A DNA stretch of 64,000 bases from Afifellaceae bacterium (GCA_028284625.1 JANQRH010000025.1:1-64000); one strand, 5' to 3'. Positions 1 through 64,000 are shown, counted from the first letter of the stretch. Notes: generated from the letters alone by a model not told the origin. Made by a program: numbers and translations.

Positions 1-1080
1 GGCGAGGCCACCTCCGCCAGCGCCGCCCCACCCCCCCCGCCGGCCGCCGCTGAGCCGAGCCAAGCCGAGGAGCAGATCGAGGTGCCGGAAGGCACCGAAA
101 TGGTCGAGCAGACGGTGCGCGAGGCCCTCCGCGACGCCATGGCGGAGGAGATGCGCCGCGATGGCGAGGTTTTCGTGATGGGCGAGGAGGTGGCCGAATA
201 TCAGGGCGCCTACAAGGTCACGCAGGGGCTCCTGGACGAGTTCGGCGCCAAGCGCGTGATCGATACGCCGATCACCGAGCACGGCTTTGCCGGCCTTGGC
301 GTCGGCGCCGCCTTTGCCGGGCTGAAGCCGATCGTGGAGTTCATGACCTGGAACTTCGCCATGCAGGCGATGGACCACATCATCAATTCCGCCGCCAAGA
401 CGCTCTACATGGCCGGTGGGCAGATGGGCTGCCCCATCGTGTTCCGCGGGCCGAACGGCGCTGCCGCTCGCGTCGCCGCGCAGCACAGTCAGGATTACGC
501 GGCCTGGTACAGCCAGGTGCCGGGCCTGAAAGTCGTGCAGCCACACAGCGCCGCCGACGCCAAGGGGCTCTTGAAGGCGGCCATCCGCGATCCAAACCCG
601 ATCATCTTCCTGGAGAACGAGATTCTCTACGGCCAGAGCTTCGGCGTGCCCAAGCTTGACGATTTCGTGCTGCCCATCGGCAAGGCCAAAATCGCGCGCA
701 GTGGCGACGCCGCGACGATCGTCTCCTTCGGCATCGGCATGACCTACGCGCTGAAGGCGGCCGAGGCCCTGGCGGAAGAGGGGATTGCTGCGGAGGTGAT
801 CGATCTCAGGACCATCCGCCCGATGGACATCGACGCGGTCATCCGCTCCGTCCAGAAGACCAATCGCTGCGTGACGGTGGAGGAGGGCTGGCCGCAAAGC
901 TCCGTCGGCTCGCATATTTCAGCCGAGCTGATGAAGAAGGCCTTCGACTATTTGGACGCTCCGGTGGTCAACGTCACCGGCAAGGACGTGCCCATGCCTT
1001 ACGCCGCCAACCTGGAGAAACTGGCGCTGCCCTCCGTGAAGGAGGTGGTGGAGGCGGTGAAGAGCGTGAGCTATCGGTGA
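1..1080 (+). CDS. pdhB: Pyruvate dehydrogenase E1 component subunit beta (5' partial)
   Basis: The reading frame is open from base 1, so the N-terminus lies outside the window. The first about 25 visible residues are an Ala/Pro/Glu-rich linker, as found between the N-terminal lipoyl domain and the catalytic part of alphaproteobacterial E1 beta; the lipoyl domain itself would be upstream. The thiamine-diphosphate-binding transketolase-like half follows ([53 protein letters not shown]) and then the C-terminal transketolase domain ([20 protein letters not shown]). With E1 alpha it decarboxylates pyruvate and acetylates the lipoyl group of E2 in the cytoplasmic pyruvate dehydrogenase complex. The stop codon overlaps the next start (GTGA), and pdhC follows 550 bases on, so this is one operon. 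Confidence 0.96.
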
Positions 1081-1532
1081 CCCCACTCATGGCCGCTGAA
1101 CTTGAAGGCGCTTGTCATTGCGGCGCCGTGTCGGTGGCGCTTCGGCTTTCGGGTCCGCCGTCGGCAACGGCGTTGCGTGCGTGCCAATGCAGCTTCTGCC
1201 GCCGTCACGGCGCCAAGACGCTCGCCGACCCTGAGGGGATGCTGACGATACGGGCCGAGCCCGGCACGGTCCGGCGCTACCGGTTCGGGCTGAAGACCGC
1301 CGACTTTCTGCTCTGCGAAGGCTGCGGCTGCTATATCGCAGCGATAGCGGAGGCAGGAGGCGAACAGCGCGCGACGCTCAACGTAGCCGGCGTTGGCCTT
1401 CCCGAATTCTCTGGTCGTGAAGCTCAGCCGGTGAGCTACGACGATGAGGACACGGCCGACCGGATGGGCCGGCGGATGCGGAACTGGATGCCCGTCGAAG
1501 TGCTTGAGCGCCGGCACGCCGTGGCAGTTTGA
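1077..1532 (+). CDS. GFA/CENP-V domain protein (glutathione-dependent formaldehyde-activating family)
   Basis: A 151-residue protein with the zinc-binding pattern of the GFA family: ACHCGAVS near residue 12, [10 protein letters not shown] near residue 37 and [10 protein letters not shown] near residue 80. Members bind zinc in a Mss4-like fold; the founding enzyme was proposed to speed formation of S-hydroxymethylglutathione, but most members have no known substrate. The GTG start overlaps the pdhB stop by four bases; an ATG at 1089 is an alternative that loses only four residues. It sits between pdhB and pdhC on the same strand, so it is probably co-transcribed with the pyruvate dehydrogenase genes. 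The family call is firm; the function is not. Confidence 0.85.
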
Positions 1533-1629
1533 CATGAGAAGGTCGCCACGAATGATGCAGAGAACACGCAGGCACACCACTTACGCCGATCTTGAGGAAC
1601 GGCCGCACCTGTTCGTCGGAGACCGATAG

Positions 1630-2979
1630 ATGCCCATCAACATCCTCATGCCCGCGCTGTCGCCGACCATGGAGGTCGGCAACCTCGCCAAATGGCTGGT
1701 GAAGGAGGGCGACCAGGTCGCCGCCGGCGATGTCATTGCCGAGATTGAGACCGACAAGGCCACGATGGAGGTGGAGGCCGTCGACGAGGGCACCATCGCC
1801 AAGATCATCGTGGCGGAAGGCGCCGCCGATGTGCCGGTCAACGACGTGATCGCCGTACTTGCGGGCGACGGCGAGGATGCCGGCGAAGCAGCCGCGTCTT
1901 TCAAGGCCACGCCGCCCGCAGCCGCGGCAGTAGAGGCTCCGGCGGCGGCATCCGCGCCGAATGGTCAGCCTGAGGCGCCGCCCGCCTCGGACGGACAACA
2001 AGCATCCGCCGGACCAAAAGAGGCCGCTCCTGCGCCCAAGAAGCCCAACGGCGACGGCCGCATCTTCGCCTCGCCGCTCGCCAAACGTCTCGCTGCGGAG
2101 AACAAGCTCGACCTGGCGCTGCTGAGCGGTACCGGCCCGCATGGGCGGATCGTCCAGCGCGACATCGAAGCGGCGCTGAAGAGCGGCGTCGGCAAGGCTG
2201 CGCCGGCCGCAGCGCCTGCCGCGGCTACTCTGCCGCAGGGCATGGCCGACCAGCAGATCCTGGCGCTCTACGAGGAGGGCTCCTACGAAGTCGTCCCGCA
2301 CGATTCCATCCGCAAGATAATCGCCAAGCGTCTGGTCGAAGCGAAGACGACGATCCCGCATTTCTACCTGACGATCGAGTGCCGCCTCGACAAGCTGCTG
2401 GCGCTCCGTGGCGACATCAACGCGGCAGCACCGGAGGTCGACGGCCAGCCCGCCTACAAGGTCTCGGTCAACGACATGGTGATCAAAGCGCTGGCCAAGG
2501 CGCTGATGGACGTGCCTGACGCCAACGTCACTTGGACGGAAGGCGGTATGCTGAAGCACACCCGCGCCGATGTCGGCGTCGCCGTCTCCATACCCGGCGG
2601 CCTGATCACGCCGGTCGTGCGTCACGCCGAGACCAAGACGCTGTCGGAGATCGCCAACGAGATGAAGGACCTCGCCGCGCGTGCGCGCAAGAAGCGCCTG
2701 GCGCCGGAGGAATATCAGGGCGGCTCCACCGCCGTTTCCAATCTCGGCATGTTCGGCGTCAAGGACTTCTCCGCCGTCATCAATCCGCCGCATGCGACAA
2801 TCCTGGCAGTCGGCGCCGGCGAGAAGCGCGTTATCATCGAGGACGGCAACATGGTGGCGGCCACGATGATGAGTGTAACGCTGTCGACTGACCACCGTGC
2901 TGTCGACGGCGCGCTCGGCGCGGAATTGCTTGCCGCGTTCAAACGTTACATCGAGGCGCCGGCGGGCATGCTGGCGTGA
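1630..2979 (+). CDS. pdhC: Dihydrolipoamide acetyltransferase, pyruvate dehydrogenase E2
   Basis: 449 residues, normal for an E2 with one lipoyl domain. Order: lipoyl domain at 1-75 with the modified lysine in [11 protein letters not shown]; a long Ala/Pro linker; the peripheral-subunit-binding domain at about 140-180 ([25 protein letters not shown]); a second linker; and the catalytic acetyltransferase domain from about 215 with the active-site motif [14 protein letters not shown] near the C-terminus. It transfers the acetyl group to CoA and forms the core of the complex. The 97-base spacer after the GFA gene holds only a 25-codon open frame (1552-1629) with no support as a gene. No E3 (lpd) gene follows within the window. 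Confidence 0.97.
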
Positions 2980-3018
2980 TTGCCGAACGTCTCAAGTGAC
3001 ACGAAACAGGAGGTGCGA

Positions 3019-3456
3019 ATGCCGACGATCAAGCGCAGTGCGGAAGCCATTTGGAAGGGCGGCGGCCCGGACGGAACCGGAACGCTGACGACCGACAGCG
3101 GCACGCTGTCGGGGACCGCCTATTCCGCCGGCATGCGCTTCGGCGACGACAAGGGCACCAATCCTGAAGAGCTGGTGGCTGCCGCGCACGCCGGCTGTTT
3201 CAACATGGCGCTGGCCTTCGGCCTCACCGGCGCCGGCCACGCGCCGGAGGAGCTTACGACGACCGCTGTCGTGGCGATTGAGAAGGACAATGGCGGCTGG
3301 ACCATCAAGTCCAGTGCGCTGACGCTGAAGGGCAAAGTGCCGGGCATGACCGCCGAGGCCTTCAAGGAGGCGGCCGAGGGCGCCAAGGCCGGCTGTCCCA
3401 TCTCGCGGCTCTATGCTGGTGCTGAGATCACGCTCGACGCGGAGCTGGTGGGCTAG
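3019..3456 (+). CDS. OsmC family peroxiredoxin
   Basis: A 145-residue OsmC/Ohr-fold protein. The two redox cysteines are visible in HAGCFNMAL and KAGCPISRLY, and the N-terminal region (AEAIWKGGGPDGTGTL) is typical of the OsmC branch. OsmC proteins reduce organic hydroperoxides in the cytoplasm using thiol donors. The ATG at 3019 is chosen because AGGAGGT lies just upstream; an upstream in-frame codon at 2980 has no such site. It follows pdhC by 39 bases and may be read through from it. An internal AT-poor gap with a palindromic repeat separates it from the next, convergent operon. Confidence 0.93.
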   Translation: MPTIKRSAEAIWKGGGPDGTGTLTTDSGTLSGTAYSAGMRFGDDKGTNPEELVAAAHAGCFNMALAFGLTGAGHAPEELTTTAVVAIEKDNGGWTIKSSALTLKGKVPGMTAEAFKEAAEGAKAGCPISRLYAGAEITLDAELVG

Positions 3457-3480
3457 ATCGGGTTCGCCTTCCTGATGTCT

Positions 3481-3577
3481 TCATGCCCGGACTTGATCCG
3501 GGCATCCATTCCTCTCCCCTGGCGACAAGTACAATCGTTCCAGAGTGGATTGCCGGGTCAAGCCCGGCAATGACGAC
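3481..3577. repeat. Interspersed palindromic repeat, copy 1
   Basis: Two hairpins face each other: a left arm containing ATGCCCGGACTTGATCCGGG and a right arm containing TTGCCGGGTCAAGCCCGGCA ending in ATGACGAC. The same element recurs at 15461-15560 (inverted) and 32531-32630. It belongs to the short intergenic palindromes abundant in rhizobial genomes. It lies between the convergent osmC-type and metal-transporter genes and could also help end both transcripts. Confidence 0.85.
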
Positions 3578-3609
3578 AGAGGGTGGTTTCTCTGATGTGG
3601 GCGGGGCAA

Positions 3610-4467
3610 CTAAGCCTTCGCCTCCGCCTCGATCATCTGCCGTGACGCGCGCCGGTTCAGCGCGAGGCGGCGGACGAAGGCGATGATGAACAATCCGGTC
3701 AGGATAAGGACGATGGTCGGCGCCGGCGCGCTGTCGAGGAAGAAGCTGAGATAGGTGCCGAAGAGCATCGACGCCATACACACGCCGACAGCGGTGATCA
3801 GCATGGTGCCGAAGCTGCGCACGATTAAAAAGGCAATCGCCCCCGGCGCAATCAGAAGGCCGATCGCGAGGATCAGCCCGGCGGCCGAGAGCGTGGCGAC
3901 GATCGTCAAGGACAGCGCCGCCAGCAATCCGTAATGCAGCCAGCTCGCTCTGAGGCCCGATGCCTGCGCCTGAGCCGGGTCGAAGCTGTGCAGGAGCAGA
4001 TCGCGCCACTTGGCGAGGATCGCGGCGGAGACGGCCAGCGAGATCAGTCCGGCCGTCCACAACTCGTCCGCCTCCACGCCTAGCATGTTGCCGAAGAGGA
4101 TGTGATCGAGATGCGCGTTCGTCTCAATCGAGACGTAAAGCACGATGCCGATGGCGAACATGCCGGAGAACACCACACCCATCACCGTGTCGCGTTTGAC
4201 GCGGCTGTTCTGCGACAGATAGCCGGTGGCGAGCGCACAAAACATGCCCGCCGCGAAGGCGCCGAGGATGAGCGGAAAACCTAGGATATACGCCAGGACG
4301 ATGCCCGGCAGCACCGAATGGCTGACCGCGTCGCCCATCAGCGCCCAACCCTTCAGCACGAGGAAGCAGGATAGGAGCGCCGTCGGCACAGCAACGATCA
4401 TGCAGATGAAGAAGGCGTTCTGCATGAAGCCGAAGGTGAACGGCAGGAGGAGCGTCTCAAGGTCCAT
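3610..4467 (-). CDS. sitD: Manganese/iron/zinc ABC transporter permease (second permease)
   Basis: A 285-residue ABC-3 family integral membrane permease with about eight hydrophobic segments. It starts FGFMQNAFFICMIVAVPTALL and has the family pattern GWALMGDAVSHSVLPGI after the second helix. The ATG at 4467 is preceded by GAGGAGCG and overlaps the end of the other permease by 11 bases. It is the last gene of a four-gene operon (binding protein, ATPase, two permeases) laid out like sitABCD. Such systems import Mn2+ or Fe2+, sometimes Zn2+, across the inner membrane. The metal cannot be fixed from the permease alone. Confidence 0.9.
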   Translation of the reverse strand: MDLETLLLPFTFGFMQNAFFICMIVAVPTALLSCFLVLKGWALMGDAVSHSVLPGIVLAYILGFPLILGAFAAGMFCALATGYLSQNSRVKRDTVMGVVFSGMFAIGIVLYVSIETNAHLDHILFGNMLGVEADELWTAGLISLAVSAAILAKWRDLLLHSFDPAQAQASGLRASWLHYGLLAALSLTIVATLSAAGLILAIGLLIAPGAIAFLIVRSFGTMLITAVGVCMASMLFGTYLSFFLDSAPAPTIVLILTGLFIIAFVRRLALNRRASRQMIEAEAKA

Positions 4468-5362
4468 GCGGCGCTCCTCTGGTGTTTGCCAGCCCGCCGG
4501 CTTGCGGCGGCACGCTGATCGCGTTGGCGGCTCTTCGACGAGAGGCAAGGAGCCCGTGTTTGGGCGCAAACACGAAGGCGGCGAGGAAGACCAGCGTCTG
4601 CAGCGTAACGATGATGCCGCCCGTCGCTCCGTCGAGGAAATAGCTCACATAGGCGCCGACGAAGCTCGTCGTCGCGCCGATGACGACGGAAAGAAGAACC
4701 AGCCGTGGAAACCGGTCCGACAGGAGATAGGCCGTGGCGCCCGGCGTCACGACCATGGCGATCACCAAAAGCGCGCCGACCGTCTGCATCGCCGCCACCA
4801 CGGAGGCCGACAGAAGCACGAAGAACACCGCCTTGAGCAGACCCGGCCGCAAACCGATGGAGCGCGCGTGGTTCTCGTCGAAGAAGGTGACCATCAGATC
4901 CTTCCACTTGGCGATGAGCACTGCCAGGGAAACGAAGCCGATGATCGCGAGCTGGAGCGTGTCGCCCGGCGAGATCGCCAGGATGTTGCCCATCGTGATG
5001 GTCTGGATGCTGACGGAGATCGGGTTCACCGATGCGATGAAGAGGCCGAGGCCGAAGAACGACGTGAAGATCAACCCGATGATCACATCGATCTTCAGGC
5101 CGGAGCGTTCCGAAATGAAGAGCATCGCGCCCGCCGCCAGCCCCCCGGCGGCGAACGCGCCGAGTGCGAAGGGAAGGCCAAGCAAATAGGCGCCCGCCAC
5201 GCCCGGCACGACGGAATGCGCCAGCGCATCGCCGATGAGTGACCACCCCTTCAGCATCAGATAGGCGGACAGGAACGCGCAGACCCCGCCCACCAGAGCG
5301 GAGACCCACATGGCGTTGGTCATGTAGGAATAGCCGAACGGCTCAAACAACGTCGCGATCAC
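4457..5362 (-). CDS. sitC: Manganese/iron/zinc ABC transporter permease (first permease)
   Basis: A 301-residue ABC-3 family permease, homologous along its whole length to the following gene product (compare [19 protein letters not shown] with the matching motif there). Multiple membrane helices alternate with short loops. It begins with GTG at 5362, overlapping the ATPase stop by four bases, with GAGGAG immediately upstream. The two permeases probably form a heterodimeric channel. The translational coupling to both neighbours argues for equal expression of the membrane and ATPase parts. Confidence 0.9.
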
Positions 5363-6291
5363 TCCTCGCCCTCGCTGCGCACCGTGCGTTCGCCATATTG
5401 AACGAACGGCCGCTCATCATCGGTGAGGATCGTCACTTCGCGCGTGTCGGTGTCGTCATGCAGCGCGTCGCCGCCGAGCGTGAAGTGACGCAGCACGCCG
5501 CCAAAGGCGCGCTCAAGATTCTCGCGGGTGAAGGTCGTCTTGGTCGGGCCGAAGGCGAGAACCGTGCCTTTGATCAGAATGACTCGGTCGCAGAATTCCG
5601 GAACGGAGCCGAGATTGTGCGTCGAGACGAGCATGACGCGGCCCTCGTCGCGCAGCTCGCGCAATAGCGCGACGATCTGCGCTTCGGTCTTCACGTCGAC
5701 GCCGGTGAACGGCTCGTCGAGCAGGATGACCTGGCCATCTTGCGCCAATGCCCGCGCCAAAAACACGCGCTTGCGCTGTCCGCCCGACAGCTCGCCGATC
5801 TGGCGATGGCGATAGTCCTGCATGTCGACCCGGGCGAGCGCCTGATCGACGGCCTTGTAATCGGCGGCCGACGGGCGGCGCAGAAACCCCATATGACCGT
5901 AGCGGCCCATCATCACCACGTCCTCAACGAGGACCGGGAAGCTCCAGTCGACTTCCTCGGATTGCGGAACGTACGCCACCAATCGGTCGCGCAGTGCCTG
6001 CCGGACGGAGCCGCCGAGCAGGCGGATCTCGCCTTTGGCGGCGGGGACAAATCCCATGATCGCCTTGAACAGCGTTGATTTTCCCGCGCCGTTGACGCCG
6101 ACCAGCGCGGTGACCGTGCCGCGGGGAATCTCAAAGCCGACGTCGAAAAGGGCCGTCTGCCCGTTGCGATAGGTGACCGTGACGTCGTCGGCCGCAATGC
6201 CAACGCCGGGCGCAGGGCCGGCGTTGGACGTCTCCGCCTGTTGTGCGATGTCGCTTGGCTTGTCGAGCATGGGATTGGCTTCGGCGTACAT
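5359..6291 (-). CDS. sitB: Manganese/iron/zinc ABC transporter ATP-binding protein
   Basis: A 310-residue ABC ATPase. Walker A is GVNGAGKST near residue 70, the Q-loop lies in [10 protein letters not shown], the signature is LSGGQRKR and Walker B is [12 protein letters not shown], with the switch histidine in VSTHNLG. A C-terminal tail of about 50 residues rich in Asp/Arg follows the domain. It energises the metal importer. The start at 6291 is uncertain: no good ribosome site is seen there or at the ATG at 6270, and the first about 25 residues are not part of the ABC domain. Confidence 0.93.
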
Positions 6292-6368
6292 GACGCGACG
6301 CAGCCGCCGTTCGCCGCCAGGCGATCGGCAAGCTGCGAAATAGGAGCCTAAAGTGCCGGCCCTGCGCG

Positions 6369-7271
6369 TCAGTTCACAGCGGCATTCAGTCCTTCTGCAA
6401 TGGTTCGTGACGTGACCGTCAGGAGATCCAGATAGGTCGGAACCGGCCCGCCGGCCTCGCTCAGCGAGTCGACATAAAGCACGCCGCCATATTTCGCGCC
6501 GGTTTCCCGGGCGACCTGCTCTGCCGGGGCGGTGTTAACGGTGCTTTCGCAAAAGACGACGGGGATGTCGTTCGTCCGAACGCCGTCGATGACGCTGCGC
6601 ACCTGCTGCGGCGTGCCGACCTGATCGGCGTTCATCGGCCAGAGATAAAGCTCCTTCATGCCGAAATCGCGGGCGAGATAGCTGAACGCGCCCTCGCAGG
6701 TCACCAGCCAGCGCTCGCTTTCGGGAATCTGCGCGATCTGCGCACGCAGCGGCTCGATCGTGACCCGCAGTCGGTCCTTATAGGCACCGGCGTTCTTGAC
6801 GTAGATCGCGGCGTTCTCCGGATCGTGCTCGGCAAAGGCTTCGACGATGTTGTCGATATAGATCAGCGCATTATCGAGGCCCATCCAGGCGTGCGGGTTG
6901 GGCTTGCCCTCATAAGAGCCCGACGCAATGGAGATCGGGTCGATGCCGTCGGTCAGCGTCACGGAGGGCACGCCGTCGAGGTTGGCGAGGAACTGCTCGA
7001 ACCAAAGCTCAAGGTTCATGCCGTTCCACAGGATCAGATCGGCGTCGCTGGCGCGCACGATGTCCTGCGGCGTGGGTTCATAGCCGTGAATCTCCGCGCC
7101 CGGCTTGGTGACGGACACCACATCGGCCGCGTCGCCGGCGACATTAGCGGCCATGTCGGCGAGCACGGTGAACGTGGTCACGACTTTGAGCCGGCCGTCA
7201 TCGGCAATAGCGGCGGTCGCGAAGCAGGCAAGCACCGCCGCTGAGGCGAGGCGCAGGAACGGCTGGATCAT
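6369..7271 (-). CDS. sitA: Metal ABC transporter periplasmic binding protein
   Basis: A 300-residue cluster A-I (ZnuA/SitA-type) binding protein with a signal peptide ending near residue 21 (ATAAIA). Metal-site segments are visible: [18 protein letters not shown], the Glu in [13 protein letters not shown] and the Asp in YVDSLS. The short acid-free loop after the first His (no His-rich insert) favours Mn/Fe over Zn. The ATG at 7271 is preceded by GGAGAG, and longer versions starting upstream run into the operator region. It is the first gene of the operon, followed by the ATPase after 77 bases. Confidence 0.92.
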
Positions 7272-7307
7272 CCATCTCTCCGATACCGATCGATCCACAG
7301 AACGTAA

Positions 7308-7328
7308 TGCAAATGCGAGCCATTTGCA
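7308..7328. promoter_or_regulatory. Palindromic operator candidate (Mur/Fur-type) upstream of the metal importer
   Basis: A perfect 8-base inverted repeat, TGCAAATG and CATTTGCA, separated by five bases and centred about 47 bases before the binding-protein start. Position and base content resemble the sites used by the manganese-sensing Fur homologue Mur upstream of rhizobial sit operons. A weaker dyad follows at 7333-7353. The assignment to Mur is inference. Confidence 0.6.
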
Positions 7329-7403
7329 ACAAGGATGCGATTTAGACGCATTCCGAGATTCGACTTCGGTTAGTCGGTTCTTCGATAGGGAGAGGGCGGA
7401 ATG

Positions 7404-7430
7404 CAAAACGCCCCGCGAACGGGGCGCTTT
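7404..7430 (-). terminator. Rho-independent terminator after the mucR homologue
   Basis: A 7-base-pair stem CGCCCCG/CGGGGCG with a CGAA loop lies 30 bases after the mucR-type stop. Read on the minus strand it is followed by GCGTTTTG, a short T run. Confidence 0.75.
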
Positions 7431-7458
7431 GAGTGGGGCATGAGCAAAGGTTGTGGGT

Positions 7459-7896
7459 TTACTTGCGCTTGCGCCCGCGACCCTTCTTTGCCGGCGCCGC
7501 CTTGCGCCCGAGGCCCATACGCTTCGCCAGATCGGAGCGCGCCTTCGCATAGTTCGGCGCCACCATCGGGTAGTCGCGCGGCAGGCCCCACTTGGCCCGG
7601 TATTCGTCAGGCGTCATGCCGTAGGTGCCTTGAAGATGCCGCTTGAGCGACTTGAACTTGCGGCCGTCCTCCAACGAGACGATGTAGTCGGGCGTCACCG
7701 ACTTGCGGATCGGCACGGCCGGCACGAGCGGAACCTGCTCCGGCTCTGCCGCTGCGGCAGGGGCACGCACAAGCGCGGTGTGGACGTCCTCGATCAGTTT
7801 GCTCAGCGCACCCGCATCAACGGTATTATTGCTCACATAAGCAGAAACAATATCGGCGGTGAGTTGCACGATATCTTCGCGGTCAACAGCTTCCAT
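7459..7896 (-). CDS. MucR/Ros family transcriptional regulator lacking zinc ligands
   Basis: A 145-residue protein with the MucR/Ros DNA-binding region at about 65-125: [18 protein letters not shown], then [14 protein letters not shown], and a Lys/Arg-rich tail. MucR proteins repress exopolysaccharide, motility and virulence genes by binding AT-rich promoters. Aligned with Ros, the two zinc cysteines are Ser and Asp here and the last histidine is Tyr; only the first histidine remains. Zinc-free Ros/MucR homologues are known (in Mesorhizobium), so it may still fold. The start at 7896 is chosen for AAAGGGACA upstream and the usual N-terminus. A gene-free 268-base region upstream could hold its regulatory sites. 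Confidence 0.9.
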
Positions 7897-8164
7897 TTCT
7901 TGTCCCTTTGTGAAGTGCCGCAGCCTTGTGGGAAATTCCAAGTGCAGCAATGGCAGTGGATTACTTCGCAATAAAGCGCCATGCAAGAATGGTATTAAGG
8001 AAACTTGTGAACATAACCTCCATGCCAGGGGCGGAAGGAGATCATTTCTCGCGTTAAAATAGAAATGGTATGCTAAGGGCGGTCGTTTTCAAGTTCAGGC
8101 CGGGCGACCCGCGGGAATTCACGCAAGGCTGATCTAGAAAAATACACGGAAAACGCCGTTGCCG

Positions 8165-8827
8165 TTAGCCGGCTTCTCTGTAACTGGCCATCGCGCGCGC
8201 CGCTTGGGCGACGTCGTTCCACAGCTCGCGCATCTCCAACGTCGCTGGTCCGGCCTTCTCAAACTCGGTGACTGCCTGACCGGAGGCGAGCGCGTGGGCA
8301 TAGACCGCACGCTGCGCCACGGCGCCCCGCCACACCGGCGCACCCATGTCGCGAATGGATTTCCGCGCCGCGCTGACGATCGGCGATTCCAGAATGCCGC
8401 GCTTTGGCGGCACCGCATTGAGCGCCACGAAGAATGGCCGCCGAACACGCCTGGCCGCGGCGATCGTGTTGGGAACGGCGGAGAGGTCGAACAACGCAGC
8501 GCGGGTCGGGATCAGCACCAGCGTTGCCGCCCGCATGATCGCTGCGACCGTCTCGTCGGCCTGCGGGGGCCCGTCGATGAACGCCCACTGGACGTGACCG
8601 TTGCTGCGGGCAGTCTCCAGCACGTTTTCAAGCTCATCGACATGACAGGAGACGTGCAGAGGCGTCGCCGATTCACGGAGATCGTGCCACACGCTGAGCG
8701 AACCCTGCGCGTCGGTGTCGACCAACAAAGCAGGTGCGTCCGCCGCGTCGGCCAAGGTGGCCAGGTTGACCGCGAACGTGCTTTTTCCCGCCCCGCCTTT
8801 CTGCGAGGCGATGGCGACGACATACAT
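8165..8827 (-). CDS. ParA/MinD-family P-loop ATPase (orphan)
   Basis: A 220-residue deviant Walker A ATPase. The P-loop SQKGGAGKST is near residue 8, the A' segment is VDTDAQGS and Walker B is WAFIDGPPQ. These residues fit ParA-like ATPases that position DNA or protein cargo. No parB or partner gene adjoins it, it is shorter than chromosomal ParA (about 260), and genes on either side are unrelated, so it is not the chromosome-partitioning ParA. It could serve a small plasmid-like or protein-positioning role. No strong ribosome site is seen before the ATG. Confidence 0.85.
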   Translation of the reverse strand: MYVVAIASQKGGAGKSTFAVNLATLADAADAPALLVDTDAQGSLSVWHDLRESATPLHVSCHVDELENVLETARSNGHVQWAFIDGPPQADETVAAIMRAATLVLIPTRAALFDLSAVPNTIAAARRVRRPFFVALNAVPPKRGILESPIVSAARKSIRDMGAPVWRGAVAQRAVYAHALASGQAVTEFEKAGPATLEMRELWNDVAQAARAMASYREAG

Positions 8828-8942
8828 CCCGTCTCAGCCCAGCCCCAAGTTCATCCTACAGTGTATACTAAGCAACGGGCAAAGCGCCACGCAGGAGTTA
8901 AGGGCTGGGCAAAGCTGCTTTTTTGGGTCTCAGCCGTGCCGG

Positions 8943-9494
8943 TCAGTTACGCCATTTGATTGAGCAGCCGATGGAGGGAACCTGGTCCTCCGGGCCCTGA
9001 CCGGTCTTTGCGATCTGCAGCATGGCCTCCAGGAGCTCGCGCGTCTCATCCCCGGTCGGCGTGCCGGAGCCGGCGCTGTCGAGCCGCCCGTGATATTTGA
9101 GGGCGCCGTCGCGATCGAAGCCGAACAGGTCAGGCGTGCACACCGCGCCGTAGGCGCGAGCGGTCTCCTGCGTCTCGTCGATCACATAGGGAAAGGTCAT
9201 GCCATTCTCGCTGGCAAAGACCTTCATGTTGTCGAAGGAATCGGCCGGATAGGTCTCCGTGTCGTTCGGCATGATCGCCACGCAGCCGATTCCAGCATCC
9301 TGCAGCGCGCGGCAGTCCTCCACGAGGCGCCCAATGATCGCTTTGACGTAGGGGCAGTGGTTGCAGATGAACGCAACCAGCGTTCCGGCCTCGCCGCGAA
9401 TGTCGGCCAGGCTGTATTGGCGACCGTCGGTCCCCTTGAGATTGAAATCGATGAGCTCAGTCGTGCCCTGGCTCTGATCGGACTGCGTCGGCAT
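8943..9494 (-). CDS. Thioredoxin-like/AhpC-TSA family protein
   Basis: A 183-residue thioredoxin-fold protein of the PRX-like-1 group. The N-terminus has the strand pattern FNLKGTDGRQYSLADI, followed by the active-site segment FICNHCPYVKAI with a CxxC pair, and later VCTPDLFGFDRDG with the cis-proline. There is no signal peptide, so it is cytoplasmic. Members probably act as thiol reductases or peroxidases. The ATG at 9494 is chosen because GGGGAGG lies six bases upstream. Confidence 0.88.
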   Translation of the reverse strand: MPTQSDQSQGTTELIDFNLKGTDGRQYSLADIRGEAGTLVAFICNHCPYVKAIIGRLVEDCRALQDAGIGCVAIMPNDTETYPADSFDNMKVFASENGMTFPYVIDETQETARAYGAVCTPDLFGFDRDGALKYHGRLDSAGSGTPTGDETRELLEAMLQIAKTGQGPEDQVPSIGCSIKWRN

Positions 9495-9567
9495 TGGAAC
9501 CTCCCCGCAAGCATTTGCCGGGGGAGGTGCCACTCCATGCGATCAGTTTCAAGCCGGGTGTGGGCGC

Positions 9568-9690
9568 CTAGAGCAACCAAGCGACGAACAGCACCTGGGC
9601 GGCGATCACCATGGCGACGGCGCCGCCGCCGACCACGAGCCCCAGGATCTCTGAGAAGCTGGCTTGGCGAGATTGGGCGAGATCGGTCAT
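9568..9690 (-). CDS. Small single-pass membrane protein, 40 residues
   Basis: An open frame of 41 codons beginning MTDLAQSRQASFSEILGL and ending in a hydrophobic run (AMVIAAQVLFVAWLL). One membrane helix of about 22 residues with a Gly/Ala-rich first half (VVGGGAVAM) is obvious, with a polar N-terminal segment. A good ribosome site (GGGAG) lies eight bases before the ATG. No function is recognised. It may share a promoter region with the cytochrome gene on the other strand. It was found by reading, not by length. Confidence 0.6.
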   Translation of the reverse strand: MTDLAQSRQASFSEILGLVVGGGAVAMVIAAQVLFVAWLL

Positions 9691-9941
9691 GGCTACGCTC
9701 CCGTTTACGCGTTTCAAATCGTATGAGAGCTTCCTAAAGTCGCCCGATTTCAGCCGAATTTCGCCACCCCGGGGATCGTGTTACGTAAGCGCCGGCAGCG
9801 CGAAACATACGCCCGGCCAGGTGGGTCGTCGGGCCATTTGGCGGTGCGCCGGGAAACAGCATCCGCGCTGCAAAAGCCTTGTTCCGAAATTGGAAACGGT
9901 CCAATTAAAGCGAAGACAGGTTTGTGGGGCGTGAGGACATG

Positions 9942-10268
9942 ATGCGTAAAACGAAGCTCTTGGTCGCGGCTTGTTTGATCGCGGGCGGGTTTGGCTCGCC
10001 GGCCTCTGCGGAGGAGAACCTTGAGGAGGGCCGCAAGCTCGCTGCCGAGCACTGCGCCCAGTGCCACGACATTGAGCCCGGCGGCGCGTTCAAGGAGTTC
10101 CCGCCGAGCTTTGCCTCAATCGCCGCGTTCCGCTCGCGGGAGCAGATCTATGCGCGCGTCGTCTTCCCACCAACGCATTCCGGCATGCCGGAGATCGCCT
10201 TCTATAATTTCGGCGAAGACGCGACCAACGACCTGATCGCCTACATCGTCTCGCTCGAAGGTTCGTAG
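9942..10268 (+). CDS. Cytochrome c family protein
   Basis: About 108 residues: a signal peptide (LLVAACLIAGGFGSPASA), a single haem-attachment motif CAQCH about 20 residues into the mature protein and a likely Met axial ligand in HSGMPEI. It resembles class I cytochrome c electron carriers of the periplasm. The second ATG (9942) is chosen because GAGGA sits four bases before it; the ATG at 9939 and the GTG at 9924 are alternatives. It stands alone, so its electron donor and acceptor are unknown. Confidence 0.88.
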   Translation: MRKTKLLVAACLIAGGFGSPASAEENLEEGRKLAAEHCAQCHDIEPGGAFKEFPPSFASIAAFRSREQIYARVVFPPTHSGMPEIAFYNFGEDATNDLIAYIVSLEGS

Positions 10269-10640
10269 CGCCAGAACTGCGTCGCAGCGCGATGGGATAG
10301 CGGCCGGCGTCAATCCACGTCGAGCGCGTGGCGCTGCGGACACAAGCGGCGCGCCCAGGCACCGGGGAACGCGCTCCAGGCCGCAATCTGCGTAGCTTGC
10401 GCGGAGCTTGCCGAGCCGCCCGCGGGTTCACTATCTCTGCAGGTCGACTCCTTGGAGATTGGTGCTCACAACGTAGGTGGCCGACGCGGCGTCCAATCGC
10501 CGGCACCGCGTCGGCATCAAAGCTGAACCAGCCGCGCAAATTGTCACACAAAGGGTGCGTCATCGGACTGGCGCAACCCTAGCGGGACGGGCTATTTTGA
10601 ACTCCTGGTTGTCTATGGCAGGACAGGGAGAGAAAAGCTG
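10269..10640. other. Gene-free stretch
   Basis: About 370 bases between the cytochrome gene and the propeller gene. Open frames on both strands have no recognisable protein and poor codon pattern. No clear promoter, terminator or repeat was seen, apart from the purine-rich GGACAGGGAGAG before 10641. Confidence 0.5.
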
Positions 10641-12704
10641 GTGATGGGATGCGGTCTTCTTCGGGTCGTGGTGCTCGCAGTTGGCGGCTGGCTACTCTTC
10701 CAGCCAGCGGCTGCGCAGACGACCGAGCGCGGCAGCGTCAGCAGCAGAAGTGTTCAGGGAAACGGAGGCGGCAGCACGGCTCCGGCAATCAGCGCCGACG
10801 GCGTCGTCGCGGCAGCGAGATTTCCGGTTCAGACCTGGCTGGAGCTGAGCGTTTCGCCCGGCGGCAGCGGCTCGGTCAGCGGTGAGGGCATCTACGATAT
10901 CGGCACGCTGCGCACCGTCATCGCGGCGCCTGCAATCGGGCATGCCTTTAGCCATTGGACGGAAGGCGACACCATCGTTAGTACTTCAGCGAGCTACACT
11001 TTTTCACTAAGTGCCTACCGTTTCCTGGTTGCCAACTTCACCGCCGGCGGCGCGAGGACCGAGCGCGTCAATATCAACAGCAACGGCAACGAGGCGCAGG
11101 GCAGCGGTGACTACTTGTCATCCATCAGCGCCGACGGTCGCTTCGTAGCTTTTCATTCCTGGGCCCCCGATTTGGTGGACTTTGACTCCAACGGCCAACG
11201 GGACGTTTTTGTGCATGATCGGCACACCGGCGCGACGGAGCTTGTCAGTGTCACGACCGGGGGCGAACAGGGCGTGCGCACCAGCGTCGATCCCGCCATC
11301 AGCAGCGACGGCCGCTATGTGGCGTTCGCGTCCTACGCTACGAATCTGGTGAGCGGTGACTCCAACGGCGTAGCCGACATCTTTGTGCACGACCGGCAGA
11401 CAGGCATCACGAAGCGCGTCAGCGTCGACAGCAGCGGGTCGGAGGCCGACGACACCAATGCCCTACCGGCCATCAGCGGCGACGGCCGCCATGTGGCGTT
11501 CTCGTCCTCCGCCACGAATCTGGTGAGCGGTGACTCTAACGGTTGGAACGACATCTTCGTGCACGACCGGCAGACGGGCACGACGACGCGAGTCAGCGTC
11601 GACAGCAGCGGGTCGGAAGGCAATTTATCAAGCTACGATCCCTCCATCAGCGCCGACGGCCGCTTCGTGGCCTTTCACTCCTTGGCGTCGAACCTGGCGG
11701 CCTCTGACTTCGACAACCAACGGGACATTTTTGTGCACGACCGGCTGACCGGCGCCACGGAGCACGTCAGTGTCGCGACCGGCGCAGCGGTAAGTAACGG
11801 AGAAAGCCGAGACGCCTCCATCAGCGCTGACGGCCGCTTCGTGGCATTCCAGTCCAGGGCCACGAACCTCGTGTCAAACGACACCAACGGTTGTTCTGAT
11901 GTTTTCGTTCGGGACCGGCAGGCAGGCACCACCGAGCGTGTCAGTGTCGCAACCGGTGCAGCGGAAAGTAACGGCGAAAGCCGAAACCCCTCTATCAGCG
12001 CTGACGGCCGCTACGTTGCGTTCTGGTCCGACGCCACGAATCTGGTGAGCGGCGACAACAACCTTGCGCAGGATGTCTTCGTGCGTGACCGGCAGACCGG
12101 CGTGACCACACGCGTCAGTGTCGACAGCAACGGGATGGAGGCCGCCAACGGCAACAGCCTCCTACCCGCCATCAGCGCCAACGGCCGTTTCGTGGCATTC
12201 CGTTCCTTCGCCGCCAACCTGGTGGCAAACGACACCAACGATCATATTGATGTTTTTGTTCGAGACCGCTTCAACAAATACGGCGGCTTCGATTGGCTTG
12301 GGCATCCGGGCGGTGGCAGACCCGGTCCCGACACCCTGGTACCGCTTGTTAGCGGGAATTGGCAGGCTCCTTCGTCAAGTCAAACGAAGGCCACCGTGTC
12401 CGGCCACCTTCATGTCCCCCCGAGCTTCGTAGGCGGTGACCTTGACGGCAACGGTGTTGCGGATGCTGTCGTCGACTACGGCAAAAAAGGCCTGTGGGCG
12501 CGACTTAATAAGACGAAATGGACGCGGCTCACGACGCTTTCGCCGAAACGGATGCGCGTCGTCGATCTCGACAAAAACGGTAAGGACGATGTGGTCGCGA
12601 CGTTCGAGGGGCTCGGAACCCTCATCCGCTACAACGAAAACCCGACATGGGTGAAGCCATGGCCGTTGCACACAGAAATGCTGGCTGAACGCGGCTTTGA
12701 GTAG
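10641..12704 (+). CDS. Secreted seven-repeat TolB-like beta-propeller protein with InlB-like and FG-GAP/VCBS segments
   Basis: 687 residues. After a signal peptide (LAVGGWLLFQPAAA) comes a degenerate repeat start (APAISADGVVAAARF), then a divergent InlB B-repeat-like unit (about 65-135: LELSVSPGGSGSVSG to FSHWTEGD and FLVANFTAGG). Seven repeats of about 55 residues follow, each of the form ISADGRFVAFxSxATNLV, then DxNGxxDxFVHDRQTG, then RVSVDSSG. Seven copies, with an orphan TERVNINSNGNEA strand before the first, fit a closed seven-bladed propeller. The C-terminus has two calcium-loop-like DLDGNGVAD and DLDKNGKDD units as in FG-GAP/VCBS repeats. It is likely extracytoplasmic, perhaps in binding or adhesion; no catalytic residues are recognised. 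The ATG at 10644 is an equally possible start. Confidence 0.82.
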   Translation: MMGCGLLRVVVLAVGGWLLFQPAAAQTTERGSVSSRSVQGNGGGSTAPAISADGVVAAARFPVQTWLELSVSPGGSGSVSGEGIYDIGTLRTVIAAPAIGHAFSHWTEGDTIVSTSASYTFSLSAYRFLVANFTAGGARTERVNINSNGNEAQGSGDYLSSISADGRFVAFHSWAPDLVDFDSNGQRDVFVHDRHTGATELVSVTTGGEQGVRTSVDPAISSDGRYVAFASYATNLVSGDSNGVADIFVHDRQTGITKRVSVDSSGSEADDTNALPAISGDGRHVAFSSSATNLVSGDSNGWNDIFVHDRQTGTTTRVSVDSSGSEGNLSSYDPSISADGRFVAFHSLASNLAASDFDNQRDIFVHDRLTGATEHVSVATGAAVSNGESRDASISADGRFVAFQSRATNLVSNDTNGCSDVFVRDRQAGTTERVSVATGAAESNGESRNPSISADGRYVAFWSDATNLVSGDNNLAQDVFVRDRQTGVTTRVSVDSNGMEAANGNSLLPAISANGRFVAFRSFAANLVANDTNDHIDVFVRDRFNKYGGFDWLGHPGGGRPGPDTLVPLVSGNWQAPSSSQTKATVSGHLHVPPSFVGGDLDGNGVADAVVDYGKKGLWARLNKTKWTRLTTLSPKRMRVVDLDKNGKDDVVATFEGLGTLIRYNENPTWVKPWPLHTEMLAERGFE

Positions 12705-12783
12705 GCGTCACGGGAGGGCGCTTGGCCCGACGATGTGCTTACCGGCATCAGCCCCGCACAAGCAAAAACACATAACCCTTTTA

Positions 12784-12858
12784 TGGTGAGCCCTCAGGGG
12801 ATCGAACCCTGGACCTACTGATTAAAAGTCAGTTGCTCTACCGCTGAGCTAAGGGCTC
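12784..12858 (-). tRNA. tRNA-Lys (anticodon TTT)
   Basis: A full cloverleaf on the minus strand: acceptor stem GAGCCCT/AGGGCTC, D-loop AGCTCAGCGGTAGAGC, anticodon stem CTGAC/TCAG-type with loop CTTTTAA, T-loop GGTTCGATCCC and an encoded CCA. Confidence 0.97.
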
Positions 12859-12865
12859 GCAGAGG

Positions 12866-12894
12866 GTCCTATGGAAGGGGCGGGAGGCGGTCAA
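12866..12894 (-). promoter_or_regulatory. Promoter of tRNA-Lys(TTT)
   Basis: On the minus strand a TTGACC -35 box is followed by 17 bases and a TAGGAC -10 box, eight bases before the mature tRNA 5' end. Confidence 0.65.
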
Positions 12895-12940
12895 GCCTAA
12901 GGGGGCTCGCTAACGCACCATCCCCAACGGCGGTTGCAGT

Positions 12941-14353
12941 TCAGGCGTCTTCCAGCGCCTGCGTTTCGCGCGGCAGGCGCGTCGGCCGAAGCAGGAACGC
13001 CGGCACATGGTCGGCGAAGCCCACCGCCTTTGAGGAATCGTCCGCCGGCGGCTCTTTGCGCGCCCGCTTATTGCGTCCGCCTTCCGATTTCGGCCTGGCC
13101 TTGCGGCCCACGTCATCTGAGGCGGCCTGTCGCCCGCCGCGACCGCGCGTGCGCCCGCCACGCCGTGATCCGCGCCGCGGCTTCTCTTCCGCCTCGGTAT
13201 CGGCGACCGAAACTTCCGCCTCGGGTGGCTCACCGCCGGACGAATGCTCGATCGGTTTGCCGATCAGCTTTTCGATCGAGGCGACGTATTTCGCATCCGG
13301 CTTGGTGACGATCGTGAAGGCTGCGCCGCTCCGCCCCGCGCGACCGGTGCGGCCGATGCGGTGCACATAGTCTTCAGAATGCGTCGGCACGTCGAAATTG
13401 AAGATGTGGCTGACCGCCGGGATATCGAGCCCGCGCGCCGCCACGTCGGAGGCGACCAGGAGCTTGATCTTGCCGTCACGGAAACTGTCCAGCGTCTTCA
13501 GCCGCGCATGCTGGTCCATGTCGCCATGCAGCGCGCCGGCCGAATAGCCGTGCCGCTCCAGCGAGCGGTGGAGCGTCGCAACGTCGCGCTTGCGGTTGCA
13601 GAAGACGATGGCGTTGGTGAGTTCCGTCTCCGCGTCGATCAGGCTGCGGAGCGTCGCGCGCTTCTCGTGCGGCTTCGAGCCCGAAGTGACCACCTTCTGC
13701 GTGATCGTGTCGACAACCGAGGCGGGCTTGGCAACCTCAACGCGCTCAGGCGTGTGCAGGAAGCGATCGGCGAGCGAGCTGATCTCCGGCGGCATGGTGG
13801 CGGAGAAGAAGAGCGTCTGCCGCGTGAAGGGCAGGAGCTTCACGATGCGCTCAATGTCGGGGATGAAGCCCATGTCGAGCATGCGGTCCGCCTCGTCGAT
13901 GACGAGGATCTCCACGCCGGTCAGAAGCAGCCGCCCACGCTCGAAATGATCGAGCAGCCGCCCAGGCGTGGCGATCAGCACATCCGCGCCGCGGGTGATG
14001 ATCTTGTCCTGCTCGTCGAAGGACACACCGCCGATCAGAAGCGCCAGATTGAGCTTATGGTTGGCGCCATAGCGGGAGAAATTGTCCTGCACCTGGCTCG
14101 CCAGTTCGCGCGTCGGCTCTAGGATGAGCGTCCGCGGCATGCGTGCGCGTGCGCGGCCGTGCTCCAAGAGCGTCAGCATGGGAAGCACGAAACTCGCCGT
14201 CTTGCCGGTGCCGGTCTGGGCGAGGCCGAGCACGTCGCGTCGCTTGAGGACGTGCGGGATCGCCTGTTCCTGGATGGGTGTGGGGTTGGTGTAACCAACG
14301 GCCTGAACGGCCGAAACGACTTTGTCGCTTAGTCCAAGTGTATCGAAGCTCAT
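12941..14353 (-). CDS. rhlE: DEAD-box ATP-dependent RNA helicase, RhlE type
   Basis: 470 residues. All helicase motifs are present: the Q motif region (YTNPTPIQEQAIP), motif I AQTGTGKT, Ia PTRELA, II DEAD in VIDEADRMLDMG, III SAT, and VI HRIGRTGRAGR. A basic tail of about 100 residues (RGSRRGGRTRGRGGRQ) follows the core and probably binds RNA, as in RhlE proteins. It unwinds short RNA duplexes in ribosome assembly or RNA decay. The ATG at 14353 matches the usual start MSFDTLGL. The gene is monocistronic, between tRNA-Lys and a long upstream gap. Confidence 0.95.
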   Translation of the reverse strand: MSFDTLGLSDKVVSAVQAVGYTNPTPIQEQAIPHVLKRRDVLGLAQTGTGKTASFVLPMLTLLEHGRARARMPRTLILEPTRELASQVQDNFSRYGANHKLNLALLIGGVSFDEQDKIITRGADVLIATPGRLLDHFERGRLLLTGVEILVIDEADRMLDMGFIPDIERIVKLLPFTRQTLFFSATMPPEISSLADRFLHTPERVEVAKPASVVDTITQKVVTSGSKPHEKRATLRSLIDAETELTNAIVFCNRKRDVATLHRSLERHGYSAGALHGDMDQHARLKTLDSFRDGKIKLLVASDVAARGLDIPAVSHIFNFDVPTHSEDYVHRIGRTGRAGRSGAAFTIVTKPDAKYVASIEKLIGKPIEHSSGGEPPEAEVSVADTEAEEKPRRGSRRGGRTRGRGGRQAASDDVGRKARPKSEGGRNKRARKEPPADDSSKAVGFADHVPAFLLRPTRLPRETQALEDA

Positions 14354-14857
14354 GAAAATCCGTGGCCCGGCTTCGCGGAATGGAATCATCGCGGCGGGCG
14401 GTTCACATTGCGCTGCAACATAGGAAGCGAATGCCCTGAGTCAAGCCATCGCGGCCACAAGTCGCGGAAATTTCGGGGCTTTTGGATAACAACTGTGTCC
14501 ACCGGTGATGGCACCCTCACGAGACAACATAAGAGCTCACGCATGACGACACCGGCGTGACAGACGGGCTCTTAATGGCGGCATGGCATCTCGCTTATGG
14601 CCGTCACGGCTTTGGGCAACGTTCGGTACGGGCCGGCGCTCGGGAGCGCGAAGCATCAGCGCATGAAGCGCTGGATCGTTTTGCCCCGAAATTGCCATCA
14701 ATGCTAAAGGGCCGTTAATGGGCCAACAAGAAAAAGTGATTATGTACAGTGAGTTAGACGACACTAAATTCGTGACAGACGCGACCGATTTGCCGTAGCC
14801 AAAACATGGTTAATGCGCTACGTCTCGATCCGAACACGATTTATAGGGGCCCTTTCC
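14354..14857. other. Gene-free stretch with a structured dyad
   Basis: About 500 bases between divergent rhlE and the outer membrane protein gene. No convincing gene. A nested inverted repeat lies at 14531-14573: AAGAGC and TCACGC pair with GCGTGA and GCTCTT. The stretch 14700-14800 is AT-richer than its surroundings and probably carries the promoter of the downstream gene. Confidence 0.45.
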
Positions 14858-15388
14858 ATGCTGCGCTTTGTTGCTTCCGCTTCCGCTGTTGCGCTTCTTA
14901 CCGGCGCCGCCGCTGCTGCGGATATTCCACCGCCGATCACGGTCGCACCGCCTGTTCTGACGGCGCCGGTACCGATCGCCTTCAACTGGAGCGGCTTCTA
15001 TTTCGGCGGTCACGGCGGTTACGGCTTCGGCAGCGGCACAATCGGCGATGGTTTCATGGCCGGCGGCCAGATCGGCGTGAACTGGCAATACGACAGCTTC
15101 GTCATCGGCGCTGAGGGCGATGGCAGCTGGACGGATTGGGGTGCTGTCGACGCGGTCGGTAGCGTGCGCCTGCGCGGCGGTATCACATTTGACCGGTTCC
15201 TCGCCTACGCCACGGGCGGCGCGGCGTTCCGCGACTTCGACGATGTCGGGTGGATCGCCGGCGGCGGCATCGAATACGCCGTGGCCAATAACTGGACCAT
15301 CGGTGTTGAGTACCTCCACTACGACTTTGACGGCGACGACGCCGATGTCGTTCGTGGCCGGGTCAGCTATCTCTTTAGCGGCCTTTGA
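14858..15388 (+). CDS. Outer membrane beta-barrel protein (Omp25/RopB-like)
   Basis: 176 residues: a signal peptide (LRFVASASAVALLTGAAAAA), a Pro-rich lead (DIPPPITVAPPVL), then the hallmark FNWSGFYFGGHGGYGFG that begins small alphaproteobacterial porin-like barrels, and alternating aromatic/Gly strands to the C-terminal VSYLFSGL. At under 155 mature residues it is smaller than Omp25/Omp31 (about 200-240), so a strand pair may be missing. The ATG at 14858 is preferred, because an upstream in-frame start at 14813 would bury the signal peptide. It is monocistronic with its own terminator. Confidence 0.85.
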   Translation: MLRFVASASAVALLTGAAAAADIPPPITVAPPVLTAPVPIAFNWSGFYFGGHGGYGFGSGTIGDGFMAGGQIGVNWQYDSFVIGAEGDGSWTDWGAVDAVGSVRLRGGITFDRFLAYATGGAAFRDFDDVGWIAGGGIEYAVANNWTIGVEYLHYDFDGDDADVVRGRVSYLFSGL

Positions 15389-15414
15389 GATTTCCGCTTC
15401 GGCGGATCACGAGA

Positions 15415-15439
15415 AGCCCGGCCTAGCGCCGGGCTTTTT
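15415..15439 (+). terminator. Rho-independent terminator after the outer membrane protein
   Basis: Stem AGCCCGGC/GCCGGGCT with a short CTAGC loop, followed by TTTTT, 27 bases after the stop codon. Confidence 0.9.
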
Positions 15440-15460
15440 GCTTAGGTGATGCCTTTCTCC

Positions 15461-15560
15461 GTCGTCATTGCCGGACTTGATCCGGCAATCCACAAACGAC
15501 TGACTTTGTATGCCGGGCCACTCCGGAATGGATGCCCGGGTCAAGCCCGGGCATGACGAC
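15461..15560. repeat. Interspersed palindromic repeat, copy 2 (inverted)
   Basis: The same two-hairpin element as at 3481-3577 but in the opposite orientation: here the TTGCCGGACTTGATCCGGCA arm is on the left and the ATGCCCGGGTCAAGCCCGGG arm on the right. It lies between a convergent gene pair. Confidence 0.85.
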
Positions 15561-15605
15561 AGCAAAGCTGGATAAGCAGCCGCCCACGACCGGCGCAGCG
15601 TCACG

Positions 15606-17633
15606 TCAAACGTCGATGAGCTCGTCGTCGGCGAACTCCGCGTTCTCCTGGATAAAAGCAAAGCGCTCCTCAGGCTTGGAGCCCATGAGGCGCGTGACGG
15701 TGTTCTTGGTCAGCACGATATCGTCGTCGACGACGTCGACGCGAAGCAGCAGACGCTTCGCCGGGTCCATCGTGGTGTCGCGCAATTGCTGCATCGGCAT
15801 CTCGCCCAAGCCCTTGAAGCGGCTCGTCTCCACCTTGCCGCGGCCGGTGAACTCCGTCTTGAGCAGGGCCTCGCGGTGCGCTTCGTCACGCGCGTAGAGC
15901 ACCTTCGGCCCCTGCGCGAGGCGAAAGAGGGGCGGGACCGCAAGATAGAGATGGCCTTGCGCAATGAGGTCGGGCAGCTCGCGATAGAAGAATGTGATGA
16001 GCAGTGAAGCGATGTGGGCGCCGTCCACGTCGGCGTCGGTCATGATGATGACCTTGCCGTAGCGCAGGTCTTCCTCGCGATAACGGGTGCCAGTGCCGCA
16101 GCCGAGCGCCTGCAGGAGGTCGGAGAGCTGCTGATTCTGCGCAAGCTTCTCGCGTCCGGCGCTGGCAACGTTGAGGATCTTGCCGCGTAGCGGGAGGATG
16201 GCCTGCGTGGCGCGGTCGCGCGCCTGCTTGGCGGAGCCGCCGGCGGAATCGCCCTCCACGATGAAGAGTTCGGTGTCCTCGCGCGAGGCCGAGGAGCAAT
16301 CGGCGAGCTTGCCGGGCAGCCTGAGCTTCCGCGTCGCGCTCTTGCGGGAGATCTCCTTCTCACGCCGCCGGCGGAGCCGCTCTTCTGCCCGGTCGACGAC
16401 CCATTCAAGAAGCCGACTGGCCTGGTTTGGCGAGGCGGCGAGCCAATGGTCGAACGCATCGCGGACCGCGTTCTCCACGACCCGTATGGCCTCCACGCTG
16501 GCGAGCCTGTCCTTGGTCTGGCCGACGAATTCCGGTTCGCGCAGGAACACCGAGAGCATCGCGCCGCAGGACGTCATGATGTCGTCAGAGGTGATGATGG
16601 AGGCGCGTTTGTTGCCGGTCAGCTCGCCATATGCCTTGAAGCCGCGCAGAAGCACGCTTCTGAGACCCGATTCATGCGTGCCGCCCTCCGGCGTCGGGAC
16701 CGTGTTGCAATACGAGCGCGCGAAGCCGTCCCCGGCGAACCACGCGATCGCCCATTCCGCCGAGCCGTGGCCGCCTTGGCGTTTGGTCTTGCCGGCGAAG
16801 ATTTCGTCACCGACCAGCGTCTCTCCGCCAAGCTGCTCAGCCAGATAGTCCTTCAGCCCGCCGGGAAAATGGAAGGTCGCCTTTTCCGGCGTCTTGCTCT
16901 TGGCGGGGATGAGGCTCTTGGCGCACGACCAGCGAATTTCCACGCCGCCAAACAAATACGCCTTGGAGCGCGCCATGCGAAACAGCCGGTCGGGATCGAA
17001 GCCGGCATTCTCGCCAAAGATTTTTGGATCGGGATGGAAGCGAATGCGCGTGCCGCGGCGGTTCTTGGCGCTGCCGGCCGCCTTGAGCTTACCGGTCGGC
17101 TTCCCGCGCGCAAAGGTCTGGCGATAGAGCTTGCGGTCGCGCGCGACCTCCACCTCCAGCTTGTCGGACAGCGCATTCACCACCGATACGCCGACGCCAT
17201 GCAGGCCGCCGGACGTTTCGTAGACCTTGGAATCGAATTTACCACCGGCATGGAGCGTGGTCATGATCACCTCCAGCGCCGACTTCGTTTTGAATTTCGG
17301 GTGCGGGTCGGTGGGAATGCCGCGGCCATTGTCGGTGACCGTCAGGAAGCCGTCCTTGGCAAGCTCGACTTCGATCCAATTGGCATGGCCGGCGACGGCC
17401 TCGTCCATGGAATTGTCGATGACCTCGGAGAAGAGGTGGTGCAGCGCCTTCTCATCGGTGCCGCCGATATACATGCCCGGCCGGCGGCGCACGGGCTCCA
17501 GGCCCTCCAGCACCTCAATGTCGGCGGCGGTGTAGCCGCCCGGCTTGGTCGGCGCGCCTTTCTTGCGGCGCGATGATCGGCCTTCCGCCGGCGCGTCGTC
17601 GGAAGCGGTAGAGAACAGGTCTGGACGGTCCAT
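15606..17633 (-). CDS. parE: DNA topoisomerase IV subunit B
   Basis: 675 residues, a GHKL-type ATPase of type IIA topoisomerases. Visible motifs: the ATP-site Asn in VIDNSMDEAV, TDNGRGIPTDPHPK, GGLHGVGVSVVNALS, and the TOPRIM motifs EGDSAGGSAKQARDR and DADVDGAHIASLL. The QTK-loop region and total length fit ParE rather than the longer GyrB. With ParC it unlinks daughter chromosomes. The ATG at 17633 is chosen; an ATG at 17642 adds three residues. An Arg/Lys-rich lead of about 25 residues precedes the ATPase domain. Confidence 0.94.
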   Translation of the reverse strand: MDRPDLFSTASDDAPAEGRSSRRKKGAPTKPGGYTAADIEVLEGLEPVRRRPGMYIGGTDEKALHHLFSEVIDNSMDEAVAGHANWIEVELAKDGFLTVTDNGRGIPTDPHPKFKTKSALEVIMTTLHAGGKFDSKVYETSGGLHGVGVSVVNALSDKLEVEVARDRKLYRQTFARGKPTGKLKAAGSAKNRRGTRIRFHPDPKIFGENAGFDPDRLFRMARSKAYLFGGVEIRWSCAKSLIPAKSKTPEKATFHFPGGLKDYLAEQLGGETLVGDEIFAGKTKRQGGHGSAEWAIAWFAGDGFARSYCNTVPTPEGGTHESGLRSVLLRGFKAYGELTGNKRASIITSDDIMTSCGAMLSVFLREPEFVGQTKDRLASVEAIRVVENAVRDAFDHWLAASPNQASRLLEWVVDRAEERLRRRREKEISRKSATRKLRLPGKLADCSSASREDTELFIVEGDSAGGSAKQARDRATQAILPLRGKILNVASAGREKLAQNQQLSDLLQALGCGTGTRYREEDLRYGKVIIMTDADVDGAHIASLLITFFYRELPDLIAQGHLYLAVPPLFRLAQGPKVLYARDEAHREALLKTEFTGRGKVETSRFKGLGEMPMQQLRDTTMDPAKRLLLRVDVVDDDIVLTKNTVTRLMGSKPEERFAFIQENAEFADDELIDV

Positions 17634-18417
17634 GGAGCCCATGTGATGCAAGCGATTCGGTAAACAGTCTGCCAATTCGGCATGGCCTAAGCCAAGAGCC
17701 GCAACCTGCCGGATTTCAAAGTTTTTTTGGCGGCGAGGGCGCTTGGCGGGCTCCCGGCCGGGTCGCACAGTTAAGCCAAATCCGGCGGCGTCGCAAAGGG
17801 TGTCTTCCACGCCATGACGTGCCGCCGGCTTGCGCTATGGCGCGGCGGCTCGATTCAGTTCGTCGGCGCACGCAAGCAAACGAAACGGCCTGCCGGCATG
17901 GTTTGCACCGTGGCGACAGGCCGTACTGAAATCGGGTGTGTTAGGCGTCCACCATTTCTGTCGAGGGCCGGTGCGTTCTGGCCCCATCAAGACACCCCGT
18001 CGAACCCTTGGTCTCAGTGATTTCTCATCAGCAGCTTGTCTCGCGGATACGGAACCGCATGCAGGCAAGCTGCACACAACGCTGATTCAATTGTCGTTGG
18101 GGTCTGCCGATATCGCGGGCTGGCGTGCCAACCTACGAGATCGGCTTATGTCGGTCCGGAGGTGTCATTTTCTTAGACCTCCTTCTGCGCCTTGATAGTG
18201 ACTCGAATCCTACCCGCCGTTGCGGTCAGGTCAAGTCACGTTTTTGCCGCGGTGGATGAAGCGTTTTAGTGCGCCGGCGACGGTTCAGCGTCGTCGCGCG
18301 GCGCCCCCTCCCATCGCTTTTCGACTGCGACGCTTCTGTCGTGAGCGACCGATTGTCCGGCCTTGAAGACAACGCTAGGCTGATCTCAATCGCCAATCGA
18401 GTAGGGGAGGTTTGCAT
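17634..18417. other. 780-base gene-poor stretch
   Basis: Between divergent parE and the oppA-type gene. One open frame at 17830-18195 (+) has no recognisable features. A terminator-like hairpin stands at 18198-18245. GGGGAGG at 18404-18410 is the ribosome site of the downstream gene. Confidence 0.45.
18198..18245 (+). terminator. Terminator-like hairpin in the oppA upstream region
   Basis: GTGACTCGA pairs with TCAAGTCAC (one mismatch), enclosing a second hairpin CCGC-CGTT-GCGG, and the outer stem is followed by GTTTTT. It would end an unknown plus-strand transcript or act as an attenuator in the oppA leader, about 170 bases before the start. Confidence 0.45.
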
Positions 18418-20007
18418 ATGTTGAAGGCCCTCACGAAAACAGCGGCGGGCGTCTGTCTTGCGGGACTTCTCGCCGGCGCCGCGTTCGCAGAGGTGGTCTA
18501 CCACCGCGGCAACGATTCCGATCCTGAGACGCTTGACCAGCACAAGACGTCGACGGTCTCAGAAGCGCACATTCTGCGCGACATGTATGAAGGTCTGGTG
18601 ATCTATGATCCGGAAGCGCGGGTCATTCCCGGCGTCGCGACCGAATGGTCCGTTTCCGATGACGGATTGGTCTACACCTTCACGCTCCGCGACGACGCCA
18701 GATGGTCGAACGGCGATGCGGTCGTCGCCGACGATTTCGTCTTTTCGCTGCAACGTATCCTGACGCCCGACACCGGCGCCAAATACGCCAACATTCTCTA
18801 CCCGATCAAAAACGCCGAGGCGATCAACAAGGGCGACGTCATGCCGGACACGCTCGGCGTGCGCGCGGTCGACGCGACGACGCTTGAGATCACCTTGGAA
18901 AATCCCACTCCGTTCTTCCTGGAGCAGCTCACGCACCAGACCGGACTGCCGGTGCATCCCGCGACCGTGGAAGAGCACGGCACCGATTTCGTGAAACCGG
19001 AGAACATTGTCTCGAACGGTGCCTACACGCTGGAAGAGTTCACGCCGGGCGACAAGGTCGTGCTCGTAAAGAACCCGGAATTCCACGACGCGGCGAACGT
19101 CACGATCGACCGCGTGATCTTTTATCCGATGGAGGATCGCTCCACCTGTGTGCGTCGCTTCGAGGCAGGTGAAATTCACTCCTGTTCCGACCTGCCGACG
19201 GAGCAGATGGCGGACCTTCGCGCCAAGTTCGGAGACCAGGTGCGCACACCGCCTTATCTCGGCACCTACTATTATGCGTTCCGCGCCGACAAGGAGCCGT
19301 TCGACGACGCGCGCGTGCGCCGTGCGCTCTCCATGGCCATCGACCGTGAATATGTCGCCGAGGAGATTTGGGGCGGCACAATGGTGCCGGCCTATTCGTT
19401 CGTGCCGCCCGGCATCAACAACTACGAAGGCGGTCCGGCTTTTGCTGAATACAAGGGCATGTCAATGCTTGACCGCGAGGACAAGGCCATGGCGCTCCTG
19501 GAGGAGGCGGGTTTCGGCTCAGACAACCCGCTGACCGTGGAGATCTCCTACAACACCTCGGAGAACCATAAGAACACCGCCGTCGCCATCGCCGACATGT
19601 GGAAGAACATTGGCGTCACCACGACGATGATCAATCGCGACGGCGCCACGCATTACGCCCATCTTCGCGACAAGGGTGACTTCGACGTCGCCCGCGCAGG
19701 CTGGATCGGTGACTATTCCGACCCGCAGAACTTCCTGTTCATGGTGGAAAGCGACAATCCGGGCTTCAACTACGCCAACTACAACAACCCCGAATACGAT
19801 GCGCTGATGGATCAAGCGGCGGCGGAGACCGACCTCGTCAAGCGCGCCGGCATCTTGAAGCAGGCGGAGGAGATGTTCATGCGGGACGAGCCGTTCGCGC
19901 CGCTCCTCTATTACTCCTCGCACAGCCTGGTCTCGCCCAAGCTGAGCGGCTGGAAGGACAACATCCAGAACGTCCACGGCACGCGGTTCCTGTCTATCGA
20001 GGAGTAG
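18418..20007 (+). CDS. oppA: Oligopeptide ABC transporter substrate-binding protein
   Basis: 529 residues of the SBP family 5. Signal peptide at 1-24 (CLAGLLAGAAFAE), then the family signatures DSDPETLDQHKTSTVSEAHI, LRDDARWSNGDAVVADDFVF and RRALSMAIDREYV. It captures peptides in the periplasm for the permease genes that follow. The ATG at 18418 is chosen because GGGGAGG lies seven bases upstream; a TTG two codons earlier overlaps the site. A 25-base gap leads to the permease gene, so binding protein, permeases and ATPase are one operon. Confidence 0.94.
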   Translation: MLKALTKTAAGVCLAGLLAGAAFAEVVYHRGNDSDPETLDQHKTSTVSEAHILRDMYEGLVIYDPEARVIPGVATEWSVSDDGLVYTFTLRDDARWSNGDAVVADDFVFSLQRILTPDTGAKYANILYPIKNAEAINKGDVMPDTLGVRAVDATTLEITLENPTPFFLEQLTHQTGLPVHPATVEEHGTDFVKPENIVSNGAYTLEEFTPGDKVVLVKNPEFHDAANVTIDRVIFYPMEDRSTCVRRFEAGEIHSCSDLPTEQMADLRAKFGDQVRTPPYLGTYYYAFRADKEPFDDARVRRALSMAIDREYVAEEIWGGTMVPAYSFVPPGINNYEGGPAFAEYKGMSMLDREDKAMALLEEAGFGSDNPLTVEISYNTSENHKNTAVAIADMWKNIGVTTTMINRDGATHYAHLRDKGDFDVARAGWIGDYSDPQNFLFMVESDNPGFNYANYNNPEYDALMDQAAAETDLVKRAGILKQAEEMFMRDEPFAPLLYYSSHSLVSPKLSGWKDNIQNVHGTRFLSIEE

Positions 20008-20032
20008 GCGTCCGCGCTGGGGGGCGTGAAGG

Positions 20033-20956
20033 ATGCTTCGCTATGTGGTGCGGCGGCTTGCCACCGCCGTGCCCACGCTCTTCGTCATCGTCACGCTGGC
20101 GTTCTTCCTGATCCGCGTGGCGCCGGGCGGTCCGTTCAATCTGGAACGGCCGCTCGAAGCGAAGGTGATGGAGAACCTCAACCGCATCTATCACCTCAAC
20201 GAGCCACTGTGGAAGCAGTACCTTTTCTATCTCGGCAATCTCCTGCGCGGTGATTTCGGGCCGAGCTTCGTCTACCGCGATTTCTCCGTGAAGGAGCTGT
20301 TTGAGGCCGGCCTGCCGGTCTCCATTCAGCTCGGCGCCAGCGCACTTCTTTTGGCGCTTGCGATCGGAACGCTGCTCGGCTCGATCGCAGCACTCCGCCA
20401 AAACTCCGCAACCGATTACGGCGTTGTCGGCCTGGCGACTTTGGGCATCACCATCCCGACCTTCGTCATCGCGCCGGTGCTGTCGCTGATCTTCGGCGTA
20501 TGGCTCGGCTGGCTGCCCGCCGGCGGGTGGGGCGACGGCGCAATCGCCAATAAGATCCTGCCGATCACGACGCTCGCCTTGCCGCAGATTGCCATCATCA
20601 CGCGGCTGACGCGCGGCTCCATGATCGAGGCGCTGCGCTCCAACCACGTGCGCACGGCGCGCGCCTACGGTCTGTCAACGGCAAGCGTGGTCGTGCGCCA
20701 TGCGCTGCGCTCCGCCATCCTGCCTGTCGTCTCCTATGCCGGCCCGGCCGCCGCGGCGCTGCTCACCGGGTCGGTTGTCGTGGAGACCATCTTCGGCATC
20801 CCGGGCATCGGCCGCTATTTCGTGCAGGCCGCGCTCAACCGTGACTACACGCTGGTGATGGGGACCGTCATCGTCATCGCCATCTTCATCATCATCTTCA
20901 ATCTCGTGGTCGATCTGCTCTACGCCGTGATCGATCCGCGTGTTCGCTACGATTAG
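20033..20956 (+). CDS. oppB: Oligopeptide ABC transporter permease OppB
   Basis: 307 residues, a BPD-type inner membrane permease with six helices. It starts MLRYVVRRLATAVPTLFVIV, as OppB/DppB proteins do, and has the ATPase-contact EAA loop EALRSNHVRTARAYGLS near residue 205. It pairs with the following permease. The stop is followed three bases later by the next start. Confidence 0.95.
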   Translation: MLRYVVRRLATAVPTLFVIVTLAFFLIRVAPGGPFNLERPLEAKVMENLNRIYHLNEPLWKQYLFYLGNLLRGDFGPSFVYRDFSVKELFEAGLPVSIQLGASALLLALAIGTLLGSIAALRQNSATDYGVVGLATLGITIPTFVIAPVLSLIFGVWLGWLPAGGWGDGAIANKILPITTLALPQIAIITRLTRGSMIEALRSNHVRTARAYGLSTASVVVRHALRSAILPVVSYAGPAAAALLTGSVVVETIFGIPGIGRYFVQAALNRDYTLVMGTVIVIAIFIIIFNLVVDLLYAVIDPRVRYD

Positions 20957-20959
20957 CCG

Positions 20960-22099
20960 ATGGTTGCGCGCGACGATTCCGTACTCCCCCGTCCCGAGGC
21001 CGTCGCGGTCGACGGACGGTCGCTATGGCAGGATGCGTGGGCGCGCCTGAGGGCCAACAAGGCGGCGATGGCGAGCGCCGTCTATCTCGTCATCATGGCG
21101 GTCGCCTGCATCGTCGGCCCGGAGCTGACCGGCCATCGCTACGACGAGATCTATCAGGCTTATACGAGCACGCCGGCTGGCCTCGAAGCGCATCCGCGCG
21201 AAGCGGAGATCGCCCCCGCGGCTGAAGACGCGCTGAAGCGCGCGCGCGTCGATGTGAAGTCGGTCGAGTTGGCTGGCAATCAGGTCACCGTCGTGGTCGC
21301 CGACGACGAACCGGTCGACGAGCGCGTCGTGCGCTATCTTGACCGCAGCGACCTCTTCACCAACGCAAATGTGGCGGCAAGCGCCGACGGCGGGCGCGAG
21401 CTGACGCTTGTCGCCGACGTGGACCGGGTGCGCTTCTTCTTCGGCACCGACGCGGTCGGCCGTGACCTCCTCACGCGCACGCTCTTCGCCGGCCGCATCT
21501 CGCTCGCCATTGGGCTTCTTGCGACTTTCGTGGCGCTCATCATCGGCGTCACCTGGGGAGCGGCTTCCGGTTATGCCGGCGGCACAATTGACTTGGTGAT
21601 GATGCGCATCGTCGACGTGCTTTATTCGCTGCCCTTCATCTTCTTCGTCATCCTGCTGGTGGTCTTCTTCGGCCGCAACTTCGTCTTGATGTTCATAGCC
21701 GTCGGCGCGGTGGAGTGGCTCGACATGGCGCGCATCGTGCGCGGCCAGGCGATCTCGCTGAAGCGACAGGAATATGTGCAGGCCGCGGAGGCGATGGGCG
21801 TCAGCGCCGGCGGCATCTTGCGCCGCCATATCGTGCCCAACCTCGCCGGCCCGGTGATCGTCTACATGACGCTGATGGTGCCGCGCGTCATCCTGCTTGA
21901 GAGCTTCCTGTCGTTCCTCGGCCTTGGCGTGCAGGAGCCGATGACCAGCTGGGGCGTGCTGATTGCAGAAGGCGCGCGCAACATTGAGGGCACGCCGTGG
22001 ATGCTGATGTTCCCCTCAGCCTTCCTGGTGACCACCTTGTTCGCGCTGAATTTCTTGGGCGACGGCCTGCGCGACGCGCTCGACCCGAAGGACAGGTAG
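20960..22099 (+). CDS. oppC: Oligopeptide ABC transporter permease OppC with a periplasmic insert
   Basis: 379 residues, about 80 longer than a typical OppC (about 300). The first helix (MASAVYLVIMAVACIVG) is followed by a soluble segment at about 60-160 containing HRYDEIYQAYTSTPAGL and ELTLVADVDRVRFFFG, before the conserved GTDAVGRDLLTRTLFAG. The EAA loop is QAAEAMGVSAGGILRRHI. The extra segment would face the periplasm, where it could touch the binding protein. The start codon lacks a clear ribosome site and is probably coupled to oppB. Confidence 0.93.
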   Translation: MVARDDSVLPRPEAVAVDGRSLWQDAWARLRANKAAMASAVYLVIMAVACIVGPELTGHRYDEIYQAYTSTPAGLEAHPREAEIAPAAEDALKRARVDVKSVELAGNQVTVVVADDEPVDERVVRYLDRSDLFTNANVAASADGGRELTLVADVDRVRFFFGTDAVGRDLLTRTLFAGRISLAIGLLATFVALIIGVTWGAASGYAGGTIDLVMMRIVDVLYSLPFIFFVILLVVFFGRNFVLMFIAVGAVEWLDMARIVRGQAISLKRQEYVQAAEAMGVSAGGILRRHIVPNLAGPVIVYMTLMVPRVILLESFLSFLGLGVQEPMTSWGVLIAEGARNIEGTPWMLMFPSAFLVTTLFALNFLGDGLRDALDPKDR

Positions 22100-22105
22100 A
22101 GCGTA

Positions 22106-23734
22106 ATGCCTGATCCCGTCCTCACCATGCGCGATCTCCATGTCCGCTTCGCTCTGCCGGACAGCGAGGTGCACGCCGTGCGCGGCGTCGACATGGATGT
22201 CATGCCGCGCGAGACCGTGGCGATTGTCGGCGAATCCGGATCCGGCAAAAGCCAGGCGGTGATGGCGGCGATGGGGCTGATCGCCTCCAACGGCCGCGCC
22301 AGCGGCTCGGTGCGCTATCGCGGCGAAGAGCTGATCGGCCTGCCGTACCGCCAGCTCAACAGCATCCGCGGCGCCAAGATCACCATGATCTTCCAGGAGC
22401 CGATGACCTCGCTCGACCCGCTCTACCGGGTCGGTGATCAGATCGCCGAGCCGCTGATCCGCCACGGCGGCATGAACCGTCGCACAGCGCGTGAGCGGGC
22501 GATCGAGCTCCTGCGGCTCGTGCAGATACAGCAGCCGGAAAGCCGCATCGACGCCTATCCGCATGAGCTCTCCGGCGGGCAACGTCAGCGCATCATGATC
22601 GCCATGGCGCTCGCCAACGATCCCGACATCCTCATCGCTGATGAGCCGACTACCGCACTCGATGTCACGATCCAAGCGCAGATCCTGGAACTCTTGAAGG
22701 ACCTGCAGACGCGGCTCGGGATGGCGGTGATCTTCATCACGCATGATCTCGGCATCGTCCGGCGCTTCGCCGACCGCGTCTATGTGATGCGCGACGGCGA
22801 GGTGGTGGAGGACGGTGAAGTCGCCCGCATCTTCGCGAAGCCTGAGCACAGCTACACCAAGATGCTTCTCGCCGCCGAGCCCGAAGGTGCCAAGCCGCCG
22901 GTGCCGGACGACGCGCCGGCGCTCTTGGAGGCCGGCAACATAAGCGTTTCGTTCCACTTGAGCGGTGGCGGCTTCATGGGCGGCGACGTGGTCGAACTGC
23001 GTGCGGTCGACAGCGTATCGCTGTCGCTACATGCCGGGCAGACGATCGGCATTGTCGGCGAATCCGGGTCAGGCAAGTCGACGCTCGGCCGCGCGCTTCT
23101 GAGATTGCTGCCGTGCGACGGCGCGATCCGCTTTGAAGGTCGTGACTTGAAGGCCCTCGACCTCAAGCACGAAAGCTGGCTGCGGCGCGAGCTGCAGGTC
23201 GTCTTCCAGGACCCCTACGGTTCGCTTTCGCCGCGGCTCACTGTCGGACAGATCGTGACGGAGGGCCTTTTGGTGCACGAGCCCGCATTGTCGCGCGCCG
23301 AGCGTGATCGCCGCGCCGTTCAGGCCCTCAAGGACGTGCAGCTCGACCCGGCCATGCGCAATCGCTATCCGCACGAATTCTCCGGTGGCCAGCGCCAACG
23401 CATCGCGATTGCCCGTACCATGATCCTGAAGCCGAAGGTCGTCGTGCTCGACGAGCCGACATCGGCGCTCGATCGCTCTGTGCAAAAGGAGATCGTCGAG
23501 CTGCTGCGTCACCTGCAGGAAGCTCACGGCCTGTCCTACCTCTTCATCAGCCACGATCTTGCGGTCGTGCGCGCCATGGCCGACGAGGTGATCGTCATGA
23601 AGGACGGGAAAGTAGTTGAGCGCGGTGCGACCGAAAGCGTGTTCGCCGATCCGAAGGACCCCTACACGCAGGCGCTGATGGCCGCCGCATTTGCCACCGC
23701 GCGCGATCGCGCCGTTGCCGCAACCGAGGCCTGA
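22106..23734 (+). CDS. Fused oligopeptide transporter ATPase OppD-OppF
   Basis: 542 residues with two complete ABC domains. Domain 1 (1-260): Walker [10 protein letters not shown], signature LSGGQRQR, Walker [13 protein letters not shown]. Domain 2 (from about 270): [29 protein letters not shown]. Each half carries the C-terminal oligopeptide/dipeptide extension (PEHSYTKMLL and DPKDPYTQALM). It supplies both ATPase sites of the importer and ends the operon, starting seven bases after oppC. Confidence 0.96.
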   Translation: MPDPVLTMRDLHVRFALPDSEVHAVRGVDMDVMPRETVAIVGESGSGKSQAVMAAMGLIASNGRASGSVRYRGEELIGLPYRQLNSIRGAKITMIFQEPMTSLDPLYRVGDQIAEPLIRHGGMNRRTARERAIELLRLVQIQQPESRIDAYPHELSGGQRQRIMIAMALANDPDILIADEPTTALDVTIQAQILELLKDLQTRLGMAVIFITHDLGIVRRFADRVYVMRDGEVVEDGEVARIFAKPEHSYTKMLLAAEPEGAKPPVPDDAPALLEAGNISVSFHLSGGGFMGGDVVELRAVDSVSLSLHAGQTIGIVGESGSGKSTLGRALLRLLPCDGAIRFEGRDLKALDLKHESWLRRELQVVFQDPYGSLSPRLTVGQIVTEGLLVHEPALSRAERDRRAVQALKDVQLDPAMRNRYPHEFSGGQRQRIAIARTMILKPKVVVLDEPTSALDRSVQKEIVELLRHLQEAHGLSYLFISHDLAVVRAMADEVIVMKDGKVVERGATESVFADPKDPYTQALMAAAFATARDRAVAATEA

Positions 23735-23845
23735 TGCACAGGCGCGGCGCGAGGTGCAGGGAAGGGCGCGCTGCGAAATGATGTGGACCGCGCTGGCCAC
23801 AAGCCATAGTGAAGATGGGGGACGTTCTGTGGGGGCAGCAATCCG

Positions 23846-24790
23846 ATGATCCTGTGCCACGGCGAGATGCTGATCGATTTCATCCCGACGAAGGCGCGCG
23901 ATGGCTCCGCCGCCTATCGGCCGGCCGTCGGCGGCTCACCGGGAAACGTCGCGCTGACGATCGCACGCCTGGACGTGCCGGCTGGCTATGTCGGCGGTCT
24001 CTCAACCGATTTCTTCGGTGAAGACGTCGCCGCGGCACTCACCACCAACGGCGTTTCCATGGATTACGTATCGCGGCTGGAGCGGCCGTCGATGCTAGCC
24101 TTCGTGGATTTGAAGGCCGAAGAGCCGCGCTACGCGTTCTATGACGCGGAGGGCGCGCCGCGGAATTGGCGGCTGGAGGACATGCCGCCGATCGGCGCGG
24201 ATGTGAGCACGCTGCATTTCGGTTCGCTGTCGCTGATCCGCCAGCCGGCAGCCACCGCCTTTGCCGCTTTGATGGAGCGCGAGGTCGCGCAAAGGACCAT
24301 CAGCTTCGACCCCAATATCCGCGCTAGTTTGGTAGAGGACGAGGCCGACTACCGCGGCAGGCTTCAACAGTTCTTCTCCAATGCCCATATAATCAAAGCG
24401 AGCGGCGCTGATCTGGAGTGGATCGCGCCGGACGAAGCGCCTGAGCGCTTTGCGCAGCGTTGGTTCAACGATGAAGCGCGGCTGTTCTTGCTGACGCGCG
24501 GCAGCGCTGGCGCGACTTTGTATACGCGCGGCGGCGCAAGCGTTTCGCGGCCCGCTCCGAAGGTCGACGTGGCCGATACGGTCGGTGCGGGCGATGCGAC
24601 GATGGGCGGTCTGCTTGCCGCATTGCATGATCGCAATGCGCTGGCGCGTGACGCCATGGAGCGCCTCTCAGAGGACGATCTCGCGGCGATCCTTGACTTC
24701 GCGCTTGCCGTGGCGGCCGTTACTTGCAGTCGTGTTGGTGCCGATCCGCCGCGACGATCGGAGTTGGGGCCGGTGCATGGTGGCAGCTAG
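23846..24790 (+). CDS. PfkB family carbohydrate kinase (fructokinase-like)
   Basis: 314 residues. The N-terminal substrate region reads LCHGEMLIDFIP and VGGSPGNVALTIARLDV, and the C-terminal signature is DTVGAGDATMGGLLAAL with the catalytic Asp in GAGD; Phe, usual after GAGDA, is Thr here. The N-terminal pattern is closest to fructokinases, which make fructose 6-phosphate from fructose and ATP. The substrate cannot be settled from sequence alone. It follows the peptide transporter by 110 bases with no sugar transporter nearby. Confidence 0.85.
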   Translation: MILCHGEMLIDFIPTKARDGSAAYRPAVGGSPGNVALTIARLDVPAGYVGGLSTDFFGEDVAAALTTNGVSMDYVSRLERPSMLAFVDLKAEEPRYAFYDAEGAPRNWRLEDMPPIGADVSTLHFGSLSLIRQPAATAFAALMEREVAQRTISFDPNIRASLVEDEADYRGRLQQFFSNAHIIKASGADLEWIAPDEAPERFAQRWFNDEARLFLLTRGSAGATLYTRGGASVSRPAPKVDVADTVGAGDATMGGLLAALHDRNALARDAMERLSEDDLAAILDFALAVAAVTCSRVGADPPRRSELGPVHGGS

Positions 24791-24832
24791 ACTTGAGCCG
24801 CCGCGTCTGTTCATGGAGACATCGAGACAAGC

Positions 24833-25210
24833 ATGATCGCTCTCGGTTCGTTTATCCCCATCTACTTGGCCTTCGTGGCCAAGCAGCTTGTCGCGGACTT
24901 TTTCCTCCAGAACAAATGGATGGCGATGGGCAAGGAGGGCGAGGCCGACTGGCTGAGGCCGCTTGCCACGCATGCCGCAATCCATGCCGTGATCACTCTG
25001 GTGATCGTGCTTATCGTCGCGCCCGCTTATTGGTGGCTGGGCCTGGTCGACTTCGTCGTTCATTTCGTTATCGACCGCGGCAAGGGTGTCCTCTGCCGCA
25101 AGTGCGGACTTGGGCCGACGATGCCGGCCTTCTGGTGGGCGATCGGCACCGATCAGGCGCTGCATCAGGTAACCCACCTGATTTATGTGATCCTCCTCGT
25201 AACTGCCTGA
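24833..25210 (+). CDS. DUF3307 membrane protein
   Basis: 125 residues with three to four hydrophobic helices and the DUF3307 pattern: KQLVADFFLQNKWMA near the N-terminus, LATHAAIHAVITL, and DFVVHFVIDRGKG with conserved His and Asp. The family is inner-membrane and of unknown function. It starts 42 bases after the kinase on the same strand, with ATG after GAGACAAGC. Confidence 0.8.
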   Translation: MIALGSFIPIYLAFVAKQLVADFFLQNKWMAMGKEGEADWLRPLATHAAIHAVITLVIVLIVAPAYWWLGLVDFVVHFVIDRGKGVLCRKCGLGPTMPAFWWAIGTDQALHQVTHLIYVILLVTA

Positions 25211-25277
25211 CCTCGAAAGAGGTTATCAGCTGGCCGCCGTGCTTGTTTCGACATTTCAACTATGCTTGTAATGTCAC

Positions 25278-26141
25278 ATGGACGAAGGCCCAGCCATCGC
25301 TGCCCTGGCGGCGCTTGCCAACGATGTGCGTCTGAGAGCCTTCCGGCTTCTTGTGAAAGCCGGACCGTCAGGCACGTGCTCAGGCGATATTGCGGGCGCA
25401 CTCGGCGTGCCCCCGACCGGTATGTCGTTTCATCTGGCTGCGCTGGAGCGCGCCGGCCTCGTCGTCACGCGGCGTGAGGGTCGTCGCATCTTCTATGCGG
25501 TGCATTACGAGGCCATGCGCCGCCTGCTGACATTTCTGACTGAGGATTGCTGCGACGGACGCCCGGAACTGTGTGGCGGGATCGTCGCTCCGGGGAATGG
25601 CGAACGAGGGGAAGTCGCGATGAGCGAGAAGACATACAACGTGCTGTTCCTATGCACGGGCAATTCAGCCCGCTCCATCATGGCCGAAGCGATCCTGAAC
25701 CGCGGTGGGGGCGGGCGCTTCAAGGCCTATTCCGCCGGCTCGCATCCCAAAGGCGAGGTGCATCCCTATGCGCTGGAGCTCCTGCGCAACCTCAACTACG
25801 TTACCGACGATCTGCGTTCCAAGAGCTGGGATGAGTTTGCCGCGCCGGGCGCACCGGAGTTGGATTTCGTCTTCACCGTTTGCGACAGCGCCGCCGCCGA
25901 AACCTGCCCGGTCTGGCCGGGCCAACCGATGACGGCGCACTGGGGCGTGCCCGATCCGGCCGCCGCGGAGGGCAATGAATCGGTCATACGCGCCGCCTTC
26001 GCCGATTCCTGCCGGATGCTCACCAATCGCATCTCCATCTTCACGAACCTGCCGATCGCCAGCCTCGACCATCTGACGCTGGAGAAGCGGTTGAGCGAGA
26101 TCGGCGCGCGGCACGAGCAGGCCGCCAGGGAAAGCGCCTGA
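25278..26141 (+). CDS. ArsR regulator fused to thioredoxin-type arsenate reductase ArsC
   Basis: 287 residues in one frame. Residues 1-100 are an ArsR-family winged helix (LAALANDVRLRAFRLLV, GALGVPPTGMSFHLAALERAGLV) followed by a cysteine-containing segment (DCCDGRPELCGG) suited to As(III) binding. From residue 115 comes a low-molecular-weight-phosphatase-fold arsenate reductase with the catalytic loop FLCTGNSARS and further cysteines in VCDSAAAETCPVWPG. Fusions of this kind would sense and reduce arsenic in one chain. A start codon at 25621 in the junction follows GGGGAAG, so a separate ArsC could also be made. It begins 67 bases after the DUF3307 gene and is followed by an aquaporin gene. 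Confidence 0.92.
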   Translation: MDEGPAIAALAALANDVRLRAFRLLVKAGPSGTCSGDIAGALGVPPTGMSFHLAALERAGLVVTRREGRRIFYAVHYEAMRRLLTFLTEDCCDGRPELCGGIVAPGNGERGEVAMSEKTYNVLFLCTGNSARSIMAEAILNRGGGGRFKAYSAGSHPKGEVHPYALELLRNLNYVTDDLRSKSWDEFAAPGAPELDFVFTVCDSAAAETCPVWPGQPMTAHWGVPDPAAAEGNESVIRAAFADSCRMLTNRISIFTNLPIASLDHLTLEKRLSEIGARHEQAARESA

Positions 26142-26154
26142 CGGATCCGCGGGC

Positions 26155-26850
26155 GTGGAAAGCTACACCCTGACGCGTCGCCTGGCTGCCGAGGCGCTGG
26201 GCACCGCACTCCTGGTCGGAGCCGTCGTCGGTTCCGGCATCATGGCCGATGCGCTGACCGACGACGACGCGCTGGCGCTGCTCTGCAACACCATCCCGAC
26301 CGGCGCCATTCTGGTCGTGATCATCACCATTTTCGGGCCGATCTCGGGCGCGCACTTCAACCCCGCCGTGACGCTGGCCATGCGCATCACCGGCCGGATC
26401 TCGAGCGCCGACGGCGCGGCCTATGTCGCCGCGCAGATCGTTGGCGGCATCGCCGGTGCATGGGCGGCGCATCTGATGTTTGAGCTTCCGGTCCTGGAGG
26501 TCGGTGCCGTCGCCAGAACCGGGATGGGGCAATGGTGGGCGGAGGTCGTCGCGACATTCGGGCTCGCCGCGGCGATTTTCGGCGGCCTGCGCTATCGCCC
26601 GGACGCCATTCCCTGGCTCGTCGGTCTCTATATCGCTTCCGCCTACTGGTTCACGGCCTCAACCTCCTTCGCCAATCCCGCCGTGACCATCGCGCGGGCG
26701 CTTACCGCCACCTTCTCAGGCATCCGGCCGATCGATGTGCCGGCTTTTGTCGTGGCGCAATGCCTCGGCGCCGTTCTGGCGGCGGCGCTGTTTGCGTGGC
26801 TTCTGCAAGCCGATGCCGAACCGGAGGTCGCGACGGCCGAGCAGGACTAG
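26155..26850 (+). CDS. aqpS: Aquaglyceroporin-type channel, AqpS-like
   Basis: 231 residues, MIP family, six helices with both NPA boxes present (HFNPAVTLAMR and FANPAVTIARA). It starts at GTG 26155, 13 bases after the arsR-arsC stop. In rhizobial arsenic operons AqpS lets arsenite, made by ArsC, leave the cell, replacing an ArsB pump; no arsB is seen here. The placement supports that role, although the family also conducts water and other small solutes. Confidence 0.88.
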   Translation: MESYTLTRRLAAEALGTALLVGAVVGSGIMADALTDDDALALLCNTIPTGAILVVIITIFGPISGAHFNPAVTLAMRITGRISSADGAAYVAAQIVGGIAGAWAAHLMFELPVLEVGAVARTGMGQWWAEVVATFGLAAAIFGGLRYRPDAIPWLVGLYIASAYWFTASTSFANPAVTIARALTATFSGIRPIDVPAFVVAQCLGAVLAAALFAWLLQADAEPEVATAEQD

Positions 26851-26940
26851 GGAGGCTGCACCTGCGGGCTCCGGTCGCTTCTGGACCATCGGGGCAGGCA
26901 TCCGTCATGATGCCCGCTGCACACCGGAGGTCTGAACGCG

Positions 26941-27687
26941 ATGAGCAACGCCGCCCCCACCAATGCCAGCCGCTACGAGACGTTCGTCGACATCGCCCGC
27001 AACCGCTGGACCTCGCGCCAGTTCGCGCCGGGGCAGACGATTCCGCGCGAGCATATCGAGATGATCCTGGAGCCGGCACGCCACGCGCCGTCGGGTGCCA
27101 ATGCTCAGCCGTGGCACTTCATCGTCGTGACCAAGCCCGACGTGAAGAAGCAGATCGCCGACTATTTCGTCGCCGAGCAGCGCCATCGCGCCAAGCTGAA
27201 GATGAAGTTTCCGACGCCCAATTATCGCGGGCTGGAGGACGCGCCGGGCTTCATCGTGGTGGCGGCGGACTTTCGATTCATGCGCGCGTTTCCCACACTT
27301 GGCGATGGCTCCGAGCTGGATCGGCAATATCAGGAGAACGCGGAGCGCATCCTGCTGCAAAGCGTTGCCGCAGCGACGATGTCGGCCCATCTCGCCGCGG
27401 CCGCGCTCGGTTACCAAGTGTGGTGGGTGACGGCGATCGGCCAGGAAGCGGCGCAGCGCGAGCTCAAGCCGCTCCTTGGCATCCCCGAGGACCTGTCGGT
27501 GATCGACATCATGCTCTTCGGAAAACCGCTGAAGCCGCCCTATAAGCGCTGGAAGAAGTCGCTTGACCAGATCGTCAGCTGGGATCGCTACGACATGGCG
27601 AACTACATGACGGTCGACGACATCGAGACATGGATCCGCGAGCAGCGGCACAAGGTCATGTATCGCGACGAAAGCCGCATCGACTAA
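26941..27687 (+). CDS. Nitroreductase family protein
   Basis: 248 residues with the FMN-binding fold of nitroreductases: TSRQFAPGQTIPREHIE, LEPARHAPSGANAQPWHFIVV and the C-terminal GIPEDLSVIDIMLFGKP. Family members reduce nitro or quinone groups, or dehalogenate, with NAD(P)H. It follows the arsenic genes by 90 bases, where ArsH, a different FMN flavoprotein, is found in some rhizobial operons, but the sequence is nitroreductase rather than ArsH. A ribosome site CCGGAGGT is present before the ATG. Confidence 0.88.
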   Translation: MSNAAPTNASRYETFVDIARNRWTSRQFAPGQTIPREHIEMILEPARHAPSGANAQPWHFIVVTKPDVKKQIADYFVAEQRHRAKLKMKFPTPNYRGLEDAPGFIVVAADFRFMRAFPTLGDGSELDRQYQENAERILLQSVAAATMSAHLAAAALGYQVWWVTAIGQEAAQRELKPLLGIPEDLSVIDIMLFGKPLKPPYKRWKKSLDQIVSWDRYDMANYMTVDDIETWIREQRHKVMYRDESRID

Positions 27688-27706
27688 CGGCACGTTGCAA
27701 AGAAAA

Positions 27707-27732
27707 GGCCTCCCCGGAAAACCGGGGAGGCC
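27707..27732 (-). terminator. Terminator between nitroreductase and BA14K genes
   Basis: An 11-base-pair stem GGCCTCCCCGG/CCGGGGAGGCC with a four-base loop. On the minus strand it is followed by TTTT, so it ends the BA14K transcript; on the plus strand the tail is poor but the stem may still act for the nitroreductase. Confidence 0.85.
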
Positions 27733-27753
27733 CATTCGTCAGCGCATGGCGTC

Positions 27754-28086
27754 TTAGTAGGGCGAGACGCAGGGCTTCTGCTTGCCGATGGCGTAGAAGT
27801 AGAGGTTGGTGTTCAGGTCGTAGGTCTTGAAGTTGCCGACGCACCACTGCTGATGCGGCGTCAAGCCACCGCCGACATGATAGGTGGGCGTGACCGGCAC
27901 GACATGGACAGGGGCGTAGGCGTTGTAGCCCCAGCCGCCGGGATGCCAGCCCGGGCCCCAGCCGCCGTGACTCCAGCCACCGATATGCACGCTGAAATTG
28001 CCGGCGTTTGCGGGTGCCGTGGTCGCTGCGACGGACGCGGCTGCGATCATCGTGGTGGCGATAGCTGCTGCCAGAATCTTTCTCAT
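27754..28086 (-). CDS. BA14K family secreted protein
   Basis: 110 residues: signal peptide (LAAAIATTMIAAASVAA), a Gly/Trp/His-rich centre (GGWSHGGWGPGWHPGG) and the C-terminal BA14K motif, WCVGNFKTYDLNTNLYF with a paired cysteine in KPCVSPY. BA14K proteins were first seen as immunoreactive, lectin-like Brucella proteins and lie in the envelope. The signal peptide ends near residue 28 (PANAG). Several hundred bases upstream are gene-free. Confidence 0.85.
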   Translation of the reverse strand: MRKILAAAIATTMIAAASVAATTAPANAGNFSVHIGGWSHGGWGPGWHPGGWGYNAYAPVHVVPVTPTYHVGGGLTPHQQWCVGNFKTYDLNTNLYFYAIGKQKPCVSPY

Positions 28087-28588
28087 CTCTCTCTCCCCAA
28101 TCGGTGATGCCGGTTTGCGGCGGCACCTGGTCTCGATCCGATGGAAGACAATGTCGTCTTCCGTTCCTCTCCATCGAGACGGTCACCTGTTGCCGCCTTC
28201 GATGAGCAAGATGTAACAACCGATCACGCCAATGCGTTTTCGTCGCGAGCGGAAAGAGGTTTCGACGTGCAGCCGTTTTCTTGCGTGCCGGTGAGAAATG
28301 TTTCTTCGCTGTCTGTACCCAGCTGAAGAAACAACGTATTGTTTTTAAAGGGATTTTCGTCGTGCATGCTGACGTCCCGAGTTTCTTCCGCGTATTCGGA
28401 GGCCAAAACACCGGTGCCGGCCGCAGCTCACGCGATGGGATTTCGGTGGCGCTTATGCTCTCCATTCCGCACAATCCGGTCAGCAAGAGATTCTCTTGGC
28501 CGCTGATCCGGTCATGGTCTCCGCTGCCGATCGTTCCCGGGCCGGCATTCCGTGGCCCAATCAGCCGCTTTCGCATTGAGTGATAGCC
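28087..28588. other. Gene-free stretch with a hairpin
   Basis: About 500 bases between the divergent BA14K and PhzF genes. A stem-loop lies at 28300-28332 (GTTTCTTC pairing with GAAGAAAC, with inner CTG/CAG) and is followed by ATTGTTTTTAAAGG. An open frame at 28281-28583 has no support. The region is less GC-rich than its neighbours and probably holds promoters. Confidence 0.45.
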
Positions 28589-29485
28589 ATGCCGCGCCGC
28601 TACAAGATCTTTGACGTGTTCACTGACCGGCCGCTTGCCGGCAATCCGCTCGCAATTGTTCTTGAGTCGGACGGACTGGACGGCGAGGCGATGCAGGCGA
28701 TCGCGCGTGAGTTCAATCTGTCGGAGACGGTGTTCGTCGAGCCGAGCGACAACCCGGCACACACCGCACGCGTGCGCATCTTCACGCCGGTAAACGAGCT
28801 TCCCTTTGCAGGCCATCCAACGGTGGGCACGGCGATCTGCCTGGCGCGTGAGCGTTTCGACGGCCCGGGCGAGCATGACGCAGTCATTGTGCTTGAGGAG
28901 GGCATCGGGGCGGTGCGCTGCGGCGTGCGGGTCGACGGGGCGTCCGGCTTTGCGGAGTTCGATTGCCCGAAGCTGCCGGAACGCGCCGGCGAGGCGCCGG
29001 AGAAGAAGCAGGCCGCCGCGGCTCTGGGATTGGAGACGACCGAGATCGGCTTTGAGAACCACGTGGCGAGCGTCTGGTCGGCCGGCGTGCCGTTTCACTT
29101 CGTGCCGATCCGAAACCTCGGCGTGCTGGCCACGGCGCGCGCCAACCGCGCCGTCTGGAAGGAGGCGTTCGGCGAGCTCGGCGCCTTCCTCTACACGCGC
29201 GAGACCGAAGGCCACGACCACAGCTTTCGCGCCCGCATGTTTGCTCCGACATTCGGCATTGAGGAGGATCCGGCCACCGGTTCGGCCGTCGCTGCATTTG
29301 CAGGTCCGATGCATGTCTTTGACGACCTGCCCGACGGTGAGCACATCGCCATGATCGAGCAGGGCTACGAGATGGGCCGCCCGTCGCTGATTCGCCTTGA
29401 GGTTTCGGTGGGCCACGGCGCCATCACGAACGTCCGGATCGGCGGCAACGCCGTCGAGGTGGCCGCGGGTTTGCTGGCGGTCTAA
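28589..29485 (+). CDS. PhzF family isomerase-like protein
   Basis: 298 residues of the PhzF/diaminopimelate-epimerase fold. The N-terminus YKIFDVFTDRPLAGNPLAIV, the catalytic Glu in FNLSETVFVE, PFAGHPTVGTA and the C-terminal EEDPATGSAV are all present. Phenazine PhzF isomerises a chorismate-derived acid, but the wide family has many other or unknown substrates, and no phenazine genes are nearby. The ATG at 28589 is chosen; a GTG at 28580 is possible. Confidence 0.9.
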   Translation: MPRRYKIFDVFTDRPLAGNPLAIVLESDGLDGEAMQAIAREFNLSETVFVEPSDNPAHTARVRIFTPVNELPFAGHPTVGTAICLARERFDGPGEHDAVIVLEEGIGAVRCGVRVDGASGFAEFDCPKLPERAGEAPEKKQAAAALGLETTEIGFENHVASVWSAGVPFHFVPIRNLGVLATARANRAVWKEAFGELGAFLYTRETEGHDHSFRARMFAPTFGIEEDPATGSAVAAFAGPMHVFDDLPDGEHIAMIEQGYEMGRPSLIRLEVSVGHGAITNVRIGGNAVEVAAGLLAV

Positions 29486-29531
29486 GCGACGATCCGCCGA
29501 CACGGAGAAGAAAGACCGGGCGCAGGCGCAC

Positions 29532-29560
29532 TTGCGTTTCAGGGCCAGCCTTGGCTACAA
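29532..29560 (+). promoter_or_regulatory. Possible promoter of the leuA leader
   Basis: TTGCGT, 17 bases, then CTACAA, about 70 bases before the leader peptide start. The -10 box is a weak match. A GC-rich hairpin follows at 29569-29587 (GGCCCG/CGGGCC then TTT), which may instead end the upstream phzF transcript. Confidence 0.35.
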
Positions 29561-29630
29561 ATTGATTCGGCCCGCGGAAACCGGGCCTTTACCGTTTAGG
29601 GCGACGCTCTGAACGAGGAGTTTGCGAAGA

Positions 29631-29750
29631 ATGGACGCCAGAGCGACCACAGACCTGAGCCGGAGCACGGAAGCCCTTTCCGTGCGGCGGGTTTTGTGCG
29701 CCGGCGGTCCGACCGGGCTCGGCCTCACCCTTCTCCTTAGACGCCCCTGA
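29631..29750 (+). CDS. Leucine-rich leader peptide of leuA
   Basis: A 39-residue open frame with a good ribosome site (GAGGAG) before its ATG. It begins MDARATTDLS and ends GLGLTLLLRRP: five of the last ten residues are leucine (CTC, CTC, CTT, CTC, CTT), just before the stop. It lies 109 bases before leuA. This is the pattern of an attenuation leader: scarce charged tRNA-Leu would stall the ribosome at these codons and change RNA folding ahead of leuA. An antisense open frame over it has no support. Confidence 0.82.
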   Translation: MDARATTDLSRSTEALSVRRVLCAGGPTGLGLTLLLRRP

Positions 29751-29787
29751 GCGTCGACTGTCCTTATTGGGGGCGGGCACTCAGGGG
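29742..29787 (+). promoter_or_regulatory. Alternative RNA pairings of the leuA attenuator
   Basis: CCCCTGAG at 29744-29751, which contains the leader stop codon, can pair with CTCAGGGG at 29780-29787. Overlapping it, CGCCCC at 29742-29747 can pair with GGGGCG at 29770-29775. The two pairings exclude each other. No classical T run follows, so the switch may act on translation or by another route. Confidence 0.55.
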
Positions 29788-29858
29788 AAGCTGATCAGCA
29801 ACTGACCCGGCCAAGCGCCCGCGCCAAGCGATAAGCGGGTAACGAGAAGGACAAATCG

Positions 29859-31430
29859 ATGACCACCGATACGCAGAAGGCGCCCGCGCCGACCTCCGAC
29901 AAGGACCGCGTAAAGATTTTCGACACGACGCTGCGCGACGGCGAGCAGTGCCCCGGCGCGTCGATGACCCTGGATGAGAAGCTGCAGGTGGCGGAGCTTC
30001 TCGATGAGATGGGCGTCGACATTATCGAGGCAGGCTTCCCGATCGCCTCCAACGGCGATTTCGAGGCGGTCGTGGAGATCGCCAAGCGCGTGGAGAACGC
30101 CACGGTCGCCGGCTTAGCCCGTGCCATCGCCGGCGACATTGCGCGCGCCGGGGAGGCGGTGCGGCACGCCGAAAAGCCTCGCATCCACACCTTCGTCTCA
30201 ACCTCGCCCATCCATCTGGCGCATCAGATGCGCAAGACCGAGGACGAGGTGGTCGACATCATCCAGGCGACCGTCACGCAGGCGCGGAATCTCGTAGACG
30301 ATGTCGAATGGTCGGCCATGGACGCCACCCGTACGTCGATTGAATATCTCTGCCGCTGCGTCGACCAGGCGATCAAGGCCGGCGCCACGACCATCAACCT
30401 CCCCGATACGGTCGGCTACGCCACACCGGAGGAATACGAGGCGATGTTCCGCGAAATTCGCGAGCGCGTGCCAGACTCCGACAAGGCGGTCTTCTCCGTC
30501 CATTGCCATGACGACCTCGGCTTGGCGGTGGCCAACTCGCTGGCCGGCGTGAAAGGCGGCGCCCGTCAGGTGGAATGCACGATCAACGGGCTCGGCGAAC
30601 GCGCCGGCAATGCGTCGCTGGAAGAGATCGTCATGGCGATCAAGACGCGCGCTGACGCCATGCCCTATGTGACCGGCGTCAACTCGCAGATGTTGATGCG
30701 CGCTTCGCGGCTTGTGTCCGCGGTCTCAGCATTTCCCGTCCAGTACAACAAGGCGATCGTCGGCAAGAATGCCTTTGCGCATGAATCCGGCATTCACCAG
30801 GACGGCATGCTGAAGAACACCGAAACCTACGAGATCATGCGGCCGGAGGATGTCGGCGTGAAGGAAACCTCGCTTGTCATGGGCAAGCATTCCGGCCGCC
30901 ACGCCTTCCGCGAGAAGCTCGCGTCATTGGGCTACGAACTCGGCGACAACGCGCTGGAAGACGCCTTCCGCCGCTTCAAGGACCTCGCCGACAAGAAGAA
31001 GCATGTCTTCGATGAGGACATCGAAGCGCTGGTGGAGGACGAGGTCGCGACCGCCGGCGAGGCCGTCAAGTTGGCGGCGCTCACCGTGATCGCCGGCACC
31101 GGCGGTCCGCAGCGCGCAACGATCACACTCGACATCGATGGGCGCCACGAGACGCGCGAGGCGTCGGGCGACGGCCCCGTCGATGCGATCTTCAACGCCA
31201 TCAAGATGGTCATCGACCACAGCGCGACGCTGACGCTTTATCAGGTCGGTGCGGTGACGCAGGGAACCGACGCGCAGGCGGAGGTCTCCGTGCGGCTTGA
31301 CGAGGCTGGCAAGGTGGTGACCGGCCGCGGCGCCGACACCGATACGATGGTCGCCTCCGCCAAGGCTTACCTCTCCGCGGTCAACAAGCTCACGCTGAAG
31401 CGCGAGCGGCTGCATGCGCAGGCGGTGTAG
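29859..31430 (+). CDS. leuA: 2-isopropylmalate synthase
   Basis: 523 residues. The DRE-TIM metallolyase barrel carries [16 protein letters not shown], the metal site [13 protein letters not shown] and [12 protein letters not shown]; the C-terminal LeuA regulatory domain (from about 395) binds leucine for feedback inhibition. It condenses acetyl-CoA with 2-oxoisovalerate, the first step specific to leucine synthesis. The ATG follows GAGAAGGAC. It is preceded by a leucine-rich leader peptide. Confidence 0.97.
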
Positions 31431-31454
31431 GGCGCAAGAGCGCCGCGACCGATC

Positions 31455-32471
31455 ATGACGGAGCAAAGCGGGCGAAGCGACTCACGCCCGCTTGCTGCGC
31501 CCGGCGCGTCTGCGGAAGCGGCGGCTGCTTCGGCCGGTCGGCTTCACCTGATCGACGCCGCGCGCGGCATCGCCATCGCCGCGATGGTCGTCTACCACTT
31601 CTCCTGGGACCTCAGGCATTTCGGCTACATCGCCGCCGACGTAACGCATGACCCCGGCTGGCGGCTGTTCGCCCGTTCGATCGCCGCAAGCTTCTTGTTC
31701 ATTGTCGGTGTCAGCCTTGTCTTGGCCTCGCGCAACGGCTTTCGCACCGGGCGCTATCTCCGCCGCCTTGGGCTGATTGTCGCGTCCGCTGCGGCGATCA
31801 CGATCGTCACTTATTTTGTCTTCCCCGACAGCTTCGTCTTCTTCGGCATTCTGCATCATATTGCCGTGGCGAGCGTGCTTGGCCTGGCCTTCGTCAACGC
31901 CCCGATCTGGCTTGTCGCGGCTGCCGCCATCGCGAGCTTCCTCGCACCCACCTATCTGGCTGGGCCGGCCTTTGATCCGCCGGCCATGGTCTGGCTGGGG
32001 CTCGCCACTTTCATCCCGCGCAGCAACGATTTCGTTCCGCTGTTCCCCTGGTTCGGCGTCGTCCTTGCGGGGATCGCGGTGGCGCGCCTGGCGCATTGGC
32101 TGCCGACAGGTTTGACCGCTACCGCGATCCCGTCGCCGCGAATGGTCTCGCCGCTCATTTGGGCCGGGCGGCACAGCCTCGTCATCTATCTGGCACACCA
32201 GCCGATCCTGTTCGGGCTGGTCTTCCTGGCGGCGCAGGTCACGCCCCCCGACCTTGCGAGGCTTCAGCCTTCCTATGTCGAGGCGTGCACAAGCGCCTGC
32301 ATCCGCTCCGAGATCGATGCGGAGACCTGTCGGCGCACCTGCATATGCCTTGCCGATCGGCTCCAGGCGGAAGGTCTGTGGGACGACGTGATGCGGCAGA
32401 CGCTCACCAGCGATCAGGAAGCGCACTACGTCGCGCTCTCCAGCCAGTGCCGCGTTGCGGTGGAGCGCTGA
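31455..32471 (+). CDS. DUF1624/HGSNAT-like membrane acyltransferase with Cys-rich tail
   Basis: 338 residues with about eight membrane helices. The N-terminal part contains LIDAARGIAIAAMVVYHFSWD, the signature of the DUF1624 (heparan-alpha-glucosaminide N-acetyltransferase catalytic) family with its conserved Arg and His, and a late IYLAHQPILFG. Members transfer acyl groups to sugars or other acceptors across the membrane. A tail of about 65 residues after the last helix holds six cysteines (CTSACIRSE, CRRTCICLADRL, SSQCRV). It starts 24 bases after leuA and might be co-transcribed. Confidence 0.85.
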   Translation: MTEQSGRSDSRPLAAPGASAEAAAASAGRLHLIDAARGIAIAAMVVYHFSWDLRHFGYIAADVTHDPGWRLFARSIAASFLFIVGVSLVLASRNGFRTGRYLRRLGLIVASAAAITIVTYFVFPDSFVFFGILHHIAVASVLGLAFVNAPIWLVAAAAIASFLAPTYLAGPAFDPPAMVWLGLATFIPRSNDFVPLFPWFGVVLAGIAVARLAHWLPTGLTATAIPSPRMVSPLIWAGRHSLVIYLAHQPILFGLVFLAAQVTPPDLARLQPSYVEACTSACIRSEIDAETCRRTCICLADRLQAEGLWDDVMRQTLTSDQEAHYVALSSQCRVAVER

Positions 32472-32530
32472 TTCAGTCGGTCCCCGCATTGCGCTTCGCC
32501 CCATGCGGGCTGCGCCTTCCTACAAGCACG

Positions 32531-32630
32531 TCGTCATGCCCGGACTTGATCCGGGCATCCATTCCGTAGCGTCGATGAGCGGTGCACGGACAACGGTATG
32601 GATTGCCGGGTCAAGCACGGCAATGACGAC
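32531..32630. repeat. Interspersed palindromic repeat, copy 3
   Basis: The same arms and orientation as the 3481 copy: ATGCCCGGACTTGATCCGGG on the left and a right arm TTGCCGGGTCAAGCACGGCA with one base altered, breaking part of that stem. It lies between convergent genes. Confidence 0.85.
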
Positions 32631-32690
32631 AGAAAGAGCAGCACGGCGCGATGTCCAAGCACCCCCAAGGAGGGTTAGGTGGAGCCTGGA

Positions 32691-33566
32691 CTAATCCGAC
32701 GCTGTTTCCGCCGTCAGCGCCTTGTCGGTGCTGTCGCCGACCACATGCACAACACGTTGCGGGAAGGGGATCGTGATGCCGGCTTCCTCAAGCCGCTTCT
32801 TGCCGATTTCCGTCAGCTCCCACCGCGTATCCCAGAACACATCCGTCAGCGCCCAAGCGCGCATCTGCAGGACCACGGCGCTGTCGCCGAGGCTGAGGGG
32901 AACGATCACCGGCAGCGGGTCGTCGAGCACGTTGACGTGCTCTGAGGCAACCTCCTGCAGAACCTGGCGGCCCTTGGCGATGTCGTCCTCGTAGGCGATT
33001 CCGAATTCCAGAAGCACCAGGCGCGTCGGGTTGCGCGTGTAATTGGTGAGCGTTGTGTTCCACAGGCCGGAATTGGGAACGAACTTGAAGAGGCCGTCCC
33101 ACGTTCTGATCTGCGTGGCGAACAACCCAAGCTCAACGACCGTGCCGGTCACGTTGTCCGTCTCGATATAGTCGCCCGCTTCAAAGGGCCTGAGCCACAG
33201 AAGCATGATGCCCGCGGCGATGTTGGAGAGCGTGCCTTGCAGGGCGAGGCCGATGGCCAAACCAATGGCGCCGAGGGCAGCCAGGATCGACGCGGTCTGC
33301 ACGCCAAGCTGGCCGAGCGCCGCCACCAGAACGAGGATCAGTACGCCGTAGCGGACCACCGCGCGGATGATCGGCTTCAGCGTGTTGTCGATATGCTCTG
33401 AATCCTTGACGAGGTTGTAGACCCCGCGGCCGGCCCAGCGTGACACGAAGAAGCCGACGACAAGGATCACGATCGCCCCGCCGAACCGCGGCAAGAAGTC
33501 GGCAATCCAGCTCCAAATCACCACGGCAAAGGCGCTGACCTGTTCGGGCGCAAATGAAATGTCCAT
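32691..33566 (-). CDS. Small-conductance mechanosensitive channel, MscS family
   Basis: 291 residues. Three N-terminal helices, the pore-lining third one with LGAIGLAIGLALQGTLSNIA, then the beta domain starting MLLWLRPFEAGDYIE. It opens under membrane tension to release solutes in osmotic downshock. The ATG at 33566 has AGGGGAT upstream; longer upstream frames are not supported. It is a single gene, ending near a palindromic repeat. Confidence 0.92.
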   Translation of the reverse strand: MDISFAPEQVSAFAVVIWSWIADFLPRFGGAIVILVVGFFVSRWAGRGVYNLVKDSEHIDNTLKPIIRAVVRYGVLILVLVAALGQLGVQTASILAALGAIGLAIGLALQGTLSNIAAGIMLLWLRPFEAGDYIETDNVTGTVVELGLFATQIRTWDGLFKFVPNSGLWNTTLTNYTRNPTRLVLLEFGIAYEDDIAKGRQVLQEVASEHVNVLDDPLPVIVPLSLGDSAVVLQMRAWALTDVFWDTRWELTEIGKKRLEEAGITIPFPQRVVHVVGDSTDKALTAETASD

Positions 33567-33744
33567 GGGAAATCCCCTTCGCGTCAGACGCGGGTGGAAA
33601 GGCTCCTGATCAAGCGATTCTTTGAAGCCGGTTCCGGGATTCTTAATCGGAAAACGGCCGGAAGCGTAATCCCCGGCCGAGTGCCAGGGACGATGCAGGG
33701 ACGGATCTGCGATGAGCCGCCGGGGCGCCGGCGGGGCCGCCACC

Positions 33745-33773
33745 TTGCGGATAGACGGCCGCATCCCTATAAC
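33745..33773 (+). promoter_or_regulatory. Promoter of tRNA-Lys(CTT)
   Basis: TTGCGG, 17 bases, then TATAAC, about 15 bases before the mature tRNA start. Confidence 0.75.
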
Positions 33774-33788
33774 CCGCCGGCAAAACAC

Positions 33789-33864
<76 letters not shown>

Positions 33865-33910
33865 GAACCAGACAGTTGCGTCGGCCCCGGCGCGCGGCGT
33901 TTCCGACCAC

Positions 33911-34879
33911 ATGACCATCCTCGTCACCGGCGCGGCCGGCTTCATCGGCTACCATCTGTCGCGGCGCCTGGCCGACCGCGGCGAGCGTGTCATCGGGCTC
34001 GACAATATGACGGAGTTCTACGACACGGAGCTGAAGAACCGTCGGCTGGTCCAGCTTTCGACTTTCCCGAGCTTTGAGTTCAAGCATGTCGATCTCGCCG
34101 ATCGGGAGGCGCTCGCCGAAGCCCTGAAGGGCGAGCCGATCCGCCAGGTCTTCCACCTCGCCGCGCAAGCCAATGTGCGATACGCGCTGGAGAATCCGTA
34201 CGCCTATACAGATTCAAACATCGTCGGACATATCAATCTCTTGGAGCACATCCGCCATTCCGGCGGCGTGGAGATGTTCGTCTACGCCTCTTCGAGTTCC
34301 GTCTACGGAGCCGGCAATCCGGTGCCGTTTCATGAAGATGCGGTGACCGATCACCCGACCTCGCTCTACGCCGCGACTAAGAAGTCGGCGGAGATGATGA
34401 GCGAGGTCTATGCGGAGATTTTCGATATTCAGCAGGTGGGCCTCCGTTTCTTCTCCGTCTACGGCCCGTGGGGCCGGCCGGACATGGCCTATTGGCTCTT
34501 CACCGAAGCCATTCTCGCCGGCCGGCCGATCAAAGTCTTCAATGACGGCAACATGCAGCGCGACTTCACCTACGTCGACGACGTCGTGGCCGGCATCTTG
34601 GCTGTCGCCGATGCGCCGCCCGGCGGGCCGAAGCACCGCGTCTACAATATCGGCAACAACTCGCCCGTCGTGGTGCTCGACATGATCAAGACGCTGGAGC
34701 GGATCATCGGAAAAGAAGCGGAGCTCGATTTCATGCCCGCCCAGCCCGGCGAGATGCAGGTGACCTGCGCGGATGTCTCCGCCATTCGCAAGGATTTCGG
34801 TTTCCGCCCGACCACATCGTTGGATGTCGGGCTGCAGAAATTCGTCGATTGGTTCCGCCGCTATCAGCGCTGGTCGTGA
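33911..34879 (+). CDS. NAD-dependent epimerase, UDP-glucuronate 4-epimerase-like
   Basis: 322 residues, extended SDR fold. The NAD motif is TGAAGFIGYHLSRRL, followed by HLAAQANVRYALENP, the catalytic SSSSVYG and YAATKKSAE (YxxxK) and FRFFSVYGPWGRPDMA-type substrate loops. The GRPDMA segment and HLAAQANVRYS-like run fit UDP-glucuronate/galacturonate epimerases used for capsule, LPS or EPS sugars. It begins 46 bases after the tRNA, next to other glycan genes. Confidence 0.88.
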   Translation: MTILVTGAAGFIGYHLSRRLADRGERVIGLDNMTEFYDTELKNRRLVQLSTFPSFEFKHVDLADREALAEALKGEPIRQVFHLAAQANVRYALENPYAYTDSNIVGHINLLEHIRHSGGVEMFVYASSSSVYGAGNPVPFHEDAVTDHPTSLYAATKKSAEMMSEVYAEIFDIQQVGLRFFSVYGPWGRPDMAYWLFTEAILAGRPIKVFNDGNMQRDFTYVDDVVAGILAVADAPPGGPKHRVYNIGNNSPVVVLDMIKTLERIIGKEAELDFMPAQPGEMQVTCADVSAIRKDFGFRPTTSLDVGLQKFVDWFRRYQRWS

Positions 34880-34914
34880 GCCGATTTCGGGGAGGCAGCA
34901 AAGCTGCAGCCAAG

Positions 34915-35102
34915 CCCCATCATCCCTCATCCTGAGGTGCGTCTTTCGCCCCTTCGAGGCTCGTCCTGTCGGGCTCGCACCCCAGGATGAGGGCGAAAGA
35001 CGCCTCGAAGGGCGGGATGATGGGGCGGTCTCCGCCCGCCCCCTCCCGAACCCCGCTGCGCTGACGCTTGCGGCTTTCCACCTCCCCTCAAGGGGGAGGT
35101 TA
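34915..35102. repeat. Intergenic palindromic repeat cluster
   Basis: Two elements. First, a long dyad from CCCCATCATCCC (34915) to GGGATGATGGGG (35025), with inner arms such as CTCATCCT/AGGATGAG and CGTCTTTCGCCC/GGGCGAAAGACG. Second, near 35079-35102, a hairpin ACCTCCCC-TCAA-GGGGGAGGT. Both kinds are common between rhizobial genes. They separate the convergent epimerase and deacetylase genes. Confidence 0.75.
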
Positions 35103-35146
35103 GCGTTGCGCGCTGCTCCGGACCGGCATCGGGGCATGTCTTTTGA

Positions 35147-35917
35147 TCATCGCTCCAGGCCAAAAAGTTCAGGAACCGGCGGCCAGGCAATCGCGGCGTG
35201 CTCGCCGATCAGTGCAAAGAGCTCCTCAAGAAACGCCCAGGTTTCCTCCTGATGCACCAGATGGTGCGTCAGGATGCCGAGCGGCTCGGCATCCTCGTCG
35301 GCAAGCCGCCGCTCCACCTCCCGGCATAGCAGCGCATAAGCTGTAGCCCGCGGGAGCGCGCTTCGCGCCCGCCAATCGATCACGTCGACATGTGTGTTGA
35401 CCCAATGCGCGGCGTCCGACGGGGCTCTATCAAACGCTGAAAAGCCAATCAGCCCAACTTCGCTGCGCGCGTCGCGAACGGCCGCCGCGATGCGGTTCCA
35501 CGGCGGCACGAGCACCGGCAGGAATTTTTCGCCAAAGAGCGCGGAGAGCCGTTCAGACCCATTCGCCAGCTCCGCCATAACCTCAGGCCGCGGCCGGTGG
35601 TCGCCAAGCTCCGCCTTCTTCTCATGCGCCGGCGCGTGATTGCGATGCTGCCAGCCATGCTGCAAGGCAAAGACGCGGGGCTCATTCGCCAGCCTTTCGG
35701 CGAGCGCTTGCGTTGCCCCCTTGGGGATGACCGCCAAAGCCAGCGGCAGATCGTGGCGGCGTGCAAGAGCAAGCAGCCGCTCAAGTGCGGGCGTCGGCGC
35801 CTCCGCGTCGTCGTCGCGCCACCAGAATGCGATTGTGCGCGGTTGAGAAGCCGCGTGATCGAGAAGGGCGGCGAAGCGCTGCCGCTCGGCGTCGCCCTCT
35901 GAATCGGCTGCGCTCAC
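35147..35917 (-). CDS. Polysaccharide deacetylase-like protein
   Basis: 256 residues. It has the deacetylase-fold cues FWWRDDDAEAPTPA (metal Asp pair), LQHGWQHRNHAP (metal His), VLVPPWNRIAA and a late LTHHLVHQEE. No signal peptide is seen, so it would act in the cytoplasm or on a lipid-linked sugar. Its start overlaps the stop of the glycosyltransferase by four bases, so the two are one operon. The exact substrate is unknown. Confidence 0.78.
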   Translation of the reverse strand: MSAADSEGDAERQRFAALLDHAASQPRTIAFWWRDDDAEAPTPALERLLALARRHDLPLALAVIPKGATQALAERLANEPRVFALQHGWQHRNHAPAHEKKAELGDHRPRPEVMAELANGSERLSALFGEKFLPVLVPPWNRIAAAVRDARSEVGLIGFSAFDRAPSDAAHWVNTHVDVIDWRARSALPRATAYALLCREVERRLADEDAEPLGILTHHLVHQEETWAFLEELFALIGEHAAIAWPPVPELFGLER

Positions 35918-37143
35918 GCAGCCTGCCTTCGGCTGCGCGACGCCCGCAGCAATCCGGCGACCGCGTCGATGCCGGGCTCCGAAGAAAACTTCATGCGTAC
36001 ATGTTTGGCGCCGGCCGTCGCAAGGCGCTGCCGCAGGGCCGGCTTACTCAAGAGATGCCGCAGGGCATCGGCCAGCGCGTTTGGATCGCGCTGCGGAACC
36101 AGCCATCCGGTTCGCCCGTGCGTGACAAGCTCCGGGATGCCGGACACGTCGGTGGCGAGCACGGGTACGGCAAAGGCCTGCGCCTCCATCAGAACATTCG
36201 GCAGACCGTCGCGGTCGCCGGAGGCGGTGAGGCGGGAGGGCAGCACAAAAAGATCGGCGCGGCTGAGAAGGTCGAAGATGAAGCTCCGGTCCTGCGCGCC
36301 GTGCCACGTCACCCGCTTGGCGATGCCGAGCGTCTCCGCCTGGCGCTTCAGTCGATCCGAAAGCTGACCGCCGCCGGCATGTTCGAAACGCCACGGCAGG
36401 CTGTCGCCCAACGCTGCAAGCGCGGTGAGAAGATCGGCATAGCCCTTCTTTTCCACCGCGCGGCCGATGGAGACCATAACGAGCGGATCGCGCTCGGTAT
36501 GGTCCCGCTCAGGGACGGGCGGGAAACGCGAGAAGTCGAGCCCGTGATAGACGAGATGCAGCTTGTCCGGCGTCCGGCTCAGTGAGCGCAGATAATCAAG
36601 ATTGGCGCGCGTGCAGGTCACGCCCCACGCCGCCTCGGCGAGCTTCTCCTTCAACTCCCACTCAGGCGAGGTCCAGATGTCCTTCGCATGCGCGGAGAAC
36701 GACCAGCCAAGCCCTCGGATCAAGGCCGCATAGCGTGCCACCGATGCCGGCGTGTGAAGGAAGTGCGTGTAAAGCCAATCGACGTCGGCCGGCAGTTCGC
36801 GCGCCAGCACGCAGGCCTGACCGAAGCGCCTTTGACGGTTGGCCGAGCCGTCGCGCTTCAAATCGCGCTCATAGGCCTGAAGCGCGGTGGCGAAGCCCGG
36901 CTGTGCTTCCGCCCAGCGGCGCCCGGCCCGTACACGCGCCGGCTCGTCCTTCAGATATTCCGGCAGATAGAGCACGTCCGCGGCGATCTCGCGGTTGATG
37001 TCGTGCTGCTTGGTCTCGGTCGGGTGACGGAGCGACACGATGAGCTGGCTGACGCCGCGTTTTTCCAGCCCCAGGATCTCCTGCGCGATGAACGTCTCTG
37101 AAAGGCGGGGATAGCCCTTCACGAGCGTGGCGATCCGGTTCAT
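35914..37143 (-). CDS. Group 1 (GT4) glycosyltransferase
   Basis: 409 residues, GT-B fold. The N-terminus KGYPRLSETFIAQEIL and the C-terminal donor motif GIPELVTHGRTGWLVPQ with E in EAQAFAVPVLATD are typical of GT4 retaining enzymes, using a nucleotide sugar to build a polysaccharide or lipid-linked glycan. It is transcribed with the following deacetylase (overlap ATGA) and divergently from the lyase gene; both promoters must lie within the 63-base gap. Confidence 0.88.
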   Translation of the reverse strand: MNRIATLVKGYPRLSETFIAQEILGLEKRGVSQLIVSLRHPTETKQHDINREIAADVLYLPEYLKDEPARVRAGRRWAEAQPGFATALQAYERDLKRDGSANRQRRFGQACVLARELPADVDWLYTHFLHTPASVARYAALIRGLGWSFSAHAKDIWTSPEWELKEKLAEAAWGVTCTRANLDYLRSLSRTPDKLHLVYHGLDFSRFPPVPERDHTERDPLVMVSIGRAVEKKGYADLLTALAALGDSLPWRFEHAGGGQLSDRLKRQAETLGIAKRVTWHGAQDRSFIFDLLSRADLFVLPSRLTASGDRDGLPNVLMEAQAFAVPVLATDVSGIPELVTHGRTGWLVPQRDPNALADALRHLLSKPALRQRLATAGAKHVRMKFSSEPGIDAVAGLLRASRSRRQAA

Positions 37144-37206
37144 GGTCTGTCGCCTCCTGGTGGCCCCGCGTTTGGGCGCCTGCGGCCGCTATTTGGGATA
37201 GGAACC

Positions 37207-37950
37207 GTGCTCACCACAAGTCACACTGAACCGGGAGCCTTCGAGACGGTGCATCTCGATTTCGAGAGCGGCACGTTTGATGGCTGGAGCGTCAAGCGGC
37301 TTTCCAGCGAGCATTCGGCGGAGATCCAGTCCGAAATCGTGCGCACCGGCACGCGCGCCTGCCGCTTTGAGCTCCGGCCCGGCGACTATGTCTCGCAAGG
37401 CCACCGCGCCGAGTTGCGCGATCCTTACAACGTCGTGTGGGACGAGGAGGTCTGGTACGGCTTCAGCACCTTCATCGCGCCGGACTTCGAGCTGCAGGAG
37501 ACGATCGGCTGCGTGCTCGCGCAATGGCACGACCAGGCCAAGCTCGGCGATCCCTCCGGTAAGCCGCCGATCGCCATGCGCTATCGCGGCGACCGGCTCA
37601 TCTTCACCGGCGCCTATGGTCGCGTCGCCGGGCCGGTGCCCGACACGCGCTACGAGTTCGCCAGCATCCCCGATTTTCCCAAGGGCGTGTGGCACGATTT
37701 CGTTTTCCGCGTCTTCTGGTCACGACATGGCATCTCCGAGATTGAGGCGTGGCTCGGCAAGGAGACGATCATCGATTGGCGTGGGCCGCTCGCCTACGAG
37801 AACGAGGTCGACGGCCCGTATTTCAAGCTCGGGCTCTACTGGTCGCCGCCGGGGCCGAAGCCCATCGTCGCCTATCACGACAATTACAGCCGCGGGCATT
37901 CCTTCGCCGAGGTCGATCCCTCCGTTCAGCACATGGCGGCTGGCGCGTGA
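37207..37950 (+). CDS. Polysaccharide lyase-fold protein (heparin-lyase-I-like)
   Basis: 247 residues beginning at GTG after GATAGGAACC. The sequence is that of the jelly-roll polysaccharide lyase family (PF14099): FESGTFDGWSVKR, GHRAELRDPYNV, the long strand EVWYGFSTFIAP, VWHDFVFRVFWS and YFKLGLYWSPPG. Such enzymes break uronic-acid-containing chains by beta-elimination. There is no signal peptide, unusual for a lyase, so it may stay inside, be released another way, or only bind glycan. Its stop overlaps the next start (GTGA). Confidence 0.75.
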   Translation: MLTTSHTEPGAFETVHLDFESGTFDGWSVKRLSSEHSAEIQSEIVRTGTRACRFELRPGDYVSQGHRAELRDPYNVVWDEEVWYGFSTFIAPDFELQETIGCVLAQWHDQAKLGDPSGKPPIAMRYRGDRLIFTGAYGRVAGPVPDTRYEFASIPDFPKGVWHDFVFRVFWSRHGISEIEAWLGKETIIDWRGPLAYENEVDGPYFKLGLYWSPPGPKPIVAYHDNYSRGHSFAEVDPSVQHMAAGA

Positions 37951-39218
37951 CCGAAATGCGTTGCGCCCTGGCGATCCTGCCGCAGGCTGCGGGCGACCCT
38001 AAGCGACTGCTCAAATCACTTGCAGCGGCGAAGGCCGTTGGCCTGGGCGATCTCGGCGATGTCGAGCCGCTTGAGTTGGCGCAGGACGGTTCGGTGCCCG
38101 AAGTGCTTCGCGCCGCGGCCGATCAGGCATCGGCCGGAGGATTTGACTGGCTCCTGGCTGTGGGGGCAGCGGAGACATTGGCGCCTGACATCTTCGTGAA
38201 GACAGCGCCGGCGCTCCGTCTGCACGACGCAATCTGGGGCGCTGCAGCGATTGCATCGGATAAATCAACGCTACCCAAGGTCGAGCGCATCACGCGGCTT
38301 GCAGCGCAAGATTTGCCGACTTTCTTTCACGCAGCGCTCAGATGGTGGATCGGCCCCACGCATTTTGTGCGCCCGGCGGTTGCCGTGGAGGCGACCCGGC
38401 GGTCAGCCAGCTATGCCGACTACCTCTATGCAATGTGGAAGAGCCATCGCTGCTACAAGACCGCGCAAGCGCTCACGCTGTTTCAAAGTGCCGTGCCGCC
38501 GGTGGCGGAGAGCGATCGCGAGCGCTTGATCGACATCTTGGAGGCGGAGCCGGCCTTCATGCCGATCGGCTTTGGCGGCGAGGTTTTTCATCTGCCCTAT
38601 ACCGGGCTCAATCCCGTTATCGAGCGGGAGCAGATGCGCGGATTGTTCTTCGAGCACGAGGAGTTGGTGTTTCTTGCCGAACGGCTGCCGCGCGGCATGC
38701 AGATTCTCGATGTCGGTGCAAATACCGGTAATCACACGGTTTTCTTCGCCGGACCGATGGAGGCGGAGCGCGTCATCCCGATCGAGCCGCTGCCGCGCGC
38801 GGCCACGGCGATCCGCGCCACCGTCGCAAAGAACGGCCTCGCCAATGTCGACATGTCGCATCTGGGCAAGGCGGTCGGCGCCGGCGAGGGCACCCTGCGC
38901 CCCATTCACTCAAAGACCGCCGGCCTCGGCGCAACACATTTCATCGCCGATCCGGCCGGCGACGTACCACTTGTCACGCTCGATGCGTTAGAGACGGGCC
39001 GGGTGGGCTTTCTCAAGCTTGACGTTGAAGGGATGGAGATGGACGTGCTTGCCGGCGCGGCAGCGCTCATCGCTGCTCACCGTCCCGTGCTCTACGTTGA
39101 GGTTGTAGACACGGCAATCGCTCGTTTCATGGCCTGGGTCGATGCTCATGATTATCGCATCGAAAAGCTCTTTCCCGACAAGACCCATTGCAATTACCTT
39201 CTCACTCCGTCGGATTGA
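37947..39218 (+). CDS. FkbM family methyltransferase with an N-terminal extension
   Basis: 423 residues. The C-terminal half (from about 245) has SAM-binding ILDVGANTGNHTVFFAG, a Glu in IPIEPLP, and the FkbM pattern VTLDALETGRVGFLKLDVEG and HRPVLYVEV. FkbM enzymes O-methylate sugars or polyketides. The first about 230 residues are not recognised: an Ala-rich lead, then a part with PTFFHAALRWWIGP that could be a second, glycan-related domain. It overlaps the lyase gene by four bases, so the two are coupled. The GTG at 37947 is chosen over an ATG at 37956. Confidence 0.82.
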   Translation: MTEMRCALAILPQAAGDPKRLLKSLAAAKAVGLGDLGDVEPLELAQDGSVPEVLRAAADQASAGGFDWLLAVGAAETLAPDIFVKTAPALRLHDAIWGAAAIASDKSTLPKVERITRLAAQDLPTFFHAALRWWIGPTHFVRPAVAVEATRRSASYADYLYAMWKSHRCYKTAQALTLFQSAVPPVAESDRERLIDILEAEPAFMPIGFGGEVFHLPYTGLNPVIEREQMRGLFFEHEELVFLAERLPRGMQILDVGANTGNHTVFFAGPMEAERVIPIEPLPRAATAIRATVAKNGLANVDMSHLGKAVGAGEGTLRPIHSKTAGLGATHFIADPAGDVPLVTLDALETGRVGFLKLDVEGMEMDVLAGAAALIAAHRPVLYVEVVDTAIARFMAWVDAHDYRIEKLFPDKTHCNYLLTPSD

Positions 39219-39235
39219 CCAAGAAAGGTTCAGGG

Positions 39236-41158
39236 ATGGCGCTTCGAACAGCACTTAGCCTGGCAACGCTCCTTGTCTTTGGAGCTGGGGGGATTGGAAG
39301 CGGGCTGGCTGAGACTGCTGTCCCGGATTTGGTGGAGCCGCCATTTCTTGAAGCGGCGGTGGCGTCGGGCGATTTGCCGCCTGTGGCGGAGCGCGTTCCG
39401 GAGCGGCCCATGGTGGTCAGCTACGGGGGCGGGGACAAAGAGCCCGGCCAGTATGGCGGCACGCTGCGCCTGATCGGCGGCAGCGCCAAAGACACCCGGC
39501 TCATGGTGATCTACGGCTATGCGCGGCTGGTGACCTACACGCCCGACTACGCGATCGTTCCCGATATCGCTGAAAGCGTGGAGGTGGAGGACGACCGCGT
39601 CTTCACCATCCGTCTCAGGCCCGGACACAAATGGTCGGACGGAGCGCCGTTCACGTCGGAGGATTTCCGTTTCTATTGGGAGGACATGGGCAACGACGCG
39701 GAGGTTTCACGCTTCGGGCCGCCGAAGGAGCTCTTGGTCGACGGCGAGCGGCCGACCGTCGAGTATCCCGATGAGCTGACGATCCGGTACAGCTGGTCGA
39801 AACCCAATCCGTTCTTCCTTCCGGCACTCGCGGCCGCACAGCCGGTCGAGATCTTCAGGCCGTCGCATTATCTGAAGCAGTTCCACGCGCGATACGCCGG
39901 CCAGGAGACCGTCGACAAGATGGCGGAGGAGGCGGGTCAGCGGAACTGGGTCTCGCACCTTTATCGCAAGGACCGGTCCTATCGGAACGACAATCTGGAC
40001 TATCCGACGCTTCAGCCCTGGGTGCTGAGGACGCAGCCGCCGTCCGACCGCTATCACTTCGAGCGCAATCCCTATTATCACCGCGTCGACGAGGCCGGCC
40101 ATCAGCTTCCCTATATCGATGCCGTGGCGCTGGCGATTGCCAGTTCGGACCTGATCCCGGCCAAGGTGGCGAGCGGCGAATCCGATCTGCAGGGACGGTA
40201 TCTGGCGTTCTCCAACTTCACCTTCCTGAAGGAGGCGGAGGAGCGCAGCGGCTATAAGGTGCGCCGCTGGCTGGCGACCAAGGGCGCCCGCATGGCGCTC
40301 TATCCCAATCTCAACGTCGCTGATCCGGTATTCAAGGATCTGTTCCGAGAGGCCGATTTCCGCCGCGCGCTGTCGGTGGCCATCGATCGCGACGACATCA
40401 ACAACACCATCTTCTATGGTGTCGCGAGCCCGTCCAACAACACGGTTGTGGCGGAGTCGCCGCTCTTCCGCGACGAGTACCGTACGCAATGGACTGAGTT
40501 CGATCCGGAACTGGCGGACGAGTTGCTGGACGGCCTGGGGCTAGCGGAGCGCGACGACGACGGCATTCGCCTGCTGCCGAACGGAGAGCCGCTGCAGATC
40601 GTCGTGGAGACCGCCGGTGAATCGACCGAGCAGATCGATGTGTTGCAGCTCGTCAAGGAACACTGGGCGGATATCGGCGTGTCGCTGTTCATCAAGCCGT
40701 CGCAGCGCGAGGTCTTCTACAACCGCATCGCGGCCGGCGAGACGCAAATCGCCGTGTGGGTGGGACTTGAGAACGCGCTGCTGAGGGCCTCGATGAGTCC
40801 GGCGGAATTCGCTCCCCAAACGCCGGATCAGTTCCAATGGCCGGCCTGGGGGCTGTGGGCGCAGACCAGCGGCCAGATGGGCGAAGAGCCTGACCTGGGA
40901 GCCGTCCTCAAGCTGATTGAGCTGAACGGCAAATGGAGCGAGGCCACGACTGAGGAGGCGCGCGAGGAGGCTTGGCACGAATTGCTTGAGTTATGGACCG
41001 ATCAGGTCTTCACGATCGGCATCGTCTCCGGCGTGGAGCAGCTCGTCGTGGTCAGCGACCGGTTGCGCAACGTGCCGGAGCGCGGCACCTACAATTACAA
41101 TCCCGGCGCCTATTTCGGCATGTATCGGCCCGATACGTTCTGGTTCGCCGGACAATAG
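39236..41158 (+). CDS. Peptide/opine-type ABC transporter substrate-binding protein (large)
   Basis: 640 residues of SBP family 5, larger than oppA at 18418 (529). Signal peptide (LATLLVFGAGGIGSGLAE), then an unusual lead (PDLVEPPFLEAAVASGD) ending YGGTLRLIGGS, RLRPGHKWSDGAPFTSEDF and RRALSVAIDRDDI. The long lead is shared by a group of alphaproteobacterial binding proteins. The ATG at 39236 follows AAAGGTTCAGGG. It starts an operon with two permeases; no ATPase follows on this strand. Confidence 0.9.
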   Translation: MALRTALSLATLLVFGAGGIGSGLAETAVPDLVEPPFLEAAVASGDLPPVAERVPERPMVVSYGGGDKEPGQYGGTLRLIGGSAKDTRLMVIYGYARLVTYTPDYAIVPDIAESVEVEDDRVFTIRLRPGHKWSDGAPFTSEDFRFYWEDMGNDAEVSRFGPPKELLVDGERPTVEYPDELTIRYSWSKPNPFFLPALAAAQPVEIFRPSHYLKQFHARYAGQETVDKMAEEAGQRNWVSHLYRKDRSYRNDNLDYPTLQPWVLRTQPPSDRYHFERNPYYHRVDEAGHQLPYIDAVALAIASSDLIPAKVASGESDLQGRYLAFSNFTFLKEAEERSGYKVRRWLATKGARMALYPNLNVADPVFKDLFREADFRRALSVAIDRDDINNTIFYGVASPSNNTVVAESPLFRDEYRTQWTEFDPELADELLDGLGLAERDDDGIRLLPNGEPLQIVVETAGESTEQIDVLQLVKEHWADIGVSLFIKPSQREVFYNRIAAGETQIAVWVGLENALLRASMSPAEFAPQTPDQFQWPAWGLWAQTSGQMGEEPDLGAVLKLIELNGKWSEATTEEAREEAWHELLELWTDQVFTIGIVSGVEQLVVVSDRLRNVPERGTYNYNPGAYFGMYRPDTFWFAGQ

Positions 41159-41170
41159 GCGGTCTGATCC

Positions 41171-42169
41171 GTGCTCAGCTTTCTGGTTCGCCGCCTGATC
41201 ACGATGGTATGGACGCTGCTCGGTATCAGCGTCCTGGTCTTCGTCATCATCCAGCTGCCGCCGGGCGATTATCTGACCACCTATATCGCCGAGATCCAGG
41301 CCTCCGGCGAGCGCGTCGCGGAAGAGAAGATCGCGTTCCTGCGCGAGCAATACGGCCTCGACCTCCCGATGTGGCAGCAATATCTGGTGTGGGTCACCGG
41401 GCTGCTGCAGGGCGATCTCGGCTTTTCCTTCGAGTACAACCAGCCCGTCGCCGACGTGATCGGCGACCGCATGTTCCTGACGCTAGTGCTGAACTTCTTC
41501 ACGGTGCTCTTCATCTACGTCGTGTCGTTTCCCATCGGCGTATACGCCGCGACGCATCAATACAGCGCCGGCGACCACACGCTTTCCTTCATCGGGTTCA
41601 TCGGATTGGCGACGCCCAACTTTCTGCTCGCGCTGATCCTGCTCTATCTCGCGAACGTCTGGTTCGGCACGTCCATCGGCGGGCTGATGGATCCCGAATA
41701 CATCGACCAGCCTTGGAGCGTCGGCAAAGCGTTGTCGGTGCTGGAGCATATGTGGATACCGGTGGTCGTTATCGGAACATCCGGCACCGCCGGAATGATC
41801 CGACGGCTCCGCGCCAACTTGCTCGACGAGCTGCAGAAGCAATATGTCACTACCGCACGCGCCAAAGGCGCGCCGGAAGGGCGCGTGCTTAGGCGCTATC
41901 CGCTGCGCATGGCGCTGAACCCCTTCATCGCCGATATCGGCAGTCTGCTGCCGCAGATCGTCTCCGGCTCGGTGATCGTGTCCGCGGTCATGTCGTTGCC
42001 GACGACCGGCCCGATGCTTCTATCGTCGCTGCAAAGTCAGGACATGTACCTCGCCGGTTCGTTCCTGATGTTCCTCGCGGTTCTGACCGTCGTCGGCATG
42101 TTGGTCTCCGACATTCTGCTCGCCGTGCTTGATCCGCGCATCCGGCTCGCCGGGGGAGGGGCCCGGTGA
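41171..42169 (+). CDS. Dipeptide/oligopeptide-type ABC permease (DppB-like)
   Basis: 332 residues. The start MLSFLVRRLITMVWTLLGIS is typical of DppB/OppB, with six helices and the coupling loop DELQKQYVTTARAKGAPEG. A 60-residue segment between helices 1 and 2 faces the periplasm (EIQASGERVAEEKIAFLREQ). It overlaps the next gene by four bases (GTGA). Confidence 0.92.
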   Translation: MLSFLVRRLITMVWTLLGISVLVFVIIQLPPGDYLTTYIAEIQASGERVAEEKIAFLREQYGLDLPMWQQYLVWVTGLLQGDLGFSFEYNQPVADVIGDRMFLTLVLNFFTVLFIYVVSFPIGVYAATHQYSAGDHTLSFIGFIGLATPNFLLALILLYLANVWFGTSIGGLMDPEYIDQPWSVGKALSVLEHMWIPVVVIGTSGTAGMIRRLRANLLDELQKQYVTTARAKGAPEGRVLRRYPLRMALNPFIADIGSLLPQIVSGSVIVSAVMSLPTTGPMLLSSLQSQDMYLAGSFLMFLAVLTVVGMLVSDILLAVLDPRIRLAGGGAR

Positions 42170-43335
42170 GCGATAAGGTGAGCGCCAAGCTGGACCATTA
42201 CGTTTCGCAGGAGACGTTCGACCCCGAAGCCACCATGGCCGCCGGGTCGGCGCCGTCGGAAAAGTATCTCAAGGCGTCGCAGACCCAGATCATCTGGTGG
42301 CGTTTCCTGCGTCATCGCTTGGCCGTCGTCTCGCTCGTCGTGCTCGGCCTTTGCTATTTCTCGGTGCTCATCTCCGAGGTCATCGCGCCTTACGGCTTGC
42401 TCACACGCTCCTCGTCCCACGTGTTCGCGCCGCCGCAGCGCGTGCACTTCATCCACGAAGGTCGCTTCATCGGCCCGTTCGTCTATCCGCTCAATTTCGA
42501 GCTCGACTTGGAAACGCTGAAGCGGGAATACACGCCCGACACGTCCGATCCGCAACCTATTCGCTTCTTCTGCTTCGGCGAGGAATACGATTTCTGGGGC
42601 TTGTTTGACGGCAGCTTCCACCTGGTGTGCCCACCGAAAAACGGCACATTGTTCCTGCTCGGCACCGACAAGCTGGGCCGCGACATGTTCTCCCGGCTGA
42701 TATACGGCGCGCGAATATCGCTCACCATCGGTCTGATCGGGGTGACGCTGAGCTACGCGATCGGCATCGTCGTGGGTGGCATTGCCGGCTATTTCGGCGG
42801 CATTTTCGATTCCATCGTCCAGCGCATCACCGAGGTCCTTCGCTCCATTCCTGAGCTGCCGTTGTGGATGGCTCTATCTGCGGCGCTGCCCGTCACATGG
42901 GACCCACGCCTGATCTATCTCGGGATCACCGTCATTCTGGCGCTGCTTGATTGGCCATCGATTGCGCGCGCAGTGCGCTCAAAGCTTTTCGCATTGCGCG
43001 AGGAGGATTACGTCGCCGCAGCGGAGATGATGGGCGCCAAGCCATCGCGCATCATCGCAAAGCACCTCCTGCCGAACTTCACGTCGCATCTGATCGCCTC
43101 CGCCTCGCTTACCATCCCGTCCATGATCCTGGCGGAGACGGCGCTCTCCTTCCTCGGCCTCGGCCTCAGGCCGCCGATCACGTCGTGGGGCGTGCTCCTC
43201 AACGAGGCGCAGAACATTGAGGCGGTGGCGCTTTATCCGTGGCTGATGGCGCCGATGGTGCCGGTGATGGTGATCGTGCTCGCCTTCTCATTCCTTGGCG
43301 ACGGTCTGCGCGACGCGATCGACCCGCACGATTAG
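42166..43335 (+). CDS. Dipeptide/oligopeptide-type ABC permease (DppC-like) with insert
   Basis: 389 residues, longer than usual. A cytoplasmic lead of about 40 residues precedes helix 1; a soluble insert of about 110 residues after it (VFAPPQRVHFIHEGRF to SFHLVCPPKNG) precedes the conserved GTDKLGRDMFSRLIYGA. The coupling loop is AAEMMGAKPSRIIAKHLLPN. The gene ends this operon. The same kind of insert occurs in the OppC at 20960. Confidence 0.92.
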   Translation: MSDKVSAKLDHYVSQETFDPEATMAAGSAPSEKYLKASQTQIIWWRFLRHRLAVVSLVVLGLCYFSVLISEVIAPYGLLTRSSSHVFAPPQRVHFIHEGRFIGPFVYPLNFELDLETLKREYTPDTSDPQPIRFFCFGEEYDFWGLFDGSFHLVCPPKNGTLFLLGTDKLGRDMFSRLIYGARISLTIGLIGVTLSYAIGIVVGGIAGYFGGIFDSIVQRITEVLRSIPELPLWMALSAALPVTWDPRLIYLGITVILALLDWPSIARAVRSKLFALREEDYVAAAEMMGAKPSRIIAKHLLPNFTSHLIASASLTIPSMILAETALSFLGLGLRPPITSWGVLLNEAQNIEAVALYPWLMAPMVPVMVIVLAFSFLGDGLRDAIDPHD

Positions 43336-43336
43336 C

Positions 43337-43381
43337 GCATGATCCCGAAAAGTGGCGTCCGGTTTTCGGATGAGATCATGC
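43337..43381. repeat. Short rhizobial intergenic palindrome
   Basis: GCATGATCCCGAAAA pairs with TTTTCGGATGAGATCATGC-type arms (GCATGATC/GATCATGC and CCGAAAA/TTTTCGG). This element is seen between genes across rhizobia. It starts two bases after the permease stop and faces the convergent methyltransferase gene. Confidence 0.8.
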
Positions 43382-43397
43382 TCCAGCCAGACAGGCG

Positions 43398-44246
43398 TCA
43401 TGCCTTCAACAGCCACAGGCTCGATTCCTTCGCGCCGGTTTTGAGCTCAAGCTCGCCGGCGACGCTGACGGCGACCGCTTCGGCCATGCGCGTCGCTGCA
43501 TAATGGCTTGACCATAGAAGGCGATAGCCGCTGCCTTGGATGAGGCCGGCGACGCCGAGCTGCTCGTTATAGCCGCGCCATTCCCACTCGGCCGGATAGT
43601 CGTCGGGCAGGAAGATGTCGTGGATATGCACCATCACGCCGGAGGGCAGGCACGGCAGCACATGGTTGAAGAGTAGGTCGACATCCGTGCCCGGCATGAG
43701 GATGTGACTGGAATCGATAAACAGGATGTCGCCTTCGCTGAGCGAATCGAACGGCTGAAGCCCCGCATCCTGCACGATGCCGCGGATCACCGTAGCACCC
43801 GTGCCCTCGATGTCGGCGCGTGGCGCGGGGTCGATTGAAGTGACGGTCGTGGATAGCTCGCCGTCGCGCACGGCGCGGGTCAGGAAGCGCGTTGAGTGGC
43901 CGGAGCCAACCTCGATGATGCGAGCCGGCTTTGCCTGACGCACAAGCACATAGGCCGCGAGCGCGTCGAGGCGCGGAAACCAGTCCTGGTTCCAGCGAGG
44001 TTCCGGCGGCGGGGTTCCTCCGATCCGGTGAAGGTCGTCGGCAAAGGGTGCCGCCGCATCGATCAGCGCCGTGAAGGTCGGCTCGGCCGCAGCAAAGAGC
44101 GCCTCAAGCGCGCCATACGACATGCGCTCGGCATGGGCAGGTACCTGGTCGGCGTAGCGATAGGGGATAAAGAAGCCGCGCTTCTTCGGGCCGAGCAGTG
44201 TCGAAAGCCCGAGCTTCAGCCGCCGCGCCCGGCCGCGCATCAGCAT
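43398..44246 (-). CDS. Class I SAM-dependent methyltransferase
   Basis: 282 residues with a Rossmann methyltransferase core: ARIIEVGSGHSTRFLTRAV, TSIDPAPRADIEG, and a region DILFIDSSHILMPGTDVDLL, as in the Methyltransf_24 group, with a His-rich later motif (VMVHIHDIFLPDD). A basic lead of about 25 residues (RGRARRLKLGLS) could touch membrane or RNA. It is the last of four genes running from 48869 and starts 60 bases after the cyclase. Its acceptor is unknown. Confidence 0.82.
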   Translation of the reverse strand: MLMRGRARRLKLGLSTLLGPKKRGFFIPYRYADQVPAHAERMSYGALEALFAAAEPTFTALIDAAAPFADDLHRIGGTPPPEPRWNQDWFPRLDALAAYVLVRQAKPARIIEVGSGHSTRFLTRAVRDGELSTTVTSIDPAPRADIEGTGATVIRGIVQDAGLQPFDSLSEGDILFIDSSHILMPGTDVDLLFNHVLPCLPSGVMVHIHDIFLPDDYPAEWEWRGYNEQLGVAGLIQGSGYRLLWSSHYAATRMAEAVAVSVAGELELKTGAKESSLWLLKA

Positions 44247-44306
44247 ACTCTCCGGTTGCGGGTCAGGCGTGCGTGAAGCGCATCGTGACGAAGGCGGCGC
44301 ACGGTA

Positions 44307-45530
44307 TCACGCGGCCTCGCGCGCCTTTTCCTCAAGGTAGCCGAAAATCTCCTGCTCCGCGCCGACCCCCTCCAAGGGATGCATGCCCATGGAACGCCAG
44401 CGAGAGGGTTCGATCGCCGCCACTTCCTTTGTCGCAAGCACTCGTGCCCCCAGCGCCTTGGTGAGCTTCTCGATCCGCGCCACCTCAATCACGGTCGGCC
44501 CGATCGCCGAGAACGAGAGCCGCTCCGGCACGCCGATATTGCCGTACATCACTTCGCCGAAGTTCAGCCCGATGCCGTAATTGAAGGTCGCGAGGCCGGC
44601 GGCGCGCCGCTCCTCCATGGTCCGATCGGCGGCGTTGAGCGAATCCTGCAATGCGCCCATGACCCGGCGCGTAACCTCACCACGCTCGTTGTCGTCGTCG
44701 ATCGGAAAGATGCCCAGAACCGCGTCGCCGATGAACTCAAGCACTTCGCCGCCCGTATCGATGACCGGGCGCGCCGCGCATTCGAAGTAGACGTTGAGCA
44801 GCTCCAGAAAGTCATCCGGCGGCATCGTCTCCGCCAGATGCGTGGAGCTCCTGAGGTCGGAGAACCACACAAGCGCGCGGATGCGGTCGCCATCGCCAAG
44901 CCGGATGTTGCCGCGGAACACTTTTCGTCCCGTCAGCTTGCCGAGATAGGCTTCCGTGATGTTGCGGGCCACACGGTCCTGCAGCACGGTTTTTGTCGCG
45001 ATCGCCAGGCGCTGTTGGATACGCTGCAGCCCAGCCAGGTCCTCCTCGGAAAAACCGCCCGGCTGATCGGACGCCCACGACACCAGGATGCCGCGGCGGG
45101 CTTGCGACTCATGCTGCGTGCTTCCGAAGAGCGCGGTCGCCATCAAGATGTAGTCGGTATAGCCCTCCTCGGCGAACTCTTCGAGGATCGGGTAATCGAT
45201 CATCTTGTTGGGCCCGGTCAGACGCCGCCGCATCACCGGGATGTCGTTCTCGATAAGCGCCTGCATCGGGCTGTTCTGCCAGGCATCCGATACGACATCT
45301 TGATGCTCGAACTGGCTGAGCTGAGCCGGCTTGCCACGCCGCCAGATCACGTTCTCCGCTTGGAAGAGCGGATGCAGCGTCGGCCACATCATCGATCCGC
45401 GGCCGACCGGCACGCCGATGGCGGAAAGCCGCAGGCACAGCCCCTCGAAGAGCTCCACGACATCGGGCTCTCCGAGCGCCTGCTCGATGAGCCAGTCACG
45501 CACCTGCTGAAGAAGGCTGGATTCGGCCAT
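44307..45530 (-). CDS. Class III nucleotide cyclase domain protein with a changed active site
   Basis: 407 residues. The first about 200 have no recognised domain (a small-molecule sensor fold is possible). The cyclase domain follows: metal Asp in VWFSDLRSST (D225), second Asp in EFIGDAVLGIF (D269), GLNFGEVMYGNIG, then SAIGPTVIEVARIE. In this group of rhizobial cyclases the last motif normally reads GPxVNEVARIE; Asn stabilises the transition state and is Ile 348 here (codon at 44487-44489, ATT; AAT would be Asn). The metal sites and Arg 352 remain. It could be inactive, a weak cyclase, or a nucleotide sensor. It lies 120 bases after the CNBD gene. Confidence 0.85.
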   Translation of the reverse strand: MAESSLLQQVRDWLIEQALGEPDVVELFEGLCLRLSAIGVPVGRGSMMWPTLHPLFQAENVIWRRGKPAQLSQFEHQDVVSDAWQNSPMQALIENDIPVMRRRLTGPNKMIDYPILEEFAEEGYTDYILMATALFGSTQHESQARRGILVSWASDQPGGFSEEDLAGLQRIQQRLAIATKTVLQDRVARNITEAYLGKLTGRKVFRGNIRLGDGDRIRALVWFSDLRSSTHLAETMPPDDFLELLNVYFECAARPVIDTGGEVLEFIGDAVLGIFPIDDDNERGEVTRRVMGALQDSLNAADRTMEERRAAGLATFNYGIGLNFGEVMYGNIGVPERLSFSAIGPTVIEVARIEKLTKALGARVLATKEVAAIEPSRWRSMGMHPLEGVGAEQEIFGYLEEKAREAA

Positions 45531-45650
45531 GGCTACGTGCTCAGTTTGTGTGCCCCGTCAAATTGTGCGCGCAGGATGCGCGTTCAACCCCTTCGGCCGC
45601 CTTAACGGGCGAGGGGGCCTGCCGGATCGACCCGCGCCCACGCCCCGCGT

Positions 45651-46106
45651 TCACGCAGACTGGCGTTGCGCCTCGATGAGGTCGGCTGTCGTTCGCGTCA
45701 GGCGCTCCGCCAGAAGGCGTGTCATCTCCACCGCCATCTCCGGGAATTGCTTCATCAGCTGGAAGAACGGCTCCTTGCGGATGCGCAAGGCCGTCAGCTC
45801 ACCCTTCGCGGTGACCGTCGCGGTGCGCGGCGTGTCGCACAAGATGGCGATCTCACCGAAAAAATCGCCGTCATGCAGCTCGGCCACTGTGATGTCGCCG
45901 GTATCCGCAGGAACCGAGACATCAGCGTCACCCTCGATGATGACATAGGCCGCATCGCCGATGTCGTCCTTGCGCACGAGCACTTGGCCCGGCTCGTACG
46001 TCACGACATCGGAGGTGTAGGCCAGCAGCTTCAGCTTGCCCGGCTCGATCCCCGCAAACAGGGGAACCCGGCGAAGGAGTTCGACTTCGTTGCTCAGCAG
46101 ACTCAC
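45651..46106 (-). CDS. Cyclic nucleotide-binding domain protein
   Basis: 151 residues, a single Crp-type cyclic-nucleotide-binding domain without a helix-turn-helix. The phosphate-binding cassette is FFGEIAILCDTPRTATV, with Glu and Arg for ribose and phosphate contact; a C-terminal helix (LLAERLTRTTADLIEAQ) follows. It probably senses cAMP or cGMP and acts on a partner protein. It sits between the ABC-like gene (48 bases) and the cyclase. Confidence 0.92.
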   Translation of the reverse strand: MSLLSNEVELLRRVPLFAGIEPGKLKLLAYTSDVVTYEPGQVLVRKDDIGDAAYVIIEGDADVSVPADTGDITVAELHDGDFFGEIAILCDTPRTATVTAKGELTALRIRKEPFFQLMKQFPEMAVEMTRLLAERLTRTTADLIEAQRQSA

Positions 46107-46154
46107 GTGACCAGACCCCCATTCAGCTGGCCGGCAATCATCGGGCGTGTGGCC

Positions 46155-48869
46155 CTATTTGGCCGGCTCAAGTGCGCGACCCTCCTCTGTCCCGCTTCTC
46201 TCCTCCGACTTGGCAATCCGACCATTCTCAAAGGTCAGCACCCTGTCGAACCATTGACCCGACCCGGGATGGCCGAGAACCCAAAAGACCGTCATGCCCG
46301 GGTCGCCGAGGCCGCGCGCGAAGTCCAAGACGCGCGTCACGGTGGCATCCTGTGCGTTCGCGTCAAGGGCCGTCAGCGCCCGGTTGACCACAAGCAGGTC
46401 AGGCCGCTTGATCAGCGCGCGCGCCAGCGAGACCTTCTGCTGCTGCGCCAGCGACAGGCGCTTTGCGCCGCTGCCCACGTCGAAACTCAGGCCAAGCTCG
46501 ATAATCGCGTCGGTCAGACCAAGTGAATCCATGGTCTCGCGCAGAAGCGCATTCACACGCTCAACCGCTTCCGCATAGGTGTCGACGATACGGCCGAAGA
46601 GCACGTTGTCCTGAACACTGGCGGCGGAATTGAGCGATCCGGGCTGGTAGAACACGATGGCGCCGGACAGATCGTCCGGCAGGTTGTCACGGAAAGCCTG
46701 CCGCGCTGCGACGATCGCCGCCTGCAGTTCGTCGTCGAGCATGCCGTGGCGATGGCGCGGCTCGATATAGCCGTAGGCGAGGCGGAGAAGCGCACGCCGA
46801 TCCGATTCCTCCACTTCCGACAGCTCGCCGGCCGAAGCGCGCCGCACGATCGCGCGGTAATCGTCGATCTCATCCGGCGACATGAGGTCCATGCGCTCCA
46901 GAAGCGGATTGTCCGGGGCAAGGTCGCCGAAGAGATCGATCAGCGTCTCCGCAACGTTGAGGCCCATATTGACGAGCTTCTCTTCAAGCCCGGTATCGGT
47001 AACGACCTTCGCCAGATACTGGTCTTCCGTGTTCTCACCATCGATGGCGTCCGGGTCCGACACGCCGAAGATCAAATTCTCCTTCACCGACGCGTTGACG
47101 ACGTATCGTTCCGGATCGAACATCTCGACATATTGTTCGCCGCGGTTTTTCACCAGACGTTCGCGAAACGCGTCGCGCGCCGCCAGCACGCGGCTTTCCA
47201 TCTCGCCGAGCGCTTCTTCCGGCATCTTGCTGCGCAGGCCGAGGCGATAGACGTCGTTTTCAAGGTCCACCAGCACCAGGACTTCGCGCAGGCGCACCAG
47301 CAGATCCTCCGGCCCTTCGGCGCCGGCGGCGGCATAGTCGATCCAATCGTCGTCGATGTTGGTCTCGGTGTTGCCGGAGGCGCGGGCCTCGGTGAGCCAT
47401 TGCCGGGTCTCGCGCGACTCCTCCGTCTGGCTGCGAAGCGGCGCGTGACGCAGGCCGTAGATCAGCGCGTTCATCAGCGAGGATTGCGGCAGATAGGTAT
47501 TTGCCTCCGCGTAGCCGATGCGGCGGCCGGTGAAGGAATCGGGAAGCCCCTCGATGGCACTTCCGTCGATGAGGATGCGGCCGCTATCCGGTACCGACAG
47601 CTTTGCGAGCGCTTCCGCCAGGTATTCGCCGCCCGCGCCGACCGGACCGACGGCGGCTACGGCGTCGCCTGGGGCGAGTTTCAGCGATGTTGGCTCAAGC
47701 AACGTTGCGCCGGAATCGTCGCGGATCGCGAGGCCGCTCGCCGACACCTCTCGATCGATGCGCGGCGGCGTATTTGTGTCGAGCTTCTGCAGCTCCGGAT
47801 CGAGCACCTTGCCGATGGTGAACTGCTCGACGACCTGCGTGTATTTGACCTGCACGTCGAGCCGCTGCTGGTCCCAGTCGATCAGGTCCTTTAGCGGTGA
47901 GGGGAGTTCCTTATACGCCGCGATGACCGCCACGAGCTGGCCGATATCCAGCCGGCCCGTAATCGCGAAGTAGCCGCCGATCAGATAAAAGATGAACGGC
48001 GTGACCTGGGCCAGCAGGTTGTTGATGAATTTGACCAGGAACTTCCACTGGTAGATGTCGAAGCGGATAAAAAAGATCTTGCCGAGACGATTGGCGATCT
48101 CTGCGCGTTCCCAGTTGGTCGCATCGTTGACCCTGACGCCGATAATCCCTTCCACGATCTCACCGACACGCCCGGCTAGCGCGCGCGCCGTAAGCTGGCG
48201 CTGACGCCCAAGGATCAGAAGCCGCCGACGCAGCCGCGGGATCAGGATCACCTGCACTGCCACGATGGCGCCGGCGACAAGCCCCAGCGTGACGCTTTGC
48301 AGCATGATGAAGACCATCGCCGTGACCGCCTGGCTGAGCAGGAAGGCCGGCTGCACATAGGCGTCGCCAATGAAGCCGCCGAGCGGCTCCACCTCGTCCT
48401 TCACCATGGTGGCGACTTCGGAGGAGCGCATGCGCCGGAACTGCGGCAGCGGGAAGCGCAGAAGCGTGTCGACAAGCTGGTAGCGCATACGCCTCAGCAT
48501 CCGCTCGCCGAGCCGGCCTTTGAACACGGAGATGTAGAGCTTGAAGGCGCCGTTGATGAGGACGAAGCTGAGGAAGAGCGTGCACAGGTAGAAGAGCATC
48601 GCCACGCGTTCCAGCTCGATCCCATCAAAAAGCACGAACTCGTTGCCACCGCCGCCGAGCCAGGCCGGGATGGAAAACGCAATGCGTAGCGCCGTCTCCG
48701 TATCGGTGGGGCTGGAGAAGCCTTCGCCCTGAATCGGGCCGTTGATGATCTGCTTAGGCAGGTCCAGCGACAGGAAGTAGAACGGCAGCGACGCCACGAC
48801 CACGAGCAGCAGCCAGATCTGGTCGCGCTTCGAGAACCTCCAGGTGTAGCGGAAGATACTTTGGTCCAT
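46155..48869 (-). CDS. ABC-exporter-like membrane protein with degenerate, expanded nucleotide-binding domain
   Basis: 904 residues. About 1-350 is an exporter-type transmembrane domain: six helices, with LGERMLRRMRYQLVDTLLRFP in the coupling region. From about 375 an ABC domain starts (LLEPTSLKLAPGDAVAAVG), but the P-loop is GPVGAGGE (408-415): no Lys or Ser/Thr. Signature is LSLAQ (805-809) instead of LSGGQ, and Walker B LLVVNRALTALD (825-836) has Asn-Arg in place of Asp-Glu; the switch His in LGHP stays. About 400 residues separate P-loop and signature (about 100 normally), with three look-alike segments: SSLMNALIYG, ASVKENLIFG and ASVQDNVLFG. ATP hydrolysis is unlikely. It is first in the operon. 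Confidence 0.88.
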   Translation of the reverse strand: MDQSIFRYTWRFSKRDQIWLLLVVVASLPFYFLSLDLPKQIINGPIQGEGFSSPTDTETALRIAFSIPAWLGGGGNEFVLFDGIELERVAMLFYLCTLFLSFVLINGAFKLYISVFKGRLGERMLRRMRYQLVDTLLRFPLPQFRRMRSSEVATMVKDEVEPLGGFIGDAYVQPAFLLSQAVTAMVFIMLQSVTLGLVAGAIVAVQVILIPRLRRRLLILGRQRQLTARALAGRVGEIVEGIIGVRVNDATNWERAEIANRLGKIFFIRFDIYQWKFLVKFINNLLAQVTPFIFYLIGGYFAITGRLDIGQLVAVIAAYKELPSPLKDLIDWDQQRLDVQVKYTQVVEQFTIGKVLDPELQKLDTNTPPRIDREVSASGLAIRDDSGATLLEPTSLKLAPGDAVAAVGPVGAGGEYLAEALAKLSVPDSGRILIDGSAIEGLPDSFTGRRIGYAEANTYLPQSSLMNALIYGLRHAPLRSQTEESRETRQWLTEARASGNTETNIDDDWIDYAAAGAEGPEDLLVRLREVLVLVDLENDVYRLGLRSKMPEEALGEMESRVLAARDAFRERLVKNRGEQYVEMFDPERYVVNASVKENLIFGVSDPDAIDGENTEDQYLAKVVTDTGLEEKLVNMGLNVAETLIDLFGDLAPDNPLLERMDLMSPDEIDDYRAIVRRASAGELSEVEESDRRALLRLAYGYIEPRHRHGMLDDELQAAIVAARQAFRDNLPDDLSGAIVFYQPGSLNSAASVQDNVLFGRIVDTYAEAVERVNALLRETMDSLGLTDAIIELGLSFDVGSGAKRLSLAQQQKVSLARALIKRPDLLVVNRALTALDANAQDATVTRVLDFARGLGDPGMTVFWVLGHPGSGQWFDRVLTFENGRIAKSEERSGTEEGRALEPAK

Positions 48870-48962
48870 GGCGCCGGGGACGAACTCTCCTAGGACGGGC
48901 CGCGTTCTCTGCTCGTCTGCGCGGCGATTGTTGAAACTATATCAGCACGCCGGCTTGGCTGT

Positions 48963-50891
48963 CTAACGAGCGATCCCGGGCGTAAACGCTGCTTCTCCCA
49001 TGGCCGGCGCGGCCGTCGCCGGCTGCTTCGCCGGCTCCGGCAGCCGCTCGGCACGCACGAAATGCCCGTTGCCTGCGTCCAGCATGGGCGGGTCTCCGTC
49101 CGGCCCGCAGCAAAACGGCGCTGGCCAGGCCAGCGGATCGGATTGGCGCGTCTCGCCAATGATTTGGAAGTCCAGCGGGCGATCGGGATCGGGGAAGGGG
49201 ACGGCCGACATCAGCGCTTTCGTATAGGGGTGCATCGGGTTGCGGAACAGCTCGTCGCGCGGCGCCAGCTCCACCAGGCGGCCGGCGCACATCACCGCGA
49301 TGCGGTCGGCGATGTAATTGATCACCGCGAGATTGTGCGAGATAAAGAGGTAGGTCAGGCCAATCTCTTTCTGCAGGTCCTTCAAGAGATTGAGAATCTG
49401 CGCCTGGATGGAGACATCGAGCGCTGAGACAGGCTCATCGCAGATGACGAGCTCCGGCTGCAGCGCCAGCGCCCGCGCAATGCCAATGCGTTGCCGTTGT
49501 CCGCCGGAAAAGCTGTGCGGGTAGCGGTTGAGATGTTCTCCCCCGAGCCCGACCATCTCCAGGAGCCGCACGGCGGCCGCGCGTCTTGTCGCCTCCGTGC
49601 CGATGTTATGGATCAGGAACGGTTCGGCAAGAATGCTGCCGATGGTCATGCGCGGATTGAGCGACGAGAAGGGGTCCTGGAAGATATATTGAATCTTGCG
49701 GCGGATGGGGTGCATCTCCTGCCGATCCAGGTCGAAGAGGCGGATCGGCCGACCGCCGTCATGGAACAGCGCTTCGCCCTCGTCGACCTCCACGGCGCGT
49801 GTGATGGCCTTGCTGACTGTCGTCTTGCCGGAGCCTGATTCCCCGACGAGCCCCAGGCACTCGCCACGGTCGATGGAGAAGCTGACGTCGGAGAGCGCCA
49901 GCACGCTCGCCTCCGGCCCGCTCGACAACCATTTGAGGTGCTTCCGCAAGCCGAAGCGTTTGGTGAGGTTCTTCACTTCAAGGAGCGTGCCGCCGCTTCT
50001 GTCGGTGAGCGCCGCCTCGCCGAAATCCGGCACCGAGGTCTTGATCTCGCGGATCGGCTTCAGCCGTTCCCCGGGCTTCATCTCAAAATGCGGCACCGCT
50101 TTGAGCAGCGCCTTGAGGTAGGGATGCTGCGGATTGCCGAAAATATCGTCGAGCGCGCCGGCTTCAACGACCTTGCCGTGATGCGCGACAACGACCTCCT
50201 CAGCCATGTTGGCCACCACGCCGAGATCATGCGTGATGAGCAGAACCGCCATGCCGAGCTCGTCCTGCACGTCGCGGATCAGCTTCAGGATCTGCGCCTG
50301 CACGGTTACGTCGAGCGCGGTTGTCGGCTCATCGGCGATCAGAAGCGCCGGGCGGCAGATCAGCGCCATGGCGATCATGGCGCGCTGGCGCAGACCACCG
50401 GAGAGCTCGAAGGGATAGGAATCGACCGTCTCAGACGGGCGAGGGAACTCCACAAGCCGCAGCATCTCGATCGTGCGCTCGCGCTTCTCCTCTGCGCTCA
50501 CCTTATGATGCACTGACAGCGCCTCGCCGATCTGGTCCCCGATCGTGTGGAGTGGCGAGAACGAGGTCATCGGCTCCTGGAAGATCATGCCGATGCGATT
50601 GCCGCGGATATGCATGAACTCCTTGGATTTCGGCTTGATCTTGGCGACGTCGCGCACGCCCTCCGACGGGTCGTTGAACAGGATCTCGCCTGCCGTGATC
50701 CGTGCGGTGCGCGGCAGAATGCCCATGGTCGCCTGCGCCGAAACCGACTTGCCGGACCCCGATTCTCCGACCAGCGCCACGGTGCTCCCCGGCCGCACGC
50801 GCATCGACAGCCCGTCCACGGCCTGGACGCGCCCGGCGAGCGTGCGGAACTCAACCGACAGGTCATTGATCTTGAGGAGGTCGTCGCTCAC
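48963..50891 (-). CDS. Fused dipeptide/oligopeptide transporter ATPase (OppD-OppF type)
   Basis: 642 residues, two intact ABC domains. Domain 1: [29 protein letters not shown]. Domain 2 (from about 330): [29 protein letters not shown]. Both have the peptide-transporter C-terminal extensions ([11 protein letters not shown] and [11 protein letters not shown]). A Pro/Ala-rich tail follows. Most likely it powers the permeases at 41171-43335, which lack their own ATPase. The GTG at 50891 is chosen, with GAAGAAG upstream; an ATG at 50930 is possible. Confidence 0.92.
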
Positions 50892-50976
50892 GGGGCATTC
50901 TTCTTCATGGTCGGCTCGGCATGGGGCCATGGAAATCTTTGCGTGGCAATGACCAAGGGGTGACGGTCGCGTCGAT

Positions 50977-52143
50977 TCATGGCGCAACGGCCCCGCCGAT
51001 GCGAACATTCTGCGTTGCCAGATCATAGATGAACTTGGCCGATTGCGCCGCCCCGGCAAGGTTCACGCCGGCGGGAGGCGGCGGTGAAATCGCGGTATGG
51101 TTGATCGCATCTGCCAGCGTGGCAGCGGTCAGTTCGGCTTCCGGGACAAACGTCATGAGGCCCTTCTCCGCCAGGATTTCCGCGCGCAATCGCTGCTCCG
51201 TCTCGCCCTTTGCCTCATATGGCACGACCACCGCGCGGACGCCTGACGCCAAAATGTCCATCGTCGTGTTGTAACCGGCCTGCGAAATGGAAAGGGTGGC
51301 GACGGAAAGCCGCGCAGTAAAGTCGGGGCGAAAGCGCTCCACGATGGTGCGTTCTTCCGCTATGGCAGCGACGCGCTGGTATTCAGCCTCGCTGAGATTT
51401 GGCCCGGTGAGAAAGCGCCATGTGTGGTCGGCCATGGCGGTCGCTGGCCGCGCCTCCATCGCTGCGAAAAGGAGCGGTGCGCCGACCGCTCCGCCACCGG
51501 CCGACACGATCACCTCGTCGCGCCCGGCACTTGTTGTCCCATCTACGCGCGGCGCAGTGACATAGCCCGTGTAACGGATCAGATCGGCGATACGATCGGC
51601 GGCCGGGAAGGTCTGGCCGAACGGAATGAGCTTCGGATCGCCATGCACCAGCACCGTGTCGAAATAGCGCCGCAGCGTCTCAACCGTCTCCTCCGTTCGC
51701 TCCGCCTTTCTGGACACCAGGATGTCACGCACGGAGCAAAGGACCTGCGGCCGTTGCGGCTCGACGTGGATCATCTCCAGAAGCGGCAGCAGCTCAAAGC
51801 GGAACTGTCGCCGCCCAAAGGGAAAGAGCTCAATCAGAACAACGGCGGGGTCGGCGCGACGATAAAGGTCGAGAAGGGCGGCGCGCCGCGCCTCGATCCA
51901 CGCATCGTCGACGGCCGCGCCGTTGGCGTCGCGAAGCGTGGAGAAATCCTCGCCGGCGATCGTTGCAGGCGGCAAGTGAACGACATTCACCCCGTCAAAC
52001 GGCACCTCCGGAAACGGCGCGCCTCCGAACGCAACGGTCACGTCGATGCCGGTCTTAGCCATCGCCAGCGCAAGCGTCTCCGCGCGGCGGAGATGCCCGA
52101 CGCCCAAGAGGTGCTGGACGTAGAAGAGAACGCCGCCGCTCAT
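50977..52143 (-). CDS. GT-B glycosyltransferase (COG4671-like)
   Basis: 388 residues. The N-terminus FYVQHLLGVGHLRRAETLA is the acceptor-side motif of a MurG-like group also seen at 54385; the donor half has SQAGYNTTMDILASGVRAVVV and KGETEQRLRAEILAE. Last of five minus-strand genes; its start overlaps the phosphatase gene by four bases. The sugar and acceptor are unknown. Confidence 0.85.
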   Translation of the reverse strand: MSGGVLFYVQHLLGVGHLRRAETLALAMAKTGIDVTVAFGGAPFPEVPFDGVNVVHLPPATIAGEDFSTLRDANGAAVDDAWIEARRAALLDLYRRADPAVVLIELFPFGRRQFRFELLPLLEMIHVEPQRPQVLCSVRDILVSRKAERTEETVETLRRYFDTVLVHGDPKLIPFGQTFPAADRIADLIRYTGYVTAPRVDGTTSAGRDEVIVSAGGGAVGAPLLFAAMEARPATAMADHTWRFLTGPNLSEAEYQRVAAIAEERTIVERFRPDFTARLSVATLSISQAGYNTTMDILASGVRAVVVPYEAKGETEQRLRAEILAEKGLMTFVPEAELTAATLADAINHTAISPPPPAGVNLAGAAQSAKFIYDLATQNVRIGGAVAP

Positions 52144-52721
52144 GCGTCCGGCCTCAGCGGGATGTTGAGCGCCGATACCGCCGGTGCGCCATCGGGCGCG
52201 ATATCGAACGCGTGGGCACAGCCGTTCCGGAGCTTGTCCGGCGCTTTCGAAGTCATCGCCCAGCCCGTCGCCAGCGCATAAAGCGCCCTGAGCACGCCCT
52301 TATGCGTCACTGCGATCGTGGGTGAGGCGAGGCCCACCAGGAGCGGTCGCAGGCGCGCCTGCACGTCGCGCGGGCTCTCGCCGCCATCGGGCCGGAAATC
52401 CAGGCCGCGCGCCTCGTTGGCCGCCATTGTGTCACCGAGTTCGGCGCGCAGTGCCGCAAGGCGGCGACCCTCCCAGGCGCCCCAATCCATCTCAATCAGC
52501 CGTGGCTCCGGCTGCGGGTCGAGGCCGAGCAGCTTTGCGGTTTCCATGGCGCGCTGAAGCGGGCTTGAAAGGCACGCCGCGTCCTCCCAGCCGGCGGGCA
52601 GGTGCGCGGCTTCAAACCACGCGCGGCCCGCCTCCGTCAGCGGCCTATCCGCGTGGCCCTGCATCAGCCCCTCGGCGTTCCAATCCGTTTCGCCGTGGCG
52701 GATGACAAGAAGGCGGGTCAT
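52140..52721 (-). CDS. Histidine phosphatase family protein
   Basis: 193 residues with the phosphohistidine motif LLVIRHGETDWNAEG at the N-terminus and the second catalytic His in IAVTHKGVLRALYALA; the acid in EMDWGAWEGR is also clear. This is the phosphoglycerate-mutase-like branch. Coupled on both sides (overlaps of four bases) to glycosyltransferases, so it may remove a phosphate from a sugar or lipid-linked precursor. Confidence 0.9.
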   Translation of the reverse strand: MTRLLVIRHGETDWNAEGLMQGHADRPLTEAGRAWFEAAHLPAGWEDAACLSSPLQRAMETAKLLGLDPQPEPRLIEMDWGAWEGRRLAALRAELGDTMAANEARGLDFRPDGGESPRDVQARLRPLLVGLASPTIAVTHKGVLRALYALATGWAMTSKAPDKLRNGCAHAFDIAPDGAPAVSALNIPLRPDA

Positions 52722-53848
52722 GCCGCCTCCGCTATCAGGTCACGGAGATGCCGGTCCAAGAGCGCAGCGGCGCTCCCAACATCGTGCACGCGCGCGGCGC
52801 GATCCGTTGCCGCCCGGCTCATAGCCTGGCGCATTTCGTCATCGGCGAGTAGCGAGGCGAGCGCCGCCGCAAACGCGTCCGCATCGCCCTCCGCCACGAG
52901 AAGGCCGGTCTCGCCGTCGGCAATGATGCCCGGCACGCCGCCGCTTCGTCCGGCGACAACGGGAAGCCCCGACGCCTGCGCCTCCAGAAATGCCACCCCC
53001 CACGCCTCTTTGACCGCCGGCCAGACATAGATGTCGGCTGCCCGATAAAGCTCTCTCAGCCGATCCGGCTCAACCACGCCCACCCAGCGGATACGCTCGC
53101 CGAAGTCGGCGAACGCGGCGCGCACTTTCGACTCAGCCGTACCTTCGCCTGCGATGATGAGCTGCCAGGGCCGATCGACGAGTCCGGAAAGCGCATCCGC
53201 CAGACAACGATAGGAGAGGAGTTTTTGGTCGTCCCGCATCATGGCGACAGCGATGAGCCAAGGCTGCGTGACATCGAGATTAAGCGACGCTGCGACTGCT
53301 GCGCGGCTCTCATCGCGCGCCTGCGCTCGGAACGGCTGCGTTTCCACAAATGGCGGAAGCGGGATCAGCCGCTCTAGATGACGCATCAGCGGACGCACGC
53401 AGTCCGCATCCGCTGGGTTTGGCTGAAAGATGCGCGCGGCGCGTCCGATCGCATCGGCGACAGCTTGGTGGCCGATATCCCACGGCCCGCCGGCCTGTTT
53501 CGGCGCATAGGACGCTTCGGCGAGCACGTAAGGAATGTCGAGGTGCTCCGTGACCACCGGCCCGAGCCAGTCGGGCGCCTTATGATAGAGGTGATAGGTG
53601 AACCACGCATCCGGGCGCGCCTCAGGCTTCACGCGCCTGAGGAAGCGCTCCGCCAGCGCCGTCCCGACGCCGCGCAGACGCATCTGGCGCGCTTCGTCTC
53701 CCGCATCGTAGCTGCGGAAGCGCGAAGCCACGAAAACGTCGTGACCCGCCATCCGCAAAACCGCGATCAACGCGCGCGCCATGGCGCGGTCGCCGGATGC
53801 CACGGGATGGTCAGGCGGCTTCAGCGGAGCGTAGAAGGCAACGCGCAT
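52718..53848 (-). CDS. Group 1 (GT4) glycosyltransferase
   Basis: 376 residues. The N-terminus is MRVAFYAPLKPPDHPVASG and the donor half has EAQASGLPVVAGRSGGVPG, then DGETGLLVAEGDADAFA, as in GT4 enzymes. The ATG at 53848 is chosen, with GGAAAA upstream; a longer open frame (to 53953) runs into the neighbouring gene. It overlaps the phosphatase gene. Confidence 0.9.
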   Translation of the reverse strand: MRVAFYAPLKPPDHPVASGDRAMARALIAVLRMAGHDVFVASRFRSYDAGDEARQMRLRGVGTALAERFLRRVKPEARPDAWFTYHLYHKAPDWLGPVVTEHLDIPYVLAEASYAPKQAGGPWDIGHQAVADAIGRAARIFQPNPADADCVRPLMRHLERLIPLPPFVETQPFRAQARDESRAAVAASLNLDVTQPWLIAVAMMRDDQKLLSYRCLADALSGLVDRPWQLIIAGEGTAESKVRAAFADFGERIRWVGVVEPDRLRELYRAADIYVWPAVKEAWGVAFLEAQASGLPVVAGRSGGVPGIIADGETGLLVAEGDADAFAAALASLLADDEMRQAMSRAATDRAARVHDVGSAAALLDRHLRDLIAEAA

Positions 53849-53876
53849 GGCGTTTTCCGGCGGCGTCTCGCCGTCG

Positions 53877-54362
53877 TCAGGCCGCGCGCAGCAAAGCGTG
53901 CCCGGATTTGGGGCAGCCATCCGGCCGCGGCAGGTTCTCAAACGATCCCTCAAGCGGACGGTCGGCGAGAATGATCGTGCCGGGTTCAGACCATTCGGCG
54001 ATGTGCGGCGAGAGCCACGCGCGCGTGATCAGGTCCTGCGTCGGGTCGCCGGAGCCAAGATCGATATGGATGAAGGCCGGCTTGCCGGGAATGCGCGGCG
54101 CGCAATATCCGAGCGTCTCGCGGATTTCACCGAGGATCATGTGGTCGCCGTCGGGAATACACTTGGGGTGCGCGCCGATCGCTCGGTCAAATGCGAAGAT
54201 TTCGCGGTCCGGCAAGGCTTCGCGCAAATGGTCGAACGTGCGGCCGCTCCCCAGGCCAAGCTCGAAGACGCAGCCCGGCCTGTCGGCGATCAGCCGTGCC
54301 GCTTCTTCCAGAAGCATGCGCTGCGCCGTCAGGCGATTGATCATGAAGTCGAGTCGGCTCAT
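53877..54362 (-). CDS. Small SAM-dependent methyltransferase (Methyltransf_17-like)
   Basis: 161 residues. RLTAQRMLLEEAARLIAD is followed by the SAM loop VFELGLGSGRTFDHLREAL and acidic IFAFDRAIGAHP, then FIHIDLGSGDPTQD. This matches the short S-adenosylmethionine methyltransferase family PF12692. It sits 28 bases before a glycosyltransferase in the glycan operon, so a sugar or lipid acceptor is likely. Confidence 0.82.
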   Translation of the reverse strand: MSRLDFMINRLTAQRMLLEEAARLIADRPGCVFELGLGSGRTFDHLREALPDREIFAFDRAIGAHPKCIPDGDHMILGEIRETLGYCAPRIPGKPAFIHIDLGSGDPTQDLITRAWLSPHIAEWSEPGTIILADRPLEGSFENLPRPDGCPKSGHALLRAA

Positions 54363-54384
54363 GGCCCTGTCTCCGAAAGACGCC

Positions 54385-55617
54385 CTACGCGCCGGCGCTA
54401 CTCACGACAGCGAAGCGTGGTGCTTCGGCGTCTCCGGGTGCGGCCGTGCCGAGATATTGGTCGACGAGGCCGTTGATGACGGAGAGCCCGTCGAGCAGGC
54501 CGGGGATGTGCACTTTCGATGGCCGCCGCCGATGCGGCAGCGCACGCAGCGCCTCCGCCATCTGGTGCGGGCTTGTCGTGTCGTCGGGCAACAGCACCGA
54601 AACAAGCCCGAGATCGGCCGCCCGCTTGGCGCGGATATATTGCTCCGCCCGCGGCGTCGTGCGGGGCAGGATGAGCGCGCGTTTGTCCATGGAGAGGATT
54701 TCGCAGAACGTATTGTAGCCGCCCATCGCAACGACGGCGGCGGCGCGCTGCATCAGCGCCTCCATGTTGGCCTCAAACGCGATCGCCTCCACATGCTTCA
54801 GCCGCGCCACGCGCTCCATGAAGCCGGTCTGCTGGTTTGTGCCCATGAACGGCCCCATCACGATCTTCGCCGGCATGTTGAGCGTCGGGTCGAACTCGTA
54901 GGCCCTGAGCACCCAATCGACCAGCATGGCGCCATCGCCGCCGCCGCCGGTCGTAACCAGGAAGAAGGGCTCCTCGATCCCATGCGGCGGCGGGTAAAGG
55001 CCGGAGGGCGTCTTGCCGCGCCTGAGATATCCGGTGAAACGCGTCTTCTGCCGAACCGCCTCCGAGACGGCGATCCCGTCAAGCGGGTCGTGCACCTCTT
55101 CAAGTCCGTAGATCCAGATGTGATCGTAAAGCTGCTCCAGCGACGGCAGCGAATGTTTGCGCTCCCATTCCGCCGCCAGCCGCGATGGCTCGTCCATCAC
55201 ATCCCTGAGGCCAAGCACGAGGAGCTTGTTCTTGTCCTTGAGGTAGCGAAGCGTGTCTTCGACTTCGCCCCTCAGGCCAAGCGGCTCCTTGTCGACCAGA
55301 AAGATGTCGGGCTCAAAGACCCGCGCCGTCTCCAGAATGATCGATGACCGGATCGTCATCAAGTCTTCGATGGAGATGCCGGGGCTGTGAGGCTGATAGT
55401 TCTCGTTGGCCAACTTCACCACGCCGGGCACGCGGATGAAGTCAACGTTTGGCGAAAAGCTAAACGCGCCGACGATTGGCGAGCCGGCGATCATGAGGAT
55501 CGAAAGGTCCTCGCGATAGGCCACCAATGACTGCGCAATGGCGCGGCAGCGCCTCAGATGCCCGAGCCCGAAAGAATCGTGGCTGTAGATCAGCATCCGC
55601 GGCTGACGATTGCTCAA
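54385..55617 (-). CDS. GT-B glycosyltransferase (COG4671-like), first gene of the glycan operon
   Basis: 410 residues. The N-terminus MLIYSHDSFGLGHLRRCRA (after a short lead) is the twin of the gene at 50977; the donor half has AMGGYNTFCEILSMDKRALI and PRTTPRAEQYIRAKRA. A TTG start at 55617 is preferred over the ATG at 55596, because GAGGAG lies seven bases before it and the lead SNRQPR precedes the first strand. It starts the five-gene operon; a 170-base gap divides it from the divergent cyclase gene. Confidence 0.88.
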   Translation of the reverse strand: MSNRQPRMLIYSHDSFGLGHLRRCRAIAQSLVAYREDLSILMIAGSPIVGAFSFSPNVDFIRVPGVVKLANENYQPHSPGISIEDLMTIRSSIILETARVFEPDIFLVDKEPLGLRGEVEDTLRYLKDKNKLLVLGLRDVMDEPSRLAAEWERKHSLPSLEQLYDHIWIYGLEEVHDPLDGIAVSEAVRQKTRFTGYLRRGKTPSGLYPPPHGIEEPFFLVTTGGGGDGAMLVDWVLRAYEFDPTLNMPAKIVMGPFMGTNQQTGFMERVARLKHVEAIAFEANMEALMQRAAAVVAMGGYNTFCEILSMDKRALILPRTTPRAEQYIRAKRAADLGLVSVLLPDDTTSPHQMAEALRALPHRRRPSKVHIPGLLDGLSVINGLVDQYLGTAAPGDAEAPRFAVVSSAGA

Positions 55618-55789
55618 TGTCGCTCTCCTCGATTGGCAATCTGCCCCTTCGGCGGCGGAGCATCGGCATTTTTCGGCGCGGCGCAACCCACTCCGCGTCT
55701 CCTCGCGGCACTGTGCGAACGCGCGAGGAGGATTAGCTGGTCCCGGTCCTGCGCGCACCTTAATTTGCCGGGCACCAGTCACCTTCAGG

Positions 55790-57151
55790 ATGGCGACCAT
55801 TATGGCGATTCTCTCCAGCCTTGCTTTCTGGCGACCAAATTCCGGTGCGGCCGAGCCGCTATTGCCGCGCGTCCAGGCGCTGATCAGCCGGCAGGAATTG
55901 GAGAGCGAGCGCCTGATCGGCTGGGCGCAGCTCGGCGTCGTCGTCTTCTTCGGTCTTCTATGGGCCGTGGCGCCGCGGCCGGACGACGCGACATTGTTTC
56001 AGCCGGTGCCGATCGCGCTGTCGTTCTATCTGGTGTTCACGACCATCCGGCTGGTGCTGAGTTATGTCAGCGTACTGCCCGGCTGGTTGCTCTTTATTTC
56101 CATGGTACTCGACGTCGGCCTGCTGCTTGGCCTCATATGGACGTTTCACATTCAATATGGGCAGACCGCCGCGTTCTATCTGAAGATCCCGACCTTCGCT
56201 TACATCTTCGTCTTCATCGCATTACGTGCGCTGCGCTTCGACGCGCGCTTCGTGCTCGCGACGGGTTTCTTGGCGGCGTTCGGCTGGCTCGGCATGGTCA
56301 TCTACGCCGTCAACACCAGCGGCATGGACGCCATCACCCGCAGCTTCGTCGACTATCTCAGCTCCAACTCCATTCTGATCGGCGCGGAGATCGACAAGAT
56401 CGTCGCCATCCTCGTCGTTACCGCCATTCTGGCGCTTGCCATTCGTCGCGCCGGTCAGGTGCTGGCGAGCTCCATCAAGGAAGAAGTGCGCACGCGCGAC
56501 ATGATCCGCTTCCTGCCGCGCGACGTCGCCGATGTCGTCACCAGCGCGCAGGACATCGTGAAGCCTGGCGACGCGGATGAGCGTGAGGCGGCGGTACTCA
56601 TGCTCGACCTGCGCGGCTTCACGCGCTTCTGCGCCGGCAAGTCGCCGCGTGAGGTCGTCGATCTCCTTGTCAGCTTTCACAAGCGCATCGTGCCGATCGT
56701 CACGGGCTATCGCGGCGTCGTGGACAAATATCTGGGCGATGGCGTCATGGCGACATTCGGCGCCGCCCACGCTTCGCCGACCGCGGCGGCCGACGCACTT
56801 CAAGCGCTAGACGCCATCATCGCAGAGGCGCGCGAGTGGCATGAGACGCTGTCGCAATCGGAATCCGATCCGCCCTTCGTTAACGGCGCCGTCACGGCCG
56901 GGCCGGTCGTGTTCGCAGCGCTCGGTGACGACGAGCGGCTGGAATACACCATCATCGGAGAGGCGGTGAACCTCGCCGCCAAGATCGAGAAGCACAACAA
57001 GACCGAAGGGTCGATGGCACTGGTGCCGCTCGCCGATTACGAGCACGCGGTCGCGCAGGGCTATGAGCCGCAGCGCGATCCGGAGATCGTCAAGGGCCGC
57101 AACGTCGCCGGCGTCGGCGAGCCGATGGACCTGGTCGTCGTGGCCCGCTGA
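55790..57151 (+). CDS. Membrane-bound class III adenylate/guanylate cyclase
   Basis: 453 residues: six helices (30-220), a linking segment SIKEEVRTRDMIRFLPRDVAD that resembles the cyclase-transducing region, and a cyclase domain. Metal Asp residues lie in VLMLDLRGFTRF and KYLGDGVMATF, and IIGEAVNLAAKIE keeps the catalytic Asn but has Lys for the usual Arg, and Glu for the base-reading Asp. It should make cAMP or cGMP at the inner membrane. The start at 55790 is uncertain: ATG at 55802 has AGGA at a better distance. It is divergent from the glycan operon. Confidence 0.88.
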   Translation: MATIMAILSSLAFWRPNSGAAEPLLPRVQALISRQELESERLIGWAQLGVVVFFGLLWAVAPRPDDATLFQPVPIALSFYLVFTTIRLVLSYVSVLPGWLLFISMVLDVGLLLGLIWTFHIQYGQTAAFYLKIPTFAYIFVFIALRALRFDARFVLATGFLAAFGWLGMVIYAVNTSGMDAITRSFVDYLSSNSILIGAEIDKIVAILVVTAILALAIRRAGQVLASSIKEEVRTRDMIRFLPRDVADVVTSAQDIVKPGDADEREAAVLMLDLRGFTRFCAGKSPREVVDLLVSFHKRIVPIVTGYRGVVDKYLGDGVMATFGAAHASPTAAADALQALDAIIAEAREWHETLSQSESDPPFVNGAVTAGPVVFAALGDDERLEYTIIGEAVNLAAKIEKHNKTEGSMALVPLADYEHAVAQGYEPQRDPEIVKGRNVAGVGEPMDLVVVAR

Positions 57152-57344
57152 GAGCCCGTTTGAGAATGCCGGCCACGCGCCGTGTCGATAGCTCGTCAGA
57201 CGGCCACCTGCCAGGAAAAGGCCGGTTCAGGGCTCTTCTCTCTTGATTTCAGAGCCAGGACCGACCATGTCGGCGCGAGCCAACGTCTGATGATCCAATC
57301 CCCCAGCGTGAGGTTGAATTTTCAAACAGGCTCTGAGCCAGCCG

Positions 57345-60300
57345 CTATTCCGCCGGCGTGGCTGAGGGGAGGGCGCCGAGCCGCTCCGCACGCCGGGCCT
57401 CGCGTCGCGCACGCCGCCGTGCCCGCCATTCCGATGTATTGGCAACCGCCATCAGCGCTGCCGGTGTGACGAACAGCGTCAGAACGGTCGCGAACCCGAG
57501 GCCGAACACGATCGCCGTCGACAGCTGGACCCACCATTGCGTCGATGGCGCGCCGATCGCGATCTCTCGCTCAAGGAAGTTGATGTTGATGCCGAAGGCG
57601 ATCGCCATGACGCCGAGCATGGCGGTGACGGCCGTCAGAAGCACCGGGCGCGCGCGCTCGCGACAGGTCTGCAGGATCGCCTCATAGGCACCGCGGCCTT
57701 CGCGCTTGAGGCGGTCATAGGTGTCGATCAGCACGATGTTGTTGTTCACGATGACACCCGCATTGGCGATCACCCCAATGCCCGTCATCACGACGCCGAA
57801 TGCCTGGCCCATGACCATGAGGCCGATCAGAACGCCGACGGTGGACATGACCACGGCCGACAAGACGATGATCACGCTGGAGAAGCGGTTGAACTGCGCC
57901 AGGAGCACCGCAAAGATCAGGAACAAAGCCGCACCGAACGCATTGACGAGAAACGCGCTCGCTTTCTCACGCTCCTCGTCCTCGCCCTTCATGCGATAGG
58001 TCACGCCCTCGCCGAGATCGGCGGTCTCAAGCGCCGCCAGGACCTGCTGCTGCACGACGGCCGACTGGACCTCCTCCGCGACATTGGCCGTGACGGTCAC
58101 CACGCGAGAACCATCGACGCGGTTGATGAGCCCGACTTTCGGCGCAGCGCTGCGGGTGACGAAATTGCCGATCGGCACGGCGCCCGAGCCGGTGACCATG
58201 GTCAGCTCGTCAAGCTGGTCGAGGCTGCGACGGTCTTCGGGAAAGCGCACCAGGATGTCGACCGATTTGTCGGTGGAGGAGGGCCGGTACTCGGAGACCT
58301 TCACGCCGTTGGTGACAAGCTGCACGGCGGTCCCGACGCTGGCGGGGCTGGCGCCGAACTTCGCGGCCTCCGCCTTGTCGACTTCGAGCTTCCAATCGAT
58401 GCCGGGGAGCGGCAGCCCGTCATCGACGTCTCGCGTGTCGGGGTTGGCGCGGACAATGTCGGCGGCCACAAGTGCGGCGGGGAACAACAGGTCGGGATTG
58501 AGCGAGGAGAGCTCAAGCGTGATCGGCTTGCCAGTCGGCGGGCCGGCCGCCGGCCCGGTGACCTCGATGATCACGCCGGGGACGCCAGCGGTCTTCCCGC
58601 GAATTTCGTCGAAGATCTCGCTCGCTTTGCGGCGCTCCTGCCAGTCGATCAACTCAAACTGGATCGTGCCGACCGTGTCCTCCGTTACGTCCTGCGCGCC
58701 TTGCTGGCCTCCGCCGGCGCGCGCATAGACGGTTTCGATCTCCTCCATGTCCAACAGGTGCTTCTCGACCTGGCGGACCAGATTGTCCTTCTCGAAGATG
58801 GAAATGTTGCCGCGGGCGCGCACCTGGACGATGCCGAATTCCGGCTCCACGTCGGGGAAGAACTCCACGCCGTTGCCGAACTTGCCGTAGGTCTGCACGA
58901 CGCCGACGAGTAGCAGGCCAGCCAGCGCCAACGTGATCAGCGGATAAGCCAGCACGACCTTGACCAGCCGCATATAGGGGCCGCGATCCTGTAGCGCCTC
59001 GTCTTTCGGCTGAGACGCACGGCCAAGCATCGCGCCAAGCGTTGGCGTGAAGATGAGCGCCACCACAAGGGAAGCCGTTAGCGTGGCGATCAGTGTCAGC
59101 GGCAGATACTTCATGAACTCGCCGACAATGCCTGGCCAGAAGAGGAGCGGCGAGAAAGCGGCAACGCGCGTGGCCGTGGCCGCCGTGACCGGGCCGGCCA
59201 TGCGCTTGGCGGCAAGCGAATAGGCCGCGCGTGGCTCCATGCCTTCGGACAGCCGGCGCTCTGCATATTCCGACACGATAATGGCGTCGTCGACGAGCAT
59301 GCCGACGGCGAGGATCAGCGAAAACAGTACGACGATGTTGACCGTGAGCCCGGCAAGCTGCAGCGCGAGGATTGCGGCGAGGAACGAGCCCGGGATGGCA
59401 ATCCCGATGAACAGGGAGGCGCGCGCGCCGAGCACTGTCAGCATGATCACGATGACCAAGAGAACCGCGGTGGTGACGCTGTTCTGCAGCTCGCTCAGCA
59501 TGATGCGGATGTCTTTCGACTTGTCCTGCGAGAACGAGACTTCCACCGTGTCCGGCCAGGTCGCGGAAAGCTGCTCGATGACGGCGCGCGTTGCGTCGAC
59601 CGTTTCGATGAGGTTGGCGCCGGTGCGCTTGGAGACCTCGATCGTGATCGCCGCCTTGCCGTTAACCCGCGAGATCGTGTCCGGATCCTTGAAGGTCGGA
59701 CGGACGGTCGCCACGTCGCCGAGCGTGACGGCGGCGTCACCCGACGCGACGATCGGGAAGTTGTCGATGTCCTCCGGCGTTTCGATCAAGGAGGGCACCT
59801 TGACGGCGAAGCGTCCGGCACTGCTTTCCAATGCGCCGGCCGCCACGAGGCTGTTGCCGAGGCTGAACGCCGATACCAGCTCATGCAGCGAGATGCCGTA
59901 GCTCTCCATGTGCATCGGCTCGGCGATGATCTCCACCACCTCCTCGCGGTCGCCGTTGAGGCTGGCGCTTAGGACACCCGGGATCTGTTCAATCGCCGTC
60001 TCCGCCTGGCGCGCCAGATGAAGCAGCGTGCGCTCCGGAACGTCACCGCCGAGCGAGACGACAAGGACGGGGAACAGTGAGAGATTGACCTCGTTGACAT
60101 GTGGCTCGTCGGCGTCGCTTGGAAGCTCGCCCTTTGCGTCGTCCACCGCGGCGCGGACATCGGCGAGCGCAGCGTCGGAATCGAAGCCTGCCTCAAACTC
60201 CAGCAACACATAGCCGCCGCCCTCGAACGCCGAGGAGCGCATCTCCTTCACGTTCTCCACCGACTTAAGCTGCGTCTCCAGCGGCTTCAGGATCAGCCGC

Positions 60301-60482
60301 TCCGCATCCTCCGGGCTGATGCCGCGCTGCGTGACGTTCGTATAGATGATCGGAATGGCGACATCCGGCTCCGCCTCTTTCGGAATCGTCATGTAAGCGG
60401 AGAAGCCCGCCACGAGCAGAAAGAGCAGCGTCATGATCGTCAGCCGCGCGTGGCTGATCGCATAATCGACGGGATTGAGCAT
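57345..60482 (-). CDS. RND efflux transporter inner-membrane pump
   Basis: 1045 residues with the two repeated halves of RND pumps, 12 helices and two large periplasmic domains. The proton-relay acids are present in VGMLVDDAIIVSEYAERR; the N-terminus is MLNPVDYAISHARLTI rather than AcrB-like, as in many alphaproteobacterial pumps. It follows the adaptor gene by 24 bases. No outer membrane channel gene is nearby, so a common TolC is expected. Substrate is unknown. Confidence 0.95.
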   Translation of the reverse strand: MLNPVDYAISHARLTIMTLLFLLVAGFSAYMTIPKEAEPDVAIPIIYTNVTQRGISPEDAERLILKPLETQLKSVENVKEMRSSAFEGGGYVLLEFEAGFDSDAALADVRAAVDDAKGELPSDADEPHVNEVNLSLFPVLVVSLGGDVPERTLLHLARQAETAIEQIPGVLSASLNGDREEVVEIIAEPMHMESYGISLHELVSAFSLGNSLVAAGALESSAGRFAVKVPSLIETPEDIDNFPIVASGDAAVTLGDVATVRPTFKDPDTISRVNGKAAITIEVSKRTGANLIETVDATRAVIEQLSATWPDTVEVSFSQDKSKDIRIMLSELQNSVTTAVLLVIVIMLTVLGARASLFIGIAIPGSFLAAILALQLAGLTVNIVVLFSLILAVGMLVDDAIIVSEYAERRLSEGMEPRAAYSLAAKRMAGPVTAATATRVAAFSPLLFWPGIVGEFMKYLPLTLIATLTASLVVALIFTPTLGAMLGRASQPKDEALQDRGPYMRLVKVVLAYPLITLALAGLLLVGVVQTYGKFGNGVEFFPDVEPEFGIVQVRARGNISIFEKDNLVRQVEKHLLDMEEIETVYARAGGGQQGAQDVTEDTVGTIQFELIDWQERRKASEIFDEIRGKTAGVPGVIIEVTGPAAGPPTGKPITLELSSLNPDLLFPAALVAADIVRANPDTRDVDDGLPLPGIDWKLEVDKAEAAKFGASPASVGTAVQLVTNGVKVSEYRPSSTDKSVDILVRFPEDRRSLDQLDELTMVTGSGAVPIGNFVTRSAAPKVGLINRVDGSRVVTVTANVAEEVQSAVVQQQVLAALETADLGEGVTYRMKGEDEEREKASAFLVNAFGAALFLIFAVLLAQFNRFSSVIIVLSAVVMSTVGVLIGLMVMGQAFGVVMTGIGVIANAGVIVNNNIVLIDTYDRLKREGRGAYEAILQTCRERARPVLLTAVTAMLGVMAIAFGININFLEREIAIGAPSTQWWVQLSTAIVFGLGFATVLTLFVTPAALMAVANTSEWRARRRARREARRAERLGALPSATPAE

Positions 60483-60506
60483 GCGGGCGATGTCCTTCGG
60501 CGGCTC

Positions 60507-61604
60507 TTACGAGCGCGAGATCAAAGCGGGCGATGCCGCTTCCAAATCAACGGCGTCGACCTTCTGTCCGTCCTTCACGAAATCCTGGCCCTGAACGATG
60601 ATCCGCGCGCCATCCACCGGACCGTTCACCCAGACCTCGTCGCGTGCGTCCTCGACGATGGCGACAGCGACGGATTCCACGATGCCGTCGGGCGTGACGG
60701 TGCGAATGCTGAGCTCGCCGTCGGCGGAGAAGGTGAGGGCGGAGCGGACCACGCGAACAGCATCCACCGGCGCGAGCTGGAACTGCACTTCCGCCGTCAC
60801 GCCGTCGGGAATGGCGTGATCGGCATTATCGAGCTCCACCTCAACGCGGTAGGTGCGCGTGCCGGCACTCGAAGTCGGCGACACAAACCGTACCATCCCG
60901 TTCACCGTCTGCCCGGTGACGAGGCGCACATCCGCTTGGCTGCCGATCTTGATGCTGCCGAGCTGTCGTTCGGCAATGTTGGCGACCGCCAGCATCGGGT
61001 CGAGAGCGATCACCTCCGCCACCATCGCACCGACATCCAAGGCCTGTCCGGCGCTGACGGGGACGTCGCTGACAAGGCCGGAGATCGGCGCGAGAACAAG
61101 ACCGCGATCGTACTCGGCCTGAGCAAGCGCGAGGCCGGCTTCGGCGGCACGCAGCTCTGCTTCAAGCTGCTTCTTTTCGTTCGCAGCGATCACGCCGCGC
61201 TCAATCAGGCGCGCCTTGGCTTCAAGATCGGTGCGTCGCTGCTCAACCTGCGCTTCCGCCTGCTCTACCTGCGCGTGGCGGGCCTCGTCGGACAGCGTGG
61301 CGATCACGTCGCCTTCCGACACGCGGTCGCCGCGCCGCACCTTCAACTCAACGATCGTGCCCAAAGCACGGGTGACGGCGCGAGCGCGGTCATCGGCTTC
61401 GGTACGTCCGGAAAGGACGAGCCGGCCGACATGGTTTTCTACGCGCGCGCGGATCACGGCGACGCGGAAGGGCGGCCGCTCCGCTACAGCTTCTGTCTCG
61501 ACGGTGGCCGTCGCCGGGTCCTCGGTGCGTCCGAGCACGCCGGATCCGATCCATAAGGTTGCAGCAACAACGATCGCGACTGCTGCGATACGACTATATT
61601 TCAT
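60507..61604 (-). CDS. RND efflux periplasmic adaptor (membrane fusion protein)
   Basis: 365 residues. One N-terminal helix (IAAVAIVVAATLWIGSG), a lipoyl-like part ALGTIVELKVRRGDRVSEG, a coiled-coil hairpin rich in Ala/Glu (QVEQAEAQVEQRRTDLEA), then the matching half-motif LVLAPISGLVSDVPVSAGQ and a beta-barrel. It links the pump to an outer membrane channel. Its start is three bases after the TetR-type stop, so regulator and pump form one operon. Confidence 0.93.
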   Translation of the reverse strand: MKYSRIAAVAIVVAATLWIGSGVLGRTEDPATATVETEAVAERPPFRVAVIRARVENHVGRLVLSGRTEADDRARAVTRALGTIVELKVRRGDRVSEGDVIATLSDEARHAQVEQAEAQVEQRRTDLEAKARLIERGVIAANEKKQLEAELRAAEAGLALAQAEYDRGLVLAPISGLVSDVPVSAGQALDVGAMVAEVIALDPMLAVANIAERQLGSIKIGSQADVRLVTGQTVNGMVRFVSPTSSAGTRTYRVEVELDNADHAIPDGVTAEVQFQLAPVDAVRVVRSALTFSADGELSIRTVTPDGIVESVAVAIVEDARDEVWVNGPVDGARIIVQGQDFVKDGQKVDAVDLEAASPALISRS

Positions 61605-61607
61605 AAT

Positions 61608-62255
61608 CTATGCCTCGGCGTTGGGGCGGACGCTTGGCGGTTCCACGGTGCCCTTCAGCAGGGCGCCAACCACGGCGAACACCTCGGCGACCTCGCGCTC
61701 AGGATCGAAATCCGTAGCGACCGCGCGGCGAACGAAGAGCCCGTCGGAGAGCTTGGAGATGATGGATGCAACGAAGTGCGAATCGATCGACTGATCGACC
61801 GCGCCGGCTTCCTTGGCGGCGTCGAATGCGCTGACGAAATGGGCGTGAAGGCCGCTGGCGAAATCCGTCTGAAGTGCGGCGACGGAGGCGTTGCGCGTCG
61901 CCTCAGCCCAGATTTCCAAACAAAGCTGCGCCTTGCCGCACATGTCGTCATGGAAGTGGCGGCGACCGAGATCGCGGAAGGCCTCAACGAAGTGCGCTCC
62001 GCTTTCCTGGAGTTGGCTGAACTCATCGGCGAGCCTGCCGCGGTCGCGCTCGCAGAGCCCGGCCACCAGCGCATCCTTTGAGGCGAAATAGCGGTAGAGG
62101 TTGCCGGGGCTCATGCCGGCTTCAGCAGCCACGTCCTGCATGGTCGCGCGGTGAAAGCCGGCGCGCACGAAGCTGCGCTCTGCCGCATCAAGAATATGCG
62201 TGCGGCGATCGATCTCCGGCTCGTGCGTTTCGGTGCGCAAAGCGGCTTGGGTCAT
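61608..62255 (-). CDS. TetR/AcrR family regulator of the RND operon
   Basis: 215 residues. The N-terminal helix-turn-helix ATMQDVAAEAGMSPGNLYRYF with FASKDALVAGL is clear, followed by a ligand-binding helical part. The ATG at 62255 is chosen; an upstream frame to 62288 runs into the operator. As first gene of the operon it would repress itself and the pump. Confidence 0.93.
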   Translation of the reverse strand: MTQAALRTETHEPEIDRRTHILDAAERSFVRAGFHRATMQDVAAEAGMSPGNLYRYFASKDALVAGLCERDRGRLADEFSQLQESGAHFVEAFRDLGRRHFHDDMCGKAQLCLEIWAEATRNASVAALQTDFASGLHAHFVSAFDAAKEAGAVDQSIDSHFVASIISKLSDGLFVRRAVATDFDPEREVAEVFAVVGALLKGTVEPPSVRPNAEA

Positions 62256-62273
62256 GGGTATTGCCTGTCGTCG

Positions 62274-62312
62274 TGAATGAACGCTCATTCACATGAGAAT
62301 GAAGATTCATTC
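62274..62312. promoter_or_regulatory. Double palindromic operator candidate for the TetR regulator
   Basis: Two dyads in 39 bases: TGAATGA-ACGC-TCATTCA at 62274-62291 and GAATGAA-GA-TTCATTC at 62297-62312. They share the AATGA half-site and lie 19-57 bases before the tetR start. Confidence 0.7.
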
Positions 62313-62859
62313 ACCTGTGCCAGCGGTCCGAGAATGTCAAGCGAATCAACAAGATGTTACCTGCGGACCAAAAGGCCAAGCGGTTTCATGCCAGCCGCAT
62401 GTTTCAGAACTTTGTCGTGGAGGATGAGAATTGTTTCGAATCGGTCGCCATCGGGCCGTTTGCGACATTTCGATACAATTTGCCGGGTCGGCGCGAGATG
62501 ACAGCGCGCCTGCACTCTCAAATTGTGGGGTGAGAGATGAACTCCGACTGTTTTTGCTGTCGTCTCAGCGGTTTCTAAGGCGTCTATCCACAGGCCGCCC
62601 TCGCCAACCCAAGTGGTGCTGTGTATCGTCGCGAAGTCCAGTGGCGTGCCTGGGGAACTGGCGGCGGGTAGGCCTGATTTGCTGTGCAATGCGCGAGTCC
62701 TGTTCTTGAGTCTGCGCGCCCCCGATCATGTGATCCGTTCCTGCCCGCCCTGGGCCGGCTGAGCGCCGGCATAAGAGATTGTGGTGCAGCGCAGGCGTCC
62801 GCGCCTGCGCGACGAGGAGGGGCCAAGGCCGTGCGGCCGTTTACGACGGGAATGCGGCT
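62313..62859. other. Gene-free stretch before the nSTAND gene
   Basis: About 550 bases with no convincing gene; open frames at 62357-62709 on both strands lack features. A perfect 9-base-pair stem, GCGCAGGCG-TCCG-CGCCTGCGC, lies at 62790-62811, about 50 bases before the next start, with CGAGGAGGGGCC after it. Confidence 0.5.
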
Positions 62860-64000
62860 ATGACGGTTGCGGCGGAGCGTCAGCCCTATCCTGGGCTCCG
62901 CTCTTTCGCGCGCGACGAAGCCGACTTGTTCTTTGGGCGCGAAAATGCGGTCGCTGAGTCGATCAAGCGGCTCGCGGCCACGCGCTTTTTGATGCTGGCC
63001 GGGCCGTCCGGCACCGGCAAATCCTCACTCTTGAAGGCCGGTCTGATCCCCGCGCTTGAGGATGGACGCCTGGAGCAGGCCGGACCCAACTGGCGCGTCG
63101 CCGACCTTCGCCCCGGCATACGCCCGCTGACCAGTCTCGCCGAAGCACTTCTGCGCGCGGCTGCTGCGCCGGAAGCCGACGAGGCGCCTGGCACTGACGC
63201 GATCGAGGCGCTGCGCGCCGAACTGGAGCAATCGCCGGGCGCGCTGATTGATTGGCTGCAGGCCGACAACCTGCCTGAGCGCACAAATCTGTTGCTGCTC
63301 GTCGACCCTCTGGAAGAGCTGTTCCACGCTGAAATCAGTCGCGACGAAGCAGAGGCGTTTGTCGCGCTGCTTCTGGCAAGCGTCGCTTTGCCGCCTGATG
63401 AGGCCCCGATCTGCATCGCGGCTGCCATGCGCTCTGAATATCTCGCCGGCGCCGCGTCGTTCGCTGGGCTGTCGGAAGTCATCGCAAAGAGCCTCTACGC
63501 GCCCCCGAGCCTGAACAGTGAGCAGCTTCGTCAGGCGATTGTCAGGCCTGCGAAGGTCTGCGGGTTCAAGATTGAGCCGCCGCTCGTGGATGCGTTGCTG
63601 GAGGATGCGTCGTCGCCGATTGCGCCGCCGGACGAGGATCCTGGTGAAGCCCTGGACAGAGCCGTCCAGGCCGCCGACCGTCTGCCACTCCTACAGCACG
63701 CGCTCAGTCAGCTTTGGCTGACGGCAGCGCAGCGCAAGGGCAAACGCGTCCTCAAGCTGGACGACTACGAAAAGCTCGGGCGCCTGCGCGACGCACTCGC
63801 CACGCATGTCCAAGGCGTGCTGGAGGCGCTGCTCCCGGAACATCGCGATGTCGCGCCGATCGTGTTCCGAGCCATGAGCAGAGGCGCGAGCCTCGCCGAT
63901 GCGGTCGGACGGCCGGCGCCCTATGGCGAACTGGAGGCGATCGCGCATGGCGATTCCTCCGCAGTACGTGAGATCATTGAGACGTTTCGCGCGCCCGACA
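62860..64000 (+). CDS. nSTAND1-type NTPase (3' partial)
   Basis: The frame is open from an ATG at 62860 to the window end, 380 residues visible. It begins PYPGLRSFARDEADLFFGRE and has Walker A AGPSGTGKSSLLKAG (about 47-61) and Walker B LLLLVDPLEELF (about 144-155; the usual Gln-Phe after the Asp is Pro-Leu). Later AAMRSEYLAGAASFAGLSE and LPLLQHALSQLW are typical of the nSTAND1 domain. STAND NTPases switch between ADP and ATP states when a sensor domain binds its target, and many bacterial ones carry WD40 or other repeats after the NTPase; that part is outside the window. A role in signalling or defence is possible, not shown. Confidence 0.88.
   Translation, partial: MTVAAERQPYPGLRSFARDEADLFFGRENAVAESIKRLAATRFLMLAGPSGTGKSSLLKAGLIPALEDGRLEQAGPNWRVADLRPGIRPLTSLAEALLRAAAAPEADEAPGTDAIEALRAELEQSPGALIDWLQADNLPERTNLLLLVDPLEELFHAEISRDEAEAFVALLLASVALPPDEAPICIAAAMRSEYLAGAASFAGLSEVIAKSLYAPPSLNSEQLRQAIVRPAKVCGFKIEPPLVDALLEDASSPIAPPDEDPGEALDRAVQAADRLPLLQHALSQLWLTAAQRKGKRVLKLDDYEKLGRLRDALATHVQGVLEALLPEHRDVAPIVFRAMSRGASLADAVGRPAPYGELEAIAHGDSSAVREIIETFRAPD

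Follow-up and report, generated by a model that had tools for sequence, protein, structure and literature searches.

An ABC exporter-like protein with degenerate ATPase motifs is paired with a cyclic-nucleotide-binding domain protein in alphaproteobacteria

Introduction

ABC exporters are defined by ATP-driven switching. The channel CFTR and the channel regulator SUR, both eukaryotic, still bind and use ATP and carry no cyclic-nucleotide-binding domain (CNBD). In rhizobia, the known receptors for cyclic nucleotide monophosphates (cNMPs) are mostly Crp-type transcription factors. The nearest published case of an ABC exporter combined with a CNBD is HetC of Nostoc PCC 7120, a peptidase-containing exporter whose CNBD is needed in vivo; HetC has a C39 peptidase and an N-terminal, ppGpp-binding CNBD, and both its ATPase (catalytic Glu) and its peptidase residues are required (PMC10986499). 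For Sinorhizobium meliloti, 28 putative cyclases have been counted (PMC10127613).

Here, we analyze an alphaproteobacterial locus in which an ABC exporter-like protein without recognizable ATPase motifs is encoded next to a stand-alone CNBD protein, and we follow this pair through its homologues.

Results

The window, that is, the whole stretch of DNA analyzed, comprises 64,000 nucleotides from an Afifellaceae bacterium (GCA_028284625.1 JANQRH010000025.1:1-64000), and the module occupies positions 43398-48869. Four ORFs were found there on the minus strand, as a preliminary description of the sequence had it, with gaps of ~48, 120, and 60 bp between them (Table 1). Scans for promoters and terminators gave matches at chance level only. 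The flanks include glycosyltransferase genes. Genes for an SBP5-type importer (oppABC and a fused oppDF) are present on both sides of the module, at 39188-43335 (plus strand) and 48963-51059 (minus strand) of the window, and the same importer genes are found beside the pair in many rhizobial loci.

Table 1. Features of the module, in window coordinates.
Feature	Position	Strand	Basis
Pseudo-ABC protein, 904 aa: six-TM exporter fold with degenerate, expanded NBD	46155..48869	-	Pfam, AF2, VIA-align
TMD, residues 1-350, best-conserved part of the pseudo-ABC family	47820..48869	-	identity comparison, AF2 model
Dead Walker A, GPVGAGGE, residues 408-415; Lys and Ser/Thr lost	47625..47648	-	alignment of 156
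Insert of ~315 residues splitting the NBD, in which the Q-loop/first-helix module (helix 1 of the helical subdomain) occurs twice more	46500..47444	-	hhalign
Degenerate signature motif, RLSLAQQQK (LSLAQ, not LSGGQ), residues 804-812	46434..46460	-	alignment
Dead Walker B, LLVVNRALTALD (LLVVNR), residues 825-836; Asp to Asn, catalytic Glu to Arg	46362..46397	-	alignment
CNBD protein, 151 aa, stand-alone cNMP-binding domain	45651..46106	-	PF00027 1.1e-21, sole Pfam match
Phosphate-binding cassette, FGEIAILCDTPRTATV, canonical	45813..45860	-	alignment of 164 CNBDs
Class III nucleotide cyclase, 407 aa, soluble N-terminal region and catalytic domain	44307..45530	-	PF00211 (Guanylate_cyc) 1.5e-5
Cyclase catalytic domain; D-E-D-P-I-R at Me1, selectivity 1, Me2, selectivity 2, Asn, Arg	44415..44870	-	alignment
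SAM methyltransferase, 282 aa, lineage-specific neighbour	43398..44246	-	Pfam Methyltransf_24

The ABC-like protein matches ABC_membrane (PF00664, 5.5e-17) and, in split form, ABC_tran (PF00005, 1.8e-13), which places a six-helix transmembrane domain (TMD) before a nucleotide-binding domain (NBD); these are its only Pfam matches above cut-off, and no C39 peptidase was found in it. Its AlphaFold2 model (pLDDT 91.7, pTM 0.87) aligned in VIA-align with Z scores of 26-28 to ABC exporters and isolated NBDs, and both profile and structural matches link the protein to the MsbA/NdvA-type homodimeric exporters. It thereby meets the fold criterion for an ABC exporter but not the motif criterion of Walker A, Walker B Asp and Glu, and LSGGQ. 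The ABC domain had been described as dead-looking, and every one of these motifs is indeed lost; we refer to the protein as a pseudo-ABC. Comparison of sub-alignments with hhalign relates the three copies of the Q-loop module to one another (copies 2 and 3, probability 99.1, E = 6e-19; copies 1 and 2, 95.3, 2e-8; copies 1 and 3, 93.4, 2e-7).

Only the ABC protein, or else its profile, served as query in the search for homologues; the CNBD was not used. Named genomes contributed 80 loci; in the order, homologues were present in 66 genomes out of 199, and in the class in 132 out of 385; extra regions were fetched as well. With duplicates removed, 156 alphaproteobacterial ABC-like proteins were aligned. 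The canonical Walker A pattern G..G.GK[ST] occurs in none of the 156. At the Walker A Lys position, Ala, Gly, or Arg is usual, the Ser/Thr position holds Glu or Asp in 128 members, and the Walker B Asp position is Asn in 125. Because the Walker A Lys is retained in 18 of the 156, ATP binding without hydrolysis is not excluded. Mean pairwise identity is 59% in the TMD and 41% in the NBD core, the inverse of the pattern in MsbA-type control exporters of the same order (34% and 59%, respectively; n = 30).

Degenerate nucleotide sites are common among heterodimeric ABC exporters (review PMC7756269), and the pseudo-ABC might be the degenerate half of such an exporter, with the competent ATPase half encoded elsewhere and the CNBD regulating an otherwise ordinary pump. 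We consider this quite unlikely, given that Walker A, Walker B, and the signature are all degenerate, that conservation is concentrated in the TMD, and that no ATPase-competent exporter half recurs as a gene cluster in the neighbourhoods, where the recurrent ABC genes are parts of the SBP5-type importer. The degenerate halves of heterodimeric exporters usually retain Walker A, which is a further point against this explanation.

Relatives of ~410 residues that consist of the TMD without an NBD were seen at L155 (5940-7181, minus strand) and L156 (5568-6794, plus strand), the former close to multicopper-oxidase and cupredoxin-like genes.

The CNBD protein of the window has a cNMP_binding match and no helix-turn-helix match, and the criterion for a CRP/FNR regulator is therefore not met. 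It is, as first proposed, a stand-alone domain, and its cassette satisfies the criterion of a ribose-contacting Glu and a phosphate-contacting Arg; binding of cAMP or cGMP is inferred only. The cassette is kept across the family, with the Glu present in 150 and the Arg in 157 of 164 aligned CNBDs, fused ones included.

At 137 of the 156 loci, the CNBD starts less than 300 bp downstream of the ABC-like gene on the same strand (median 49 bp), and at 13 loci the CNBD is fused to the C terminus of the ABC-like protein, which keeps the ABC-CNBD order of the adjacent pairs. Two loci are truncated, and no CNBD was found at four (L122, L146, L153, and L154). The preliminary description had named conserved adjacency as its own check, to be failed if the homologues were mostly found apart; the two are adjacent or fused at 150 of 154 testable loci. 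No CNBD lies within 1.5 kb of the control exporters (0 of 30 loci). These counts, together with the 13 natural fusions, which support physical association, support the earlier suggestion of a regulated membrane complex in place of a transporter with a chance neighbour, in which binding, gating, and output are inferences. In a tree of the TMDs, the fused and adjacent states require at least three changes. L153 and L154 form a very long separate branch in that tree; L122 and L146, which have no CNBD in the available flank, both fall outside it.

L153 and L154 are very divergent relatives, and a cyclase gene lies convergently 11 bp from the end of L154.

Loss of all ATPase motifs might also be read as decay, the ABC-like protein being a relic and its neighbours there by chance. 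Long open frames in 156 homologues, a mean TMD identity of 59%, and the frequency of pairing already refute this, and we give it practically no weight.

Physical pairing of the pseudo-ABC with the CNBD is, at the level of sequence, strongly supported by the fusions. Direct binding between the unfused subunits is inferred, and fusion and adjacency could be a sign of co-regulation only. A model of a fused ABC-CNBD protein (pLDDT 87, pTM 0.75) came without interdomain error or coordinates and is silent on contact between CNBD and NBD.

The cyclase of the window, flagged from the start as altered, keeps both metal-binding Asp residues, as do 67 of 68 aligned cyclase ORFs with this one included. 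It fails the criterion of purine selectivity (Lys-Asp/Thr) and Asn-Arg, having Glu-Pro and Ile-Arg at these positions; Glu thus replaces the selectivity Lys and Ile the transition-state Asn. Because these two residues are missing, the enzyme may be weak, inactive, or directed to another product. Its closest solved relatives are adenylate cyclases. The canonical K, D, N, and R occur in many cyclases from other loci of the family.

Over the 95 loci with at least 5.5 kb of downstream sequence, a class III cyclase lies within 5.5 kb at 45, against an expectation of ~2.6% derived from 273 cyclases in ~117 Mb (25 of the pair-carrying genomes), an over-representation of ~18-fold. These neighbour counts ignore kinship, the loci not being phylogenetically independent, and a binomial figure calculated for the enrichment is no more than indicative. 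In about half of the loci whose flank is long enough, no class III cyclase lies within that distance; the inclusion of a cyclase in the module, as originally proposed, holds as an enrichment and does not extend to every neighbourhood. The cyclase is recruited repeatedly and from different architectures: soluble N-terminal (as in the window), six-TM, TM with ferredoxin, and TPR. In genomes with merely two or three cyclases, one is found at the pair locus (e.g., L159/G071, L157/G052, and L166/G197), and at two rhizobial loci (L099 and L100) a relative of the window cyclase lies divergently upstream of the pair.

The window encodes another class III cyclase at 55610-57151 (plus strand), ~7 kb from the module; it is of the six-TM type, which in Cypionkella and other genomes adjoins the pseudo-ABC/CNBD pair. 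Four loci from Cypionkella and Pseudorhodobacter (L086, L087, L089, and L103) carry on one strand a row of DUF3095, pseudo-ABC, CNBD, MBL hydrolase, six-TM cyclase, and ferredoxin-cyclase genes, with two cyclases in one apparent operon.

The loci without a nearby cyclase would suit an explanation in which the complex is the same, its CNBD senses a ligand other than a 3′,5′-cyclic mononucleotide (e.g., ppGpp), and cyclases accompany the pair only in part; ppGpp binding has been seen in vitro for the HetC CNBD (PMC10986499). The cNMP cassette Glu and Arg are nevertheless retained in >90% of members, and cyclases are strongly over-represented, and we regard a ligand of this kind as unlikely without dismissing it.

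Cyclase, CNBD, and membrane effector also recall the logic of Pycsar, and the module could be an anti-phage signalling system of this type with the pseudo-ABC as effector. In PADLOC, the window cyclase is hit by PycC models (3.4e-18) and the CNBD by models of Pycsar TIR effectors, but these matches may reflect just the general similarity of class III cyclases and CNBDs. The Pycsar criterion of a two-gene cassette in variable defence islands is not met, the synteny with polysaccharide and importer genes recurring in many lineages and families; with 132 of 385 sampled class genomes positive and several different cyclases at the loci, we see only a slight chance that the module serves defence.

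Among the other neighbours, an MBL-fold hydrolase is encoded within 5.5 kb at 64 of the 95 loci. Its best match is RNase Z (4.4e-18), the match to the cyclic-nucleotide nuclease Apyc1 being weak (0.0017); a phosphodiesterase role is a guess, and no close copy of this hydrolase was found in the genome of the window. Genes for DUF3095 proteins lie within the same distance at 18 of the 95 loci; their FGGDGA motif looked cyclase-like by eye but had no profile support (hhalign probability 0.4), and they were left out of the cyclase counts. The methyltransferase, listed with the module in the preliminary description, is probably not a member and was rejected as such, its orthologue being seen only in a sister genome (L037).

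Next to the pair, most rhizobial loci encode glycosyltransferases, a polysaccharide deacetylase, or the SBP5-type importer. In other lineages, for instance Cypionkella, the pair is accompanied by the MBL hydrolase and cyclases without glycosyltransferase genes. A link to polysaccharide is not universal because several lineages that carry the pair have no polysaccharide cluster.

The pair of S. meliloti lies on pSymB (841723-844384 in strain 1021). The RCAM1750 record labels its genes "ABC transporter ATP-binding protein" and "Crp/Fnr family transcriptional regulator," and the Crp/Fnr label on the CNBD homologue looks wrong. Two genes past the CNBD gene lies a LacI-family gene; with SM_b21272 described as a LacI regulator (PMC11387232), counting back would give SMb21269 for the ABC gene and SMb21270 for the CNBD gene, an assignment inferred without annotation. 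Nine genes between smb21252 and smb21271 are required for the PPP surface polysaccharide, which is protective against phazolicin; some genes with a possible part in PPP are reported to be under cAMP control, and insertions in cyaA, an adenylate cyclase gene, become strongly depleted when phazolicin is present (PMC10128002). A cyclase related to that of the window (35% identity) is encoded ~13 kb upstream of the pair in the 1021 record. The location of the pair inside the PPP cluster region suggests a polysaccharide output, with the proviso that the pair has not been shown to be among the nine PPP genes; where the polysaccharide cluster is lacking, the output may be different.

The ABC gene of strain 1021 (L205, ~842.1 kb) differs from that of RCAM1750 (L203) by one base in a C run near codon 133, and its frame is broken; the match in strain 2011 is of intact length.

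Discussion

A dead ATP site throughout the family, a conserved TMD, the pairing and fusions, a conserved cNMP pocket, and the enrichment of cyclases are observed. Our favored interpretation, which we hold to be probable, is that the pseudo-ABC and the CNBD protein form an obligate complex in the membrane, with its conformation driven by cNMP binding where an exporter would use ATP hydrolysis. The core would be a two-subunit assembly of the pseudo-ABC, probably a homodimer with NBDs that are still folded but no longer hydrolyze ATP, and a cNMP-binding subunit that would sit near the NBD end. In many genomes the ligand, whose identity is inferred, would come from a nearby class III cyclase, and the MBL-fold hydrolase, in an equally inferred role, may remove it. 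Binding of cNMP, and not the ATP cycle, would make the TMDs switch state, and this switch could gate a pore, a flippase-like path, or a partner enzyme. The likely output in rhizobia, also an inference, would be production or export of surface polysaccharide.

More tentatively, and with rather less than even confidence, we propose that the family represents cyclic-nucleotide receptors of a new class, in which an ABC exporter fold without hydrolysis is switched by a dedicated cNMP-binding subunit; cNMP would thereby act directly on a membrane gate or transporter, and rhizobial cyclases would be tied to surface polysaccharide without transcription. The open literature yielded no account of an ABC exporter that is ATPase-dead throughout its family and paired with a CNBD; subscription papers were outside the scope of the search, and novelty is not proven.

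If the proposal is correct, a widespread exporter fold has parted with hydrolysis, acquired a near-obligate cNMP sensor, and so come to use a different input. The pairing points to an undescribed route by which cAMP-like signals would act directly on the cell membrane. A membrane receptor would be of particular interest in rhizobia, which have unusually many cyclases yet known receptors mostly of the Crp type. The presence of the pair in the tractable S. meliloti, in a cluster tied to a phazolicin-protective polysaccharide, makes the idea testable genetically.

HetC shares with the pseudo-ABC family the union of ABC exporter and CNBD; the family differs in having no peptidase, a CNBD that is C-terminal or separate, and no catalytic residues. 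With the MsbA/NdvA-type exporters, the pseudo-ABC has in common the six-TM exporter fold and an NBD, but it lacks the Walker A Lys-Ser/Thr, the Walker B Asp-Glu, and LSGGQ, its Q-loop module is triplicated, and the conservation of TMD and NBD is reversed. Pycsar offers the same set of cyclase, CNBD, and membrane effector, and is set apart by its type of effector and by a conserved synteny and breadth in the pseudo-ABC loci that are ill-suited to a defence island. Two further comparisons concern mechanism only. CFTR and SUR show the exporter fold reused for ligand-controlled gating; in their use of ATP and their lack of a CNBD they are unlike the pseudo-ABC. In SthK and MloK1, whose PDB chains are matched by the CNBD of the window, a C-terminal CNBD is coupled to a membrane protein; there the membrane part is a tetrameric K+ channel, whereas that of the pseudo-ABC has the fold of an ABC exporter.
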